Shown: piece after piece, positions 1 through 64,000 of the stretch
Position numbering within the stretch: the first letter of the stretch is position 1
Layout of the letters: each line of letters starts with the position of its first letter
NCBI RefSeq assembly: GCF_000241465.1
Contig: NZ_JH584235.1
Span: 666,305 to 730,304 of the forward strand
Direction of reading: 5' to 3'
Length of the DNA stretch: 64,000 nucleotides
Source of the DNA: Sphingomonas echinoides ATCC 14820
GTDB lineage: Bacteria; Pseudomonadota; Alphaproteobacteria; Sphingomonadales; Sphingomonadaceae
The notes under the pieces: generated by a model
Database searches by the model: none
What the model was told of the DNA's origin: nothing
Seen by the model: only the letters and a program-made list of their open reading frames with translations
Program-made: the position numbers and the translations under genes

Positions 1-65
1 CCGCCCTCCATCACCGAGACGCAGCTGTTGGTGGTGCCGAGATCGATTCCGATTACTTTTGCCAT
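1..65 (-). CDS. dnaK: Chaperone DnaK (Hsp70), N-terminal fragment
   Basis: Only the first 21 codons lie in the window; the gene continues past the left edge. Read on the minus strand from the ATG at 65-63 it begins [20 protein letters not shown], the hallmark first nucleotide-binding motif of DnaK. A purine-rich AGAGGA lies just upstream as ribosome binding site. DnaK is the ATP-dependent cytosolic Hsp70 chaperone working with DnaJ and GrpE. A heat-shock type promoter is recognisable upstream (150-177). Identity is firm from the N-terminus alone; nothing can be said about the rest of the protein. Confidence 0.95.
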
Positions 66-149
66 TGGTCCTCTGGGGCCCCCGTCTGTCAAAAAAATTG
101 CCGTTCCGCCGCGCCCTTAGGATAAGCGACGCGACACTTCACTCCGGCG

Positions 150-177
150 ATATAGGGGGGCTTTCGCTTGTCGCAAG
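150..177 (-). promoter_or_regulatory. Sigma-32 (RpoH) type promoter of dnaK
   Basis: On the minus strand CTTG (177-174) is followed by exactly 17 bases and then CCTATAT (156-150). This fits the alphaproteobacterial RpoH consensus CTTG-N17/18-CYTATNT. It lies about 85 bases before the dnaK ATG. The match is seen in the sequence; its use in heat shock is inferred from the family consensus and the identity of dnaK. Confidence 0.72.
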
Positions 178-235
178 ATTTCGCCGCACGTAGAGTGGCG
201 CGATAAGTTCCCAAAGCGGGAGAAGGTGGTTGCAA

Positions 236-670
236 ATGCGAAAAATTCTGGTGTTGACCGCGCTTGCCATGGGGGGCTGCAGCCAGCCGCCGGTGCTGTC
301 GGTCGATAAGGGGTATGTGCGGCTCGCGGCGATTCCCAGCCGTCCCGCTGCCGCCTATTTCACCATCCATGGCGGCCCCGCCGACACCACGCTCCTTTCG
401 GTCAGCAGCGATGTCTCGGTGAAGAGCGAACTGCACGAATCGATGACGTCGGGAAACATGGCGACGATGAAGCCGATCGGCGACCTGGCGATCCCCGCTG
501 CCTCCACCACCGTGTTCAAACCCGGCGGCAAGCATGTGATGTTGTTCGATATGAATCCGGGGATCAAACCGGGCCGCGCGGTCACGCTGACCTTCACCTT
601 CTCCAACAACCAGCGCGTGCTATACGACGCACCGACCATCGCCGCAGGGGCCCCTGCCCCGACCGAGTGA
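236..670 (+). CDS. PCu(A)C-type copper chaperone lipoprotein
   Basis: A 144-residue protein of the PCu(A)C / DUF461 family, periplasmic copper chaperones that deliver Cu(I) to the CuA site of cytochrome oxidase. The N-terminus has a lipoprotein signal ending in MGGC, so it is probably anchored to a membrane on the periplasmic side. The family ligand pattern of H/M and a later H-x-M is visible as ELHESM..NMATMKP and KHVM. I chose the ATG at 236 over a TTG at 230 because GAAGG at 222-226 sits about nine bases before the ATG. It overlaps the next gene by four bases (GTGA), so the two are probably co-translated. Confidence 0.85.
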   Translation: MRKILVLTALAMGGCSQPPVLSVDKGYVRLAAIPSRPAAAYFTIHGGPADTTLLSVSSDVSVKSELHESMTSGNMATMKPIGDLAIPAASTTVFKPGGKHVMLFDMNPGIKPGRAVTLTFTFSNNQRVLYDAPTIAAGAPAPTE

Positions 671-1116
671 CCAGCCGTACCTTGACGGCGGGCGAGGTCG
701 CGCTCGCCCGTAGCGTGTTTGGCGATGCGATCGACTATGCGCCGATACGGCTGGAGCAACGCAAATGGGCGTTCTTTCAGCCGCGCGAAACGGTGATGGC
801 CCCGACCGGCACGATCCACTTTCATCCGGCAGGCACACGCTACCGTGCGGACTTCTCGTGCGGGGACCTCGACGATCAGGGGCTCCTGATCCACGAATTG
901 ACGCATATCTGGCAAAGCCAGTGCGGGATTTTCCTGCCGCTGCGCCGTCATCCCTTCTGTCGCTACCACTATGCCATCCAGCCAGGCCTGCCGCTGCACC
1001 GCTACGGTATCGAGCAGCAGGCGGAGATCGTGCGGCACACCTTCGTGCTGCGCCACGGCGGCTTCGTGCGCGGGGCGCTCCCGCTGGCGACCTATGAGAG
1101 TATTTTGCCGTTTTGA
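667..1116 (+). CDS. HExxH-containing protein (annotated 'vgr related' in sphingomonads)
   Basis: A 149-residue protein starting at a GTG that overlaps the stop of the copper-chaperone gene. A clear metal-binding helix, HELTHIWQ, lies near residue 76, with a downstream EQQAEIVR segment that may supply a third ligand. No signal peptide is apparent. Similar short proteins in sphingomonads are called vgr-related or DUF4157-like, but their function is not established. The HExxH motif suggests a zincin fold; whether it cleaves peptides is unknown. Confidence 0.7.
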   Translation: MTSRTLTAGEVALARSVFGDAIDYAPIRLEQRKWAFFQPRETVMAPTGTIHFHPAGTRYRADFSCGDLDDQGLLIHELTHIWQSQCGIFLPLRRHPFCRYHYAIQPGLPLHRYGIEQQAEIVRHTFVLRHGGFVRGALPLATYESILPF

Positions 1117-1165
1117 AATAATTGCCCGCAGCCCGACAACCTGTAATATTGACTGCAGGGGGGGC

Positions 1166-2146
1166 ATGATGAAAGAAATCGACGATACCCGCATCTCTTT
1201 GGCAGTAACGCTACTGGCACTGCCTTCGATTGGCGTATTCTTTCTTAGCGATATGCTGGGATGGATCTTCGCGTGGCAGGGAGAGGTACCGATATTAGCT
1301 GCCCTTGACTCCGCAGGACAGCAAACCGAAGCCACGAGCCGCCTGTTCGTAATCGCTGCGGCCCTGGCAGGGTTTGGCCTGTCCTACCTGATTGTGCTGC
1401 GTTTTATTGAAGATCTCCGCACCGAGTTCGGCCCAGAAATGCTCGGCTGGATTTTGCGTTGGTATGGCGGTGGTATCTTGGTGGGCGCGCTCTGGGTAAC
1501 CGGCGGCTACCTGCTGGTGCCAACCAGCGCCCAGCCGGGAGGTGACCTTTTGCCGAAAGCTGTTGGCTTGTTCGGGTCAATGCAGGGCGTCCCCGATAAT
1601 AGTCTGCTTTACAAGTTCCAGGTTTTGGCGGTGTGCGATAGAATAGCCTTCATGGTCGCTGCCGGTATTGTCGTGACCGGCGGCATCTCCTCGCTGGTGG
1701 AATCCATCAAGCCGCTAACGGGAGAAGAAGCGTATGCGTTTCTCCTCCACCAGCGCCTTCGCTTGCGCAGTTATGTCAACGCGGCGGCGGGACTGCTGGT
1801 CATTTCGCTCCTGTTCCAGATTGCGTGGATGCGCTGGACGCTCATCGCGGCGACGCCAGCCGTGGCGGACGCAATGAGTCATCAGGTCGATGCCTGGGCG
1901 GTCTTTACTGGAGTCAGCGGTTCCATCGTGATTGCCCTCTTTGCGATCCCCGCAGCCACGATTCTGGATGCACGGGCAACGGGCACGCCGCAAACGCCGA
2001 GCGACGGGAAGACGGCACCCCTGCTCGACGCGGGCTTGCTTCCCGCCCTCGGCAAAGTATTGGTGGTTCTCGCCCCGACACTGGCCGGTGCATTGCCAAC
2101 GATACTCGACTTTGCAGGAAAGGCGACCGGACTTTCTCCGAGCTAA
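1166..2146 (+). CDS. Unknown multi-pass membrane protein
   Basis: A protein of about 326 residues that I do not recognise. The open frame extends upstream, but that part overlaps the previous gene and is arginine/cysteine-rich nonsense. The start is therefore the ATG at 1166 (or 1169), preceded by a G-rich stretch. About six or seven hydrophobic segments are visible, including near residues 10-30, 60-80, 100-120, 155-175, 210-230 and 245-270. The C-terminal part carries a short polar loop and one more hydrophobic stretch. Base composition is visibly less GC-rich than the neighbours and codon choice more mixed, so horizontal acquisition is possible. Confidence 0.7.
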   Translation: MMKEIDDTRISLAVTLLALPSIGVFFLSDMLGWIFAWQGEVPILAALDSAGQQTEATSRLFVIAAALAGFGLSYLIVLRFIEDLRTEFGPEMLGWILRWYGGGILVGALWVTGGYLLVPTSAQPGGDLLPKAVGLFGSMQGVPDNSLLYKFQVLAVCDRIAFMVAAGIVVTGGISSLVESIKPLTGEEAYAFLLHQRLRLRSYVNAAAGLLVISLLFQIAWMRWTLIAATPAVADAMSHQVDAWAVFTGVSGSIVIALFAIPAATILDARATGTPQTPSDGKTAPLLDAGLLPALGKVLVVLAPTLAGALPTILDFAGKATGLSPS

Positions 2147-2226
2147 CCCGCTGACGGCCCGGAACCGGTATCAAAAACGATCCATGTTCCGCGTGACCTT
2201 GCGGCCTTCAGCGTCGCAGTCAGCCC

Positions 2227-4101
2227 TTACGCCGCGATCTCGCTCGCAGCGCGCGGGGCGAGCCCCAGCGTGAGCACGGCGACAGCCCCCCGGCCCGGAC
2301 CTTCGCTCTCCAGCCGGAGCGTGCCGTGCATTGCCGCCATCGAATTGGCACACCAATGCAGGCCAAGCCCCCCCGATTTGTGGCGGCGCGTCGAAAATCC
2401 GCGCTGGAACAGCGTCGGCGTCGCATCTGCGGCAAAACCCTCGCCATCGTCGCAAATCGCGATTCGCGCGGTGTCGCCTTGCTCCTCGATCGAAACCGAG
2501 ATCGAACCGCTGGCGGTGCCTTTGGCGGCAATCGCATCGGCGGCGTTGGAGAACAGGTTGCCGATCACCTGGCTCAAGATGATGCGGCTGGCGAGCACGT
2601 AACAGGGCTGCGCCGGAAAGCTGAATGCGATCGAGACGCTGCCCGAATAGCGCGCGATGGTCGCGTTCTTGGCGATGATTTCGGTGACGTCGCACGGCTC
2701 GACCGCCGGGCGCTCGTGCGCGGCGCTTTGCTGTTCGCCGATGATTTCCAGCACATGGCTCATCGCCTCGCGCCCGATCTGGAGTTGGTCGCGGCGGTGC
2801 GCGCGATCCGCGCTTTCCGCTTCGATCGCCGCCGAGACGAAGGCGATCAGCTTCGCGCGGCGCGGCGCGGGCAGATCGTCCTTGGCCAGTTCCGCCACCG
2901 CGCGCTCCAGCACCGCGCGATCGACCGGGGCCGGTTGCGCCATGCCCTGGCTCAGGATCGTGCTGATCGGATTGAGCGCGTTGCGGACATTGTGCATCAC
3001 CGCCACCGCGCTCTCGCTCTTGCCCAGAGCGAAGCTCTGCACTTCCAACTGCTCGCGCAGATCCTTCAATTGCTGCAGCATCGCGTTGAAACTCTTGCCA
3101 AGCGAGCCGATCTCGTCGCGGCGCGCCTCATCGGGCAGCAATCCCAACGTGCCCGAGGACCGCACCATCTGCATGTGCCCCTCGACCCGCGCGAGCGGGC
3201 GCAGCACCAAACGGGTGATCATGCGCCGCAGCATCACCAACACGCCCAGCAGCAAGACGATCGCGCCGGTCACCGCGAGCAGCAGCATCCGCTGTCCCAG
3301 CACCGACACATCGCGCGGCACGGTGAAGGCGGCGCTGGCGACGGCATGCCCGTCCGCGCCCTGGATTGGCACGGCGATGCGCATCGTCGCGTTGGCGGCG
3401 ACGATCCGGTTGGCGTCGGGCGTATTGGCCAGATCGATCGTGGCGCGCAATTGCAGCACCTCCGACAGCGCCCGCGACGTGATGCGCCGCGCCATCACCA
3501 CATAGCCGTGCGGATCGCCAGTGCCGTCGCTGCGTCGCACCTTGGCCACGCCGATCGCCGCCAGTTCATCGCCCAGGCGGAGGTAATAATGGCCTGAGCT
3601 TTTCGCCCCCAGGAACCGTTTGAAATCGGTACGGACCAGCGCCGCCGCAAAGGCATCGCGGCGATCGAGCCGGTCCAGCCCGCGCGCGAGATCGCGCCAG
3701 CGCGCGATCACGATCCGCCCGTCATTCCCGATATAGGCCATGCCATCGACATTGAGATTGGCCATCGCCAGCGTCGAGAAACTCTCGCGCTCAAATTCCG
3801 GCGTCGGATGCGCCATATAGGTGTAGCTTGCGGTCCAATCGCCATAATCGCGCACCGCATTCTCGACCTTGGTCGCGAAATCGCCCAGCGCGGCGTGCGT
3901 GCGCTCGACTTGGGCATCGATCGACTTCGCCTCAAGCTGGTTGAAGCTCGGGACAATAACGCTGGCGAGCAGCAAGGTAAGCGCCAGCGAACCGGCGAGG
4001 CCGACCGCAGTCAGGATCAGGACGAGCTTGACACCGAGCGAGCCGCGCCCGCGCCATCGTCCGATCCGGCCGCGCGCGGCACGGATCATGCTGCCCGTCA
4101 T
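2227..4101 (-). CDS. CHASE4-HAMP sensor histidine kinase
   Basis: A 624-residue membrane histidine kinase. After a basic N-terminus comes a TM helix (about 24-50). A periplasmic CHASE4-like domain follows, with its typical N-terminal helix and a DYGDWTASYTYM motif. A second TM lies near 270-290, then HAMP, then a coiled linker. The phosphoacceptor box is MHNVRNALNPI, followed by an N-box GNLFSNAADAI and ATP-lid motifs DDGEGF and GGLGL. All catalytic boxes look intact. It overlaps the upstream receiver-GGDEF-EAL gene by four bases (ATGA), so the two most likely form a cognate pair coupling an unknown external signal to c-di-GMP. The ligand of CHASE4 cannot be told from sequence. Confidence 0.88.
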   Translation of the reverse strand: MTGSMIRAARGRIGRWRGRGSLGVKLVLILTAVGLAGSLALTLLLASVIVPSFNQLEAKSIDAQVERTHAALGDFATKVENAVRDYGDWTASYTYMAHPTPEFERESFSTLAMANLNVDGMAYIGNDGRIVIARWRDLARGLDRLDRRDAFAAALVRTDFKRFLGAKSSGHYYLRLGDELAAIGVAKVRRSDGTGDPHGYVVMARRITSRALSEVLQLRATIDLANTPDANRIVAANATMRIAVPIQGADGHAVASAAFTVPRDVSVLGQRMLLLAVTGAIVLLLGVLVMLRRMITRLVLRPLARVEGHMQMVRSSGTLGLLPDEARRDEIGSLGKSFNAMLQQLKDLREQLEVQSFALGKSESAVAVMHNVRNALNPISTILSQGMAQPAPVDRAVLERAVAELAKDDLPAPRRAKLIAFVSAAIEAESADRAHRRDQLQIGREAMSHVLEIIGEQQSAAHERPAVEPCDVTEIIAKNATIARYSGSVSIAFSFPAQPCYVLASRIILSQVIGNLFSNAADAIAAKGTASGSISVSIEEQGDTARIAICDDGEGFAADATPTLFQRGFSTRRHKSGGLGLHWCANSMAAMHGTLRLESEGPGRGAVAVLTLGLAPRAASEIAA

Positions 4102-6002
4102 CCGTGCGTCCCGTTACCCAGCTCGGGTATGTCGGCCGGCACGTCGAGCACGCCGGGAACCGCGATGAAGCGCGCCTCGGCAATCTCTTTCGCGCGCTCT
4201 TGCGCGACCGGACGCGAGAAGAAATAGCCCTGCATATGGCTGCAGCCCGCAACCCGCAGTGCCTGCAACTGGGTTTCGGTCTCGACGCCTTCGGCAACCA
4301 CACCAAGCCCGAGCGCGCGGCCCAGGTGGATGATCGAATGGACGATCGCGGCGCTCTCGCGCTCGCGGCCCATGCCGTCGATGAAACTGCGGTCGATCTT
4401 GAGGCAATCGAGCGCGAATTTGCGGATATTGTACAGGCTCGAATAGCCCGTTCCGAAGTCATCCAGCGCGATGCGAAAGCCCATCTGGCGCAGCTTGTAG
4501 AGCGTATCGGCAGCGCGATCGGCATCGTCGAAAATCGCGGTCTCGGTAATTTCGATCTGCACGCGACGCGGGTCGATCCCGGCGTGCTGTACGCTCTCGA
4601 CCAGCCGTCCAACGAAATTATGGCGGCGGAACTGACGCGGTGAAAAGTTCACCGAGACATATTGGCCCGGCCATTCAGCGAGCACCTTGAGCGATTCGGC
4701 CAGCACCCAATCGCCCAGTTCGTGAATGAGGTTCGATTCCTCGGCGATCGGGATGAACACGGCGGGCGAAATCGGCCCGTGATCCTCGGTGTTCCAGCGC
4801 AGCAGCGCCTCGAAGCCGACCACCTCGAACGCTTCGCGCCCAACGATCGGCTGGTAAACGAGGCTCAGTTCGCCCTTGGCAATCGCTTGCGAAAGACCAC
4901 CCTCGATCGCGCGGCGGAGGCGGATGTTTTCATCCATGCTTTCATCGAACACGCGCACCACGCCGCGCCCGTCGCGCTTGGCGTCGTTGAGCGCCAAATC
5001 GGCGCGGCGCATGAGATCGGTCGGGTCGCGCGATTCGCCGGCCTCGGTCACGATCAAGCCGATCGACGCACCACCCTGCACCGTATTGCCCAGCACCTTG
5101 AACGTGCCCGAACAGGCCTTCAGCACGCGCGTACAATCCATTTCCGCCGCCTGGACACCGGGCGTATCGAACATCAGCCCGAATTCGTCCCCGCCAAGCC
5201 GCGCGACCATGCCGCCCGCTGGCACATTGGCCTGCAATACCGAACAGATTTTGCGGATCAGTTCGTCGCCAGCCAGGTGGCCGAGCGTGTCGTTGACCAG
5301 CTTAAAACGATCGAGATCGACCATCGCCACCGCAAAGCGCGAATCGGTGCGCGCGCGGTCGGTCAGCGCCCGGCGGAACGCCAGCCTATTGGGGGCTTCG
5401 GTCAGCGAATCGTGGTTCGCCATATGGATCGCACGGCTTTCATTCGCGGCGAGTTCGTGGCCCTGCTCCTGCAACTGCACGACTTGCGCCGCGAGCACTT
5501 CGCGCGCTTCGGCCAGTTCGCGGTCGCCCTGCCAGCGATGCGCCAGCGCGCTCGCCATTTGCGTCACCTCGGCGACTTCGAACGGCTTGGCGATGTAGAA
5601 GATCTTGTCGGCCGGCCCCGCCGCCTTGGAGATTTCGACCGGCGAAAAGTCGGAATAGCCGGTCACGATGACGAGATTGATATTAGGGTCGAGCGCGCGG
5701 ATGCGCACGGCGGTTTCCTTGCCGTCGATGCCCGGCGGCATCCGTACGTCGATAAAGGCGACCGCAAACGGATCCCCGTCGCGGATCGCGGCCTCGACCG
5801 CCGCGACGGCATCCAGCCCCTGCATGCAGTGCGCCAGCGTGAAATCGGGCCCGGCCTCGTCCGGCGCGGTCGCATCCTCATCGTCGCCGAACAATTCCGC
5901 CGCCATTGCATCGAGCAGGCCCGTGGCAGCGGCGACCGGCGCGAAGCTGCGCCGGTAGCTATCGTGCATGGCCGGTTCGTCATCGACGATCAGAATTCGC
6001 AT
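4098..6002 (-). CDS. Response regulator with GGDEF and EAL domains (c-di-GMP turnover)
   Basis: A 634-residue cytosolic regulator. The receiver starts MRILIVDDE and has phosphoacceptor D in FIDVRMP, but carries an acidic insertion (LFGDDEDATAPDEAG) after the first helix. A GGDEF domain with intact RLGGDEF follows, then an EAL domain with FEALLRW, DDFGTGYSSL, KIDRSFI and EGVET. The allosteric RxxD I-site before GGDEF is absent (PAGG in its place) and the usual LTGLPNR is LTEAPNR. Both activities are possible in principle. I chose the ATG at 6002, directly at the receiver, over an ATG 48 bases upstream. The neighbour kinase is the presumed partner. Confidence 0.9.
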   Translation of the reverse strand: MRILIVDDEPAMHDSYRRSFAPVAAATGLLDAMAAELFGDDEDATAPDEAGPDFTLAHCMQGLDAVAAVEAAIRDGDPFAVAFIDVRMPPGIDGKETAVRIRALDPNINLVIVTGYSDFSPVEISKAAGPADKIFYIAKPFEVAEVTQMASALAHRWQGDRELAEAREVLAAQVVQLQEQGHELAANESRAIHMANHDSLTEAPNRLAFRRALTDRARTDSRFAVAMVDLDRFKLVNDTLGHLAGDELIRKICSVLQANVPAGGMVARLGGDEFGLMFDTPGVQAAEMDCTRVLKACSGTFKVLGNTVQGGASIGLIVTEAGESRDPTDLMRRADLALNDAKRDGRGVVRVFDESMDENIRLRRAIEGGLSQAIAKGELSLVYQPIVGREAFEVVGFEALLRWNTEDHGPISPAVFIPIAEESNLIHELGDWVLAESLKVLAEWPGQYVSVNFSPRQFRRHNFVGRLVESVQHAGIDPRRVQIEITETAIFDDADRAADTLYKLRQMGFRIALDDFGTGYSSLYNIRKFALDCLKIDRSFIDGMGRERESAAIVHSIIHLGRALGLGVVAEGVETETQLQALRVAGCSHMQGYFFSRPVAQERAKEIAEARFIAVPGVLDVPADIPELGNGTHG

Positions 6003-6097
6003 GTAAGCACCGCCAGTCGCAAAATCACCGGGCATAACAGCCCGCTGCAACGACCTAAGCGGACACGGTTAAAGGGCCGTAAACGACGTTACCGACA

Positions 6098-6988
6098 TCA
6101 GGCCCCAGCGAGGGCGCGCGCGCCCAGTTCGATCGCGCCGAGCGGCCCGGCCATGCCGCCAAGCGCGGCCGGCACGACATAGGCGTCGATCGGCAGCAGC
6201 CCGCGCGCCGCCACATAGCCCCCAAGGCTCGCTTCCAGTCGGGTGCGGATCATCGGGAGCAAATGCGGAATGCCGACGATCACGCCGCCGCCCATCACGA
6301 TCCGCCGCGGGATGCCGGTCAGCACCAGCGTGTGGCACAATTGCGCGAGCGTATGGGCGACGCCCTCCCACACCGGATCATCCTCGGCCAGCGTCTCCGC
6401 GCCCGCACCGGTACGGGCGCGGATCGCGGTGCCTGAGACGAGCCCTTCAATACAATCGCCGTGGAACGGGCAACTCCCGCCCCAGCTATCGCCTGCCAGA
6501 CGAACCGGGCGGATATGGCCGAGTTCAGCATGGGTCAGCCCGGCAACGGGCGCGTTGCCCAGCACCAGGCCGACGCCGACCCCGGTGCCGACAGTGATAT
6601 AGGCATGGTCGGCGACATCTTGCGCCGCGCCCCAACGCCCCTCCCCCAGGGCCGCGCCGTTGACGTCGCTGTCGAAACCGGTCGGCACCAGGCCAATGCT
6701 GGCGAGCCGTTTGCCGACATCGGTGTTCGACCAGCCCGGTTTGGTGGTCGCGGTAATCGAGCCGTAATCGGGCGCGGTGCGATCGAGCGAGACCGGGCCG
6801 AAACTGGCAATGCCGAGCGCATCATAGTGCGACCAGCCGCGCAGTACGGTTTCCACAGCACCAAGTGTTTCCTCGGGCGTGGTGGTCGGGATCTGGACGC
6901 GATCGCGCACATCATCGGGGCCGCTGGCGAGCACGCAAATGCACTTGGTCCCGCCCAGTTCGACCCCGGCAATCAACGGTGCCGTCAT
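6098..6988 (-). CDS. ROK-family sugar kinase (fructokinase-like)
   Basis: A 296-residue ROK kinase. It has the N-terminal phosphate-binding motif GVELGGTKC, a conserved D and the ROK zinc site of form H..C-x-x-H-x-x-C (HAELGHIRP then CPFHGDC). A glycine-rich GTGVGVGLV segment supplies the ATP site. This subgroup resembles bacterial fructokinases, which phosphorylate fructose to fructose-6-phosphate. Its start overlaps the glmS stop by four bases, so the two are translationally coupled. That places it in amino-sugar supply, since fructose-6-phosphate is the GlmS substrate. Glucose or N-acetyl-sugar specificity cannot be excluded. Confidence 0.88.
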   Translation of the reverse strand: MTAPLIAGVELGGTKCICVLASGPDDVRDRVQIPTTTPEETLGAVETVLRGWSHYDALGIASFGPVSLDRTAPDYGSITATTKPGWSNTDVGKRLASIGLVPTGFDSDVNGAALGEGRWGAAQDVADHAYITVGTGVGVGLVLGNAPVAGLTHAELGHIRPVRLAGDSWGGSCPFHGDCIEGLVSGTAIRARTGAGAETLAEDDPVWEGVAHTLAQLCHTLVLTGIPRRIVMGGGVIVGIPHLLPMIRTRLEASLGGYVAARGLLPIDAYVVPAALGGMAGPLGAIELGARALAGA

Positions 6989-8808
6989 TCCACGGTCACC
7001 GACTTGGCGAGGTTGCGGGGCTGATCGACGTCGGTGCCTTTGGCAACGGCGACATGGTAAGCGAGCAATTGCACCGGCACGGCGTAGACGAGCGGGGCGA
7101 TGATGGGATGAACCTTGGGCATTTCGATCGTCGCAATAGTGTTTTCGCCTGCCTGCGCAATCCCGTCCGCATCCGAGATGAGCACGACCAGCGCGCCGCG
7201 CGCCTGGGCTTCCTGCATGTTGCTGACGGTCTTGTCGAACAACGGGCCGGAGGGCGCGAGCACGATCAGCGGCACGGTATCGTCGATCAAGGCGATCGGC
7301 CCGTGCTTCATCTCGCCCGAGGCATAGCCTTCAGCATGGATGTAGCTGATTTCCTTCAGCTTCAGCGCACCTTCCAGCGCCAGAGGATAATCAGGACCAC
7401 GCCCCAGATAGAGCACGTCGCGCGCCGCCGCGATCTTGGGGGCCATCGCGGCGATTTCTTCGTCATGCGCAATCGCGCGGCTCATCGCCTCCGGCACTTC
7501 CTGCAGGTGGTGGACGATGTCGCGCTCGGCCTCGGGCGTCAGTTGCCCCTTGGCGCGGGCGAGGTTGACCGCAAGCGCCGCCATGACGGCAAGCTGGCAG
7601 GTGAACGCTTTGGTCGAGGCGACGCCGATTTCGGGGCCGGCATGGGTCGGCAAAAGCAGATCGACTTCGCGCGCCATCGAGCTGGTCGGAACGTTGATGA
7701 TGCCCGCCGTGGTCAACCCCGCCGCCTTCATGTGGCGCAGCGCCGCCAGGGTGTCGGCGGTCTCGCCCGATTGCGAGATGACCACGCCCAGCATGTTGGG
7801 GGTGAGCACCGGATCACGATAGCGGAATTCGGAAGCGACATCGACTTCGACCTGCACGCGCGCGAGCTGCTCGATCCAATATTTGCCGATCATGCCGACA
7901 TAAGACGCGGTGCCGCACGCGACGATCGCGACGCGCTCGACCGAGGCGAGATCGAACTCCATGTCAGGCAACGCCACGCGCTCTTCCAAGGGCCGTAAAT
8001 AGCTGCGCAGCGTTTGAGCGACGACCACCGGTTGCTCGTAAATTTCCTTGAGCATGAAGTGGCGGTGGTTGCCCTTGTCCATCAACTGGCCCGAGGCACC
8101 TGAATTGACGATCGGGCGCGTGACCGGATTGTTGTCCTTGTCATAGACCTGCACCGCTTCGCGCTTAACGACCGCCCAATCGCCCTCTTCGAGATAGGCG
8201 ATACGCTGGGTCAGCGGTGCAAGCGCGAGCGCGTCCGAACCGATGAAATTCTCGCCATCGCCGTACCCGACGGTGAGCGGCGCGCCGAGCCGCGCGCCGA
8301 TCAGCAGATCCGGCTCGGATTTGAACATCACGCCCAGCGCGAACGCGCCGTGCAGGCGCGGGAGGACGTTGGCGACCGCTTCACGTGGCTTGAACCCGCG
8401 CGACAATTCGCGGTCGATTAGGTGGGCGACGACTTCGGTGTCGGTCTGCGACTTGAACTGCCGCCCCTCGGCGATCAACTCATCGCGCAGCGGCTTGAAA
8501 TTCTCGATGATGCCGTTGTGGACCAGCACCACGTCGCCCACGATATGCGGGTGGGCGTTGTCGACGGTCGGCGCGCCGTGCGTCGCCCAGCGGGTGTGGG
8601 CGATGCCGCTGTCGCCGGGCAGCGGATCCCTGGCCAGTTCGGCGGCGAGATTGACGAGCTTGCCCGGCGCGCGACGACGATCGAATTCGCCATCGTGCAC
8701 GGTGCACATGCCTGCCGAATCGTAGCCGCGATATTCGAGCCGCTTGAGCCCGTCGAGCAGCCGGTCCGCGACCGCGCCCTTGCCGAGAATCCCTACGATA
8801 CCGCACAT
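6985..8808 (-). CDS. glmS: Glutamine--fructose-6-phosphate aminotransferase (isomerizing)
   Basis: A 607-residue enzyme, the expected length for GlmS. It starts MCGIVGILGKG, so the catalytic Cys2 of the glutaminase domain is exposed after Met removal, with YRGYDSAGM following. Two SIS sugar-isomerase domains make up the C-terminal half, with SQSGETADT and the C-terminal KSVTVE. It converts fructose-6-P and glutamine to glucosamine-6-P, the first step to UDP-GlcNAc for peptidoglycan and glycolipids. It lies directly downstream of glmU on the same strand with a 29-base gap, and upstream of the coupled ROK kinase. I saw no glmS ribozyme, which is not expected in this group. Confidence 0.97.
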   Translation of the reverse strand: MCGIVGILGKGAVADRLLDGLKRLEYRGYDSAGMCTVHDGEFDRRRAPGKLVNLAAELARDPLPGDSGIAHTRWATHGAPTVDNAHPHIVGDVVLVHNGIIENFKPLRDELIAEGRQFKSQTDTEVVAHLIDRELSRGFKPREAVANVLPRLHGAFALGVMFKSEPDLLIGARLGAPLTVGYGDGENFIGSDALALAPLTQRIAYLEEGDWAVVKREAVQVYDKDNNPVTRPIVNSGASGQLMDKGNHRHFMLKEIYEQPVVVAQTLRSYLRPLEERVALPDMEFDLASVERVAIVACGTASYVGMIGKYWIEQLARVQVEVDVASEFRYRDPVLTPNMLGVVISQSGETADTLAALRHMKAAGLTTAGIINVPTSSMAREVDLLLPTHAGPEIGVASTKAFTCQLAVMAALAVNLARAKGQLTPEAERDIVHHLQEVPEAMSRAIAHDEEIAAMAPKIAAARDVLYLGRGPDYPLALEGALKLKEISYIHAEGYASGEMKHGPIALIDDTVPLIVLAPSGPLFDKTVSNMQEAQARGALVVLISDADGIAQAGENTIATIEMPKVHPIIAPLVYAVPVQLLAYHVAVAKGTDVDQPRNLAKSVTVE

Positions 8809-8837
8809 AGTTTCGTCTCTCCGTTGCCCGGACCGGG

Positions 8838-10208
8838 CTATTTCTTGGTGGCGGCTTTCTTCGCCATCATTGCGTCGCGGAACCGCTTGCCCCAGCCGGG
8901 CCGCGCTTCCTGCTTGCCGCGCGCGAGCGCGAGCGCGTCGGCCTCGACATCGCCGGTGATCACCGACCCTGCCCCGACGATCGCGCCCGCACCGATGGTG
9001 ACCGGGGCGACCAGCGCCGAGTTAGACCCGATGAACGCGCCCGCGCCGATAACCGTTTTGTATTTGAAAAAGCCATCATAATTGCAGGTGATCGTGCCTG
9101 CGCCGATATTGACGCCGGGCCCGACCTCGGCATCGCCAAGATAGGTCAGGTGGTTGGCCTTTGCACCCACGCCAAGCACAGCCTTCTTCATCTCGACGAA
9201 ATTGCCGATCTTGGAATGCTCGCCCAGCACCGCGCCCGGCCGCAACCGCGCGAACGGACCGACCTCCGCACCCGCACCAATCGTCGCGCCTTCGATATGC
9301 GAGAAGGCGTGGATTACCACGCCATCGGCGACGCTGACGCCGGGGCCGAACACGACATTGGGCTCGATTACGACATCACGCCCCAGCACGGTATCAAAGG
9401 CGAACCAGACGGTTTCAGGCGCGATCAGCGTCGCGCCATCGGCCATCGCCTGTGTGCGCCGCGCCTGTTGCCAGGACAGTTCGACGCCCGCGAGTTCGGC
9501 GCGGCTGTTGACTCCGGCGACTTCCGCCGCGCTCGTTTCGATCACCGCCGAGGCGCGCCCATCGGCGGCGGCGAGCATGACCACGTCGGGCAGATAATAT
9601 TCGCCCGCCGCATTATCATTGCCGACGCGCGCCAGCAGCGCGAACAGATCGGCGCTGCGCACCGCCATCAGCCCGGAATTGCACAGGTTAATCGCGCGTT
9701 CGGCCTCGCTTGCATCCTTATATTCGACCATCTTGGCGATGACGCCGGCTTCGTCTGCGATGATCCGGCCATAAGCGGCGGGATCGGCAGGGCGGAAGCC
9801 GAGCACCACCACGGCGGGCGAATCGGGCGCGTGGAGCCGCGCGACCATCGCCTGCATCGTCGCCGAGGACACCAAAGGCACATCGCCATAAAGAACCAGC
9901 ACATCGCCTTCGAACCCCGCCAGCGCAGCTTCGGCTTGCGCGACCGCATGGCCGGTGCCGAGCTGTTCGGCCTGCAATGCCGTGACGATGCCCAGCGGCG
10001 CGACGGCTGCCTCGACTTGCTCGCGCCCCGCGCCGGTCACGACGACGGTGCGCTCCGGCTTCAGCGCGGCGACGCTCTCCGCCAGATGCAGCAACATCGG
10101 GTGCCCGGCGATTGGATGCAGCACCTTGTGCAGATCCGATTTCATGCGCGTGCCCTTGCCGGCAGCGAGGATGACGGCGGCGATATTCGGTGCGGGTGCA
10201 GTGGCCAT
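8838..10208 (-). CDS. glmU: Bifunctional N-acetylglucosamine-1-P uridyltransferase / glucosamine-1-P acetyltransferase
   Basis: A 456-residue bifunctional enzyme. The N-terminal pyrophosphorylase domain has AAVILAAGKGTRMKS. The C-terminal left-handed beta-helix acetyltransferase has many hexapeptide repeats and the GAGTITCNYDG motif. The open frame continues far upstream through the divergent gph gene, but the Rossmann-type start fixes the ATG at 10208, with CAGGG a short way upstream. It produces UDP-GlcNAc in the cytosol. The pairing glmU-glmS-ROK kinase suggests one amino-sugar transcription unit. Only 61 bases separate it from divergent gph, which must hold both promoters. Confidence 0.96.
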   Translation of the reverse strand: MATAPAPNIAAVILAAGKGTRMKSDLHKVLHPIAGHPMLLHLAESVAALKPERTVVVTGAGREQVEAAVAPLGIVTALQAEQLGTGHAVAQAEAALAGFEGDVLVLYGDVPLVSSATMQAMVARLHAPDSPAVVVLGFRPADPAAYGRIIADEAGVIAKMVEYKDASEAERAINLCNSGLMAVRSADLFALLARVGNDNAAGEYYLPDVVMLAAADGRASAVIETSAAEVAGVNSRAELAGVELSWQQARRTQAMADGATLIAPETVWFAFDTVLGRDVVIEPNVVFGPGVSVADGVVIHAFSHIEGATIGAGAEVGPFARLRPGAVLGEHSKIGNFVEMKKAVLGVGAKANHLTYLGDAEVGPGVNIGAGTITCNYDGFFKYKTVIGAGAFIGSNSALVAPVTIGAGAIVGAGSVITGDVEADALALARGKQEARPGWGKRFRDAMMAKKAATKK

Positions 10209-10269
10209 GCGGACTGCCCTGCCACGACGCTCTTGCCATTTCCAGAGCAACGCTGTCAGGCAATCGCTC

Positions 10270-10947
10270 ATGACAAAGAATTCCTTCGCCATCGTCGGGT
10301 TCGATCTCGACGGCACCCTGGTCGATAGCAGCGGCGATCTGACCGACGCGGTCAACCACACGCTCGCTTTTGCCGGGCGACCGTTACTGAGCGTCGAGCA
10401 AGTCAAGACGATGGTCGGCGGCGGGGCCAAGCACATGTTGACCCAGGGGCTGGAGGCGACCGGCGGCTGTACGCCCGACACCTTCCGTCCGCTCTACAAG
10501 CGCATGCTCGCTTATTATGGGGAGCATCTGTCGGTCCACACGCGGCCCTTCCCCGGCGTGATCGACGCTCTGGACCAGCTTGACGCGATGGGCGTGACGG
10601 TGGCGATCGTCACCAACAAGTTCGAAAGCTTCGCGTTGCGACTGCTCGACGATCTCGGCCTGCGCGAGCGGTTCGCGACGATCATCGGAGGCGACACGCT
10701 GGGCCCCGGCCTGTCCAAGCCCAACCGCGCCCCGATCGACGAAATGATCCGGCGCTGCGGTGGGGGAACTGCTGCCTTCGTCGGCGATTCGATTTACGAC
10801 ATCATGGCCGCGAGGAATGCCGAAATCCCCGGGATCGCGGTCAGCTTCGGCTTCCTGCTCCACCCGGTCGAGGAGATGGGTGCCGACGCGGTGATCGATT
10901 CGTTCGACGCGCTGGTGCCGACGCTCGAAAAACTCAGCCTCAGTTGA
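10270..10947 (+). CDS. gph: Phosphoglycolate phosphatase-like HAD hydrolase
   Basis: A 225-residue HAD-superfamily hydrolase with motif I GFDLDGTLVDS, motif II TNK, a motif III lysine (LSKPNRAP) and motif IV GDSIYDIMAA. The cap domain lies between motifs I and II, as in phosphoglycolate phosphatases (Gph), which remove 2-phosphoglycolate formed in DNA repair. I chose the ATG at 10270, just before the HAD motif. The gene is divergent from glmU and its 3' end overlaps the convergent lipoprotein gene by eight bases. Substrate specificity within the HAD family is inferred, not proven. Confidence 0.88.
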   Translation: MTKNSFAIVGFDLDGTLVDSSGDLTDAVNHTLAFAGRPLLSVEQVKTMVGGGAKHMLTQGLEATGGCTPDTFRPLYKRMLAYYGEHLSVHTRPFPGVIDALDQLDAMGVTVAIVTNKFESFALRLLDDLGLRERFATIIGGDTLGPGLSKPNRAPIDEMIRRCGGGTAAFVGDSIYDIMAARNAEIPGIAVSFGFLLHPVEEMGADAVIDSFDALVPTLEKLSLS

Positions 10948-11353
10948 GGATAAGCGCGTCCGAATTGATGTTATAGCCAATCAGCACCGGCTTGCCGTCC
11001 ACCACACGAAACGCGAAGGTTTCGGCCGCTTTGCCGCGCGCATAGTCAGATGCATAGTTGAGGGTGATGAAATGCCCGCCCGTCGTCACCTGGTCGTTCC
11101 AGCCGACTTGCTTGGCCGCCTTGGGCTGGCCCAGTTTTTTGACGACCACCGCCAGCAATTGCGTGAAGCGTGGCTTGGTCTCGGGAGCCGAGAGTTCCGG
11201 GCCGGAACTGGCGACGATCGCGTCGATCCGGCCCGCCCCCAAACGGTCGTGAAAGGCCTTCACGCTCGCCTCTGCCGCGGGGACATCCTTACCGGTCGAG
11301 CACGCCCCGACCGCCAAAGCGAGGCCGAAACCCAAAGAACGCCACATCTTCAT
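10940..11353 (-). CDS. Small lipoprotein, DUF4019-like
   Basis: A 137-residue protein with a lipoprotein signal (hydrophobic run then AVGAC) and a mature part of about 118 residues. That part begins with a helix (EASVKAFHDRLGAGRIDAIVA) and ends in beta strands, resembling DUF4019 / NTF2-like secreted proteins. The start at 11353 places the signal peptide correctly; an alternative Met lies two codons later. It is the last gene of the minus-strand block holding the nucleotidyltransferase, HprK-related kinase and PqqD-like genes, with a 50-base gap. Whether it belongs to that system is uncertain. Confidence 0.75.
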   Translation of the reverse strand: MKMWRSLGFGLALAVGACSTGKDVPAAEASVKAFHDRLGAGRIDAIVASSGPELSAPETKPRFTQLLAVVVKKLGQPKAAKQVGWNDQVTTGGHFITLNYASDYARGKAAETFAFRVVDGKPVLIGYNINSDALILN

Positions 11354-11403
11354 GCCGTTATCCCCCAATTGCGGGCGGTCTATGTCAGCCCCGCCCGGCG
11401 AGC

Positions 11404-12393
11404 CTAGCCTTTGCGCCACTTGGTCCACAAGTGCCGCGCCAGCATCGCGGGTGGCATGCGCAGCCAGTGCGAACGGATGTAGAAGGCCATGCGCGTAAAG
11501 GGCCGCGTCGCCCTGCCCCAACCATCGCGCGCGGTGAGGCGGCGGAGATAGAGACGGTCAGCCGGAGTCAATCGCGCGCCCTCGCCATACAGCGCCGCCG
11601 CCAACCGCAGCGCCCGCCCCACTTCGCGCGACAGGCCATGCTGCGCCGCCCGTCCGGCGAGGCCATCGGTGCCAAACTCGGCGATCAGGCAGTGCACGTC
11701 CCACAGATTGCGCATGCCGCCCGCCAGATCGCCATCGGCGAACAGGTGCGCTGCTGCATGGGCCAGCATATCATTGGGCGACAGCGCCCACAGACCGGGC
11801 TTCAGCTCCACCGCGTCCGCCAGCAGCGCGCCCGCATCCGGGGTAATCCGCGCGGTCAGCGGCAGGATGGTGTGGTGGACGTCGATCATCCGGTCACGGT
11901 CGCGGTGAATAAGCGGTGGCAGTTCGTGCATCCATTGCCGGTAATAGGCATCGTCATAGGGATCGGGCTTTACCCATTCCCAGCCAGCCTCGAGCAGCGC
12001 CGCCTCGACCGCATCCAGCGCCGCGCGCGGCACGAGAATGTCGAGATCGCCGATCGAGCGCCCCTGCCCCGCGTGCAAGCCCGCCGCGACAAAAGCGGTG
12101 CCCTTGAGCAGAACGACACGCACGCCGAGCGGCACCAGCACGCGCCGCGCCGCCTCCGCCTCCCACAAAGCCGCCACCCGCCCTTGTTCGGCGGACGCCC
12201 GCGCGTCGGCGAGGATATGCGCGACCGATGGCGGCACCGTCAGGCCATTGAGCCGCCATGCCAGCGTCCCGATCATCTGTTCGGCGCGGGCAATGGCGAG
12301 CAAGGCAGTCCATGCCTCCGCACCCAGCGCCACCGTGCCACCAGGATCGCGCAGCGTCTGTGCCAGCAGCCAGCCGTCTAGCGCGCGGCCCAT
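11404..12393 (-). CDS. Nucleotidyltransferase family protein (PF14907-like)
   Basis: A 329-residue protein of the uncharacterised nucleotidyltransferase family (NTP_transf_5). The core motifs are visible: VVLLKGTAF followed by GRSIGDLDILVPR, where the two aspartates are the likely metal ligands, and a later MIDVHHTILPL. The family is found with HprK-like kinases in lasso-peptide clusters such as paeninodin and in the HPr-rel-A cassette. The gene starts 16 bases inside the end of the HprK-related kinase gene, so the products are probably made together. The nucleotide used and the acceptor are unknown. Confidence 0.85.
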   Translation of the reverse strand: MGRALDGWLLAQTLRDPGGTVALGAEAWTALLAIARAEQMIGTLAWRLNGLTVPPSVAHILADARASAEQGRVAALWEAEAARRVLVPLGVRVVLLKGTAFVAAGLHAGQGRSIGDLDILVPRAALDAVEAALLEAGWEWVKPDPYDDAYYRQWMHELPPLIHRDRDRMIDVHHTILPLTARITPDAGALLADAVELKPGLWALSPNDMLAHAAAHLFADGDLAGGMRNLWDVHCLIAEFGTDGLAGRAAQHGLSREVGRALRLAAALYGEGARLTPADRLYLRRLTARDGWGRATRPFTRMAFYIRSHWLRMPPAMLARHLWTKWRKG

Positions 12394-13238
12394 GCCGCCT
12401 CCACCAGCGCGATCGCGCCATCGGTATCGGGATAGTCAATCGCGCGCGCAGGTACGCCTTGCACCAGCCCGGTCAGCGCATCGAAGCCGCGCTCGCCCAT
12501 TGCGACATAGTTGGTCGAGGCCTGGGTGAGGCGCACGAACACTTCGCTTTGCGCCACATCGCGCGTCGCCGATTCATAGCCAAAGCTTGGGAACAGGATC
12601 AGCGCGGGTCTGGCCGGAACATCCATCCCCGCCAGCGCCGCCGCATCGGGAACAAGATGGCGGATAGTGCCCTTGGGCGTGCCTTCCAGCACCGGCCCGA
12701 GCCGATCGACCGGCACTTCGGCAGCGACGGTTGCGACGCTGGCGTTCTTGAGGCTCACCAGCCGGGGAAAGGCGTGCAGCAAGCCTGTCGCGGGATCGAG
12801 CAAGGCGAACTCGTCGCCCATCAAGCGCCAGCCGCGCAGCGACAGCAACGCCGCCAAGGTCGATTTGCCCGCGCCCGACACGCCGGTGAGGATCAGCGCC
12901 TGCCCGTCGCGCTCGACCACGGCAGCGTGGAGCAGCAGAAAATGCCGCTGGCCCAGCGCCATCTGCAAATTCATCCCCATTTCGGCGGCGAGCAGCCCTT
13001 GCGCGAGCGGAAGCGGTGCCGCCTCGGGCAGAACATAATCGCCGCCAATCATCACCGCTGGCCGCACGACCCGCCGCCACGACCGCGCCGCGAACAGGCG
13101 CACAGTGAAATCGGGCACACCGTCCACAGGCTTGGGATAAGCGGCATAGAGCGCTTCGAGCTGCGCGATCGGCGCGCGCCAATCGGAGCCGATGCGAAAA
13201 CCGACCGGGCCGATCCGTACCTGAAACACATGCCTCAT
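12378..13238 (-). CDS. HprK-related kinase A
   Basis: A 286-residue ATPase/kinase related to the C-terminal domain of HPr kinase/phosphorylase. A P-loop GVSGAGKST sits at residues 119-127, preceded by the HprK-like LLHAAVVERDGQALIL and followed by RGWRLMGDEFALLD, where D142/E143 occupy the position of the HprK acidic pair. It lacks the N-terminal HprK domain; about 100 residues of a different beta-rich region replace it. It overlaps the PqqD-like gene by ATGA. Homologues in lasso-peptide clusters phosphorylate a C-terminal serine of the precursor peptide. By analogy this enzyme may phosphorylate a peptide or small protein, possibly the product at 13527-13919; that is inference. Confidence 0.88.
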   Translation of the reverse strand: MRHVFQVRIGPVGFRIGSDWRAPIAQLEALYAAYPKPVDGVPDFTVRLFAARSWRRVVRPAVMIGGDYVLPEAAPLPLAQGLLAAEMGMNLQMALGQRHFLLLHAAVVERDGQALILTGVSGAGKSTLAALLSLRGWRLMGDEFALLDPATGLLHAFPRLVSLKNASVATVAAEVPVDRLGPVLEGTPKGTIRHLVPDAAALAGMDVPARPALILFPSFGYESATRDVAQSEVFVRLTQASTNYVAMGERGFDALTGLVQGVPARAIDYPDTDGAIALVEAAWAAR

Positions 13239-13489
13239 GCGACCGCGACCAGACCGGCTGCCACCAATTCGTCGAGCCGCGCGTCCAACGCCGCTTCGTC
13301 GGCATCGCCCAGCAGATAATCGACCGACAAGCGCGCCATCAAATCGACCCGCCGCATCCCTGCTTCGCCCAAGGCCGCGAGAATCTCCGGTACGGGCGAC
13401 GTGACCAAATGCGTGATGCCCGACGCGCGGTGAAACACTGCGGTGAAGCTGTCGAGGTGCGTGATCTTCAGCGTTTCCGGCCGCGCCAT
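13235..13489 (-). CDS. HPr-rel-A system PqqD-like peptide chaperone
   Basis: An 84-residue PqqD-like protein. PqqD folds are RiPP recognition elements (RRE) that bind leader peptides and hand them to modifying enzymes. The pattern TAVFHRASGITHLV near residue 16, then a helical region rich in leucine and ending VAAGLVAVA, matches the PqqD fold with its winged-helix order. The start is uncertain: I used the ATG at 13489, but in-frame codons just upstream, including a GTG at 13500-13498, could extend it by a few residues. It is the first of three overlapping genes with the kinase and nucleotidyltransferase. Confidence 0.82.
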   Translation of the reverse strand: MARPETLKITHLDSFTAVFHRASGITHLVTSPVPEILAALGEAGMRRVDLMARLSVDYLLGDADEAALDARLDELVAAGLVAVA

Positions 13490-13526
13490 GCGATACACGA
13501 TATCGCCACGGGAATCGTCCACGGCG

Positions 13527-13919
13527 TCAGCCGCGCGGCATTTGCAGCGATGCGAAGCAGGTGAACCCACTCGTCCCCGATTGCAGCCGCCGGATATAAT
13601 TGGTGTAGGCGCGGCTCTGCTCGTAATTGGTGCCGGGCAATTGACCGCCCGCCAGCGCGGTCTTGACCTCTTCGCCTTTGAACGGTCGGCCAGGCGGCGC
13701 GAACGCACCCCGCGTGCCGGCGGGCACCACCGTACCGTCGGCGGCGATATAGCTGCCCGCGCGCCCCGAATCCGGCACCGGAATCTCACAGGTCGAAATC
13801 GATGCCGCTGTCGACGCCAGCGCCGGGCGGATCGACACCACCGCCGCTGCACCGACCGCGCCAAGCATCAACGCCCGGCGGCGCGTGGTGTTCGGAAGTT
13901 CAGGCGTATCGTCGTTCAT
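13527..13919 (-). CDS. Small exported protein with twin-arginine signal, first gene of the PqqD/HprK-like block
   Basis: A 130-residue protein of unknown function. After a short acidic leader it has TTRRRALMLGAVGAAAV and a likely cleavage site at RPALA, a Tat-type signal. The mature part is about 90 residues and includes exactly two cysteines, one near its start (STCEIP) and one near its end (FTCFASLQMPRG), so a disulfide is possible. It sits 37 bases upstream of the PqqD-like gene on the same strand. It is therefore a candidate substrate or effector of the kinase/nucleotidyltransferase set. No domain is recognised; the role is inference from position only. Confidence 0.75.
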   Translation of the reverse strand: MNDDTPELPNTTRRRALMLGAVGAAAVVSIRPALASTAASISTCEIPVPDSGRAGSYIAADGTVVPAGTRGAFAPPGRPFKGEEVKTALAGGQLPGTNYEQSRAYTNYIRRLQSGTSGFTCFASLQMPRG

Positions 13920-13999
13920 TGCACTAGCCCTTTCACATTCGCAAAAGGCTGGCAAGCAAGGCTATCGGGGTTAACGATCTTTAGGCTAAGGCGCGGCGC

Positions 14000-15271
14000 A
14001 TGCTCCAAGGTTTCGGCTCTCGAACGATTACTGCCATCGCCCTCGTGGTCGTGGCGGCGATCGCGGTCTTTTTGCTCGATTGGGATCTGCAGCCCGCGAT
14101 CATCACGCTGGTCGGTGGCATCGCCGCGGCGTTGGCGGCAACGGGCACCGGCGACGGACCGATCGAAATGCTGCGTCCGGTCGAAAGCGTGCGCCAGCCC
14201 AGCCCCCCGGACGTGCAGGAGATTATCCAGGCGATCGTGCAACCCGTGCTGATCGTGGCGGACGGGCGCGTCACCCACGCCAACACGGTCGCCCTGGCGC
14301 TGCTCGGCAAGCATATTGTCGGCGAGGATGTCCGCGTCGCCATCCGCCACCCCGGTGCGGCAGAGCGTCTGGCCAGCCCCACCACCGGGGTTCCGCAAGG
14401 GCCGATCAACCTGGTCGGGCTGGGCACGAAGGACCAGCATTGGGAAATGCACGTCACCCGCGCCAGCGGTGGGCAACGGATCGTCCAACTGGTCGACCAG
14501 ACCGGCAACTATGCCGCCGAGCGGATGCGAGTCGACTTCGTGGCCAATGCCAGCCACGAACTGCGCACCCCGCTCGCGTCGATCCTCGGCTATATCGAGA
14601 CGCTGGGCGACGACAAAGCGGGCGAGGATGCGCAGGTTCGCGGTCGGTTCCTGAAGATCATGTTCGACGAAGCGCGCCGTATGCAGCGCCTGGTCGAGGA
14701 TCTCATTTCGCTCAGCCGGATCGAGGCCGAAAAATACCGCTTGCCCGATCGGGCGGTCGATCTGGGCGCGTTGATCAGCGAGGTCCGCTCCGAATTGCTG
14801 GATGCGCAGGACAAACGCAGCGGCGACATTGTCACCGATATCGACCTTGGCGTCCCCCCGGTCGCGGGCGACCGTGCCCAATTGAGCCAGGTGCTCCACA
14901 ATCTGATCGGCAATGCCATGAAATATGGGCGGCCAGGGTCGCCGATCACCGTAAAATTGTGGCGCGATGCGGCGGGCACGGTGCGCATCAGTGTCGGCGA
15001 CGAAGGCGACGGGATCGCCCCCGAGCATCTTCCGCGGTTGACCGAACGGTTTTACCGCGTCGATCCGGGCCGCAGTCGCGCCGCGGGTGGCACCGGACTT
15101 GGTCTCGCCATCGTCAAGCACATCATCGAACGCCATCGCGGCCGGTTCGACGTCACCAGCACCTTGGGCAAAGGCACGACGGTCACCGTCATGCTGCCCG
15201 CGCACGTTCAGACCTATCAGGCCAAAACAGCATCGACGTCCGACCCGAAAGCCACTGTCATCAAACGGTAA
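14000..15271 (+). CDS. phoR: Phosphate regulon sensor histidine kinase PhoR
   Basis: A 423-residue membrane kinase. Two N-terminal TM segments (about 8-48) are followed by a PAS-like region. HisKA has NASHELRTPLASILGY, then come N-box HNLIGNAMKYG, G1 GDEGDGI, F-box ERFYRVD and G2 GGTGLGLAIVKHI. It phosphorylates PhoB when phosphate is short, controlled through PstSCAB-PhoU, all encoded directly downstream. Gene order phoR-pstS-pstC-pstA-pstB-phoU-phoB is a well-known alphaproteobacterial arrangement. The stop codon lies inside the Pho box for pstS. It is divergent from the small exported protein gene, with 80 bases between them. Confidence 0.95.
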   Translation: MLQGFGSRTITAIALVVVAAIAVFLLDWDLQPAIITLVGGIAAALAATGTGDGPIEMLRPVESVRQPSPPDVQEIIQAIVQPVLIVADGRVTHANTVALALLGKHIVGEDVRVAIRHPGAAERLASPTTGVPQGPINLVGLGTKDQHWEMHVTRASGGQRIVQLVDQTGNYAAERMRVDFVANASHELRTPLASILGYIETLGDDKAGEDAQVRGRFLKIMFDEARRMQRLVEDLISLSRIEAEKYRLPDRAVDLGALISEVRSELLDAQDKRSGDIVTDIDLGVPPVAGDRAQLSQVLHNLIGNAMKYGRPGSPITVKLWRDAAGTVRISVGDEGDGIAPEHLPRLTERFYRVDPGRSRAAGGTGLGLAIVKHIIERHRGRFDVTSTLGKGTTVTVMLPAHVQTYQAKTASTSDPKATVIKR

Positions 15272-15283
15272 CGTCAATGTCAC
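15255..15283 (+). promoter_or_regulatory. Pho box upstream of pstS
   Basis: Three PhoB half-sites with 11-base spacing: CTGTCAT at 15255-15261, CGGTAAC at 15266-15272 and ATGTCAC at 15277-15283. The first is a perfect match to the PhoB consensus heptamer and the third a near match; the middle one is weaker. The box spans the phoR stop codon and lies about 65-90 bases before the pstS ATG. Binding is inferred from the consensus and from the regulon genes around it. Confidence 0.7.
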
Positions 15284-15346
15284 ACAGGCAGCCGGTCGCC
15301 GTGGTAGCCCGAGTCCGGGGCCGTCCAGTGCCCGAGGGGAGATTCC

Positions 15347-16408
15347 ATGATCAGGAAATGTGCGATACTCGCTCTTGCCACGAGTGCTGCAGCGCTGACG
15401 CTGGCGGGCTGTCAGGATCAGGCGAATGGCGGCGGCGCGGGCTCGCGCGACCACATCACGGTGGTCGGGTCGTCAACGGTCTTTCCGTTCACGACGATTG
15501 TTGCTGAACAGTTCGTCAACAAGACGCCGGGCACCAAGTCTCCTGCGATCGAGTCGACCGGTACGGGTGCCGGCATGAAGCTGTTTTGCGCCGGCGTCGG
15601 TGCGGCGCATCCCGACATCGAGGACGCGTCGCGCCGGATGAAGGCCAGCGAATACAACACTTGCAAGGACAATGGCGTCAGCGACATCATCGAGGTGCAG
15701 ATCGGCCTTGATGGTATCGCCTTCGCCGAATCCAAATCCGGCCCCAAGCTGCAACTGACGGCCGTCGACATCTACAAGGCGCTCGCCGCCTCGCCGATGG
15801 GCCAGAAGAACACCGCCAAGACGTGGAAGGATGTCAATCCGTCGCTGCCGGCGGTGCCGATCCAGGTCTATGGTCCGCCCTCGACCAGCGGCACGCGCGA
15901 TGCGCTGGCCGAACTGATCCTGGCCAAGGGCTGCGACGCGATCAATCCGTCACTGGCCGATCATAAGGACAAGGATCCGGCGGCCTATGCCAAGGGCTGC
16001 ACCGCAATCCGCGAAGACGGTGCCTATGTCGATGCGGGCGAGAATGACAATCTGATCGTGCAGAAATTGCAGTCCAACCCCAATGCGATCGGCATCTTCG
16101 GCTATTCCTATCTCGAAGAGAATAAGGACAAGCTGAACGGCGTTCCGATCAACGGGGTCGAGCCGACCTATGAGACGATCGCACGCGGGGCCTATCCGGG
16201 ATCGCGTCCGCTGTTCCTGTATATCAAGCAAGCCCATCTCAGCGCGATCAAGGGCCTGCGCGATTTCCTCGCGCTCTATGCAACCTCGTGGGATCCCAAG
16301 GGTCCGCTCGTCGCCAAGGGCCTGATTGCGGCTCCAGACGACGTCCGCAAGCGCAGCGCGCAAATCCTGAAGGACGAGACCCTGCTCGACCCGAAGAAGC
16401 TGCTCTAG
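15347..16408 (+). CDS. pstS: Phosphate ABC transporter, substrate-binding protein PstS
   Basis: A 353-residue periplasmic phosphate-binding protein. The signal peptide ends in TLAGC, so it may be a lipoprotein. Phosphate-binding motifs GSSTVFPFT, STGTGAGMK and PPSTSGTRDA are present in order. This long form with the FCAGVGAAHPDIEDASR stretch is typical of alphaproteobacteria. The ATG at 15347 follows a GAGGGGAG ribosome binding site. It captures phosphate and delivers it to PstC-PstA, encoded next. The Pho box just upstream indicates induction by phosphate limitation. Confidence 0.96.
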   Translation: MIRKCAILALATSAAALTLAGCQDQANGGGAGSRDHITVVGSSTVFPFTTIVAEQFVNKTPGTKSPAIESTGTGAGMKLFCAGVGAAHPDIEDASRRMKASEYNTCKDNGVSDIIEVQIGLDGIAFAESKSGPKLQLTAVDIYKALAASPMGQKNTAKTWKDVNPSLPAVPIQVYGPPSTSGTRDALAELILAKGCDAINPSLADHKDKDPAAYAKGCTAIREDGAYVDAGENDNLIVQKLQSNPNAIGIFGYSYLEENKDKLNGVPINGVEPTYETIARGAYPGSRPLFLYIKQAHLSAIKGLRDFLALYATSWDPKGPLVAKGLIAAPDDVRKRSAQILKDETLLDPKKLL

Positions 16409-16447
16409 TCCAACACTCTTACGCGAAGTCGAACCCTCGCTTTGTCC

Positions 16448-17818
16448 ATGCTCGCTCTTTTCCTGGTCATCGCCGGGCTCGGCCTCATCGGCTGGCTGAC
16501 GGCGCGGTTGCGCGCCGTCAGCTTTCGCCGTGGCAGTACCGCGCGCTTCAGCTCGCTGCCTTCGCATTTCGGCGGATACGTCGCCTTATGGACGGTCCTC
16601 CCCGCTGCCTTGTTTCTCTGCGTGTGGTCGGCAACGTCGCCGGCCTTGGTTACCGACCGTGTGCTGCACGACCCCGCGGCTGCGCAATTGCCGCCACAGG
16701 GCTTCAACCGCGCGGCCATTTTGTCGGAGGCGCGTAGCCTCGCCTCCGGAAACAGCTTTGGCGCGTTCAATCCCTTGTCGAAGAAGCTCGCCCCGGCTTA
16801 CGCGGCGGCGCAGACGCGCAATGACTGGATTGGCGCTGCCATTGCCTTGTTGCTGAGCTTCGCCACCGGCGGTTTTGCGTATACCCGCGTGCGCCCGGAT
16901 TTTCGCGCGCGCACCAAGATCGAACGGTTGATGATGGCGGGGCTGCTGGCCGCCTCGCTGATCGCAATCCTGACGACGATGGGCATTGTCGCCTCGCTCC
17001 TGTTCGAATCCTGGCGCTTTTTCAATATCGTACCGATCGGGGACTTCCTGTTCGGCACGCATTGGAGCCCGCAGGTGATCGACCCCGCCGATCCGGGCAA
17101 GACGCTGGGGGCGGTGCCGCTGTTCTGGGGCACATTCTTCATCGGCGCGGTGATCGCGATGCTGGTGGCGATCCCGTTCGGGCTGATGAGTGCGGTCTAC
17201 CTCACCCAATATGCCACCCCCACCGCGCGCCGCTGGATGAAGCCGATCCTTGAGGTGCTGGCGGGCGTTCCGACCGTGGTCTACGGCTATTTCGCCGCGC
17301 TGACGGTGGCCCCGGCGGTGCGCGATTTCGCGGTGTCGATCGGGATCACCTGGGCGAGTTCGGAAAGCGCGCTCGCCGCCGGGCTGGTGATGGGGGTGAT
17401 GATCATCCCGTTCGTCTCCTCCATGGCCGACGATTCGCTTGCCGCCGTGCCCGACGCGATGCGCGACGGCAGCCTGGCGATGGGCGCGACCGCGTCGGAA
17501 ACGATCCAGCGGGTGTTGCTCCCGGCGGCGCTGCCCGGCGTGGTCGGCGGCGTGTTGCTCGCGGTCAGCCGCGCGGTCGGCGAAACGATGATCGTGGTGA
17601 TGGCCGCCTCGGGCGTCGCCACGCTGACGCTCAACCCCTTTGCCAGCGCGACCACGGTGACCAAGCAAATCGTCGACTTGCTCACCGGCGAAGCCGAGTT
17701 TGACAGCCCGAAGACGCTCGCCGCCTTCGCGCTCGGGCTGACGCTGTTCATCATCACCCTGCTCCTCAACATCGTCGCGCTGACGGTCGTGAAACGGTAT
17801 CGCGAAGCTTATGAGTGA
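16448..17818 (+). CDS. pstC: Phosphate ABC transporter permease PstC (long form)
   Basis: A 456-residue inner-membrane permease, longer than the roughly 320 residues of enterobacterial PstC. The extra N-terminal part has TM helices and an extracytoplasmic segment (about 65-115). The C-terminal half is the classical permease with the EAA-like loop MRDGSLAMGATASETIQRVLLP. I chose the ATG at 16448; a TTG two codons upstream is possible. It overlaps pstA by eight bases. It forms the phosphate channel together with PstA. Confidence 0.93.
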   Translation: MLALFLVIAGLGLIGWLTARLRAVSFRRGSTARFSSLPSHFGGYVALWTVLPAALFLCVWSATSPALVTDRVLHDPAAAQLPPQGFNRAAILSEARSLASGNSFGAFNPLSKKLAPAYAAAQTRNDWIGAAIALLLSFATGGFAYTRVRPDFRARTKIERLMMAGLLAASLIAILTTMGIVASLLFESWRFFNIVPIGDFLFGTHWSPQVIDPADPGKTLGAVPLFWGTFFIGAVIAMLVAIPFGLMSAVYLTQYATPTARRWMKPILEVLAGVPTVVYGYFAALTVAPAVRDFAVSIGITWASSESALAAGLVMGVMIIPFVSSMADDSLAAVPDAMRDGSLAMGATASETIQRVLLPAALPGVVGGVLLAVSRAVGETMIVVMAASGVATLTLNPFASATTVTKQIVDLLTGEAEFDSPKTLAAFALGLTLFIITLLLNIVALTVVKRYREAYE

Positions 17819-19100
17819 CATCGCCGTCGCCCCGCCGACATCCTCCACCCCTGACCGCGTGCCGACGGATTGGCGTACCCCAGAGATGCAGCGGCGCATC
17901 CGCCGCCGCTACGGGGCCGAGCAACGCTTTCGGCTGCTCGGCCTGGCAGCGGTGATCCTCTCCGCCGGGTTTCTGGCCGTGCTGCTCGTGACGATGGTGA
18001 TGAACGGTGCCAGCGGCTTCCTGCAAACGCGGATCGCGCTGCCCATCGACTTTCCAAGCGCCGGGCTGATGCTCGATCCGGCCCGCCTGCATGGGCCGGG
18101 TGCGGACCTGGCGCTGGCTGGTGCCGGGATCGAGCGTGCGACCGACGCCGCCGCGATCACCGCCTTTGGCAAAGACGGGGACAAGTGGCTGTCCGACGGT
18201 GCCTGGCTCAACGTCCGCGAGGCGGTGAAACGCGACCCCGCGATCCTGCGCGGGCGCAGCATCGTGTGGGTGCCCGCTGCCGACACGATCGATGTCGCCG
18301 CCAAGCGACAGGGGGGCCCCGCCGCCGAAGCGATCGTCACCAAATTGCAGGCACGCGGCGCGATTTCGACCGGGTTCAACCTCCCCTTCCTCACCGCGTC
18401 CGATTCCACTGATCCGACCCGGGCGGGGATCTGGGGGGCGTTCAAGGGATCGCTGTTCACCATGCTGGTGACGCTGCTGATCGCCTTTCCGATCGGCGTG
18501 CTCTCCGCGCTCTATCTCGAGGAATATGCCCCACGGAACCGCTGGACCGATTTGATCGAGGTGTCGATCAACAACCTCGCGGCGGTGCCCTCGATCATCT
18601 TCGGTCTGCTCGGGCTGGCGGTGTTCCTCGGAACCTTTGGAATGCCGCGTTCGGCCTCGATCGTCGGCGGGCTGACGCTCGCGTTGATGACGATGCCGGT
18701 CATCGTCATCGCCGGACGCAACGCGATCAAGGCGGTGCCGCCGTCGATCCGCGATGCCGCATTGGGGATTGGCGCAAGCCCGATCCAGGTGGTGTTCCAC
18801 CATGTCCTGCCGCTTGCCTTGCCCGGCATCCTGACCGGCACGATCATCGGCATGGCGCGCGCGCTCGGTGAAACGGCCCCGCTGCTGATGATCGGGATGC
18901 GCGCCTTCATCGCCTCGCCGCCCGCGCGGCTGACCGACCCCGCCACCGTCCTGCCCGTGCAGATCTTCCTGTGGTCCGACCAGATCGACCGCGGCTTTGT
19001 CGAAAAGACCAGCGCCGCGATCATCGTGCTGCTCGTCTTCCTGCTCGCGATGAACAGCTTCGCGATTTACCTCCGCAACAAATTCGAGACCCGCTGGTGA
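17811..19100 (+). CDS. pstA: Phosphate ABC transporter permease PstA (long form, DUF3333-type N-terminus)
   Basis: A 429-residue permease, about 130 residues longer than enterobacterial PstA. After a polar N-terminus with [15 protein letters not shown] and one TM comes a periplasmic domain of about 130 residues typical of the DUF3333 family. The permease domain follows, with the EAA-type loop [24 protein letters not shown]. It starts inside pstC and ends overlapping the pstB GTG by four bases, so the operon is tightly coupled. Confidence 0.94.
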
Positions 19101-19867
19101 GCATCCCCAACCAATCCAAAATCTCCGCGCAGCACGTCAACGTCTGGTATGGCGCGAAACAAGCGATTGCCGACGTGTCGCTCGACTTCGGGCAGGATCA
19201 CGTCACCGCGCTGATCGGCCCGTCGGGGTGTGGCAAGTCGACCTTTTTGCGCACGCTGAACCGCATGAACGACACGATTGCCGGGGCAAAGGTCGAAGGC
19301 GACATCACGCTCGATGGCGAGAATATCTATTCACCCGACATGGACGTGGTGCAACTCCGCGCGCGCGTCGGCATGGTGTTCCAGAAGCCCAACCCCTTCC
19401 CCAAATCGATCTTCGAAAACGTGGCCTATGGTCCGCGCATTCACGGCCTTGCCGCCAACAAACCGCAGCTGGCCGAGATCGTCGAGAAATCGCTGCGCCG
19501 TGCCGGCTTGTGGGACGAGGTCAAGGATCGCCTGACCGAAAGCGGCACCGCGCTGTCCGGCGGCCAGCAGCAACGGCTGTGCATCGCACGCGCAATTGCG
19601 GTCGATCCCGAAGTGATCCTGATGGACGAGCCCTGCTCGGCACTCGACCCGATCGCGACCGCCAAGATCGAGGAGCTGATCCACGAGCTCAAGGGGCGCT
19701 ACGCCATCGTGATCGTCACGCACAACATGCAGCAAGCGGCCCGCGTGTCGCAGCGCACCGCCTTTTTCCACCTGGGCACGCTGGTCGAATATGGCGCGAC
19801 CTCGGACATCTTCACCAATCCTCGGCAGGAGCGCACCAAGGATTACATCACTGGCCGCTACGGCTGA
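19097..19867 (+). CDS. pstB: Phosphate ABC transporter ATP-binding protein PstB
   Basis: A 256-residue ABC ATPase with Walker [10 protein letters not shown], signature [14 protein letters not shown], Walker [14 protein letters not shown] and an H-loop ending VTHNMQQA. The start is a GTG at 19097 that overlaps the pstA stop (GTGA). The open frame extends upstream inside pstA but has no PstB character there. It energises phosphate import by PstCA and is part of the signalling complex that inhibits PhoR with PhoU. Confidence 0.97.
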
Positions 19868-19877
19868 ACGCAGGACC

Positions 19878-20570
19878 ATGCCCTTGAACGATCATACGGT
19901 GAAAGCCTTCGACGAAGATATTGGCCAATTGCGCGGGTTGATCGCGCAAATGGGCGGGCTGGCGGAGCACGCCATCGCGGCTGCGATGGAGGCGCTGCGC
20001 CGTCACGACCTGGAAAGCGCGCGCGAGATTGTCGCGGGTGACAAACGCATCGACGCGCTGCAGATCGAAGTCGAACAGCTCGCGGTGCGGATCATCGCCT
20101 TGCGCGCGCCGCTCGCCGATGATCTGCGCGAAGTCGTCGCTGCGCTGAAGATCGCCGGTGTGGTCGAACGGATCGGCGATTACGCCAAGAATATCGCCAA
20201 GCGCGTTCCGATGATCGAAAGCCATGGCGAGATCGAGCCGCTTTCGGTGTTGCCCGCCATGTCGGCGCTGGCGGTGCAGATGGTGCATGACGCGCTTGAT
20301 GCCTTCGCCGCGCGCGATGCGACGGCGGCGGTCGAAGTGTGCGACCGCGATCGGCAAGTCGATGATTTCTACAACAGCCTGTTCCGCGTGCTGGTGACGC
20401 ACATGATGGAAAACCCCAAGACGATCGGTCAGGTCGCGCAATTGCTGTTCATCGCCAAAAATCTCGAACGTGTCGGTGACCATGCCACCAACATCGCCGA
20501 GATGATCTATTTCGCCGCAACCGGCACGCACATGGCCGAACGCGACCGCGGCGACATCCCTACCTCGTAA
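19878..20570 (+). CDS. phoU: Phosphate signalling protein PhoU
   Basis: A 230-residue all-helical protein made of two PhoU repeats. Each repeat carries the metal-binding E/D-x-x-x-D type motif seen as VVERIGDYAKNIAKR in the first and NLERVGDHATNIAE in the second. It mediates the signal from the Pst transporter to PhoR and limits phosphate uptake. I chose the ATG at 19878, ten bases after the pstB stop; it gives the normal N-terminus with a free first helix. The gene is followed 13 bases later by phoB. Confidence 0.95.
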   Translation: MPLNDHTVKAFDEDIGQLRGLIAQMGGLAEHAIAAAMEALRRHDLESAREIVAGDKRIDALQIEVEQLAVRIIALRAPLADDLREVVAALKIAGVVERIGDYAKNIAKRVPMIESHGEIEPLSVLPAMSALAVQMVHDALDAFAARDATAAVEVCDRDRQVDDFYNSLFRVLVTHMMENPKTIGQVAQLLFIAKNLERVGDHATNIAEMIYFAATGTHMAERDRGDIPTS

Positions 20571-20583
20571 CGGAGTAAACGAT

Positions 20584-21276
20584 ATGGCCCGCGCCAAGAT
20601 GTTGCTGGTAGAAGACGATGCCGCGCTCGCCGAGCTGCTGATCTGGCATTTCAAGCGCGAGGATTTCGAAATCGCGCAGACCCCCGATGGCGAGGAAGCG
20701 CTGCTGCTCGCCAAGGAGAATACCCCCGATATCGTCCTGCTCGACTGGATGGTCGAGGGGCTGTCGGGCATCGAAGTGTGCCGCCGCCTGCGCCGAATGC
20801 CCGAGACGGCGAACGTGCCGATCATCATGCTTACGGCCCGTGGCGAGGAAGAAGACCGGGTGCGCGGGCTGGAGACGGGTGCCGACGATTATGTCACCAA
20901 GCCCTTCTCCCCGCGCGAACTGGTCGCGCGGGTCGGGGCGGTGCTGCGGCGCGTGCGCCCTGCCCTGGCGGGCGAGCAACTGACCTATTCCGACATCGAG
21001 ATGGATACCGTCGGCCACAAGGTGCGCCGCTCGGGTGAGGTCATTCCGCTGGGGCCGACCGAATTCCGCTTGCTCAAGCATTTCCTCGAGCATCCGGGCT
21101 GGGTGTTCTCGCGCGAGCGTTTGCTCGATGCGGTATGGGGGCATGACAGCGACATCGAAAGCCGCACGGTCGACGTCCACATCCGCCGCCTGCGCAAGGC
21201 GATCAATCGCGGCGACCGGCCCGACATCATCCGCACCGTGCGATCGGCGGGTTACGCGCTCGATTCGGGAGCGTAA
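20584..21276 (+). CDS. phoB: Phosphate regulon response regulator PhoB
   Basis: A 230-residue OmpR-type regulator. The receiver has acidic pocket VEDDA, phosphoacceptor D in VLLDWMVEG, T in LTARG and K in KPFSPREL. The C-terminal winged helix contains LGPTEFRLLKHFLEHPG and VDVHIRRLRKAI. It activates the Pho regulon by binding Pho boxes such as the one before pstS. It is the last gene of the phoR-to-phoB block; the ATG at 20584 follows CGGAG. Confidence 0.96.
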   Translation: MARAKMLLVEDDAALAELLIWHFKREDFEIAQTPDGEEALLLAKENTPDIVLLDWMVEGLSGIEVCRRLRRMPETANVPIIMLTARGEEEDRVRGLETGADDYVTKPFSPRELVARVGAVLRRVRPALAGEQLTYSDIEMDTVGHKVRRSGEVIPLGPTEFRLLKHFLEHPGWVFSRERLLDAVWGHDSDIESRTVDVHIRRLRKAINRGDRPDIIRTVRSAGYALDSGA

Positions 21277-21358
21277 AGAAAATCGGGAGCCATGCGGGGG
21301 AATGTGCGTTGGACCGGACGAGCAGCACAGATTGCTGCCCGTTTGCAGGAGACCCCGC

Positions 21359-21682
21359 ATGAAGCTCATGATGATCGCGGCGCTCGCCGCCGCCGTCGCG
21401 ACGCCGACTCTGGCCCAGACCACGCCAGCGCCGATGCCGGCACCCGATCCCGCCATGGCGCAGCCCGCGCCCCCTCCGCCGCCGCCGCCGCCGCCCGGCG
21501 CACCGACGCCGCCGCCTCCCCCGCCCCCGGCTGCTCCGATGATGGCACCGCCCGCCGCGAACCCGGCTCCGCCACCGCCCGAGAGCTATCCGATGTGCTC
21601 GCGGACTGTCACCGATGGCTGCCGCGAACGCTCCAACGCGGCGGGTGCGCGGCTGCATTCCACCCCGCGCCCGAAGCGCTAA
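21359..21682 (+). CDS. Small secreted proline-rich protein
   Basis: A 107-residue protein with an N-terminal signal peptide ending in TLAQ. A low-complexity linker of about 50 residues follows, made almost only of proline and alanine with runs of seven and nine prolines. The short C-terminal domain is YPMCSRTVTDGCRERS with two cysteines. AGGAG lies 12 bases before the ATG at 21359. The linker suggests it reaches across the periplasm, or that the Cys-containing tip is displayed. I do not recognise a family. A strong terminator hairpin follows. Confidence 0.72.
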   Translation: MKLMMIAALAAAVATPTLAQTTPAPMPAPDPAMAQPAPPPPPPPPPGAPTPPPPPPPAAPMMAPPAANPAPPPPESYPMCSRTVTDGCRERSNAAGARLHSTPRPKR

Positions 21683-21703
21683 AGTACCCCTAGCCTTTCC
21701 GTT

Positions 21704-21743
21704 ACGGCCGACGTGCACAGCTCCCGCACGTCGGCCGTTTCGT
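21704..21743 (+). terminator. Intrinsic terminator after the proline-rich gene
   Basis: A perfect 13-base stem, ACGGCCGACGTGC at 21704-21716 pairing with 21726-21738, with a nine-base loop and followed by TTTCGT. It lies 22 bases after the stop codon. Confidence 0.8.
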
Positions 21744-21824
21744 AAGTTCAGTATGGCGATCGTGGCTTGCACCGCGCGCGCAATCGCCTAGGACGCGCCT
21801 CAAATCACTTGGAGGAGTCCTGCT

Positions 21825-22724
21825 ATGTCCATTCGTTTCGACGATAAGGTCGCCATCGTTACCGGCGCTGGCGGTGGTCTGGGCCGTGCTTATGCGCTTG
21901 AGCTGGCGCGGCGCGGCGCGAAGGTCGTGGTCAACGATCTCGGTGGCGCGCGCGATGGCACGGGCCATTCCGACGCCGCGCTGAAGGTGGTCGAGGAAAT
22001 CAAGGCGGCCGGTGGCGAAGCCATCTCGAATGGCGGCAGCGTCACCGAATATGAGCAGATGGTCGAAATGGTCGCCAAGGCCAAGGAAGCCTGGGGCGGC
22101 GTCCATATCCTGATCAACAATGCCGGCGTGCTGCGCGACAAGAGCTTTGCCAAGATGGAGCCCGCCGACTTCAAGTTCGTCATCGACGTGCACCTGAACG
22201 GATCGGCCAACTGCACCAAGGCGGTGTGGGAAACGATGCGCGCGCAAAATTACGGCCGCATCCTGATGACCGCATCGTCGACCGGGCTCTACGGCAATTT
22301 CGGCCAGGCCAATTATGGCGCGGCCAAGCTCGGCCTTGCCGGTCTCACCAAGACGCTGGCGATCGAGGGGGCTAAGAACAACATCAAGGTCAACACGATC
22401 GCGCCGACCGCAGGCACGCGGATGACCGAGGATCTGTTCCCGGCCGAAGCGTTCGCCGCCTTCGCGCCCGAGAAGGTCGCCCCCGCCGCGCTCTATCTCG
22501 TGTCCGAAGAAGCCCCGACCAACATGATCGTCGGCGCGGGCGCAGGCGTATTTCAGGCGGCCTATGTCACGCTCACGCAAGGCAAGCTGCTGACCGGCGA
22601 TGATCTGTCGCCGGAGGGCATCGCGGCGCATTGGGCGGAGATCACCGACCGCACTGGCGAATTGACCCCGCAGAATGGCGCGGAACAGTCGATGAGCATC
22701 CTCAAGAAGCTCCAGGGCGGCTGA
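21825..22724 (+). CDS. Short-chain dehydrogenase, (3R)-hydroxyacyl-CoA dehydrogenase-like
   Basis: A 299-residue SDR. The nucleotide-binding motif is VTGAGGGLGRAYAL, the NNAG motif is NNAGVLRD, and the catalytic Ser and Tyr-x-x-x-Lys are in SSTGLYGNF and YGAAK. A C-terminal extension beyond the basic SDR core, plus the FDDKVAIVTGAGGGLG start, resemble the dehydrogenase part of peroxisomal multifunctional enzyme type 2 and its bacterial homologues. A role in beta-oxidation is likely but the substrate is not certain. The ATG at 21825 follows GGAGGAG, a strong site. The gene stands alone, after a terminator. Confidence 0.85.
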   Translation: MSIRFDDKVAIVTGAGGGLGRAYALELARRGAKVVVNDLGGARDGTGHSDAALKVVEEIKAAGGEAISNGGSVTEYEQMVEMVAKAKEAWGGVHILINNAGVLRDKSFAKMEPADFKFVIDVHLNGSANCTKAVWETMRAQNYGRILMTASSTGLYGNFGQANYGAAKLGLAGLTKTLAIEGAKNNIKVNTIAPTAGTRMTEDLFPAEAFAAFAPEKVAPAALYLVSEEAPTNMIVGAGAGVFQAAYVTLTQGKLLTGDDLSPEGIAAHWAEITDRTGELTPQNGAEQSMSILKKLQGG

Positions 22725-22798
22725 TCGGCCCAGAGACTCGCTGTATTGCTACAGCGATACACTCATGATAGCCTCCTGCCAGCAACAGGAGGCTTATC

Positions 22799-23830
22799 AT
22801 GTATAGCGAAAGCGACATTGACGGTGCGGTGACGGCAGGCGCGATCTCGCGCGATGCCGCGGCCGCCCTGCGCAACCACGTGGCGGCACGCAGCGCGGTG
22901 CCTGCGGTCGATGAAGAGCATTTCCGACTGCTGACCGGGTTCAACGACATTTTCGTATCGATCGCGCTGGCGCTGGTGCTGGTTGCGGTGGCGTGGATCG
23001 GCAAGTCGATCACCACGCCGCTGGCGGGCGCGCTGGTCGCGGTTGCCGCCTGGGCGCTCGCCGAATATTTCACGCGCGTGCGCCGCATGGCGTTGCCGAG
23101 CATCCTTTTGCTGCTCGCCTTTGTCGGCGGGGTTGCGGCGAGCTTGATCGGCGTGATGGTCGAACTCCATCCTGACCTCTCCAACCAGGTCAACGCCGCA
23201 ATCGGCGCGGGCATAGCGCTCACCGCCACAGCGGCGGCATGGACGCATTGGCGGCGCTTCATGGTGCCGATCACCGTCGCCGCGGGGGCAGCGGCGGGCG
23301 TGGGTGTCGTGGTAGGGCTGACCTATGCAGCCTTCCCGGCGATGCAGGATCTCGTCTACCCGCTGGTCTTGCTGTGCGGCATCGCGGTGTTCGCCCTCGC
23401 CATGTGGTGGGACATGTCCGACCGCGAACGGCGCACCCGCCGCGCCGATGTCGCCTTCTGGCTGCACCTCGCCGCCGCGCCGATGATCGCGCATCCGATC
23501 TTCCACATGCTCGGCGTGTTCGGCGCGAATATCGACATCGGCACCGCGCTGATCGTTTTGGGCCTGTACCTCGCGTTCGCTTTCGTCGCGCTTGCAGTCG
23601 ACCGGCGCGCGCTGCTGGTGTCGAGCCTCGTCTATGTCCTCTACGCGATGTACGCGCTGTTCCAGAATGCGGGCGCAATCGAGCTTGCCTGGGCGTTCAC
23701 CGGGCTCGCGATCGGCTCGGCCCTGCTGACGCTATCGGCATTCTGGCCCACCATGCGGCGGATGGTGATCGGCACGCTCGGCCAGTTGGGCGAGCGCTTG
23801 CCCCCGGTCGGCACGCTGGTCGCCGCCTAA
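22799..23830 (+). CDS. Multi-pass membrane protein of unknown function
   Basis: A 343-residue inner-membrane protein. A cytosolic N-terminal part of about 45 residues (MYSESDIDGAVTAGAISRDA) precedes about ten TM helices arranged in closely spaced pairs. The layout of an N-terminal helical segment plus paired TMs is reminiscent of DUF2157-type proteins, but I cannot confirm this. CAGGAGG lies just before the ATG at 22799. No catalytic motif is visible. It is followed by a long hairpin shared with the convergent DUF2794 gene. Confidence 0.75.
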   Translation: MYSESDIDGAVTAGAISRDAAAALRNHVAARSAVPAVDEEHFRLLTGFNDIFVSIALALVLVAVAWIGKSITTPLAGALVAVAAWALAEYFTRVRRMALPSILLLLAFVGGVAASLIGVMVELHPDLSNQVNAAIGAGIALTATAAAWTHWRRFMVPITVAAGAAAGVGVVVGLTYAAFPAMQDLVYPLVLLCGIAVFALAMWWDMSDRERRTRRADVAFWLHLAAAPMIAHPIFHMLGVFGANIDIGTALIVLGLYLAFAFVALAVDRRALLVSSLVYVLYAMYALFQNAGAIELAWAFTGLAIGSALLTLSAFWPTMRRMVIGTLGQLGERLPPVGTLVAA

Positions 23831-23836
23831 CCCTGA

Positions 23837-23870
23837 TCCAAGCCCCGCTCGGCCGCGAGCGGGGCTTGGA
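23837..23870. terminator. Bidirectional hairpin between convergent genes
   Basis: A perfect 14-base stem: 23837-23850 pairs with 23857-23870 around the loop GGCCGC. It sits between the membrane protein gene (ends 23830) and the convergent DUF2794 gene (ends 23873). There is no clear T-run, so termination is inferred from position and stem strength. Confidence 0.65.
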
Positions 23871-23872
23871 CG

Positions 23873-24214
23873 TTAGTCGACCAGCTTCATCAGCCGCCGC
23901 TCGACCGGGGCCAGCACCGGGCCCAGTTCATGGCCGCGCTTCAGCACCACCCCCGCTTCGTTGACCAAAGCCCACATGCCCTGGCGGTTGCGCAAGGCGG
24001 GGCGCTTTTCGATGCGGAATTCGGGGCGTTCGGCGGCGCGGCGGAATGCGGCGAAGATCGCGGCATCCTGCCCAAGCTCGATCGCGTAATCGCGCCACAG
24101 CCCCGCCGAAACCATCCGCCCGTACAAATCGAGGATCCGCGTCAGTTCGATCCGCTCGAACCCGATTTGCGTCGGAACGCCGCGCGGGCTTGGAAAGGGC
24201 GTGACCGTCCCCAT
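23873..24214 (-). CDS. DUF2794 domain protein
   Basis: A 113-residue protein of the alphaproteobacterial DUF2794 family. Characteristic features are ELTRILDLYGRMVSAGLWRDYAIELG in the first half and RRAAERPEFRIEKRP with a final RRLMKLV. There is no signal peptide or TM, so it is probably cytosolic. The function is not known. It overlaps the upstream cysE gene by one base (TGATG type junction), so the two are translated from one message. Confidence 0.85.
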   Translation of the reverse strand: MGTVTPFPSPRGVPTQIGFERIELTRILDLYGRMVSAGLWRDYAIELGQDAAIFAAFRRAAERPEFRIEKRPALRNRQGMWALVNEAGVVLKRGHELGPVLAPVERRLMKLVD

Positions 24215-24894
24215 CAGGCCCGGTCGCGTTCCTCATGATGTTCCGCAACCAGGGCATCGAGCCGCTTGCGCATCGTCTCGAGTTCGCAGCGCAGCAATTC
24301 CACCTTCTGCGTCGCGGGATCGAACATGTCGCTGCACGGCGTGCCATAAGCGAGGAAGCCAGCCGGCTTCTGCCCGCCCTCGACCATCGTCGCGCGCGCC
24401 GGGATGCCGACCATCACCGCGCCCTCGACGACATCCTTGGTCACTACGGCATTGGCCCCGACGCGCGATCCCTTGCCAAGCGTGATCGGCCCCAGCACCT
24501 GCGCGCCCGAACCGATGATGACGTTGTCGCACAAAGTCGGGTGGCGCTTGCCCGCCACACCATTGTCGGGGCTGGTGCCGCCCAGCGTCACGCACTGATA
24601 GATGGTGACATTGTCGCCGATTTCAGCCGTCTCGCCGATCACGACAAAACCGTGATCGATGAAGAAGTTGCGCCCGATCGTGGCACCGGGATGAATGTCG
24701 ATTGCGGTGAGGAAGCGCGAGAAATGGTTTACCGCGCGCGCCAGGAAGAACAGCCGCGCCTTGAACAGCCGGTGCGCGATGCGATGATAGCCGAGCGCCC
24801 AGACACCCGGATAGGTAAGGATTTCAAGTCGCGACCGGGGAGCCGGATCGCGCGCCTTAATCGAGTCGAGATAGGCGAGCAATCGTCCCATCAT
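24214..24894 (-). CDS. cysE: Serine O-acetyltransferase (EpsC/CysE type)
   Basis: A 226-residue protein of the short serine acetyltransferase type. The N-terminal helical part includes YPGVWALGYHRIAHRLF. The left-handed beta-helix has HPGATIGRNFFIDHG, IGETAEIGDNVTIYQ, VTLGG and KRHPTLCDNVIIGSGA. It makes O-acetylserine from serine and acetyl-CoA, the first step to cysteine. The C-terminal tail is longer than in CysE and ends in a charged coiled segment. A 15-base palindrome lies 15-29 bases before the ATG, suggesting repressor control. Confidence 0.93.
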   Translation of the reverse strand: MMGRLLAYLDSIKARDPAPRSRLEILTYPGVWALGYHRIAHRLFKARLFFLARAVNHFSRFLTAIDIHPGATIGRNFFIDHGFVVIGETAEIGDNVTIYQCVTLGGTSPDNGVAGKRHPTLCDNVIIGSGAQVLGPITLGKGSRVGANAVVTKDVVEGAVMVGIPARATMVEGGQKPAGFLAYGTPCSDMFDPATQKVELLRCELETMRKRLDALVAEHHEERDRA

Positions 24895-24908
24895 GGCCTT
24901 GTCCCCTT

Positions 24909-24923
24909 ATTATCGACGATAAT
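24909..24923. promoter_or_regulatory. Perfect palindrome, putative operator of cysE
   Basis: ATTATCGACGATAAT is a perfect 7+1+7 palindrome 15-29 bases before the cysE ATG, between the gene and its presumed promoter. AT-rich arms in a GC-rich genome make chance unlikely. The cognate regulator is not known to me. Confidence 0.55.
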
Positions 24924-25138
24924 CTAGGGGCTCGCTACGCCGAATAAAAGGACCCCCTTTTCAGGAAGATCGCGCGGTAAACTCCTACCATCTTTGTAGG
25001 ATTTATAAAAGCGCCGTGGCAGGCGGCGTTACGAAACCTTCGGGCAGCAGCCCGATCCCCCGCGCGAACGGTGAGGGATCGGTCCGCTGTGCGATGACAA
25101 GCGCCTTCCTGATGGGGCCAACGCCTGTCTCGCCGAAG

Positions 25139-25660
25139 TTAGTTTACGGCGGCGTGAACCGTCGCAACCGCTTTCATCACCGCACCGATCCGCACCGCGG
25201 TCTGGATCGCTTCGGCCGTGGCACCGGCCTTTTTGAGCACTTGCTCATGGCTGTCGATGCACATGCCGCAGCCGTTCATCGCGCTGACGGCCAAGCTGAA
25301 CAGCTCGAAATCGACCTTGTCGATCCCCGGCGCGCCGATCACGTTCATGCGCAGCTTGGCCGGCATCGTCTGATATTCGGCATTCCCGGCGAGGTGGGTG
25401 AAGCGATAGTACACATTGTTCATCGCCATCACCGCCGCCGCCGCGCGCGCTGCATTGGCCGCCTCGGGCGTGAGCTTGGCGGCGACTTCGGTCTCGGTCA
25501 CGTCGACCAGCGGCTTGTAGCCGGTGGCGTGCGCGCAGGTCAGGAACAGGCCATATTTCTGCTGGTCGGGCAAATGCGCCTCATTGAGCAGCGAGCCGAC
25601 GTTGAGGCGAATATCTTTGGCAAAATCCGGGAGCGTCCCGGCGAAATCCTTGAGTGACAT
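25139..25660 (-). CDS. ahpD: Alkyl hydroperoxide reductase AhpD
   Basis: A 173-residue all-helical carboxymuconolactone decarboxylase-type protein with the peroxidatic motif MNGCGMCIDSHEQ (C-x-x-C plus His) near residue 130 and an upstream conserved E. AhpD reduces AhpC disulfides and has weak peroxidase activity. I chose the ATG at 25660, which gives the usual N-terminus SLKDFAGTLPDFAKDIRLN; the frame upstream is a translated repeat. It lies downstream of ahpC, separated by a 136-base composite inverted repeat. Confidence 0.95.
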   Translation of the reverse strand: MSLKDFAGTLPDFAKDIRLNVGSLLNEAHLPDQQKYGLFLTCAHATGYKPLVDVTETEVAAKLTPEAANAARAAAAVMAMNNVYYRFTHLAGNAEYQTMPAKLRMNVIGAPGIDKVDFELFSLAVSAMNGCGMCIDSHEQVLKKAGATAEAIQTAVRIGAVMKAVATVHAAVN

Positions 25661-25677
25661 GGGGTTCCACTTTCTAA

Positions 25678-25786
25678 CTCCCCTCCCGCCTGCGGGAGGG
25701 GTTGGGGGAGGGCCTGACATAGAAAAGGGGCGCTCCGGACTACGGCACGCCCCTCCCCTAGCCCCTCCCGCACAGCGGGAGGGGAA
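25678..25786. repeat. Composite inverted repeat (CTCCCGC/GCGGGAG type)
   Basis: Two hairpins built on CTCCCGC...GCGGGAG (25683-25698 and 25764-25782) lie in opposite-facing GC-rich modules, so the two halves also pair with one another: the G-rich run after the first hairpin complements the C-rich run before the second. This REP-like element fills the ahpC-ahpD gap. It may stabilise the upstream message or terminate it. Confidence 0.7.
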
Positions 25787-25796
25787 CTTGATTGGC

Positions 25797-26339
25797 TTAC
25801 GCCGCGATCTTCAGGACGTCGTCGCCCTTGTTCCAGTTGCACGGGCACAGTTCGTCGGTCTGCAACGCGTCGAGCACGCGCAGCGTTTCCGCCGGGTTGC
25901 GGCCGACGTTCAGGCCGTTGACCTGGACCGCCTGGATGACGTTGTCGGGATCGATGATGAAGGTCGCGCGGAACGCGACATGCTCGTTCTTGTCGAGAAT
26001 GCCGAGCTGCGAAGCGAGCACGCCGCCATTGTCGGCCAGCCACGGGAAATCGGCCGCCGCCAGATCGGGATCGGACTTGCGCCATGCCAGGTGGACGTGC
26101 GCCGTATCGGTCGAAGCGCCGATCAGCACGGCGTCACGATCTTCGAAATCGCCCTTCAGGCCTGCATAACCGACGATCTCGGTCGGGCAGACGAAGGTGA
26201 AATCCTTCGGCCAGTAGAACAGCACCTTCCACTTGCCCGGAAAGGCATCCTGGCTGAGCGTTTCACCGGCGGGAAGCGCGTTGACGCCCTGCTGGACGGG
26301 AACGGTGAAATCGGGGAGCTTATCGCCAATGGTCAACAT
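25797..26339 (-). CDS. ahpC: Peroxiredoxin AhpC
   Basis: A 180-residue typical 2-Cys peroxiredoxin. The peroxidatic Cys is in FTFVCPTEI and the resolving Cys in the C-terminal DELCPCNW. The thioredoxin-fold core with FYWPKDFTFVCPTE and ASTDTAHVHLAWRK is complete. It reduces H2O2 and organic peroxides in the cytosol, recycled by AhpD. It is divergent from oxyR across 144 bases, the usual arrangement for OxyR control. Confidence 0.96.
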   Translation of the reverse strand: MLTIGDKLPDFTVPVQQGVNALPAGETLSQDAFPGKWKVLFYWPKDFTFVCPTEIVGYAGLKGDFEDRDAVLIGASTDTAHVHLAWRKSDPDLAAADFPWLADNGGVLASQLGILDKNEHVAFRATFIIDPDNVIQAVQVNGLNVGRNPAETLRVLDALQTDELCPCNWNKGDDVLKIAA

Positions 26340-26483
26340 AGTCTGGGCCTCCTAAAAATTGGGGCCTCTTCTGGCATCCTCACACGCGGCGCTTGCTGCG
26401 CCGTCTGTTGCAAGGGCCATATAGGGCCTGTTCTTATCGATCCAATGGGTTATTTACACGCTGTTGATCGAGTGGAGCGATAA

Positions 26484-27383
26484 ATGGCGACCTATCTGCC
26501 GACCCTGAAACAGTTGCAATATCTCGCGGCCTTGCAGGATCATGGCCATTTCGGGCGGGCTGCCGAGGCGTGTTTCGTCACCCAATCCACCCTGTCTGCG
26601 GGGATTCGCGAGCTCGAAACCTTGATCGGGGTAACGCTCGTTGAGCGCACCCGCCGCGTCGTCCGTTTCACCCCGCTGGGCGATCGCATCGCCGACAAGG
26701 CGCGCCGCGTGCTACGCGAGGCCGATGAGCTGGGCGATATGGCGCGTGCCGCCGGACGCCCCCTGTCGGGCGAGATGCGGATGAGCGTGATCCCGACGAT
26801 CGCGCCCTTCATGCTGCCGCGCATCCTGCCGCGTTTGCGGCGCGATTATCCCGACCTCAAACTGTTCCTGCGCGAAGAGCCCAGCGGCGCGGCTTGTGAG
26901 GGGCTGCACCACGGGCGCGCCGATTGCGTGTTGCTGGCGCTCCCGTTCGCGTGCGGCGAGGTGAGCGCACAGGTGCTGTTCGAGGATCGTTTGTTTGTGG
27001 CGGGGCAGCCGGGCGAGATGGGCAATATCGCCCATGCGATGCCGTCTGCCGAAATTGACGAGACGCGGCTGTTGCTGCTCGAGGATGGGCACTGCCTTAA
27101 AGACCATGCGCTATCCGCGTGCGCGCGGCCCGAACTCCGCGCCGAGGCAACGATGATGGGCACGTCGCTGCACACGATCGTGCAGATGATCGACAATGGC
27201 CTGGGGCTGACGATGCTACCCGAAATGGCGCTGAAAGCCGGGATCCTGGATCATACCGGTCTGGTCTCGCGCCCGCTCGATGCCGCCAATCCCGCCCGCA
27301 AGATCGCGCTCGTCTGGCGGCGTGGGTCGCCGCGCGAGAAGGACTTCCAACTGCTGGCGACAGCCTTGGCGGAACCGGCTTGA
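26484..27383 (+). CDS. oxyR: Hydrogen peroxide-sensing LysR-type regulator OxyR
   Basis: A 299-residue LysR-type regulator. The N-terminal helix-turn-helix has LQYLAALQDHGHFGRAAE and TQSTLSAGIRELE. The effector domain contains the OxyR redox pair in DGHCLKDHALSACA, equivalent to Cys199 and Cys208 of E. coli OxyR. It oxidises to a disulfide with H2O2 and activates ahpC and similar genes. It faces divergent ahpC, which supports the assignment. I found no convincing full OxyR site in the 144-base gap by eye. Confidence 0.92.
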   Translation: MATYLPTLKQLQYLAALQDHGHFGRAAEACFVTQSTLSAGIRELETLIGVTLVERTRRVVRFTPLGDRIADKARRVLREADELGDMARAAGRPLSGEMRMSVIPTIAPFMLPRILPRLRRDYPDLKLFLREEPSGAACEGLHHGRADCVLLALPFACGEVSAQVLFEDRLFVAGQPGEMGNIAHAMPSAEIDETRLLLLEDGHCLKDHALSACARPELRAEATMMGTSLHTIVQMIDNGLGLTMLPEMALKAGILDHTGLVSRPLDAANPARKIALVWRRGSPREKDFQLLATALAEPA

Positions 27384-27460
27384 CGAAACTATTCTGCCGC
27401 TCGACCGTAGTTTGGGGGTGCCTCCTGTAATCGAGGCTCCCTGATCCAGTGGAGAAACTG

Positions 27461-28075
27461 ATGACGTTCAAGACCAACCTGTATCTGGCAACCGTTGCTG
27501 GTGCGCTCGCCTTTGGTGCAGCAGCTACCGCACAGACTGCCCCCGCCGCACCGGCAGCACCCGCAGCCCCGGCAGCAGCCCCCGCGCCCAACCCGACGGT
27601 AGGCGGTGCCGTAATGGATGCGACCAAGCCGATCGCCACCAATGCCGCCGCTGCTCCGAACCTCACCACCTTGGTATCCGCAGTGAAGGCAGCGGGCCTC
27701 GCCACCACGCTGGCGGGCCCTGGCCCCTTCACCGTCTTCGCGCCGACCAATGACGCGTTCAGCCGCCTTGCCCCGGGCACGGTCGACACGCTGCTGAAGC
27801 CCGAGCACAAGGCGACGCTGGCCAAGGTGCTGACCTATCATGTCGTACCGGGGACGCTGACCTTGGCCGACATCCAGGCCAAGGTGACCGCAGGCGGCGG
27901 CAAGGCCGTGCTGACGACGGTCGAGGGTGAACCGCTGACGATCGAACTGGTCGGCGGTGGCGTGCAGTTGACCGACGTCAACGGCAATAAGAGCTATATC
28001 GAAACCCCCGATGTGGCCCAGTCGAACGGCGTGGTCCATGTCGTCAACGGCGTGCTGTCGCCCAAGCTCGGCTAA
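27461..28075 (+). CDS. Secreted fasciclin-domain protein
   Basis: A 204-residue exported protein: a signal peptide ending near TAQTA, an alanine/proline-rich linker of about 25 residues, then a single fasciclin (FAS1) domain. FAS1 motifs are GPGPFTVFAPTNDAF (H1) and LTYHVVPG plus NGVVHVVNGVL (H2). I chose the ATG at 27461, which follows GGAG; a GTG four codons earlier is less likely. Fasciclin proteins are adhesion or cell-surface proteins, common in multiple copies in sphingomonads. Its last four bases overlap the convergent moaE. Confidence 0.9.
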   Translation: MTFKTNLYLATVAGALAFGAAATAQTAPAAPAAPAAPAAAPAPNPTVGGAVMDATKPIATNAAAAPNLTTLVSAVKAAGLATTLAGPGPFTVFAPTNDAFSRLAPGTVDTLLKPEHKATLAKVLTYHVVPGTLTLADIQAKVTAGGGKAVLTTVEGEPLTIELVGGGVQLTDVNGNKSYIETPDVAQSNGVVHVVNGVLSPKLG

Positions 28076-28506
28076 ACACTCCACCGCGCGGCGGCGGCAT
28101 CGTCGCTGCCGCGCGGTTCGACCCAGCGGGTTTCGCCACCGCGCGTTTCCTTTTTCCAAAAAGGCGCGTCGGTCTTCAAACGATCTATCAGGAAGGCGCA
28201 GGCCTCCAGTGCGGGCGCGCGGTGCGCCGCTGCGGTGCCGACGAACACCACCACGTCGCCGGGGGCCATCGCGCCGACCCGGTGCGTGATCCGCGCATCG
28301 ATCAGGCCCCAGCGCTCGCGCGCTTCGTCCACCAGCCTTTGTAGCGCCGCCTCGGTTGCGCCCGGATAATGTTCTAGCTCGAGCGTGGCGACACCATCGT
28401 CGGCACGGACGAGACCCACAAAGGTGGCAATGCCCCCTGCCCCGCCTGCAGACAAAGCTGCGAACTGTTCGGCGGCATTGATTCGGGCTGGGCCGACGAC
28501 GATCAT
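28072..28506 (-). CDS. moaE: Molybdopterin synthase catalytic subunit MoaE
   Basis: A 144-residue MoaE with FVGLVRADD, LELEHYPG, ITHRVGAMAPGD, HRAPALEACAFLIDRLK and the catalytic-region KTDAPFWKKE. It converts precursor Z (cPMP) to molybdopterin using sulfur from MoaD thiocarboxylate. It starts four bases inside the end of moaD (ATGA), forming one unit with it and pgsA. Confidence 0.95.
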   Translation of the reverse strand: MIVVGPARINAAEQFAALSAGGAGGIATFVGLVRADDGVATLELEHYPGATEAALQRLVDEARERWGLIDARITHRVGAMAPGDVVVFVGTAAAHRAPALEACAFLIDRLKTDAPFWKKETRGGETRWVEPRGSDDAAAARWSV

Positions 28507-28760
28507 CCGCCAGTCACCGGCGGGAAAATGGCAACCTCGCGCGCCGATCCCAACACAGCCTCGAGCGGCACGAACACCTGATCGAGCGCAGCCCGCAGGC
28601 GCGTCCGGTCGGCAAAAGCCGCGCTGTGCACCGCGCTGCCGTCCGCAAGCCAGCCGATCAGATCGGCGACCGTCACCACCTCACCCGGCGGATCGACCAC
28701 CTCGCTGCCACGCCCGATGCGCTCGCGCACCCACGCGAAATAAAGCATTTCGATCGCCAC
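28503..28760 (-). CDS. moaD: Molybdopterin synthase sulfur carrier subunit MoaD
   Basis: An 85-residue ubiquitin-like protein with FAWVRERIGR near the start and the C-terminal VAIFPPVTGG; the terminal Gly-Gly is the site of thiocarboxylate formation. It starts three bases after the pgsA stop and overlaps moaE by four bases. It provides sulfur to MoaE in molybdenum cofactor synthesis. Confidence 0.95.
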   Translation of the reverse strand: MAIEMLYFAWVRERIGRGSEVVDPPGEVVTVADLIGWLADGSAVHSAAFADRTRLRAALDQVFVPLEAVLGSAREVAIFPPVTGG

Positions 28761-28763
28761 CGT

Positions 28764-29330
28764 TCAGTCCATGTGCTTCAGGCCAACGCGCAGATAATCC
28801 CATCCGGTAATGACCGTCAGCACCGCCGCGAGCCACAGGGTGAGGAGGCCAACCTCGGCCACCCAGGGATAAGCGGGTACCGCGCCCCCCAGAATGAGCG
28901 CGCCCAGCGACACCATCTGCAACGTCGTCTTCCATTTGGCGAGGCGTGACACCGGCACCGACACTTGCAACTGCGCGAGAAACTCGCGCAGGCCCGAGAC
29001 CGTGATTTCACGCAGCAAAATGATGAGCGCGGCAATCTGATGGACGCCCTGGATCACCGCCGGGTGCGCATCGCGGGCGCCCACCAGCAGCAAAATTACC
29101 GCCGCCACCATGATTTTGTCGGCAATCGGATCGAGAAACACGCCGAGCTTCGACACCGTTCCGTTGGAACGCGCGAGATAGCCGTCAAAATAATCGGTGA
29201 TGCCCATTAAGCAGTAGAGCGCGAATCCGGCGGCATAGCCCTCCGCCCAGCCGGGCCACCACAGGAACCAGGCGAGCAGCGGCACCGCGACAATCCGCGA
29301 CAGGGTGAGCAGGTTGGGCAAGGTCAACAC
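28764..29330 (-). CDS. pgsA: CDP-diacylglycerol--glycerol-3-phosphate 3-phosphatidyltransferase
   Basis: A 188-residue membrane enzyme of the CDP-alcohol phosphatidyltransferase family. The signature D-x2-D-G-x2-A-R-x8-G-x3-D-x3-D is present as TDYFDGYLARSNGTVSKLG then FLDPIADK. It makes phosphatidylglycerol phosphate from CDP-diacylglycerol. The start is a GTG at 29330 giving MLTLPNLLTLSR, the family N-terminus. It is the first gene of a minus-strand unit with moaD and moaE, divergent from the MFS gene. Confidence 0.95.
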   Translation of the reverse strand: MLTLPNLLTLSRIVAVPLLAWFLWWPGWAEGYAAGFALYCLMGITDYFDGYLARSNGTVSKLGVFLDPIADKIMVAAVILLLVGARDAHPAVIQGVHQIAALIILLREITVSGLREFLAQLQVSVPVSRLAKWKTTLQMVSLGALILGGAVPAYPWVAEVGLLTLWLAAVLTVITGWDYLRVGLKHMD

Positions 29331-29464
29331 AGCCCCGCTCTACTCGCCCGATCCCGCGCGCGAAACCCCAACATGACCTCAACATGACAAGCGGGTTGCT
29401 GGCCCTATCCCCGCTGGTCTATGGGCGGTCCTTATTTCGCCATATCGAGGCCTCGAAACACACC

Positions 29465-30754
29465 ATGCTCAATGCGCTCGGCTTGCTGAAAGAGCGCCGG
29501 TTTCTGCCCTTGTTCGTCACGCAGTTTCTCGGGGCGTTCAACGACAATCTGTTCAAGACGGTGATGGTGCAATTCGCCATTTATCGGATTTTCGCCGATC
29601 AGCGGCTGGAGCAGAATTTCACGGCATTCGCGACCGCGCTTGGCATCCTGCCGTTCTTCTTGCTGTCCGCGCTCGCCGGGCAATTGGCAGATACGCACGA
29701 CAAGGCCAAGATCATCCGGTTGGTGAAAACCGCCGAGATCGGCATCATGATCGTCGGCGCGAGCGGGCTGATGATCGCCTGGGCAGGCTATACCACCGCC
29801 GGGCTGGTGCTGATGCTGGCGGCCGTGCTGTTCCTTGGCGTGCACTCCGCGTTTTTCGGGCCGATCAAATATGCGATCCTGCCGCAGCATCTGCACGAAG
29901 ACGAAGTTCTGGGTGGCACGGGACTGGTCGAATCGGGCACCTATCTCGCGATCCTGATCGGCACCGTGCTTGGCGGATTCATCGCCGTGCAGCACGCCGC
30001 GATCGTGGTGCTGGTGGTCGCGGCGGTCGGATGGGTCGCCTCGCTGCAAATTCCGCCTGCACTGCGCGAAGGCCGTGAACTGGTCGTCAGCTACAATCCC
30101 TTCACATCCTCCTGGCGGCTGATTTCGGCGACGATGCACATCCGCCGCCTGTTCCTCGCCATTTGCGCGATCAGCTTCTTCTGGACGATGGGCGCGGTGT
30201 TGATCATCATCTTCCAGCCGCTCGCCAAGAACGTGCTGACAGCCGACAAGCATGTGCTCACGCTGATGATCGCGCTGTTTTCGATTGGCGTCGCGGTTGG
30301 GTCGGTGCTGATCAACGCGCTGCTAAAGGGTCATACCTCGGCCAAATATGCCCCCGCCTCGGTGCTGGCGATGGGCGCGTTTATCGTCGCTTTCTCGTTC
30401 CTCTGCCGCCACTGGCCGGCTGCACCGCACGGCACGCTATACGACGTTATGACCTTTATCGAGATCCCGCGCGCGGTGCTGGTGATCGTGGCTCTGATGG
30501 GGATTGCGGTGACTGGCGGCATGTTCGTCGTGCCGCTTTACGCCTTCCTCACCACCACGGTGACCAAGGACCAGACCGCCCGCACGGTCGCCGCCAACAA
30601 CGTCGTCAATGCCGGCGCGATGACGATTGGTGCGGTGGCGGTGCAAGGCCTGGCCGTTGCCGGGCTCTCCCCCGAAAACATGCTGCTGATTGTGGCGGCG
30701 ATGTGCCCGGTCTCGGCGTGGCTGGCGCAAAAGCTGCACCTCGCCTGCGACTGA
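29465..30754 (+). CDS. MFS transporter, LplT-like (lysophospholipid transport type)
   Basis: A 429-residue MFS protein with about 12 TM segments. The N-terminal RRFLPLFVTQFLGAFNDNLFK is typical of the LplT / acyl-ACP synthetase-linked transporters that flip lysophospholipids, and the A-loop GQLADTHDKAK is present. In many relatives an acyltransferase-synthetase domain follows; here none does. I chose the ATG at 29465 with a short purine run before it; an upstream in-frame ATG would add 27 residues of weak character. Substrate is inferred from the subfamily only. Confidence 0.85.
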   Translation: MLNALGLLKERRFLPLFVTQFLGAFNDNLFKTVMVQFAIYRIFADQRLEQNFTAFATALGILPFFLLSALAGQLADTHDKAKIIRLVKTAEIGIMIVGASGLMIAWAGYTTAGLVLMLAAVLFLGVHSAFFGPIKYAILPQHLHEDEVLGGTGLVESGTYLAILIGTVLGGFIAVQHAAIVVLVVAAVGWVASLQIPPALREGRELVVSYNPFTSSWRLISATMHIRRLFLAICAISFFWTMGAVLIIIFQPLAKNVLTADKHVLTLMIALFSIGVAVGSVLINALLKGHTSAKYAPASVLAMGAFIVAFSFLCRHWPAAPHGTLYDVMTFIEIPRAVLVIVALMGIAVTGGMFVVPLYAFLTTTVTKDQTARTVAANNVVNAGAMTIGAVAVQGLAVAGLSPENMLLIVAAMCPVSAWLAQKLHLACD

Positions 30755-30786
30755 GCGCCGCGATCAAACGACGCCGTGTCGTCGCT

Positions 30787-30954
30787 TCAGAAAATGAACG
30801 TGTAGAAGCACACGAAGAACGCGGCGAAGCTCAGGGCGAACAGCCTGACGTCGCTTTCGTCGCGGACGCGCGCGCGTTCCACCTGCCCGGTTACGACGGA
30901 GCGGCGAAACGGGTGACGGGCGCTGGGCGCGGCGAGCAAAAGGGTCCGTTGCAT
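30787..30954 (-). CDS. Small single-pass membrane protein (55 residues)
   Basis: A short open frame on the minus strand: start ATG 30954-30952, stop TGA 30789-30787. The product starts MQRTLLLAAPSARHPFRRS, has a charged middle (RARVRDESDVRLF) and ends in a hydrophobic, aromatic-rich helix FAAFFVCFYTFIF at the very C-terminus. Codons are strongly GC-ending, like real genes here. No strong Shine-Dalgarno is visible. It looks like a tail-anchored small protein. Its role is unknown. Confidence 0.6.
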   Translation of the reverse strand: MQRTLLLAAPSARHPFRRSVVTGQVERARVRDESDVRLFALSFAAFFVCFYTFIF

Positions 30955-31055
30955 GGCAACAGGTTAACGCCGCGTTTACGATTTCGGCCAGTGCTTCTTT
31001 TGGTTACCGCCGTCTAAATCCGGGACACCCGCACAGCGCGGGCGCGCAAGCGGCC

Positions 31056-31382
31056 TTAGACGAACTCGACGTTCGCGCCGGTCAATGCCGCAAAGGTGGT
31101 GTCGTCGAGCGGTTCCTGGAACTGGCAACCGGCTTCGAAATCATCGGCCCAGACGATCGTGGCGATGACTTGCCCGATCCGCGGCAAGGTCAGCCAGATC
31201 CTGGCCCCCTTTTTCATCGGGGAATATGTATGCAATTTGGCACCGTGCAGCGACACGTTGGTCACCTTGCACAGCGCACGATCCAGACCGCCCCGCCCCA
31301 GTTTCGCGTCGAGCGAGATCGGCGCACGCGGGCTGCGGCGGCGATCGGTCTGGACGACGGGTTCGAATTCGGCGGCGATCAT
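31056..31382 (-). CDS. PilZ domain protein
   Basis: A 108-residue single-domain PilZ protein. The c-di-GMP binding motif RxxxR is seen in DRRRSPRAPI and the second motif as VTNVSLHGAKLHT, close to the consensus (D/N)xSxxG. It probably binds c-di-GMP and acts on a partner. The ATG at 31382 has a perfect AGGAGGG seven bases upstream, but that sequence is the 3' arm of an 11-base perfect hairpin (31390-31417), so translation may be conditional. Confidence 0.9.
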   Translation of the reverse strand: MIAAEFEPVVQTDRRRSPRAPISLDAKLGRGGLDRALCKVTNVSLHGAKLHTYSPMKKGARIWLTLPRIGQVIATIVWADDFEAGCQFQEPLDDTTFAALTGANVEFV

Positions 31383-31389
31383 GAAACAT

Positions 31390-31417
31390 CCCTCCTCGCG
31401 ACAAACCGCGAGGAGGG
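31390..31417 (-). promoter_or_regulatory. Hairpin sequestering the PilZ Shine-Dalgarno (or rpmE terminator)
   Basis: Perfect 11-base stem: CCCTCCTCGCG (31390-31400, plus strand) pairs with 31407-31417 around a six-base loop. In the minus-strand RNA the 3' arm contains AGGAGGG, seven bases before the PilZ start codon, so the ribosome binding site is fully paired. The same hairpin lies 49 bases after the rpmE stop and could also act as a terminator. Confidence 0.65.
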
Positions 31418-31465
31418 AAGACTTAGGCCACTATCGCTAATGCGCCGTTAACGACGCGGAAAAGC

Positions 31466-31699
31466 TTACTTCTTGCCGATCGACGACATCGCGCCGAAAC
31501 GCTTGTTGAAGCGCGCGACCTGGCCGCCTGCGTCAAGCATCGTGCCGCGACCACCGGTCCACGCCGGATGCGCCAGCGGGTCGATGTCGAGCGTCATCAG
31601 ATCGCCTTCCTTGCCCCAGGTCGTGCGGGTCTGGAACTGCGTGCCGTCGGTCATCTGCACCGTAATGGTGTGATAATCGGGGTGAATGCCTTTTTTCAC
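31466..31699 (-). CDS. rpmE: 50S ribosomal protein L31
   Basis: A 77-residue ribosomal protein L31: [19 protein letters not shown] at the start and HPAWTG near the middle. The zinc-binding cysteines of the C+ form are absent, so this is a C-minus type. It sits between the PilZ gene and fabZ on the minus strand, after a hairpin terminator for fabZ. Confidence 0.95.
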
Positions 31700-31743
31700 G
31701 TCGTAAATCTCCGAAGGGCCGCTGGTTACCGACCAGCAGCGAA

Positions 31744-31770
31744 GGCGCGGGCCCTATCAGAGCCCGCGCC
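31744..31770 (-). terminator. Hairpin terminator after fabZ
   Basis: Nine-base perfect stem GGCGCGGGC (31744-31752) with 31762-31770, 27 bases beyond the fabZ stop on the minus strand and before rpmE. No long T-run follows, so it may attenuate rather than stop. Confidence 0.55.
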
Positions 31771-31796
31771 GTGTAGCAATGCATCTTGTGCGGCGA

Positions 31797-32279
31797 TTAG
31801 GCCTTGGGCGGATCGGCGATCATCGCGGTGAAGTTCGCTTCGGCCGCCAATTGACCATCGATCGTCGCGCGTCCGGCGAATTTGCACACGCTAGAGCGCT
31901 TCTGGACGAATTCGACCTCGAGCTTCAGCAGCACGCCCGGTTCCACCGGCTTGCGGAACTTCGCCCCGTCGATCGCCATGAAATAGACGAGCTTACCCGA
32001 GCCTGCGAGCCCGAGCGACTCAACCGCGAGGATCCCTGCGGCCTGTGCCATCGCCTCAACGATCAACACGCCCGGCATGATCGGACGTCCCGGGAAATGC
32101 CCCTGGAAGAACTGCTCGTTGATCGTCACCGCCTTGATCGCGGTGATCGACCGGTCGAGAATCAGATCCTCGACACGGTCGACCAACAGCATCGGGTAGC
32201 GATGCGGCAGTGCCGCCATCACCCGCCCGATGTCGAGCGGACCGATCGCGCCCCGCCCTGCTTCGTCTGCATCCGCCAT
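31797..32279 (-). CDS. fabZ: (3R)-hydroxymyristoyl-[ACP] dehydratase-type FabZ
   Basis: A 160-residue hot-dog fold dehydratase with [13 protein letters not shown] and the catalytic [20 protein letters not shown] (His and Glu). It dehydrates 3-hydroxyacyl-ACP in fatty-acid elongation. I chose the ATG at 32279, nine bases after the skp stop. In E. coli fabZ stands between lpxD and lpxA; here both are missing and the gene follows skp directly. It is the last gene of the rpsB-to-fabZ cluster. Confidence 0.95.
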
Positions 32280-32287
32280 CGTGTCGC

Positions 32288-33007
32288 TCAGCGGCCCTGC
32301 GGTGCCTTGCCGGTCGGTGCCGGAGCAGCAGCCGCAGCGCGGCGTGCCTGGATCGCGGCCGCATATTGCTGCTGCTGCAAATATTGCTGGAGCAGCTGCT
32401 GGGTCTGCTGGCTCGGCTGCCAACCGGCCGGCGGCGTGATCGGAACCGACGGGTTGGTCCGGTCGAGTTCGGCCTTAATGTCGTCGGTCACGTCGACGGC
32501 AGGGGTGCTGAACTGCACCGTGTTAGCCGACAGCAGCAGACTGATCTTCTTGGCGGTGACAACCGCGTTCATCGCTGCCGAATATTTTTGCGAGATCTGT
32601 TCGATCGCATAGGCCTGGGCGAGGATCGCCGGGCCGCGCAAGCGAGCGAGATCGGTCTGGGCCGACTTCTGCGCCGCTTCGATCTTGGCCAGTGCCGGGT
32701 TCTTCGCAGCTTCGGCAGCGGCGATTTCGGCGTCGTCGAGCTTCTTGTCCTTGTTGAGGTCAAGCGGCGCGTACAGCGTGTTCAGTTCGGTCTGCAACGC
32801 CTGCTGGCGCGCATTGGCCTGGTCGAGCTGCGCCTTATAGGTCGTCGCGATCGAGGTGTTGGCCGCGTCGAGCGCCTTGGCGGTGAGGATTACGGTTTCC
32901 GGATCGGCAATCGCCACGCCCGAAACCTGCGCCTGCGCAGAGCTCGCCACGACAAGCGTCGGCGCGATCAGTGCGCAACCGAGCATAAGCTTTTGGTACA
33001 TTTTCAT
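32288..33007 (-). CDS. OmpH/Skp family periplasmic chaperone
   Basis: A 239-residue secreted protein with a signal peptide ending AQAQ and a long helical, coiled-coil region rich in A, Q, E and K (about 50-160), as in Skp/OmpH. It has an unusually long C-terminal tail including a glutamine-rich run ([19 protein letters not shown]) and an alanine-rich end. Skp holds unfolded outer-membrane proteins in the periplasm for BamA. It follows bamA with stop/start touching at one base (33007). Confidence 0.88.
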
Positions 33008-35790
33008 CAGAACTGTGTCCCTACGTTGAAAGTAATGAGTTTGGAGTCGTCGCTCTTGTCCTTGAGGACAGCGTAAGCAAGGTCGATACGCAGCGGCCCG
33101 AACGGCGAGTTCCAGTTGACGCCCGCGCCGACCGAAATGCGCGGCCGCGCCGAGTTACCGCCGAAGACTTCTTTGAACGGAGCCTGCGACGTGGTGTAGG
33201 GCGTGTTGGTGGATGTGCCGATGCAGGTGCCGCCGATCGTCGCGGAATAACCGGTCTGGCAGGTCGTGGTTGCGCCCGGGTTGGTGGCATCGGTCGTCGG
33301 CACCGTGTAATATGGCTGGCCGTTGGTCGCATAAACCGGTGAGATGAGCGGCTGATAGGTTACGCGCCCGGTCACCGGGTCCACCGTGGTGGGGAACTGG
33401 CTGCCCGACAGGACCGGCGAGGTGATGCCGAACAGCGCACCCGCCTGAACATAGATGGACGGCCGCAGCCCAAGCTCGCGCGCGCCCGCGCCAAGCGGGA
33501 TCTCGATTTCGAACTTGCCGAGATAATAGGCGCGGCCACCCAGCGCGTCATCGACGAACTGAGTCCGGTCGGTCACCAGCGTTTGGTTGCCCGCCGCGTC
33601 GGTCGTATAGCCGATACGCTGGACACGCGGCCCGACGCCGCGGATGTCGAAGCCGCGGAAGTCCGGTTCGCCCAAATAGAAGCGATCGGTGATGCGGACA
33701 TTGTCGATCCCGACGCCGCGGCTCTTCTCCAGCGAATGGATATAGCCGCCCTCCGCCTTGAGCGAGCCGATGAAACCGCTGCCAATGTTGAAGAACTTCG
33801 ACCCTTCAAACTTGGTGCGGATGTACTTCACATCGCCACCAAGGCCGGCAAAATCCTGGCTGAAAATAAGCTGGTGGCCAGCGGTCGGGCGCAGGCGGCT
33901 GTTGAGGCTGTCATAGACCAATGAATAGCCGACCGACGACGTCCAGCGATTGCCGATCGCGTCGCACAAATAGCGTCCGGCAAGCAGCGGCTCGCAGGTG
34001 TCCGCGCTGGAATTGCCACGGATGCCGTCGTTATTCTTGTCGGTAAAGTACGTGCTCTTGTCGAGCCCGACTTCGTCATAGCTCAGGCCATAGCGCCCGG
34101 CCAGCTGCCAATATTCGGTCAACGGCACGCCGGAACGCACCTGGAAGCCGGTCGATACCTGCGTGTAGGTCGTCTGACGTGTATTGCCGAGATAATTGAA
34201 CGCGTTGTAATCGCGCCGGAAAATGTCACCGCCGATCGCGATATTCTTGTTGAACAGATAGGGCTCGGTAAAGCCCAGTTCGACCGATTTGGAATAGGTC
34301 GAATAGTTCACGCTGGCGCGCAGTTCCTGACCCTTGCCGCGGAAATTGCGCTGCTTGATCGACGCCTGGATGATGAACTGTTCAAGGCTGGAATAGCCCG
34401 CCGACAACGACAATTCGCCGGTCGATTTCTCTTCGACATCCGCCGTCAGCACCACGCGGTCGGGTGCCGAGCCTTGGGTCTGCTTGATCTCGAACTTGTC
34501 CTGGAAGAAGCCGAGCGAGTTGATGCGGTCCTGCGAGCGCTTGACCTGGAAGCTGTTGAACGCATCGCCTTCCGACAAGCGGATTTCGCGACGGATGATC
34601 TTGTCCTGGGTCTGCGTGTTGCCGTTAATGTCGATCCGCTCGACATAGGTGCGCTTGGCTTCGGCGATGTGGAAGTTGAGCCCCATCGTAAGCGTGTCCT
34701 TGTCACGCGCATAGTCGGGGTTCACTTCGGTGAAGGCGTAGCCGAACAGGCCAGCCGCTTCGCTGAGCGAATCGATCGAGGTCTCGACCTTCTTGGCGTT
34801 GTACCAGTCGCCCTTCTTGACGCCGAGATTGGCGGCGAGCCGCTTATTGTCGAAGTCGCGAATGTCGCTGTCGACCGTGATGTCACCGAATTTGTAGCGC
34901 TTCCCTTCCTCCACCACATAGGTGATGATGAAGTCCTTCTTGTCCGGAGTCAGCTCGGCCACAGCCGAGGTGACGCGGAAGTCGGCATAGCCTTCGGTCA
35001 GGTAGAATTGGCGCAGCTTCTGCTGGTCATAGGCCAGGCGATCCTGGTCATAGCTGGTGTTCGAGCTGAGCAGCGTCGTCAGGCGGGCCTGCTTGGTCGC
35101 CATCTGCTCGCGCAGCTTGCTGTCCGAAAACACCTCATTGCCGAGGATATTGATCTGGCGGACCTTGGACTTCGGGCCCTCGCTCACCTCGAAGATGACA
35201 TCGACGCGGTTCTGGTCGAGCGACACCATCTTGGGATCGACCACTGCGGCGAAGCGGCCCTGGCGGCGATACAGTTCGATGATCCGCGCCACGTCCTGGC
35301 GCACGGCGGTACGGGTGAAGATCTGGCGGGGGGCGAGTTTCACCTCCTTCTTGATCTTGTCTTCCTTCAGCCGCTTATTGCCCTCGAAGATGACGCGGTT
35401 GATGATCGGGTTTTCGCGCACGCGCAGCACGATGTCGCCGGTCTCCGCCCCGCCAATCGTCACGTCGGCGAACAGGTCGCTGGCGTAAAGATCCTTGATC
35501 GCCTGATCGAGCGTCTCGTTGGTGAAAACCTGGCCGGTGCGCAGCTTGGTGTAGGACAGCACCGTCTCGGGCTCGAGACGCTGCGCACCTTCGACGCGGA
35601 TCGCCTTGATCGTGCGGGTGACCGGCGCGACGGCTGGGGTCGGCGCGGGTGCCGGGGCCGGCTGCGGCGTTGCAGCGGGCTGGCCCGTCGTCTGCGCGAC
35701 CGCGACGGCCGGCACGCCGGTGAGCATCGTGCCTGCGAGCAACACGGCGGTGGCCCGTGCGCCGTATTTGGAAACCTTGATTGCTGTCAC
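33007..35790 (-). CDS. bamA: Outer membrane protein assembly factor BamA
   Basis: A 927-residue Omp85 protein, longer than the 810 of E. coli. After a signal peptide ending AVAQ and a proline-rich linker come five POTRA domains (about 65-440, starting TIKAIRVEGAQRLEPETVL). The 16-strand barrel ends with the aromatic NVGTQF, a beta-signal. The extra length includes surface loops with Cys pairs (SADTCEPLLAGRYLCD, and TTTCQTGY with GGTC). I chose the GTG at 35790, after GGGGTGGG; an upstream in-frame ATG lies inside rseP. It inserts outer-membrane proteins. Confidence 0.95.
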   Translation of the reverse strand: MTAIKVSKYGARATAVLLAGTMLTGVPAVAVAQTTGQPAATPQPAPAPAPTPAVAPVTRTIKAIRVEGAQRLEPETVLSYTKLRTGQVFTNETLDQAIKDLYASDLFADVTIGGAETGDIVLRVRENPIINRVIFEGNKRLKEDKIKKEVKLAPRQIFTRTAVRQDVARIIELYRRQGRFAAVVDPKMVSLDQNRVDVIFEVSEGPKSKVRQINILGNEVFSDSKLREQMATKQARLTTLLSSNTSYDQDRLAYDQQKLRQFYLTEGYADFRVTSAVAELTPDKKDFIITYVVEEGKRYKFGDITVDSDIRDFDNKRLAANLGVKKGDWYNAKKVETSIDSLSEAAGLFGYAFTEVNPDYARDKDTLTMGLNFHIAEAKRTYVERIDINGNTQTQDKIIRREIRLSEGDAFNSFQVKRSQDRINSLGFFQDKFEIKQTQGSAPDRVVLTADVEEKSTGELSLSAGYSSLEQFIIQASIKQRNFRGKGQELRASVNYSTYSKSVELGFTEPYLFNKNIAIGGDIFRRDYNAFNYLGNTRQTTYTQVSTGFQVRSGVPLTEYWQLAGRYGLSYDEVGLDKSTYFTDKNNDGIRGNSSADTCEPLLAGRYLCDAIGNRWTSSVGYSLVYDSLNSRLRPTAGHQLIFSQDFAGLGGDVKYIRTKFEGSKFFNIGSGFIGSLKAEGGYIHSLEKSRGVGIDNVRITDRFYLGEPDFRGFDIRGVGPRVQRIGYTTDAAGNQTLVTDRTQFVDDALGGRAYYLGKFEIEIPLGAGARELGLRPSIYVQAGALFGITSPVLSGSQFPTTVDPVTGRVTYQPLISPVYATNGQPYYTVPTTDATNPGATTTCQTGYSATIGGTCIGTSTNTPYTTSQAPFKEVFGGNSARPRISVGAGVNWNSPFGPLRIDLAYAVLKDKSDDSKLITFNVGTQF

Positions 35791-35858
35791 ATCCCACCCC
35801 AAATCGGAGAAAATTCCGCGTGGCCGAAAACTCGTCGGCCCGCCCTGCCTCACCTGCG

Positions 35859-36992
35859 TCAACCGATCAAGCCGGTCAGAGCCTTCCACAGGCCGAAAGC
35901 GCCGAGATCGTTAAACGTTACCATCACCATCAAGGCGAGAATCGCCGCCAGTCCACCCCGGAACGCCCATTCCTGCACATTCGGTGCGACCGGCCTGCGC
36001 CGGATCGCCTCGATTGCGTAGAAAAACAAATGGCCGCCGTCCAACAGAGGGACTGGCAAGAGATTGATGAATCCCAGATTAATCGACACCCCGGCGATGA
36101 AATAGATCAACACCGGCCAGCCAAGCGAGAATTGCTCGCCCGACACTTTGGCGATGCGCAAAGGGCCGCCAAGTTCGTCGGTGGAGCGTCGGCCGCTCAG
36201 GATCTGGCCCAAACCCTCGACCGTCGAACGCAGGATTCGACCGGTCATTTCGATGCCGACCACCGGTGCTTCGAACAGGCCCACGCGATGCGGCACCGGC
36301 GTGGTTGGCGCGATGCCCAACAGGCCCTTTTTGAAGGTATTGCCGAAACTGTCCGTCTGAACGGCGGTGCCCAGGACCGTCGCGCGCCGGATCCGGCTGC
36401 CAGCATGGTCATATTCGATCACGACCGGATAGCCCGGCCGTAACACCGCATATTCGTAGACGTCTTCGAACGTGTTGATCGTGCGCCCGTCGATCGCGGT
36501 AATCCTGTCGCCGGTCTGAAGCCCGATCGCGGCCGCCGTGCTGCCGGGGCTGACGCCGCCAACGATGGAGGGGGTACGATCGACGCCATAGGCCATCGCG
36601 AACGCTGCGAGAATCACCACCGCGACGACGAAATTGGTGATCGGCCCTGCCGCCACGACGATCGCGCGCTGCCACACCGGACGCCCCTGCAAGGTGCGGG
36701 CGCGCTCCTCAGCGGGCAATTCCAGCCATGCAGGGTCGGGCGTGCTGGCGGCGTTGAGATCGCCTGCAAATTTCACATAGCCGCCCAGCGGCAGCACGCT
36801 GAACTTCCAGCGCGTTCCACGCCGGTCGGTCCAGCCGAACAGCTCCCGCCCGAAGCCGATCGAAAAAGCATCGATCTTCACGCCGAACATCCGTCCAGCC
36901 AGATAATGCCCCATCTCATGCAGGAAGACGAGCGGGCCGATCACCAGCGCGAAGCCGATTAAGGTGACCAGCAATCCCGGAGAATGGCTCAA
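35859..36992 (-). CDS. rseP: Site-2 intramembrane protease RseP (MmpA)
   Basis: A 377-residue zinc metalloprotease in the inner membrane. The first TM carries HEMGH, the PDZ domain lies in the middle (GGVSPGSTAAAIGLQTGDRI), and the last TM pair has LLPVPLLDGGHL with the third zinc ligand. Single PDZ, unlike the two of E. coli RseP, as in Caulobacter MmpA. It cleaves anti-sigma factors and remnant signal peptides. It overlaps dxr by four bases. Confidence 0.95.
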   Translation of the reverse strand: MSHSPGLLVTLIGFALVIGPLVFLHEMGHYLAGRMFGVKIDAFSIGFGRELFGWTDRRGTRWKFSVLPLGGYVKFAGDLNAASTPDPAWLELPAEERARTLQGRPVWQRAIVVAAGPITNFVVAVVILAAFAMAYGVDRTPSIVGGVSPGSTAAAIGLQTGDRITAIDGRTINTFEDVYEYAVLRPGYPVVIEYDHAGSRIRRATVLGTAVQTDSFGNTFKKGLLGIAPTTPVPHRVGLFEAPVVGIEMTGRILRSTVEGLGQILSGRRSTDELGGPLRIAKVSGEQFSLGWPVLIYFIAGVSINLGFINLLPVPLLDGGHLFFYAIEAIRRRPVAPNVQEWAFRGGLAAILALMVMVTFNDLGAFGLWKALTGLIG

Positions 36993-38188
36993 GCGACGAT
37001 ATCCTTCACATTCGTCCCTCTTAATGCCCCGCCCCGAACCGTAATCTGCCTGCGCGCCATGCTGCGTGCTTCGGCATCGACCGCCAGGACCTCATCCACG
37101 CTTTCCGGTGCGGCCGGATCGTATGCCGCCAAGGTATCTTCGACGATTGCGGCAATTTCGAGGAAGCCGATTTCGCGGTCCAGGAAGGCCGCGACCGCTA
37201 CCTCATTCGCGGCGTTCAATATTGCCGGACGCGCGCCGCCTGCATCGAGTGCCGCGCGCGTCAGCCGGATCGCGGGGAAGCGCTCGGCATCGGGAGCCTC
37301 GAAATCGAGCCGCCCGATCGCCACCAGATCGAGCGGAGCCATCGGCGTCGCCATGCGGTCGGGCCAGGCAAGGCAATGCGCGATCGGCGTGCGCATGTCG
37401 GGCGGGCCCATTTGCGCCAGCACCGAGCCATCGATATAATCGACCAGCGAATGGATCACCGATTGTGGATGGATGACGATTTCGATCGAATCATGCGCCA
37501 CCGGGAACAATCGCGCCGCCTCGATCAGTTCCAGCCCCTTGTTGAACAAGGTTGCCGAATCGATCGAGATCTTCGCCCCCATCGACCAGTTGGGATGCGC
37601 GACCGCCTGTTCTGGGGTGACCGAACGCATCGCCTCGGTCGTCCAGGTGCGGAACGGGCCGCCGCTGCACGTCAGGATGATGCGGCGCACGCGCTCGGGC
37701 CGCGCGGCATCGAAGCATTGGAAGATCGCATTGTGTTCGGAATCGGCTGGCAGCAGGGTCGCTTTATGCCGGGCCGCCGCCGCCAGCACGACGTCGCCCG
37801 CCGACACCAAAGGTTCCTTATTGGCGAGGATGACGGTCTTGCCGCCCGCAATCGCTGCCATCACCGGCTCCAGCCCGATGCAGCCGACGATTGCGCCCAT
37901 GGTGACATCGGCCCCAAGCCTTGCCGCCTCGACCACTGCCGAACGCCCGCCGGCCGCGCCGATATTGGTGCCCGCCAGCGCCGCGCGCAGTTCGGGCAAG
38001 CACGCCTCGTCCGCCACCACCGCCAGCTTCGCGCGCGTGCGGATCGCCGCCGCCGCCAGACCCGCAACATCGCGATTGGCGGTCAGCGCCAGCACTTCGA
38101 AGCGGTCCGGCTCGCGCTCGACCAGATCGAGTGTCGAGGTACCGATCGAGCCCGTCGCCCCAAGGATCGTTATCGTCTTCACCACCAA
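36989..38188 (-). CDS. dxr: 1-deoxy-D-xylulose-5-phosphate reductoisomerase
   Basis: A 399-residue NADPH enzyme: ILGATGSIGTSTLDL Rossmann motif, ANKEPLVSAG, LPADSEHNAIFQC and the metal/substrate loop ILTCSGGPFRTW. It makes MEP from DXP in isoprenoid synthesis. The start is TTG at 38188 or one of two GTG codons that follow; all lie within the end of cdsA, so the start is uncertain by one or two codons. It supplies precursors used by the upstream uppS. Confidence 0.95.
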   Translation of the reverse strand: MVVKTITILGATGSIGTSTLDLVEREPDRFEVLALTANRDVAGLAAAAIRTRAKLAVVADEACLPELRAALAGTNIGAAGGRSAVVEAARLGADVTMGAIVGCIGLEPVMAAIAGGKTVILANKEPLVSAGDVVLAAAARHKATLLPADSEHNAIFQCFDAARPERVRRIILTCSGGPFRTWTTEAMRSVTPEQAVAHPNWSMGAKISIDSATLFNKGLELIEAARLFPVAHDSIEIVIHPQSVIHSLVDYIDGSVLAQMGPPDMRTPIAHCLAWPDRMATPMAPLDLVAIGRLDFEAPDAERFPAIRLTRAALDAGGARPAILNAANEVAVAAFLDREIGFLEIAAIVEDTLAAYDPAAPESVDEVLAVDAEARSMARRQITVRGGALRGTNVKDIVA

Positions 38189-38994
38189 TATACCTTCGGT
38201 AACAGCACCAGCAATGCAGCGACGGGCGCGACCGGCACCAGCCCGTCAAGGCGGTCCAGCACGCCGCCATGCCCGGGCAGCAGCGTTCCGCTATCTTTTA
38301 CGCCTGCGCGACGCTTCAGCCAGCTTTCGTAAAAATCCCCGCCTTGCGCCAACACCGCCAGCACTGGCGTCGCCAGCGTCATCCGCAGCGGCAAGCCATA
38401 GCGATAATGCAGGAACGCCGCGAACAGGCTTGCCGCCAAAACGCCGCCGACCAGCCCAGCCCAAGTCTTGTTGGGGCTGATGGCGGGCGCAATTTTCGCC
38501 CCGCCTATAACGCGACCCGCCGCATAGGCACCGATGTCACACGCCCACACCAATGCCAGCGCCCACAGCGTGAAGAGAATGCCCGCATCCTGCCGCCGGA
38601 TCACCAGCAACGCCATGATCGGCAGTCCGACATAGAAAATGCCCTGCGCCAGCCCGCGCCGTCCGGTCACGATCACCACGAAGAAGGCGGCACCGATCAG
38701 CAACCCAAGCGTGAGAAACCCCGCCCCTGCGCCGATCCCGGGGGCCATGATCGCCAGCGGCACCGACAGTGCATATTGCGCGAGGCGCTTGGTCTCGTGC
38801 GGCGCGGATTGCAGGCCGGCCCACTCCCCCATCATAACGATGCCGAGCACGACGCAGAGCAGCCAGAATACGATCCCGCCCAGGAGCACGCCCGTCAACG
38901 CGACCGCGACCAGCGCAATGCCGACAATGATGCGCAGCGTCAGATTGGACGGGCCACGCGGCTCTGCAGGCGGCGTCACAGGAAGTGGCGTCAC
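38179..38994 (-). CDS. cdsA: Phosphatidate cytidylyltransferase
   Basis: A 271-residue membrane protein with about eight TM segments and the CdsA signature SPNKTWAGLVGGVL with a later LDRLDGLV. It makes CDP-diacylglycerol from phosphatidate and CTP, the shared precursor for pssA and pgsA in this window. It overlaps uppS by four bases and dxr by ten. Confidence 0.95.
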   Translation of the reverse strand: MTPLPVTPPAEPRGPSNLTLRIIVGIALVAVALTGVLLGGIVFWLLCVVLGIVMMGEWAGLQSAPHETKRLAQYALSVPLAIMAPGIGAGAGFLTLGLLIGAAFFVVIVTGRRGLAQGIFYVGLPIMALLVIRRQDAGILFTLWALALVWACDIGAYAAGRVIGGAKIAPAISPNKTWAGLVGGVLAASLFAAFLHYRYGLPLRMTLATPVLAVLAQGGDFYESWLKRRAGVKDSGTLLPGHGGVLDRLDGLVPVAPVAALLVLLPKVYWW

Positions 38995-39740
38995 AGGCCC
39001 CCGAACCGGCGCTGCCGTTGGCCGAAGATCTCGACCGCAGCGGCCAGCGTATCGGCGTCAAAATCGGGCCACAGCGTGTCGACGAACAGCAATTCGGCAT
39101 AGGCCGCCTGCCACAACAGGAAGTTGGACAAGCGAACCTCCCCTGAGGTGCGAATCAACAGGTCGAGCGGCGGCAAGTCGCGCGTGTCGAGCTCGTCCTC
39201 AAACATCGCTTCATCGATCGTCGCCGGATCGAGCGTGCCGGCCTGCGCACGTTCTGCCAGCCGCCGCGCGGCGGCTGCAATCTCCGCCTGCGCGCCATAA
39301 TTGAGCGCGATCACCAGGATCGGCCCAGTGTTGACCGCGGTCCGCGCGACGGCCGTATCGATCAACGCGACAAGATCGGGTGCGAACCGCCGATAATCAC
39401 CAATCACCCGCAGCTGCACGTTGTCGCGCACCATCTCGTCGAGGTCGTTACGGATGAATAACCGTAGCAACCCCATCAGGTCACTGACTTCGCTCTCGGG
39501 GCGTCGCCAGTTTTCGCTCGAAAAGGCATAAAGGGTCAGCGCCTCAATCCCCATCGCGCGAGCGGCGCGCGCGATGCGGCGTACCGCCTCCACCCCTTGT
39601 TTATGTCCGGCAAAGCGCGGCCAGTGGCGCTGCTTGGCCCAGCGCCCATTGCCATCCATGATGATCGCGACATGGCGCGGCAACACCCCCGCGCCTTTGC
39701 CGGTCACCAGTTCTGGAGCAGAGGCGGCAAACGGCCTCAC
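38991..39740 (-). CDS. uppS: Undecaprenyl diphosphate synthase
   Basis: A 249-residue cis-prenyltransferase with [21 protein letters not shown] (catalytic Asp, Arg, His) and the C-terminal [22 protein letters not shown]. It adds isoprene units to FPP to form the C55 carrier lipid for cell wall synthesis. It starts four bases inside the end of frr. Confidence 0.97.
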
Positions 39741-40294
39741 TTGCCCAGGATTTCCTTTTCCTTGGCGCTGGCGGCCGCGTCGATCTCGGCGATCGTCTTG
39801 TCGGTCAGCTTCTGCACTTCGGTTTCGAGCTTCTTGCGCTCGTCCTCGCCGAACAGGCCCTTCTTTTCGTCGACCTTGAGCGAATCCATGCCGTCACGGC
39901 GCACGTTGCGCGCGGCAATCCGGGCATCCTCGGCATATTTTCCGGCGAGCTTGGCCAGTTCCTTGCGGCGCTCCTCGGTCAAATCGGGGATCGGCAGGCG
40001 CAGCGTGGTGCCGTCGACGATCGGGTTGAGACCCAGCCCGGCCGAGCGAATCGCCTTGTCGCACGGGCCGACATTGGCCTTGTCCCACACCTGCACCGAC
40101 AGCATGCGCGGCTCGGGTACCGACACGGTCGCAACCTGGTTGAGCGGCATTTGCGCGCCATACACCTCGACCGTGACGGGATCGAGCAGCGATGTCGATG
40201 CACGACCGGTCCGCAGCCCCCCGAGATCGCCCTTCAGCGACTCGACGCTACCCGCCATGCGGCGTTCGAGATCGGCCTTGTCATAAGCGGCCAT
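39737..40294 (-). CDS. frr: Ribosome recycling factor
   Basis: A 185-residue RRF, the normal length. It has the L-shaped helical layout with [14 protein letters not shown] near residue 26, an [15 protein letters not shown] stretch and the long C-terminal helix. It splits post-termination ribosomes with EF-G. It lies three bases after pyrH and overlaps uppS by four. Confidence 0.97.
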
Positions 40295-40297
40295 GAC

Positions 40298-41026
40298 TTA
40301 ATCTCCTGCTGTGGTTTGGACGACCGTCGACACGCCTTCACCGCGCAGAACCGCGGCAAGATTGCCGGGCTCGCGGATGTTGAAGACGACGATCGGGATT
40401 TTGTTATCGCGGCAAAGGGCGATCGCGCTCGCGTCCATCACCTTGAGATCCTGTGCCAGCACCGTGCCGTAACTAACGGTTTCGAAACGCTTGGCGGTCG
40501 GGACCAATTTGGGGTCCGCATCATAGACGCCGTCGACCGAGGTGCCCTTGAACAGCGCATCGCATTTCATCTCGGCGGCGCGCAAAGCAGCACCGCTGTC
40601 GGTGGTGAAGAACGGGCTGCCGACGCCCGCTGCGAAAATAACGATCCGCCCCTTTTCGAGATGGCGCTCGGCCCGGCGGCGGATGAAAGGCTCGCACACC
40701 GACGCCATCGGGATCGCGGACTGGACGCGCGTCTCGACGCCGATCTTTTCCAGCGCGTTCTGCACGGCGAGCGCGTTCATCACGGTGGCCAGCATCCCCA
40801 TATAATCGCCGGTGGCGCGGTCCATGCCGCGCGCCGCGCCGGAAATGCCCCGGAAGATGTTACCCCCGCCGACTACGACGCAGAGTTCATACCCCTGGTG
40901 CTTCACATCGGCGATTTCGGCGGCCACACGGGCAATGACGTCAGGGTCGATCGAGAGGCCACCGGCCCCCATCAGGACCTCGCCCGACAATTTTAGCAGG
41001 ATACGTTTAAAGTGCGGGGTGGTCAC
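40298..41026 (-). CDS. pyrH: UMP kinase
   Basis: A 242-residue UMP kinase with [39 protein letters not shown] and [14 protein letters not shown] [16 protein letters not shown]. It phosphorylates UMP to UDP. It lies between tsf and frr in the conserved rpsB-tsf-pyrH-frr order. Confidence 0.97.
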
Positions 41027-41137
41027 GGCATTCCAGACTGCAAAGGGTCATGATCGCCCTAGGGGCGTGCGGCGCGGACCTTATCGGGCACGCACCACGA
41101 TTGGAAGCGCGGAAACCGTGCAGATCGAACACACGAA

Positions 41138-41162
41138 GGGCCGCACCTCATCGGCACGGCCC
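41138..41162 (-). terminator. Possible terminator/attenuator after tsf
   Basis: GGGCCG (41138-41143) pairs with CGGCCC (41157-41162); inner bases are only partly paired. It lies about 40 bases after the tsf stop within a 177-base gap before pyrH that holds no gene I can support. Modest strength. Confidence 0.4.
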
Positions 41163-41203
41163 CTCGGTATTTTGCTGGCCTCGCGCGCTGGCGTGGCCGG
41201 ACG

Positions 41204-42139
41204 TTATGCAGTCGCCTGCGGCACGCCCGAAGCGGCGGCGACTTCCGCTGCGAAATCGCTCGTTTCTTTCTCGATGCCTTCGCCGAGCTGGAAGCGGACA
41301 TAGTCCTTGAGCACGATCGCGGTGCCGGCTGCCTTGGCAGCATTGGCGACGACGTCCGAGATCTTGGTCTTGCCGTCCATCACCAGCAACTGGCTGACGA
41401 GCGCGTTTTCCTTGCGGTACTTGGCGATCGCACCATCGACCATCTTGGCGACGATGTCGGCGGGCTTGCCGCTTTCGGCTGCCTTTTCGGTCGCGATTGC
41501 GCGCTCACGCGCGACGATCTCGGGGTCGAGGCCGTCTTCGTTCAGCGCCAGCGGGAAGGCCGCTGCGATGTGCATGGCGATCTGCTTGCCGAGCGGCTCG
41601 AGCACGTCCTTGCCCGCTTCGCTCTCGAGCGCGACCAGCACGCCGATCTTGCCAAGGCCGGGGGCCTGCGCGTTGTGAATGTACGGAACAACCGCGCCAG
41701 CCGATACTTCGAGGCGCTTGGCGCGACGCAGGTTCTGGTTCTCGCCGATCGTGGCGATGTTGTTGGTCAGGGTTTCCTCGACGGTCTTTTCACCCAGCGA
41801 GGTGGCCTTGATCGTCGCGAGATCGTCACCCAGTTCGAGCGCGACCGAGGTCACGTCGCGAACGAAGGTCTGGAACTGCTCATTCTTGGCGACGAAATCG
41901 GTTTCCGAGTTCACTTCGACCGCAGCACCCTTGGTGCCCGACACTTCGACCCCGATCAGGCCCTCGGCCGCGGTGCGGCTGGACTTCTTGGCGGCCGCCG
42001 CGAGGCCCTTGGCGCGCAGCCAGTCCATCGCCACCGTCATGTCGCCATTGGCTTCGGTCAGCGCCTTCTTGCAATCCATCATGCCCGCGCCGCTCTTTTC
42101 GCGCAGATCCTTTACCGCAGCTGCCGTGATCTCGGCCAT
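41204..42139 (-). CDS. tsf: Elongation factor Ts
   Basis: A 311-residue EF-Ts. The N-terminal UBA-like domain has [19 protein letters not shown]; the core has [13 protein letters not shown]. It exchanges GDP on EF-Tu. It follows rpsB with a 157-base gap filled by a dispersed inverted repeat. Confidence 0.97.
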
Positions 42140-42162
42140 CTTGCTTATCCTTATGCTAAAAT

Positions 42163-42251
42163 CCGTTCGCCCTGAGCCTGTCGAAAGGCTGCTTGCACTC
42201 GCCCCATAAGGGAGGAGGCGAGCAGTGCTTCGACAAGCTCAGCACGAACGG
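42163..42251. repeat. Dispersed inverted repeat, CTGAGCCTGTCGAA family, copy 1
   Basis: Left arm 42163-42185 (contains CCTGAGCCTGTCGAA) and right arm 42229-42251 (contains TTCGACAAGCTCAG) pair over 23 bases with three mismatches. The left arm matches a repeat at 56401-56496 exactly over 23 bases. It lies in the rpsB-tsf gap, so the transcript carries a long hairpin. Confidence 0.8.
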
Positions 42252-42296
42252 CAATGGGAAGGCCGCTAGGCGACCCTCGTTACAATTCAGCGACGC

Positions 42297-43139
42297 TTAC
42301 GCGTCGATCTGGCGCTCGGTCTCAGCGGCCAACTCGGCCTGCAGCGCCGCATCGGTCGCGGGCGTGATGTCGGCAGCAGCGGCCGGTGCAACGCTCAGCG
42401 CTTCCTCTGCGGGCGGCGCTTCCATCGAACCGATGTCCTGGCGGCGCGACAATTGCTCATTGCCACCACGAGTCGCCGCGATCGCAATCGCTTCGCAATA
42501 CAGGCGGATCGCGCGGCTGGCATCGTCATTCGCGGGAACCGGGAAGGCGATGCCGTCGGGCGAAACGTTCGAATCGAGGATCGCCACGACGGGGATCCCC
42601 AGCGTGTTGGCTTCCTTGATCGCCAGCTCTTCCTTGTTCGCGTCGATCACGAACATCACGTCGGGGATGCCGCCCATGTCGCGGATGCCGCCGAGCGACA
42701 GTTCGAGCTTGTCGCGCTCACGGGTGAGCTGCAGCACTTCCTTCTTGGTCAGGCCGTGCGTGTCGCCCGAAAGTTGCTCTTCCAGCGTCTTGAGGCGCTT
42801 GATCGAGCCCGAGATGGTCTTCCAGTTGGTGAGCATCCCGCCCAACCAACGGTGGTTGACGAAGTGCTGGCCCGAACGGCGCGCCGCTTCAGCAACGGGC
42901 TCCTGCGCCTGGCGCTTGGTGCCGACGAACAGCACCTTGCCGCCAGCGGCGGTCGACGCGGCGACGAATTCGAGCGCGCGCGCGAACAGCGGAACGGTCT
43001 GCGACAGATCGAGAATGTGGACGCCGTTGCGGTCGCCAAAGATGTAGGGCTTCATCTTCGGGTTCCAGCGATGCGTCTGGTGACCGAAATGCGCGCCCGT
43101 TTCGAGCAATTGCTGCATGGAGACGACAGGTGCCGCCAT
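42297..43139 (-). CDS. rpsB: 30S ribosomal protein S2
   Basis: A 280-residue S2 with [20 protein letters not shown] near the start and an acidic/alanine-rich C-terminal extension (about 230-280) typical of the alphaproteobacterial form. The ATG at 43139 follows GGAAAGGAA. It heads the rpsB-tsf-pyrH-frr run. The 5' leader folds into a structured element (43167-43227), likely regulatory. Confidence 0.97.
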
Positions 43140-43166
43140 AAGATAGTTCCTTTCCGGTTGATCCTC

Positions 43167-43227
43167 TGGGAAGCGAGTAATCCGACAGGGCGAACCCTGC
43201 GCAGACACCGGTGATGTGTGCTTCCCA
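43167..43227 (-). promoter_or_regulatory. Structured rpsB leader, possible S2 autoregulatory element
   Basis: An eight-base outer stem TGGGAAGC (43167-43174) with GCTTCCCA (43220-43227) encloses a hairpin CAGGG-CGAA-CCCTG (43186-43199). In the transcribed (minus) strand the loop reads UUCG, a stable tetraloop. A third weak stem lies at 43201-43218. It is 28 bases before the rpsB start codon. The fold is seen; regulation by S2 is inferred from ribosomal leaders in general. Confidence 0.5.
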
Positions 43228-43403
43228 TGCGGTGTGAAGGCGCGCCCTTTATCCGAGACGCCCTTTCAAATCAAGTCCGTCAAAGCGCTTGACGATGGAA
43301 CGCAATGAGAACATAACGTGTCTCAGAGCGGAACGTGGAACGGAACACGGCCCGTATATGTTGCGACTTTGTGACTCTTCACCGTGAATGACGGAGTTGA
43401 ACG

Positions 43404-43631
43404 ATGGCTGTTGTCGGGTTTTTGGTCTTTGCGAGTGCGTTCGCCGCAAGCATCGCTGTTTTCTGGTTCACCTTGGCACCTGCATTGCCGCGGATCATCG
43501 CAATCCTGCGCGATGGGGCCGATCCGCTCGCAGCCCCGCAAATCCAGGCAACCGTCAGGGAGCCGCGCCTGCGCCTTCGGGTGACGTCCGCGCCGACGCT
43601 GGCCCGGGCACCGCTCCGCGCAGCCGCTTGA
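43404..43631 (+). CDS. Small membrane protein (75 residues)
   Basis: A 75-residue protein with one long N-terminal hydrophobic segment (VVGFLVFASAFAASIAVFWF) and a basic C-terminal tail rich in R, P and A. GGAGTTGAACG precedes the ATG. It is divergent from rpsB and its last 77 bases overlap the 3' end of convergent pssA. Coding character is good in the first half and less certain in the overlap. Function unknown. Confidence 0.6.
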   Translation: MAVVGFLVFASAFAASIAVFWFTLAPALPRIIAILRDGADPLAAPQIQATVREPRLRLRVTSAPTLARAPLRAAA

Positions 43632-44370
43632 TCCGGGCGTAAGCGGCGATGCTGAACGGTAGTGTCGCCAGATAGGCAACGCACAGGAAACTGAGCGTGT
43701 GCCAGGGTGCCGAGATGAGCGCCGCGCCCAGCAGAACGACCACCGCGATCGCCTCGAAGCGGATATTGTTGCGCAGGCGCAGCGACGACCAACTGAAGGT
43801 GGCGACGCTCGACACCATCAACGCCGCCATCAGCGCAACCCAAGGCGCAACGATCAGCGGCGACCGCCACCAGTCGAGCCCGGTCCAGAACCACAGATAG
43901 AGCGGCAGCATCGCCAGCCCGGCTCCGACCGGCGACGGCGCGCCCGTCAGGAAACCCGCCGATTTATGCGGTTGGTCGACGACATCGATCGCGGCATTGA
44001 ACCGCGCCAGGCGTAGCGCGCAAAACACCGCGAACACCAATGCGCACAGCCAGCCGACGCGGGGAAGTTCCTTCAGCGACCACAGATAGAGGATCAACGC
44101 CGGCGATACGCCGAACGAAATGGCATCTGACAGCGAATCGAGTTCGGCCCCGAAGCGGCTCTCGCCGCGCACCATGCGCGCGATCCGGCCATCAATCCCG
44201 TCGAGCACGCTGGCGATCATCACCATGACGACAGCGGTTTCCCACTGCCCGGCGATCGCAAAGCGGATTCCGGTCAGGCCGGAACACAAAGCGAGCGCGG
44301 TAACGGCATTGGGTGCGACCGCGCGCAAGGGGAGCCCGCGTGCTGCGGCCCTGCGAGACGGCGACCTCAT
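43555..44370 (-). CDS. pssA: CDP-diacylglycerol--serine O-phosphatidyltransferase
   Basis: A 271-residue membrane enzyme of the CDP-alcohol phosphatidyltransferase family: the signature D-G-x2-A-R is VLDGIDGRIARM followed by FGAELDSLSDAISFG. About eight TM segments. It makes phosphatidylserine, which Psd converts to PE. I chose the ATG at 44370, 19 bases after the psd stop; an upstream start would overlap psd. Confidence 0.95.
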   Translation of the reverse strand: MRSPSRRAAARGLPLRAVAPNAVTALALCSGLTGIRFAIAGQWETAVVMVMIASVLDGIDGRIARMVRGESRFGAELDSLSDAISFGVSPALILYLWSLKELPRVGWLCALVFAVFCALRLARFNAAIDVVDQPHKSAGFLTGAPSPVGAGLAMLPLYLWFWTGLDWWRSPLIVAPWVALMAALMVSSVATFSWSSLRLRNNIRFEAIAVVVLLGAALISAPWHTLSFLCVAYLATLPFSIAAYARIKRLRGAVPGPASARTSPEGAGAAP

Positions 44371-44389
44371 ACGCCCGCAATCCGCAGCG

Positions 44390-45136
44390 TCACTGCGCGA
44401 TCCCGGTCGCCGTTGTGCCGCCGACTCGACCAAGGATGGTCTCGCCCGCCACGCTGCGCTGGCCGAGCACCACCTGACAGGTGCAATCATCGGGCAGATA
44501 GACGTCGAGGCGACTGCCGAAGCGGATCAGTCCAATACGCTGCCCAGCTGCGACCATGTCGCCCGGCTTGACGAACGGCACGATCCGGCGCGCGAGCAGA
44601 CCAGCGATCTGCGTAAAGCCAATTCGCCGCACGGTGCCGTCCGCCCCCGGGCGACCTTCGACGACGATATGCTGGCGCTCATTGTCTTCGCTCGCTTTGT
44701 CGAGCTCGGCATTCACGAACTTGCCCGAGATATAGACGACCTGCTTCACCGTGCCGGCAATCGGCGTGCGGTTGATGTGGACGTCGAACACCGACATGAA
44801 CACCGACACGCGCACCAGCGGCGCGTCGCCCAGGCCATTCGGCCCGGCCAGTTCGCGTGGTACGGGGACACGCTGGATCATCGACACCAGGCCGTCGGCA
44901 GGCGACACGATCAGCCCATCGCCGCTCGGTGTCACGCGGACCGGATCGCGGAAGAACAACGCGACCCATAAAGTGATGCCGATCAGCGGCCACGCCACGA
45001 ACCAACCGAACCAGATCAACGCAACCAGCGCGATCACCCCGGCGATCGCGACATATTTGCGCCCTTCCGGGTGCAGATCGGGGATACGCCATTTCACGGC
45101 TTCGGCGGATGAATTTGGTGTTTCGGGTGGAAGCAT
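44390..45136 (-). CDS. psd: Phosphatidylserine decarboxylase proenzyme
   Basis: A 248-residue short-form Psd. The autocleavage site that creates the pyruvoyl group is [10 protein letters not shown] (Gly-Ser). An N-terminal TM region (about 25-50) anchors it. It converts PS to PE and sits directly upstream of pssA on the same strand. Confidence 0.95.
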
Positions 45137-45264
45137 CCCCCTTCCCTACCCCACGCTTCCCCGCGCCACAATCATCATCCCGCGCACCTGTCGTTCCGCG
45201 CCGGGTTGATCGCCGCGCGCCATGCTCCTAGACGCACCTCGAAACTCCCATAGGAAAGATCGTG

Positions 45265-46485
45265 ATGGCGAAGATCAAGGTGAAGACGCCCGTCGTGGAA
45301 ATCGATGGCGACGAGATGACGCGGATCATCTGGCAATGGATCCGCGAACGGCTCATTCTCCCCTATCTCGACATCGATCTGGAATATTACGACCTCGGCA
45401 TGATGAGCCGCGACGCGACCGACGACAAGATCACGGTCGACAGCGCCAAAGCGATCCAGAAATATGGCGTCGGCGTAAAGTGCGCGACGATCACCCCCGA
45501 CGAAGCCCGCGTCGAGGAATTCGGCCTGAAGAAGATGTGGAAGTCGCCCAACGGCACCATCCGCAACATCCTCGGCGGCACCATCTTCCGCGAACCGATC
45601 GTGATCAAGAACGTGCCACGCCTGATTCCGGGTTGGACGCACCCGATCGTTGTCGGCCGCCACGCCTTTGGCGATCAGTATCGCGCGACCGACTTCCTTG
45701 TCCCCGGCCCGGGCAAGCTGCGCCTGGTGTTTGACGGTGATGACGGCGAAGTGATCGACCGCGAAGTGTTCCAGTTCCCGTCGGCCGGCGTCGCGCTGGC
45801 GATGTACAATCTCGACGATTCGATCCGCGATTTCGCACGCGCCTCGATGCACTATGGCCTCAACCTGAAATGGCCGGTCTATCTCTCGACCAAGAACACC
45901 ATCCTCAAGGCCTATGACGGGCGCTTCAAGGATCTGTTCGCGGAAGTCTTTGAGACCGAGTTCAAGGACAAGTTCAAGGAAGCCGGCATCGTCTACGAAC
46001 ATCGCCTGATCGACGACATGGTCGCATCGGCGCTGAAGTGGCACGGCGAATTCGTCTGGGCGTGCAAGAATTATGACGGCGACGTGCAGTCGGACCAGGT
46101 TGCACAGGGCTTCGGCTCGCTTGGCCTGATGACCTCAGTGCTGCTCACCCCCGACGGCAAGACGGTCGAGGCGGAGGCCGCGCACGGCACCGTCACGCGC
46201 CACTTCCGCCAGCATGAGCAAGGCAAGGCAACCTCGACCAACCCGATCGCGTCGATCTTCGCCTGGACCGGTGGCCTCAAATATCGCGGCAAGTTCGACG
46301 GCACTCCCGAAGTGACCCAGTTCGCCGAAACGCTCGAGCGCGTCTGCATTCAGACGGTCGAGAATGGTCACATGACCAAGGATCTCGCGCTGCTGATCGG
46401 CCCCGATCAGCCGTGGATGACGACCGAGCAGTTCTTCGAGCAAGTTCGCGTCAATCTCGAGCAGGCGATGGGCGCTTCGGCCTAA
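45265..46485 (+). CDS. icd: NADP-dependent isocitrate dehydrogenase
   Basis: A 406-residue enzyme of the eukaryotic-like dimeric IDH type: [51 protein letters not shown], and [14 protein letters not shown] with [12 protein letters not shown]. It oxidises isocitrate to 2-oxoglutarate in the TCA cycle. I chose the ATG at 45265 after AGGAAAG; a GTG one codon before is possible. A strong hairpin follows at 46506. Confidence 0.97.
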
Positions 46486-46505
46486 CCCTCCTCCCAAATC
46501 TACTT

Positions 46506-46541
46506 GGCGGCCACCGCGTCCGATACGGACCCGTGGCCGCC
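46506..46541 (+). terminator. Terminator hairpin after icd
   Basis: GGCGGCCAC (46506-46514) pairs with GTGGCCGCC (46533-46541), and the loop contains a further GTCCG/CGGAC pairing. It lies 20 bases after the icd stop; a T-rich stretch comes about 28 bases later. Confidence 0.7.
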
Positions 46542-46621
46542 GAACCGTCTTTCGGCCACTAAAGGTCTTTTTTGTCAGTCAAAAGCTGACAAGCCGCCAA
46601 TGTGTTGCGTACAGTGGCTCA

Positions 46622-48394
46622 ATGGCATCTCCCCTAAACTCCACCGGTTTCAGCGACGCCCTCGTAATCCTGGGGGCAGCCGGGCTCGTTATCCCCGCTT
46701 TTGCCCGGGCCAAGATCAGCCCGGTCATCGGTTTCATTCTCGTCGGATTACTGGTCGGCCCGTCGGGGCTGGGCGCGCTCGTCCCCAGCTATCCCTGGCT
46801 TTACCACATCACCATTTCCGATCCGCACGCGATCGAGCCTTTTGCCGAATTCGGCATCGTGCTGCTGCTGTTTTCGATCGGGCTCGAGTTGTCGTTCAAA
46901 CGCTTGTGGTCGATGCGCCGACTTGTCTTCGGCACCGGTGCGGCGGAATTGATCGGATCGGGGCTGATACTCGGTACCGGCTTGCACCTGTTGACGGACG
47001 TGGCGTGGACCGGATCGTTCGCGCTGGGTATTGCGCTTGCGCTTTCGTCCACCGCACTGGTGCTCCCGATCGCGGGCACGTCGAGCCCTGTCGGGCGTAC
47101 GGCGTTTGCCATGCTGTTGTTCGAGGATCTGGCGCTGGTGCCGATCATCTTCATTCTGGGCGCGCTGGGGCCGATGGCGGCGGCGGGCGGCTGGATGGGG
47201 TTCGCGCGCGTTGGCGGCGGCGCGATTCTGACCGTCGCGATTCTGTTCGTTGGCGGGCGCTTCTTCCTGCCCAAATTGTTCGCCCAGGCGGCGCGCACCA
47301 AAAGCCCGGAGTTGTTCCTCGCCGCGTCGCTCTTGGTGGTGATCGCCGCCAGCCTGGCGACGACGGCAGCGGGCCTGTCGCCGATCGTCGGCGCGCTGAT
47401 CGCCGGGCTGCTGATCGCCGAAACCAATTATCACAGCGAAGTCGAAGTGATGACGGCACCGTTTAAGGGCCTGGCGCTCGGCGTATTCCTCATCACCGTC
47501 GGCATGAGTGTCGATCTTGGCGCGATCCTCGCCAATTGGGGGTCGTATTTCCTCGCCATCGTCGGCGTGGTCGCGATCAAGGCGCTGGTCACTTTCGGTT
47601 TGCTGCGGCTGGCCGGGATCCGCGGCGGCGTGGCGGCGGAGACGGGCATGTTGATGGGCAGCCCGTCCGAAACGACGCTGATCGTGCTGGGGGCGGCGGG
47701 CCAGGCGCAACTGCTCGCGCCGGGTCTCGCCAGCTTCTGGCAGACCGTCACCGCGATCGGCCTGACGATCACGCCCTTGCTCGCCTTGCTCGGCAAACGC
47801 GCGGCCAAGCGAATCGAGCGTCGCCAGGGCGATTCACCGGAGGCGTCGATCCCGGAGGAAGGCCCGGGCACCGTCGTGATCGGCTTCGGTCGCGTCGGGC
47901 GGATGGTATGCGACATGCTGAAGGTCCACGGCCAGCCTTATGTCGCGGTGGAGGCCGATATCGATGCGGTGAAGGCGGCGCGTGCCGATGGCTATCCGGT
48001 GATCTTCGGCGATGTCGTGCGCCCGGAACTGGTCGACCGGCTCAATCTCGGCCGCGCGCGCGCGCTGATCCTGACGATGGACGATCCGGTGCTGAGCGTT
48101 GCGCTTACGCGGCGGGTCCGCGGCTGGGTGCCCGATCTGACGATCATCGCGCGCGCACGCGACACCGCCCATGCCGCCGAACTCTACAAAGCAGGCGCGA
48201 GCGACGCAGTGCCCGAGACGCTGGAAAGCTCGCTGCAATTGGCCGAGGCAGTACTGACCGATCTCGGCGTCGCGGTCGGCCCGGTAATCGTCTCGATCCA
48301 CGAGAAGCGCGCCGAATTGCGCCAGGAGATCAAGGCCGCCGCCGATCTGGAGGTCGCGCCGCGCCTGATCCGCGCGCGCCTGAGCAAGGACTAA
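46622..48394 (+). CDS. KefB/YbaL-type cation:proton antiporter with TrkA-N domain
   Basis: A 590-residue CPA2 transporter. About 12 TM segments (1-390) with the FAEFGIVLLLFSIGLELS motif are followed by a cytosolic TrkA-N domain with VVIGFGRVGRMV and the acidic VEADIDAVKAARADG. It probably exchanges K+ or Na+ for protons under NAD(H) control. Relatives include YbaL and KefB/C; ion choice cannot be told here. It converges with alaS across a shared hairpin. Confidence 0.9.
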   Translation: MASPLNSTGFSDALVILGAAGLVIPAFARAKISPVIGFILVGLLVGPSGLGALVPSYPWLYHITISDPHAIEPFAEFGIVLLLFSIGLELSFKRLWSMRRLVFGTGAAELIGSGLILGTGLHLLTDVAWTGSFALGIALALSSTALVLPIAGTSSPVGRTAFAMLLFEDLALVPIIFILGALGPMAAAGGWMGFARVGGGAILTVAILFVGGRFFLPKLFAQAARTKSPELFLAASLLVVIAASLATTAAGLSPIVGALIAGLLIAETNYHSEVEVMTAPFKGLALGVFLITVGMSVDLGAILANWGSYFLAIVGVVAIKALVTFGLLRLAGIRGGVAAETGMLMGSPSETTLIVLGAAGQAQLLAPGLASFWQTVTAIGLTITPLLALLGKRAAKRIERRQGDSPEASIPEEGPGTVVIGFGRVGRMVCDMLKVHGQPYVAVEADIDAVKAARADGYPVIFGDVVRPELVDRLNLGRARALILTMDDPVLSVALTRRVRGWVPDLTIIARARDTAHAAELYKAGASDAVPETLESSLQLAEAVLTDLGVAVGPVIVSIHEKRAELRQEIKAAADLEVAPRLIRARLSKD

Positions 48395-48395
48395 C

Positions 48396-48421
48396 CGCCG
48401 CAGGCAACTGAGACTGCGGCG
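48396..48421. terminator. Bidirectional terminator between antiporter and alaS
   Basis: Perfect eight-base stem CGCCGCAG (48396-48403) with CTGCGGCG (48414-48421), loop of ten bases, in the 34-base gap between convergent genes. Confidence 0.65.
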
Positions 48422-48428
48422 TAACCGC

Positions 48429-51083
48429 TTAGCTTGCCAGCGCCGCCTTCACCGCGGCGACCGCTTCGGCCCCCTTCGCGCCGTCCGGCCCACCGCCCTG
48501 CGCCATGTCGGGGCGGCCACCGCCACCCTGCCCGCCCAGCGTCGCCACCGCGATCTTGAGCAGATCGACCGCGCTGCGCGTCGCGACCAGATCGGCGGTC
48601 ACACCAACCGCGACCGAAGCGCGGCCCTCATTGACCGCGACGATCATCGCAATGCCGGAGCCAACCCGCTGCTTCATCTCGTCCACCGCGCCGCGCAGGC
48701 CCTTGGGGTCGAGCCCCTCGACCACCTGGCCAAGGAACGACACGCCACCAATCTCTTCCGGTCCCGCCGCAGCCGCACCGGCCCCGCCACCCAGCGCCAG
48801 CGCCTTCTTGGCTTCGGCGAGTTCACGCTCCAGCCGCCGCCGATCCTCGACCAGGGCCGCCACGCGCGCGGGCACTTCATCGGGCGAGGATTTCAGCGCC
48901 GTCGCCGCCTCGCGCAATTTCTCGTCGCGCGAGGTGAGGTAAGATCGTGCCGCCTCCCCGGTCAGCGCCTCGACCCGGCGCACACCGCTCGACACCGCGC
49001 CTTCGCTCACCACGGTGAACAGGCCAATGTCGCCCAATGCGCGGACATGCGTGCCGCCGCACAGTTCGAGCGAGTAGATTTCATCGCCCTCGCGCCCCAT
49101 CGACACGACGCGGACCTCGTCGCCATATTTCTCGCCGAACAGCGCCATTGCGCCTTCCGCGATCGCCTCGTCAGGCGTCATCAACCGCGTGGTGACGGGG
49201 CCGTTGGCGCGGATCTGGTGGTTCACATCCACCTCAACCTGCGCCAGTGCGGCGGGGTCGATCGCGGTCGGTTGCGAAAAGTCGAAGCGCAACCGCTCGG
49301 GCGCGACCAGGCTGCCCTTTTGCGCGACATGCAAGCCGAGCCGCTGGCGCAGCGCCTCGTGCAGCAAATGCGTCGCCGAATGGTTGGCGCGGATGCGGTC
49401 GCGCCGCCCGCTGTCGATCGTCAGATGCAGCGCATCGCCAATCGCGATTTCGCCTTGCTCGATCTTCGCCTGATGCGCGAACAGGCGACCGAGATATTTG
49501 CGCGTATCCTCGACATGCGCCAGCACGCCGCTTGCCGTCAGCGTGCCGGTATCGCCGACCTGCCCGCCGCTCTCGGCATAAAAAGGCGTCTGATTGACGA
49601 CGATCTCGACCGTCTCGCCCGGCCCGGCGCGCTCGACCCGTGCGCCGTCCTTGACGATCGCGACGACCTGCCCCTCGCCCTCTTCGCTGGCGTACCCGAT
49701 GAATTCGGTGCTGCCGCTCGCTTCGGCAATGTCGAACCACACATCGTCCGACGCGCGCTGGCCCGATCCCTTCCACGCGGCCCGCGCTGCGCGCTTCTGC
49801 TCGGCCATGGCGGTGTCGAACCCGGCGCGATCCACGCCGAAGCCCTGCCGCCGCAGCGCATCTTCGGTCAGATCATAGGGGAAACCGAACGTGTCGTAGA
49901 GCTTGAACGCGGTTTCGCCCGGCAGCGTGTCGCCTTCGGCCATCCCAGCGGTCGCTTCTTCCAGCAGCCGCAACCCGTTCACCAACGTGCGGCGGAACTG
50001 GGTTTCTTCCTGCAGCAGGGTCGATTCGATCGACGCCTGCGCGCGCACCAGCTCAGGGTAAGCCGCGCCCATTTCGGAAACCAGCGCCGGCACCAGCCGG
50101 TGCATCAACGGCTCTTTCGCGCCCAGCAAATGCGCATGGCGCATCGCGCGGCGCATGATCCGGCGCAGCACATAGCCACGCCCCTCATTGGCGGGCAGCA
50201 CGCCATCGGCGACGAGGAAGCCCGACGAGCGCAGATGATCGGCAATCACGCGGTGGCTCGCCTGCGTCTCGGGCGTCAGCGACGCACCCGACAGCGCGAC
50301 CGAGGCCGCGATAAGCGCCTTGAAGGTGTCGGTATCATAATTGTCGTGCACGCCCTGCAGCACGGCGGCCACGCGCTCCAGCCCCATGCCGGTGTCGATC
50401 GACGGGCGCGGCAGCGGCGTGCGCGTGCCATCGGCCGCCTGGTCGAACTGCATGAAGACGAGGTTCCAGATCTCGACGAAACGGTCGCCATCTTCCTCGG
50501 GGCTTCCCGGCGGGCCACCATAAATATGGTCGCCATGGTCGAAGAAGATTTCCGAGCACGGCCCGCACGGGCCCGTGTCCCCCATCGACCAGAAATTGTC
50601 GTTGGTGGCGATGCGGATGATGCGCTCTTCCGGCAATCCAGCGATCTTGCGCCACAAATCAAATGCTTCGTCATCGGTGTGATACACGGTGACGGTCAAC
50701 CGGTTGGGGTCGATCCCCCATTCCTTGGTCAGCAAATTCCAGGCGAGCGTGATCGCGCGTTCCTTGAAATAATCGCCGAACGAGAAATTGCCGAGCATCT
50801 CGAAAAAGGTGTGATGCCGCGCGGTATAGCCGACATTGTCGAGGTCATTGTGCTTGCCGCCCGCGCGCACCGATTTCTGCGAAGACGTCGCGGTCGAATA
50901 AGGCCGCGATTCCAGGCCGGTGAATACGTTCTTGAACGGCACCATCCCGGCATTGACGAACATCAGCGTCGGGTCGTTCTGCGGCACCAACGGCGCGGAC
51001 GGAACCTTCGCATGGCCATTGGCCGCGAAATAGTCGAGGAAGCTGCGACGAATGTCGTTGGTCGAGAGCGAGAGCTGGGTCAT
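48429..51083 (-). CDS. alaS: Alanyl-tRNA synthetase
   Basis: An 884-residue class II synthetase. The N-terminal aminoacylation domain has [18 protein letters not shown], the editing domain has [11 protein letters not shown] and LCGGTHV, and the C-terminal DHHA1-like part is glycine-rich. It charges tRNA-Ala and edits misacylated Ser/Gly. The ATG at 51083 is divergent from the TPR-like gene by 90 bases. Confidence 0.97.
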
Positions 51084-51173
51084 GCCCGGTGCTTAGGCGA
51101 GGCGCGAGCGTATCTCAAGCATGGCTCGGTTCGTCGCGATCCGCTATCGCGCACGGAACTTGCCCGGGGACCC

Positions 51174-52832
51174 ATGATGCGCGTGTTGAAGATTGCGCCA
51201 CTGCTGCTGTTGCTCGCCCCCACGGCGGAGGTGACGCGCGCCACCGCCGGCGCGCCGCCGCACGCGATTTGCGGCGACGACACGATCGCTCCCAGCGTTG
51301 CGCGCCTCCTGCCCGGCTTCGGCACGGGCGCACTCCCGATCCGCACCGCCAAACCGCAAGCCCAGGCGTTTTTCAACAACGGCCTGCAACTCAGCCACGC
51401 CTTCGCGCACGATGCCGGGCGCGCCGCCTTTGCCGAGGCAGCGCGACTCGATCCGGCCTGCGCAATGTGCCGCTGGGGCGAAGCCTGGTCGGGCGGCCCG
51501 ACGATCAACTTTCCCGTCGATGCCGCCACCCAAGTGAAAATGAGCAAGCTGGTCGATGCGGCGATCCCGCTGGCCGCCACCGGCCCGCTGCTCGAACGCC
51601 AACTGCTCGCGGCGCTGGCGCTGCGCTACAAAAATGGCGGCGGCAAGGGCCCGGGCGATATCGCCTACGCCCGCGCGATGGAGGCGATCGCGGTCGCGCA
51701 TCCCGATAGTGACGAACTGCTGACGCTCGCCGCCGATGCCTGGATGATCCCGGCGGCGCTGGGCGAGCGCAGCGACACGCTGCCGCGCGCGGTCGCGCTG
51801 CTGGAGACGGTGCTCAAGCGCAATCCGGATTTCACCCCCGCCATCCATTTCTACATCCACGCGACCGAGATGAGCGGCTTTCCGGCGCGCGCCGAGCCCT
51901 ATGCCGACCGCCTCGCCGCGCTCGCCCCCGCCGCCAGCCATTTGATCCACATGCCGAGCCATACCTATTACTGGATCGGGCGCTATCAGGATGCCGCTGA
52001 CGCCAATGTCCGCGCTGCCGCCATCGGCGTGGCCGATGCGAAAGCCGCGCATGCGCCCGAGCCAGACGGCGTGTTCCGCCAGCCTTACCACGCGCACAAT
52101 GTCCATTTCGGCATTGGCGGCGCGTTGATCGCAGGCGACGCGAAAGATGCGCTCGCGCTGTCCGCGCCCGTCCTCGGGGCACTGTCGCGCGCGCCGAAAT
52201 CCGATCCGTTCCAGCAAATGGTCGGCGGCACCGCCTATTTCGCCCAAGGCCGCTTCGCCGACCCGGCAGCGGTATTGGCGCTGCCCGAACCCGGCGCGGC
52301 ATACGGTTTCCTGCGCGCCTATCGCCATTATGCGCGCGGCGAAGCGTACGCGCGCCTCGGCAACGCAGCCGCAGTCCGTGCCGAAGCGGCGGCGATCCCG
52401 CTGCGCGCCGGCCCTGCCGACAAGGAGGATGCCAGCCTGCAGGCAACCGCGCTGATGCGCATCGCCAAATCCGTGCTGGAAGGCCGCGCAGCCATGCTGG
52501 AACACCGTCCCGCCGACGCCGTGAAGGCCTATCGTACGGCGGCCAGGATCGAGACCTCCAAGGTCCTGACCCATTTCGACGATCCGCCCGTGTGGTGGTA
52601 TCCGACCGAACGCAGCCTCGCCGCCGCTTTGCTGGCCGCAGGCGACACCCAGCAAGCGCTAGCGCAAGCCAACGCCGCCCTCACCCGCTTCCCGCTCGAC
52701 CCGGTGAGCCTGTCGGTAAGGGCCGACGCGCTGACCGCGCTGGGGCAGACGGCGGCGGCGGAAAAGGACCGCGCGGCGGCGGTGGCGCGGTGGCACGGCG
52801 ACAAGAGTGCTTTCACCGCGGCGTTGATCTGA
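51174..52832 (+). CDS. Secreted TPR-like protein of unknown function
   Basis: A 552-residue protein with a signal peptide (VLKIAPLLLLLAPT) and many helix pairs of tetratricopeptide type, such as AFAHDAGRAAFAEAARLDPACAM, GRYQDAADANVRAAA and AGDTQQALAQANAALTRFPLDP. HFYIHATEMSGFPARAEPYA and HLIHMPSHTYYW are conserved-looking stretches between repeats. The open frame continues upstream through alaS, but the signal peptide fixes the start at the ATG at 51174 or 51177. Family members are annotated as TPR proteins; role unknown. Confidence 0.82.
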   Translation: MMRVLKIAPLLLLLAPTAEVTRATAGAPPHAICGDDTIAPSVARLLPGFGTGALPIRTAKPQAQAFFNNGLQLSHAFAHDAGRAAFAEAARLDPACAMCRWGEAWSGGPTINFPVDAATQVKMSKLVDAAIPLAATGPLLERQLLAALALRYKNGGGKGPGDIAYARAMEAIAVAHPDSDELLTLAADAWMIPAALGERSDTLPRAVALLETVLKRNPDFTPAIHFYIHATEMSGFPARAEPYADRLAALAPAASHLIHMPSHTYYWIGRYQDAADANVRAAAIGVADAKAAHAPEPDGVFRQPYHAHNVHFGIGGALIAGDAKDALALSAPVLGALSRAPKSDPFQQMVGGTAYFAQGRFADPAAVLALPEPGAAYGFLRAYRHYARGEAYARLGNAAAVRAEAAAIPLRAGPADKEDASLQATALMRIAKSVLEGRAAMLEHRPADAVKAYRTAARIETSKVLTHFDDPPVWWYPTERSLAAALLAAGDTQQALAQANAALTRFPLDPVSLSVRADALTALGQTAAAEKDRAAAVARWHGDKSAFTAALI

Positions 52833-52870
52833 GGGGAGCGGGCCGCTGCCAACACGCCTACCCACCACAC

Positions 52871-52975
52871 GCTTCCCCGGCGAAGGCCGGGGCCCAGTAG
52901 GTAGGACGGATGCAAGAAAGACCAGCCCCCGCCATACCCCGCCCACCACTGGGCCCCGGCCTTCGCCGGGGAAGC
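52871..52975. repeat. Perfect 28-bp inverted repeat element
   Basis: Arms 52871-52898 and 52948-52975 are exact reverse complements over 28 bases, separated by 49 bases. Each arm begins or ends with the CCCCGGCGAAGGCCGGGG core, itself palindromic. It fills most of the 235-base gap between the TPR-like gene and the lipoprotein gene, which holds no gene. Confidence 0.85.
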
Positions 52976-53067
52976 GGGGTGTGGCGCAACTGATCATAGC
53001 ATCAAAACTGCGGGAAATCTCTTTCCGACCAATATACGACATCGGAGATAGCCGTTAGATAGGAGCT

Positions 53068-53571
53068 ATGAAGCCTTTCTCATCTTCCATCGTGGCGGCT
53101 GGCGCAATGTTGCTAACAGGCTGTTCGGTCGAAATCGATGCCAGGAATGCAATTGTTCGACCGGCCTCGCCGACTGAATTTCAGAATGACGCCGAAGCGG
53201 CATCACGCAAGCCTTATGGCTTCGGGATATGGGTGCTACTCACGGCATTATTAGAAAAGAAAGACGTTCAGCGCATTTCTCACTCAGAGGTGTATCCTCA
53301 TGTTTATGTTGTCGAATGCTCGAGCGGGAAGGATACCAACGTCGGGACAGAACCAAAGCTGGAGGGCATTGATTTGGGAAATGCCAATGCCGTCAAAGCT
53401 TTGCTGAAAGCGCAGCCAGCCAAGTCAATCTATCAGATGAAAAGTCTCATCTTTGCCCGAAAAGGGGACTTTGAGACGCCGCAGTGCTTGCAACTCAGGG
53501 GCGGCAGCTACCTGGGACAAAAGATCATTGAAAAGCGAATTCCCATCCAAGGCAGTGGCCCGCTCCCCTAG
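53068..53571 (+). CDS. Hypothetical lipoprotein, atypical composition
   Basis: A 167-residue protein with a lipoprotein signal ending MLLTGC. The mature part shows VYVVECSSG and, near the C-terminus, FETPQCLQLRGG. I do not recognise a family. Base composition is clearly less GC-rich than around it and third positions are mixed, which suggests recent transfer. It stands alone after a 28-bp inverted repeat. Confidence 0.72.
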   Translation: MKPFSSSIVAAGAMLLTGCSVEIDARNAIVRPASPTEFQNDAEAASRKPYGFGIWVLLTALLEKKDVQRISHSEVYPHVYVVECSSGKDTNVGTEPKLEGIDLGNANAVKALLKAQPAKSIYQMKSLIFARKGDFETPQCLQLRGGSYLGQKIIEKRIPIQGSGPLP

Positions 53572-53623
53572 GGCCATTACCCACCAATCCGGCAACCTCG
53601 ACACAATCTCACATCCCCGCCCC

Positions 53624-54880
53624 TCACCCCAACGGCGCATCAATCGAAATCGGCGGCACGCTGAACCATTTCGGCCCGGTCGCGGTCATGTGGAAGCAAT
53701 CCTCCAGCCGCACGCCGAACTTGCCCGGCAGATACAGGCCCGGCTCATCCGAAAAACACATGCCCTCGGCCAGCCGCATGGTTTCGCCGTGGACGAGGTT
53801 GACCGGCTCATGCCCGTCAAGCCCGATGCCGTGGCCGGTGCGGTGCGACAGGCCGGGCAAGCGATAGCCCGGCCCATAGCCGAGCGAGGCATAGAAGCCG
53901 CGCACGGCATCATCCACCGCCCCCGCCGGCGTGCCGATCTGTGCGGCGGCGAAGGCCTTGGCCTGGCCAGCGCGGACCTGATCCCACACCATGCGCTGTT
54001 CCGCGCTCGCGCTGCCAAACACGAAGGTGCGCGAGACGTCCGACTGATAGCCCTGCACGGTGCAGCCGCAATCCATCAGCACGATCTGCCCGTCCGCCAC
54101 GACTTGCGGGTCGCGGCTGCCATGTGGATAGGCCGCGGCGGGGCCTATCAGTACCAACGCGAATTCGGGCGCGCCGCCCAAGTGCCGCGTGGCGGCGTTC
54201 ATCAGCGCGGCGATGTCGGCGGGCTTCATGCCTTTTTCGACGCGCGGCCAGGTCCAGCGGTAAGCGGCGATCGTCACATCGGTCGCGGTCTGCATAAGCG
54301 CGATCTCGGGCGCGGTCTTGCGCATCCGCACCCCGCGCACGACCGGATTGGCCGAGACGATCTTCGCCCCCGGCAGCGCCCGCGCCAGGCCATCGACCGC
54401 GAAATAGCGCACCGTTTCCTCAATGCCGATCGGCCGCGCGTCCAGCTTGCGTTCGCGCAGGAAGCCCGCGACCAGCTTCAGCGGATCCTCATCCTCCTGC
54501 CACACGCGCACATCCGCCGCGACCCCCAGCGTCTGGCGGACCGAGGGTTCCTCGAAGAACGGCGTGACGATGCACGGCTCGCCCTCGACCGGCAGGATCG
54601 CCGCGGTCAGCCGTTCGCTGCGAAACCACATCACGCCGGTGAAATAAACCAGGCTCGATCCCGATTCGATCAGCACCGCGCCAATGCCGTGCGCCTTCAT
54701 CAGCGCCTGCGCGCGGGCGATGCGCGCGCGGCGCTCGTCCGGCCCGATCGGCGTCGCGCCACTGGCGAGGTTGCGCAAGCCACCGAGATCCGGTTCGGCC
54801 GCGCGCAGAACGCCACTGGCCGAAAGCACCGGCAGCACCGCCGCTCCGGCTGCAAACCCACGCCGCGTCAGCATCTTCAT
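53624..54880 (-). CDS. Exported Xaa-Pro peptidase family (M24) protein
   Basis: A 418-residue protein with a twin-arginine signal LTRRGFAAGAAVLPVLSAS. An N-terminal creatinase-like domain is followed by the pita-bread M24 domain. All five metal ligands are seen: D in VLMDCG, D in GYQSDVSRTF, H in TGHGIGL, E in SDEPGLY and E in RLEDC. It likely removes residues before proline from peptides in the periplasm. I chose the ATG at 54880, with GAGGGG upstream. It is divergent from the DAACS symporter gene (134-base gap). Confidence 0.88.
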   Translation of the reverse strand: MKMLTRRGFAAGAAVLPVLSASGVLRAAEPDLGGLRNLASGATPIGPDERRARIARAQALMKAHGIGAVLIESGSSLVYFTGVMWFRSERLTAAILPVEGEPCIVTPFFEEPSVRQTLGVAADVRVWQEDEDPLKLVAGFLRERKLDARPIGIEETVRYFAVDGLARALPGAKIVSANPVVRGVRMRKTAPEIALMQTATDVTIAAYRWTWPRVEKGMKPADIAALMNAATRHLGGAPEFALVLIGPAAAYPHGSRDPQVVADGQIVLMDCGCTVQGYQSDVSRTFVFGSASAEQRMVWDQVRAGQAKAFAAAQIGTPAGAVDDAVRGFYASLGYGPGYRLPGLSHRTGHGIGLDGHEPVNLVHGETMRLAEGMCFSDEPGLYLPGKFGVRLEDCFHMTATGPKWFSVPPISIDAPLG

Positions 54881-55014
54881 CGTCTCGCGCCCCCTCATCG
54901 TTAGCGCAACTGTGCCAGCGGCAGGTGGCCGCCGCAACGCAGCATCGCGGCACTTCGGCTTGACCGCTCGCACTTTCTCCCGTTGATGACACGCACTGTA
55001 AAAAGGGGTGACAC

Positions 55015-56322
55015 GTGGCGAAGCGATTGACGACCTATATCCTGATCGCGCTGGTGCTTGGCCTCGCCGTGGGATGGACGCTCAACGCCACGATCGATGA
55101 CGGCACCCCCGCCAGCGCGGCGCGGCTGAAGGAGATTGCCGGCTATATTTCGATCATCACCACGGTGTTCCTGCGGCTGATCAAGATGATCATCGCGCCG
55201 CTGGTGCTCTCGACCCTTGTCGTCGGCATTACGCATATGGGGGGCACCGGCGCGCTCGGGCGGATCGGTCTGCGCGCCGTCGCGTGGTTCGTCGGCGCGA
55301 GCCTGTTGTCGCTCTCGCTCGGACTGGTGCTGTTCCATGTCACCGCGTCGCTGGGTGAAGTGCTCGGCCTCACGCCGCATCTGGTCGTGCCGCCCGTGAC
55401 CGAGGGCACCGGGCTCGACAAGGCCGGGTTCGATCTCGCCAAATTCATTACCCATGTCGTGCCGTCGTCGATCTTCGATGCGATGGCGACCAACGAGATC
55501 CTGCAGATCGTGGTGTTTTCGGTGTTCCTCGGCGTCGCGATTTCGGCGGTCGGGGAGAAAGCCGCCCCGCTCGTCCGCGCGACCGAGGCTTTGGTCGCGG
55601 TGATGCTGCAAGTCACCAATTATGTGATGATGTTCGCGCCGCTGGCGGTGTTCGCCGCCGTCTCCGCCACGCTGACCGAGCAGGGCCCCGGCGTCATCAA
55701 GAACCTCGCTTACTTCATGGGCAGCTTCTATTTCGGGCTGGCGGTGTTGTGGGCGCTGCTGTTCGGCCTGTGCTACCTCATCGTGGGGCCGCGCACGCGC
55801 AGCTTGCTGCGGTACATCGGCGCGCCGTTGATGATCGGCTTTTCCACCGCCTCGTCCGAAGCCGCGCTGCCGCGCGTACTGGAGGCGCTGGAGCGCTTCG
55901 GCGTCCCGCCCAAGATCGCGGGCTTCGTCGTCCCGCTAGGCTATTCGTTCAATCTCGACGGCTCGATGATGTACATGACCTTCGCGTCTTTATTCATCGC
56001 CCAGGCGTACGGCATCCATCTCTCGATCGGCGCGCAGGTCACCATGTTGCTGACCTTGCTGATCACCTCCAAGGGCATTGCCGGCGTGCCGCGCGCCAGC
56101 CTGGTGGTGATCGCCGCGACGCTGCCGGTGTTCCACATCCCCGAGGCCGGGCTGTTGCTGATCCTCGCGGTCGATCATTTTCTGGACATGGGGCGCTCCG
56201 CCACCAACGTCGTCGGCAATGCGATCGCCGCCAGCGTCATCGCCAAATGGGAGGGGACGCTGGAAGCGCCCGAGCCGCCCGAGATCGGCTTGAACGAACT
56301 GCCCCGGGCGGATCACGCGTAG
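55015..56322 (+). CDS. Dicarboxylate/amino acid:cation symporter (DAACS)
   Basis: A 435-residue membrane transporter of the GltP/DctA family: FLRLIKMIIAPLVLSTLVVGI, the serine-rich hairpin FSTASSEAALPR, and SFNLDGSMMYMTFASLFIAQ with the re-entrant loop. It imports glutamate, aspartate or dicarboxylates with Na+ or H+. The start is a GTG at 55015 after AAAAGGGG. Its divergent neighbour is an exported Xaa-Pro peptidase, so uptake of amino acids freed from peptides is plausible. Confidence 0.92.
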   Translation: MAKRLTTYILIALVLGLAVGWTLNATIDDGTPASAARLKEIAGYISIITTVFLRLIKMIIAPLVLSTLVVGITHMGGTGALGRIGLRAVAWFVGASLLSLSLGLVLFHVTASLGEVLGLTPHLVVPPVTEGTGLDKAGFDLAKFITHVVPSSIFDAMATNEILQIVVFSVFLGVAISAVGEKAAPLVRATEALVAVMLQVTNYVMMFAPLAVFAAVSATLTEQGPGVIKNLAYFMGSFYFGLAVLWALLFGLCYLIVGPRTRSLLRYIGAPLMIGFSTASSEAALPRVLEALERFGVPPKIAGFVVPLGYSFNLDGSMMYMTFASLFIAQAYGIHLSIGAQVTMLLTLLITSKGIAGVPRASLVVIAATLPVFHIPEAGLLLILAVDHFLDMGRSATNVVGNAIAASVIAKWEGTLEAPEPPEIGLNELPRADHA

Positions 56323-56400
56323 CAGGATCGCGGAAAGGGCGCGGCTTTCTAACATTCCGTATGCAGACCAGCGGTGGTGTCTGCAGGCAGGTCTACCCAA

Positions 56401-56496
56401 TCACCGTTCGGGCTGAGCCTGTCGAAGCCCCGTCGTCACGAAGCGAACGCATGCCTGTGGCGGGGTGCCCTTCGACAGGCTCAGGGCGAACGGTGA
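56401..56496. repeat. Dispersed inverted repeat, CTGAGCCTGTCGAA family, copy 2
   Basis: Arms 56401-56427 and 56470-56496 pair over 27 bases with two mismatches. The arms carry GCTGAGCCTGTCGAA and its complement. The same family occurs at 42163-42251. It lies in a 213-base gap between the symporter gene and the convergent GST gene, which holds no other feature I see. Confidence 0.82.
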
Positions 56497-56535
56497 GCGG
56501 AGAGCAAACATCCCGCGTCGCCGCGCTACGCCGTC

Positions 56536-57168
56536 TCACGCATAGGCATAGGGCCCGCCCTTGGCGAGCGCGGCCTGATAGGCTGGGCGCGCGTGAATCT
56601 TGTCGAGCCAGGCGATCGTCGCCGGGCGCGACGCATCGAGGCCCGCGCGGCTGCGCGCGGCCTCCAGCGGGAAGCTCATCATGATGTCGGCCCCCGTGAT
56701 TGTGTCGCCCGCAAACCAGGGACGGCTCGACAGCTCGGCTTCGACATAATCGAGATGGACGTCGATCATCGGCTGGATGCGCTTGGCGGCGGTCTTGCCG
56801 AGCAACGGGATGCGGTTGACGACCAGCAACACCAGCAGCGGCGGCATCACCGACCCTTCGGCATAGTGCAGGAGCTGGCGATAGCGCAGCACCGCATCGC
56901 GGTGCGCGGGCGGCCCCAGCCGACCATCGCCACGCTCGACCAGATACTCGACGATCGCGCCGGTTTCGACGATCACATCGCCGATTTCGGTGTCCTCAAG
57001 CACCGGCGACTTGCCCAGTGGATGAATGCGCTTGAGTTCCGGCGGGGCCAGCATCGTCTGCTTGTTCCGCTCATAGCGCTTGATCTCATAGGGGAGCCCG
57101 AGTTCCTCCAGCATCCACAGAATCCGCTGCGAGCGCGAGTTTTCGAGATGATGGACGATCAAGGTCAT
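56536..57168 (-). CDS. Glutathione S-transferase family protein
   Basis: A 210-residue GST: thioredoxin-like N-terminal domain with NSRSQRILWMLEELGLPYE and the SPVLED plus VETGAIVEYL glutathione-binding stretch, then a helical C-terminal domain. The serine at residue 11 is the likely catalytic residue. I chose the ATG at 57168, which gives the standard N-terminus; the frame upstream is not GST-like. Substrate unknown. Confidence 0.9.
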   Translation of the reverse strand: MTLIVHHLENSRSQRILWMLEELGLPYEIKRYERNKQTMLAPPELKRIHPLGKSPVLEDTEIGDVIVETGAIVEYLVERGDGRLGPPAHRDAVLRYRQLLHYAEGSVMPPLLVLLVVNRIPLLGKTAAKRIQPMIDVHLDYVEAELSSRPWFAGDTITGADIMMSFPLEAARSRAGLDASRPATIAWLDKIHARPAYQAALAKGGPYAYA

Positions 57169-57298
57169 GAGAGCTCTCCGGGTCGGCTTGGTGCCCCATC
57201 CTAGCAGGCGCGCAGCAGCCAAGCCACACACTGGCTTTGGGTGCGCAATGCGGGTTCGCCACGCGGACACTCTGCGCAGGCCACAGCCCGCCATATGA

Positions 57299-57324
57299 AA
57301 GGCCCGCCATCGCTGGCGGGCCTT
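57299..57324 (-). terminator. Terminator after recA
   Basis: Perfect 11-base stem AAGGCCCGCCA (57299-57309) with 57314-57324 and a four-base loop. On the minus strand TTTCAT follows. It lies 115 bases past the recA stop within a 270-base gap that holds no gene I can support. Confidence 0.75.
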
Positions 57325-57438
57325 CCCGGTCTCTGCGACGGAACCGAGAGCGCTCGATACCGCCATCGTGGGTGGGGACGCAGCCGTGCACTGCCGCAAT
57401 CCCCGGCTCCGGTCCGCCGCAGCAGACCGGGGCGAAAG

Positions 57439-58542
<1,104 letters not shown>

Positions 58543-58618
58543 TGGTAGCCTCCTGCGCTAGACCGAACGCCGGGTGCGTTCAATGCGTGATGCAGTGTGT
58601 ATCGCGTTTGTTCTTTCG

Positions 58619-58633
58619 GAACAAGAGTAGAAC
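58619..58633 (-). promoter_or_regulatory. LexA SOS box of recA
   Basis: GAAC-N7-GAAC on the plus strand, i.e. GTTC-N7-GTTC (GTTCTACTCTTGTTC) reading toward recA: a perfect alphaproteobacterial LexA box. It is 77 bases before the recA ATG and overlaps a plausible -35 (TTGTTC) with TACACA 17 bases downstream. Confidence 0.88.
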
Positions 58634-58661
58634 GACAGCCTCTTTCAAAAAATTTGCGCGG

Positions 58662-59573
58662 TTACGGCATCCCACTACCGCCCGCTGCGCCATAGACTTG
58701 GCCGGTGGCGTAGCTGCCACCACTTTCGGCCAGCAGAACGTAAATTCCGGCGAGTTCGCCCGGTTGTCCGGGGCGTCCGAGCGGTGTCTGGCCGCCAAAC
58801 TGTTCGAGCTTTTCCATCGTCGCGCCACCGGACACTTGCAAGGGCGTCCAGATCGGTCCGGGTGCAACGCCGTTCACGCGGATCCCGCGCGACGCCAATT
58901 GTTTGGCGAGGCTGCGCACATAATTGGTCGTCGCCGCCTTGGTCTGCGCGTAGTCATACAGGTCTTCGGAGGGGTCGGTTGCCTGTTCCGACGTCGTTCC
59001 GATGATCGCCGATCCTGGTGCCAGATGCGGCAGCGCCGCCTTGATCAGCCAGAACGGCGCGTAGATGTTGGTCTTCATCGTCCGGTCGAATTCCTCGGTG
59101 GAAATATCCAGGATCGAGGCGTGCGTTTGTTGCCGGGCGGCATTGCTAACCAGAATGTCCAGCCCGCCCAGCGCATCGATGGCGGTCTGGACCAGGGTCT
59201 TGCAGAAATCTTCGCTGCACAGATCCCCCGGGATTGCGACGCCCGTGCGGCCCGCCGCGCGGATCAGGTCGATCACCTCCTGCGCATCCGCCTCTTCATC
59301 GGGCAGATAGTTGATCGCAACATCGGCCCCTTCGCGCGCATAGGCGATGGCGGCAGCGCGTCCCATCCCCGAGTCTCCACCCGTGATCAGCGCCTTGCGA
59401 CCTGCCAGGCGACCGGAGCCGCGATAGCTCGATTCGCCATGGTCGGGCCGGGGTCGCATATCGCGCGCGAGGCCGGGCCATGGCTGGCTCTGGCGCTCGA
59501 ACGGCGGCTTCGGCCCCACCGTTTGCGGGTCCGTCAAAGCAGCGGGGGAAAGGTCTGTACTGGAAAATGCCAC
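58662..59573 (-). CDS. SDR oxidoreductase (general stress protein 39-like)
   Basis: A 303-residue SDR with a long N-terminal extension of about 55 residues before GRKALITGGDSGMGRA. Catalytic Ser lies in GTTSEQATDP and Tyr/Lys in YDYAQTKAA. The C-terminus ends with GQVYGAAGGSGMP, typical of the YhdF/GSP39 type. Substrate unknown; many relatives are stress-induced. Confidence 0.88.
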   Translation of the reverse strand: MAFSSTDLSPAALTDPQTVGPKPPFERQSQPWPGLARDMRPRPDHGESSYRGSGRLAGRKALITGGDSGMGRAAAIAYAREGADVAINYLPDEEADAQEVIDLIRAAGRTGVAIPGDLCSEDFCKTLVQTAIDALGGLDILVSNAARQQTHASILDISTEEFDRTMKTNIYAPFWLIKAALPHLAPGSAIIGTTSEQATDPSEDLYDYAQTKAATTNYVRSLAKQLASRGIRVNGVAPGPIWTPLQVSGGATMEKLEQFGGQTPLGRPGQPGELAGIYVLLAESGGSYATGQVYGAAGGSGMP

Positions 59574-59663
59574 GATCGGTCTCCGTGCCGGGATTGTGGC
59601 AGGAGAAACGGCGCAGCCTCGCTATGGGTCCGCGATCAGCCAGGTTTGTTTGGGTAATCCAGA

Positions 59664-60017
59664 TCAGGCCAGGGCGGCCAACGCCTTGGAAACCCCGTCC
59701 ATGGTGAACGGCTTGGCCAGGGTCGGACGATCCCGATACGCGTCGGCGACGCTATCGTGCGAGCCGCCGGTCGCAAAAACGAAGGGAATGCCCTTTTCGG
59801 CGAGCGCCGCCGCGATCGGAAAGCTCTTTTCGCCGCCACGCAAGTTCACGTCGAGGATGGCGGCGTCGATACCACCGGCTTCGATCAATGCCAGCGCCGC
59901 CACAACCGTATCGGCCGTGCCGCCGTGACGCTTTCCCAAGACATCGAGAAAATCCTCGATCATCATCGCGATCAAGGGTTCGTCCTCGACGATCAAAATA
60001 GTCTGTGGCCCGCTCAT
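59664..60017 (-). CDS. Single-domain response regulator
   Basis: A 117-residue receiver: VEDEPLIAMMIEDFL acidic pocket, phosphoacceptor D in AILDVNLRG, T in FATGG and K in LAKPF. No output domain. It starts 37 bases after cckA on the same strand, so it may be co-transcribed. Its sequence is closer to receivers paired with HWE kinases than to DivK or CpdR, which is a judgement by eye. Confidence 0.88.
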   Translation of the reverse strand: MSGPQTILIVEDEPLIAMMIEDFLDVLGKRHGGTADTVVAALALIEAGGIDAAILDVNLRGGEKSFPIAAALAEKGIPFVFATGGSHDSVADAYRDRPTLAKPFTMDGVSKALAALA

Positions 60018-60054
60018 GATAGGCCCTTAGCCGGGCATGCCGTAATGCACCAAA

Positions 60055-62457
60055 TCATTTCGCACCCAATACCGCCCGCACCGCTTCTGCAAGCTGTTGC
60101 ACCGAAAACGGTTTTGCCAGAAAAGCGACATTGTCGAGGTCGATCGACTTGCGGATCGTCTCCTCGGCATAGCCGGACATGAACACGATCGGCAGATCGG
60201 GATAGCGCGCGCGTGCCTGACGCACCATGGTCGGCCCGTCCATCAGCGGCATCATCACGTCCGATATGAGCAGATCGGGCTTTGGGCCGGATGCCAGCAA
60301 CTCCAGCGCCGCCTCGCCATGTTCGGCGCAAAGCACGGTATAGCCCTGCCGCGTCAGCGTCCGCTCGGCGACGGCGCGCACCATATCCTCATCCTCGACC
60401 AGCAGGATCGTCCCCGTACCCCACAGATCGACCGGCTTCTCGCGCGGCAAAATCCGCGCCGGTGGTGCCTCCGCCAAGGTGCCCGCCGTATGGACCGGCA
60501 GATAGATGGTGAACACCGCCCCCGCCGGTCCGCGCGACCCGGCCTTCACATTATCGGCGAAGATATAACCGCCCGATTGTTTGACGATCCCGTAGACGGT
60601 GGACAAACCGAGGCCCGTCCCCTTGCCCACTTCCTTGGTGGTGAAAAACGGCTCGAAGATCTTGGGCAGCACGTCGGGCGGGATGCCGCCACCGGTATCC
60701 GCCACTTCCAGCACGACATAATCGGCCGCCGGGAGGATATCGGAGGCGAGCTTGCGCACTTCGGCGGTGGTGACCGCATAGGTCTGGATCGCCAGCGTAC
60801 CGGTGCCGCGCGGATCCTTCGACATCATCGCATCGCGCGCATTCACCGCGAGATTGACGACGACCTGCTCGAGTTGCCCGGGATCGGCACGCACCGGCCC
60901 GAGATTGCGCCCATGCTTGACGGTGAGCGTGACGCTCTCGCCCAACAAGCGCTTGAGCAAATTGGTCACTTCCGAAATCACGTCGGGCAGTTGCAGCACT
61001 TGCGGGCGGAGCGTCTGCTGCCGCGAAAAGGCGAGCAATTGGCGCGTCAGGCTGGCGGCGCGGTTGGAATTGGCGCGGATCTGCTGGATGTCGTCATAAT
61101 CGCTGTCGCCGGGCGAATGGCGCATCAGCATCAAGTCGCAATGCCCGATGATCGCGGTCAGGATATTGTTGAAATCATGCGCGACGCCACCGGCGAGCTG
61201 CCCTACCGCCTGCATCTTGGTTGCTTGTGCCACTTCGCGCTTGAGCCGCGTTTCCTCGCTATTGTCCTTCAGACTCAGCAGCACCGCCGAATTGCCGAGC
61301 CCGCGCGCGCCCGCGATCGACAGGGCCACCGGTTCATCGGGATGGTCCTTCAACCGCACCGCAAGATCGGTCGAATGCGTCGCGCCGCCGGCAAAGCGCC
61401 GGATCGCATCGGCGACCACGCCCTTGTCTTCGCGCACCAGCAGATCGCCGGGATAGATGGGCGGGCTGTGCGGATCGACCGCCGCCGCCCGCGCAAAGGC
61501 ATCGTTCATCTGCACAAAGCGGCCATCGGCCCCAATCAAGGCAACGCCGAACGGCATCAACGAAACCAGACTCTTGATATGCGCAGCGGCGCTTTCACCG
61601 ATGGCGGGCTGGCTGTTCTCTTCCTCGTCGATCAGCGCGACCAGCATCGGCGCGTCTTCGCCATCGAGAAAGGGAATTTGCAGAACGCGCAACGGGTTGC
61701 GGGCCAACCCTTCGCGTTCGAACCGCGCCATGCCGTGCGAATCGGTGATCAGAAAGCGCGCAAAGTCGCGTCCGACGATCGCGCCTTCCTCATGGCCCAT
61801 CGCGCGCGCGCGCAGCACGCGATTGGCCGCCCGGATCCGTCCATCGGGATTGATCAGCGCCGCCATGATCCCGGCGCTGCCAAGCCGATCGCCCGTTCCC
61901 CCTGAGATCAGATTTTCCATGGTCTGGGCGAGATCCAGGCCCTGCGTGGCGTGGAAGCGCCAGACCAGCAGATTCCCGTCTTCCCCGGCCCGCGTCACTT
62001 CGGCGGACAATTGCGCGCCTTTGATCAGGAGACGCGCGACGCCAGCGGTCCCGTCGCGCCATGCCGCGCGCCCGGCCGCCCCCAGAAGCTCCACCCCCGT
62101 CGCGTCGAAGGGGAGGCCCGGTGGCGTCGCAAAACCGCCGAACAGCGTTTCGTATCTATTGTTGGCGCATACCAGCCGCCCGGCACGATCGGTCACCGCA
62201 ATCGCATCGGGGCTGCTTTCGGCGACCGTGCGCGCGACGCTCCAGTCCGGCTCGGCACCAAGCTCCGTCGTGCGCGGGAACAGGCGACGGAACAGCAGCA
62301 TCGCCCCGGTCGCGACGAGTGCGGTCGCCAGAAACGCTGCCGCAATCGGCGCGCTGCCTATCACCACCAGAATGATCGCCGCAGCCGCGCAGCCGCAGGT
62401 GACCGCGATCAAGGCTGCGCCGCGCGACGCGGTCGGGGACGTTGGAAGCGATGCCAT
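60055..62457 (-). CDS. cckA: Cell-cycle hybrid histidine kinase CckA
   Basis: An 800-residue hybrid kinase: two TM helices (about 12-58), two or three PAS regions (near 80-190, 200-280, 300-400), HisKA with [19 protein letters not shown] (His about 427), HATPase with [10 protein letters not shown] and [14 protein letters not shown], then a receiver with [10 protein letters not shown] and [13 protein letters not shown]. Spacing and these motifs match CckA, which phosphorylates ChpT and then CtrA and CpdR. I chose the ATG at 62457 after CAGGGGA. ChpT and CtrA are not in this window. Confidence 0.9.
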
Positions 62458-62518
62458 CGTCCCCTGCATTGGGCGATGCGCCGGGAGCGTCAAGGGCAAA
62501 GCGGCCAGACACGCTTAC

Positions 62519-62547
62519 ACCGCGCCACCCATGCCGGGCGGCGCGGT
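62519..62547 (-). terminator. Terminator after the M13 peptidase gene
   Basis: ACCGCGCC (62519-62526) pairs with GGCGCGGT (62540-62547) with three inner C-G pairs. It lies 15 bases beyond the peptidase stop on the minus strand. Confidence 0.6.
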
Positions 62548-62561
62548 GCAGCATATGGCCT

Positions 62562-64000
62562 TTACCAGACCTTGACGCGGTCAGCCGGGGCCAGATACAG
62601 CTTCTCGCCCGCCTTCACGCCGAACGCCTTGTACCAGGCATCGACGTTGCGCACTTCGACGGTGCGGAACGGGCCCGGCGAATGCTCGTTCGAAATCACT
62701 TGCGAGCGCAAAGCGGGCTCGCGGAACTTGATCCGCCAGACCTGTGCGTAGCCCAGGAAGAAGCGCTGGTCGCCGGTCAGCCCATCGATCACCGGCGCGG
62801 GCTTGCCGCCGAGCGAACGGTGATACGCATCATAAGCCAGCGCCAACCCGGCCAGATCCGCCATGTTTTCGCCCAGCGTCAGCCCGCCCTTGATGTGCAG
62901 GCCCGGCAGCGGCTCATAGGCGTCATATTGCTTGACGAGTTTGTCGGTCATCGCGGTGAAGCGCTTGACGTCCTCAGCCGTCCACCAATCGGTCAGCTTG
63001 CCGGTCGGATCATATTTGCGGCCCTGATCATCGAAGTGATGGCTCAATTCATGCCCGATCACCACGCCGATGCCGCCATAATTGACCGCAGGATCGGCCT
63101 TGGCATCAAAGAACGGCGGCTGCAGGATCGCGGCCGGGAATACGATCTCGTTCATCGGCGGATTGGCATAGGCGTTCACCGTCATCGGGGTCATGCCCCA
63201 TTCGGTGCGGTCGATCGGCTGGCCGAGCTTGTGCAGATCGCGCTCATATTCAAACGCGTTCGCCGCCGCGACATTGGCGACGATATCGTCGCGCTTGACC
63301 GTCAGCGCCGAATAGTCCCGCCACTTGGACGGATAGCCGATCTTGGGGGTGAAGGCCGCCAGTTTGGCATGGGCCTTCACCTTGGTTTCCGGGGCCATCC
63401 AAGTGAGATTGTCGAGCCGCACGCTCATCGCCGCGATGATGTTCTTGACGAGCTGGTCCGCTGCCGCCTTGGTCGCGGGCGGGAAATATTGCTCGACATA
63501 TGCCTGGCCGACCTGTTCGCCCATCGCCCCGCTGACGATCCCCACGCCGCGCTTCCACCGCACCGGCTGCTGCGGCGCGCCGCTCAGCACCGTGCCGTAG
63601 AAAGCGAAATTGGCGTCGTTAATCGGCTTGGCGAGAACGCCGGCGTAGCTGCGCAGCAAGCGCAGGATCAGGAAATCCTGCACCACCTGGACGGGGGCAT
63701 CGGCAAAGGCCTTGGCTTCGTCGGTCAGCGCGCTTGGCATCCCGACCAGATAATTGGCCTGTCCTGCGGTCCCAGCCGTCTTCATATAGACCTCCCACGG
63801 GAAGCCCGGGGCCTTGGTCGCGAAGTCAGCCGCCGACCACTTATTGTAGGTCAGATCGGAATCGCGCGATTTGATGCGGTCCCAATGCGCGGTCGCCAGC
63901 GCCTTTTCAAAGGCATAGACCGCTGCGCCGCGCGCGGCGGCATCGTCGACGCCCGCCAGGCCCAGCATCTGCACCTGATAGGCCTGATATTTTGCGCGCG
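62562..64000 (-). CDS. M13 family metallopeptidase (neprilysin-like), C-terminal part
   Basis: The gene runs off the right edge; at least 479 residues are visible. The zincin motif VIGHELSHHFDDQG and the third-ligand motif GENMADLAG are intact, with NAYANPPMNEIVFPAAILQPP before them as in neprilysin/PepO. The N-terminus, including any signal peptide, is outside. Family members in sphingomonads are exported zinc endopeptidases. It is upstream of cckA on the same strand, reading toward it, with a terminator between. Confidence 0.92.
   Translation of the reverse strand, partial: RAKYQAYQVQMLGLAGVDDAAARGAAVYAFEKALATAHWDRIKSRDSDLTYNKWSAADFATKAPGFPWEVYMKTAGTAGQANYLVGMPSALTDEAKAFADAPVQVVQDFLILRLLRSYAGVLAKPINDANFAFYGTVLSGAPQQPVRWKRGVGIVSGAMGEQVGQAYVEQYFPPATKAAADQLVKNIIAAMSVRLDNLTWMAPETKVKAHAKLAAFTPKIGYPSKWRDYSALTVKRDDIVANVAAANAFEYERDLHKLGQPIDRTEWGMTPMTVNAYANPPMNEIVFPAAILQPPFFDAKADPAVNYGGIGVVIGHELSHHFDDQGRKYDPTGKLTDWWTAEDVKRFTAMTDKLVKQYDAYEPLPGLHIKGGLTLGENMADLAGLALAYDAYHRSLGGKPAPVIDGLTGDQRFFLGYAQVWRIKFREPALRSQVISNEHSPGPFRTVEVRNVDAWYKAFGVKAGEKLYLAPADRVKVW

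Follow-up and report, generated by a model that had tools for sequence, protein, structure and literature searches.

The window analysed here is the whole stretch of 64,000 nucleotides, and five frames are present at 10940..13919 on its minus strand. Four of these genes form one unit. The first encodes a predicted precursor or substrate protein of 130 residues, with a Tat-type (twin-arginine) leader and a highly conserved C-terminal tail (13527..13919). It is followed by the genes of a PqqD-like protein of the RRE type (13235..13522, assuming a GTG start), an HprK-related kinase A (12378..13238) and a PF14907 nucleotidyltransferase (11404..12393), all on the same strand. The PqqD-like and kinase genes overlap by 4 bases, the kinase and nucleotidyltransferase genes by 16 bases; the sequence-only reading had described these three as overlapping minus-strand genes, and the frames and the family scores bear it out. 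The same reading included the fifth gene (10940..11353, minus strand), which codes for a 137-residue protein whose start looks lipobox-like by eye and which reaches the cut-off of no model in Pfam or NCBIfam. It does not belong to the set: a relative occurs in just 3 of the 43 Sphingomonadales loci examined, and two of these three are one contig fetched twice.

The set is flanked by phoR-pst and gph-glmU in the window, and the neighbouring genes of the window and of S. parapaucimobilis read as phoR-pst and gph-glmU-glmS. Inspection of the adjoining genes revealed no private peptidase or exporter. Control of the set by PhoB was considered and rejected: a Pho-box-like match precedes pstS (15255-15272) and none lies in 13919-14000, in a window where six such matches are found vs 2.7 expected by chance.

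The PqqD-like protein scores 52.8 bits (cut-off 35) against TIGR04353 (PqqD_rel_X, the HPr-rel-A system peptide chaperone), and its genome holds one copy of this type. The kinase scores 236.9 bits (cut-off 200) against TIGR04352 (HprK_rel_A). With both proteins encoded in one operon and over curated cut-offs, the set belongs to the HPr-rel-A system, whose models name the enzymes while none covers precursors. The Walker A motif of the kinase is G124-K125-S126-T127, with H104 upstream and D142 downstream; these six residues are kept in 71-72 of 72 aligned frames, an alignment which includes both copies of two contigs that were each fetched twice (L096/L137 and L097/L138) and two kinases below the cut-off (L152, L153). 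The HprK structure 1jb1 matches the kinase by profile across the active-site stretch (E=0.00086). The HPr(Ser) kinase equivalog model TIGR00679 gives only 17.9 bits against a cut-off of 240, so the enzyme is a relative of HprK, not HprK itself. The nucleotidyltransferase scores 160.9 bits against PF14907 (cut-off 31.2), and K97, G98, R112, D116 and D118 are kept in 126-127 of 127 sequences. In an iterated search of 146 kinase loci, which counts both L173 and L205 from one contig, the nucleotidyltransferase is not found in 11 loci and PqqD not in 14, of which four have a PqqD beside an unlinked precursor. A search of plasmids for the kinase returned 8 records, which we used as leads only.

The 130-residue protein starts MNDD...TTRRRALMLGAVGAAAVVSIRPALAS and contains two cysteines, C44 and C121, in line with the initial description of a Tat-signal-type protein. 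It has 2182 homologues at E<=0.001. No family model of Pfam or NCBIfam covers it at the cut-off, and the same models likewise cover 0 of 10 diverse precursors. Within the leader (R14-A35, RRALMLGAVGAAAVVSIRPALA, 13815..13880, minus strand), R14, R15, L17, G20, A21 and S29-A35 are invariant in 44 chosen rows; in the C-terminal tail (residues 117-130, SGFTCFASLQMPRG, 13530..13571, minus strand), so are C121, A123, S124 and L125. The leaders of the precursors are of the RRxLLKG... type, and Tat export is likely, judging from the twin-arginine pattern; the Pfam TAT model run on ten precursors gives at best E=0.24, in one of them. A structure model of the exported protein (pLDDT 63, pTM 0.50) was rejected as a guide to its fold, and Foldseek returned no PDB match at E<=0.001; residues 117-119 and 122-130 of the tail are modelled at pLDDT<50, in a model whose overall value is just 63. 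The model of a Magnetococcales precursor (pLDDT 57, pTM 0.45) was likewise set aside.

Beyond the order, the body of the exported protein is unrecognisable and the leader is kept. Among 56 representatives, identity is 0.375 in the leader vs 0.221 after shuffling, and 0.235 vs 0.214 in the mature part. As a general rule, mature parts are better conserved than signal peptides. The layout is RiPP-like: the leader is conserved, the rest of the protein diverges, and a recognition element and modifying enzymes accompany it. Precursors are mostly of some 130-290 residues, and the shortest untruncated one has 93, with start codons not refined. Of 60 precursor rows, 42 have C[WFY]xS within their final 60 residues, vs 18 of 2414 other frames (L096 and L137, one contig, are both counted in the 60 rows; the 130 rows of the tail count below include both of them and also both L173 and L205). 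Cys-Trp/Phe-x-Ser lies close to the C-terminal end in two large groups, and C[WF]xS is also found in Magnetococcales. The Cys-aromatic-x-Ser tail is absent from most named precursors outside Sphingomonadales, and from 54 of 130 rows overall, so that no single modified residue can be taken as common to all. A loosened Ser-Gly motif is found in 26 of 54 beta/gamma precursors vs 140 of 4192 background frames, which is weak evidence since the pattern was shaped on those very sequences.

Paeninodin-type clusters have an RRE, an HprK-like kinase and a nucleotidyltransferase as their accessory enzymes (PMC9266682, PMC13381572), and the set could on that account be what is left, or just a part, of a phosphorylated lasso-peptide cluster. 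We consider this highly improbable. The genome, listed as 100% complete, has 0 matches to the PF13471 B2 protease, which extends to the whole genome the absence first noted at the locus, and no lasso macrolactam cyclase is seen among the genes adjoining the set. The precursors have the length given above and a twin-arginine leader, unlike short lasso peptides, and the lasso-type motif [YW]xxPx[LVIAFY], a core shared with the leaders of linear polyphosphorylated peptides (LPP), is found ahead of the cleavage region in just 2 of 130 precursors.

If the exported protein is a partner of the enzymes, it should not be absent from most genomes that encode them, and it is not. In a genus sample of 121 genomes, the kinase is over cut-off in 98 and the exported protein is present in 99: all 98 kinase genomes carry it, the 99th (G062) has a cut-short kinase beside it, and 22 genomes have neither, 21 of which show only weak, below-cut-off HprK-like matches. 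In 98 of the 99 pairs, the two genes are on a single contig with starts at most 1266 bases apart. A 43-position HMM of the leader, applied at E<1e-6 to a phylum sample of 398 genomes, matches 55 of the 61 that have the kinase and 0 of the 337 that lack it; no more than 18 candidates were scored in each genome, and absence in this sample is therefore less than exhaustive. Among the six other kinase genomes, five show a leader protein beside the kinase, four of these proteins being seeds of the HMM and the fifth scoring E=0.03.

Since 36 of the tested kinase loci had gone into the HMM, three other tests are more independent. When the 16 genomes that gave model rows are left out, the model matches 39 of 45 kinase genomes. 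A test of 15 kinase genomes (three of which had supplied model rows) scored up to 150 candidates per genome, and at this depth 0 of 11 kinase-less genomes gave a leader match. Last, among the best 80 of 183 confirmed named kinase loci, which may overlap the earlier samples, the leader protein is inside the locus in 70 and elsewhere in the genome, beside phoR, in 3 more; in the remainder, 5 leader proteins were recognised by inspection, one locus is at a contig end and one protein was not found. Genomes without the kinase gave nine weak matches (E 1e-4 to 1e-3), presumed to be ordinary Tat signals. The co-occurrence of leader protein and kinase shows a functional link; it does not show that the exported protein is the substrate.

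The pairing could also reflect descent, if the leader proteins were an ordinary homologous Tat-exported family in an operon kept without functional dependence. The neighbourhood is indeed widely kept in Sphingomonadales, with phoR in 38 and gph or glmU in 33 of 43 loci (which reach only a few kb and include both L173 and L205). The joint absence from 22 of 121 genus genomes makes this explanation very unlikely, as does the better conservation of the leader than of the mature part. Moreover, the pairing persists in other classes with different neighbour genes, and cassettes that are split (G333, G075, G387, G200, G244, G188 and G142) retain both halves, the precursor being unlinked.

In four of these split cassettes (G387, G244, G188 and G142), PqqD is placed with the precursor, away from the kinase. 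This arrangement would suit another mechanism, in which the PqqD-like protein is a proof-reading-type chaperone of the Tat signal, the exported protein works with the enzymes without being modified by them, and the target of the kinase is a small molecule or another protein. The conserved stretch is a Tat-type leader, and redox-enzyme-type Tat chaperones read such leaders. We find this mechanism rather unlikely, since in LPP and lasso systems enzymes of these types modify a peptide that carries a leader, and since the precursors of different clades have unrelated bodies but similar kinases, as expected of substrates rather than partners.

We argue instead that the 130-residue leader protein is probably the dedicated substrate of the three enzymes, and that it would undergo phosphorylation, then likely addition of a sugar or nucleotide, before likely export by Tat. 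The PqqD-like protein would bind the leader in the manner of a RiPP recognition element and bring the protein to the kinase, which would phosphorylate a conserved serine. The foremost candidate is S124, in the Cys-Phe-Ala-Ser tail, followed by S40, which lies directly behind the leader. The phosphoserine may then be acted on by the nucleotidyltransferase, in the way reported for PsmN. The leader, predicted to be read by the PqqD-like protein and also by Tat, would afterwards serve as an ordinary Tat signal, which would make a private protease or exporter needless.

The first step has precedents: in both LPP and lasso systems, an RRE and an HprK-like kinase are known to act on a serine of a peptide that carries a leader (PMC13381572, PMC9266682). 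In the phosphorylated lasso peptides paeninodin and pseudomycoidin (PsmK/PsmN), the kinase acts on the C-terminal serine, as we propose here, and the relevant part of PMC9266682 credits the nucleotidyltransferase homologue PsmN with adding hexoses to phosphoserine, host enzymes not being excluded. On the other hand, deletion of the LPP NTP-transferase caused no change in the tested host (PMC13381572), which makes the second modification the least secure part of our proposal. The LPP systems of Bacillota (Nat Commun, May 2026, PMC13381572, as far as consulted) resemble the present set in having a discrete RRE, an HprK-like kinase and an NTP-transferase, a precursor with a conserved N-terminus and a variable C-terminus, and no need of a lasso cyclase. 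Precursor sizes overlap (35-200 residues in LPP, about 90-290 here, with unrefined starts). LPP systems use their own SipW-like peptidase and MsbA-like exporter, neither of which was seen among the genes beside the present set, and they differ in having a YxxPxVLxHQxIxFETxxS leader, a motif that the twin-arginine leaders do not match. The text of PMC13381572 makes no mention of Pseudomonadota, Proteobacteria, Sphingomonas or twin-arginine.

LPP loci are often capsule or polysaccharide loci (PMC13381572, portion consulted), akin to the exopolysaccharide neighbours found here: in four scanned loci outside the order, the set adjoins XrtA/PEP-CTERM exopolysaccharide systems, which makes a role at the cell surface or in the matrix possible. 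Such neighbours are not universal, since those of the window differ, as do those of a Vibrio locus (fatty-acid and aminoethylphosphonate genes). More tentatively, a Tat signal peptide may double as a RiPP leader across Pseudomonadota: PqqD would read it, a conserved serine of the protein-sized precursor would receive a phospho-sugar or phospho-nucleotide through the kinase and nucleotidyltransferase, and the Tat-exported phosphoglycoprotein would anchor or prime surface exopolysaccharide.

A literature search limited to openly licensed PMC papers found no substrate for HPr-rel-A enzymes. A matching leader protein is encoded in nearly every sampled genome that has the kinase, and this gives a testable list of candidate substrates. 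If the modification is shown, phosphorylated RiPP-like chemistry would extend from the peptides of Bacillota to Tat-type proteins of Sphingomonas, Magnetococcales, Nitrosomonas, Massilia and others, and RiPP recognition would join Tat export.

The five minus-strand genes of the sequence-only reading are all present as it described them. The PqqD-like protein (13235-13522; PqqD_rel_X, TIGR04353, 52.8 bits for a cut-off of 35), the HprK-related kinase (12378-13238; HprK_rel_A, TIGR04352, 236.9 bits, cut-off 200) and the nucleotidyltransferase (11404-12393; NTP_transf_5, PF14907, 160.9 bits, cut-off 31.2) match curated models; the first two genes overlap by 4 bases and the last two by 16. The 130-residue exported protein (13527-13919) and the lipoprotein (10940-11353) have no family over cut-off in the same curated-model search. 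The latter is small and sits between the set and gph; across 43 Sphingomonadales loci, a relative is present in 3, and one contig accounts for two of these.

In alignments, both enzymes retain the expected active-site residues. In the kinase, H104, G124, K125, S126, T127 and D142 are each conserved in 71-72 of 72 frames, and its profile matches HprK structures over the H104-D142 stretch (1jb1, for instance, with E=0.00086); H104, G124-T127 and D142 are the upstream histidine, the Walker A motif and the downstream aspartate of HprK-type kinases. In the nucleotidyltransferase, K97, G98, R112, D116 and D118 are each conserved in 126-127 of 127 frames.

Whether the exported protein always accompanies these enzymes was the check proposed with the initial reading, and the two are indeed present or absent together throughout the genus. 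Of its 121 genomes, 99 encode the exported protein and 98 a kinase over the TIGR04352 cut-off, the 99th genome (G062) having an adjoining kinase that scores 178.8 bits; the remaining 22 have neither, and weak HprK-like matches are still present in 21 of these. The two genes share a contig in 98 of the 99 genomes, and no more than 1266 bases separate their starts. One of the 22, G018, carries just a short piece of the kinase and a broken nucleotidyltransferase between phoR/pst and gph (locus L163), and a search of its genome did not find the exported protein: this cassette is decaying. As a side observation, the HprK-related kinase model matches 15 times in G110, locus L157 among them, and a single match exceeds its cut-off.

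On a wider scale, 61 of the 398 genomes in a phylum sample and 8 of the 289 in a class sample have a TIGR04352 match above cut-off; the two groups share two genomes, giving 67 kinase genomes altogether. Neighbourhoods were fetched for 64, the others being the window, one genus-scan locus and one with positions only. A protein with a twin-arginine leader adjoins the kinase in 60 of the 67, with the form RRxLLKG...P.I.TL.SG.A.A, and is unlinked in six; the sole case in which none was seen is G308, a genome that is 57% complete and whose kinase lies at a contig end. The gene is usually directly upstream of PqqD (it is inverted in L120, and in L138 it is found downstream, where the contig ends). 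Among named genomes, 183 kinase loci were confirmed, and the best 80 were retained; these come from Sphingomonas, Sphingobium, Sphingopyxis, Nitrosomonas, Thiobacillus, Duganella, Massilia, Herbaspirillum, Zooshikella, Kordiimonas and others. Among these 80, the leader HMM detects a precursor in 70 (E<0.01) and five more are visible by eye (L241, L244, L256, L262, L275); the precursor lies elsewhere, beside phoR, in two Sphingopyxis genomes and one other Sphingomonadaceae genome, none was found in L239, and L267 stops just short of the expected position. A protein search with the precursor of G228 returned 21 proteins, the named ones mostly from Magnetococcales.

What these precursors share is the leader: in the kinase loci of the 67 genomes, the bodies show little recognisable similarity. 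For 56 representatives whose mature parts fall below 40% identity to one another, leader identity is 37.5% (22.1% when shuffled) and mature-part identity 23.5% (21.4% shuffled); across 26 of the loci, kinase identity is 37.0%. Ordinary signal peptides usually diverge faster than their exported cargo; a conserved leader on a varying body is the pattern of RiPP precursors. A leader model of 43 positions (A2), built from 20 leaders, was run on whole genomes. In 26 chosen genomes it gives one match each in 13 of the 15 kinase-bearing ones (3 of those 15 had contributed rows) and none in the 11 without. In the 398-genome sample, it matches with E < 1e-6 in 55 of 61 kinase genomes (39 of 45 when the 16 that supplied rows are removed), against none of the 337 others, 15 of which have HprK-like matches below cut-off; nine kinase-less genomes give weak matches (E 1e-4 to 1e-3). 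Generic Tat signals are therefore not the explanation. Five of the six misses (G413, G389, G422, G457, G139) have a leader protein visible beside the kinase, that of G457 (L107) scoring only E=0.03; the sixth is G308.

The precursor is retained in every split cassette examined. In G075, the one exception among the 99 genus genomes, the exported gene adjoins phoR and the three enzymes adjoin gph-glmU: the operon has come apart and neither half has been lost. In the six phylum-sample genomes with an unlinked precursor (G333, G387, G200, G244, G188, G142), PqqD is next to the precursor, apart from the kinase, in G387, G244, G188 and G142, whereas in G333, as in G075, it stays with the kinase and the lone precursor is beside phoR. 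PqqD thus goes with either partner. G304 has one kinase over cut-off and two strong leader matches (C66:2138-2239 and C392:65209-65310), so a single enzyme set might serve both precursors.

Regarding genomic setting, phoR adjoins the set in 38 of the 43 Sphingomonadales loci and gph or glmU in 33, these loci being only a few kb long. In the divergent phoR-pst cluster adjoining the window set, a Pho-box-like CTGTCATCAAACGGTAAC lies ahead of pstS (15255-15272). Outside Sphingomonadales, four loci picked for their polysaccharide-locus appearance (L105, L106, L114, L123) contain eight neighbour proteins over the cut-offs of XrtA/PEP-CTERM models: TIGR03087 glycosyltransferase, TIGR03108 amidotransferase, TIGR03027 export protein, TIGR03007 chain-length determinant, TIGR03019 FemAB and TIGR03006 deacetylase. 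The neighbours of a Vibrio locus differ from these, and the exopolysaccharide association is limited to the four loci scanned. The amidotransferases at L106:7927-9840 and L114:8367-10256 also score 239.5 and 291.6 bits with NF033535, a model for lasso cyclases whose cut-off, at 525, neither reaches. In several beta/gamma-type loci, exported serine proteases of similar appearance and about 260-280 residues occur beside or near the cassette (L107:4002-4844, L105, L108, L121, L125); that of L107 resembles MarP/HtrA proteases, below cut-off, and an exported HtrA-like protease could trim the exported product. Separately, HprK-like kinases below cut-off lie near mini-proteins of about 70-95 residues with a similar RR...P...LL leader (L005:7164-8564, L148, L150, L155, L156), in Leisingera (L005) adjoining a giant Ig-like surface protein; a broader family of leader-bearing precursors may exist.

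The window set is not a lasso cluster: PF13471, the B2 protease family, has no match anywhere in its genome. The nearest described kind is the linear polyphosphorylated peptides (LPP) of Bacillota, whose components are an RRE, an HprK-like kinase, an NTP-transferase, a SipW-like peptidase and an exporter, and whose clusters are often located in capsule loci; that paper mentions neither Pseudomonadota nor twin-arginine signals (PMC13381572). Precursor sizes overlap with those of LPP, whereas the leader of the window set differs, and so, judging by adjoining genes, does its likely export route.

By analogy with the lasso and LPP kinases, which act on serine, the precursors may be modified at a conserved serine. 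HprK-like kinases modify the C-terminal serine of lasso peptides (PMC9266682), and the LPP kinase has been demonstrated to polyphosphorylate Ser3 of the core (PMC13381572). Across 44 selected homologues of the window protein, two serines behind the leader are invariant: S40, and S124 in a TCFASLQ tail; in 21 Magnetococcales-type relatives, the only one is S177, in a terminal CW-x-S-F, S64, directly behind the leader, being nearly invariant. The final 60 residues contain the pattern C[WFY]xS in 42 of 60 precursor rows versus 18 of 2414 other frames; low-confidence modelling of the tail fits with flexibility and does not prove it. The tail is missing from most beta/gamma precursors. A Ser-Gly-rich stretch behind the leader, by a loosened pattern shaped on the sequences in which it was counted, is present in 26 of 54 non-tail rows versus 140 of 4192 in the background.

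As for the second modification, the nucleotidyltransferase homologue PsmN is credited with adding hexoses to phosphoserine, with the caveat of host enzymes (PMC9266682), and deleting the LPP NTP-transferase caused no change in the host tested (PMC13381572). The chemistry, binding and export of the set are all matters that we infer; by this analogy, the window set would operate like the LPP kinase and PsmN systems.
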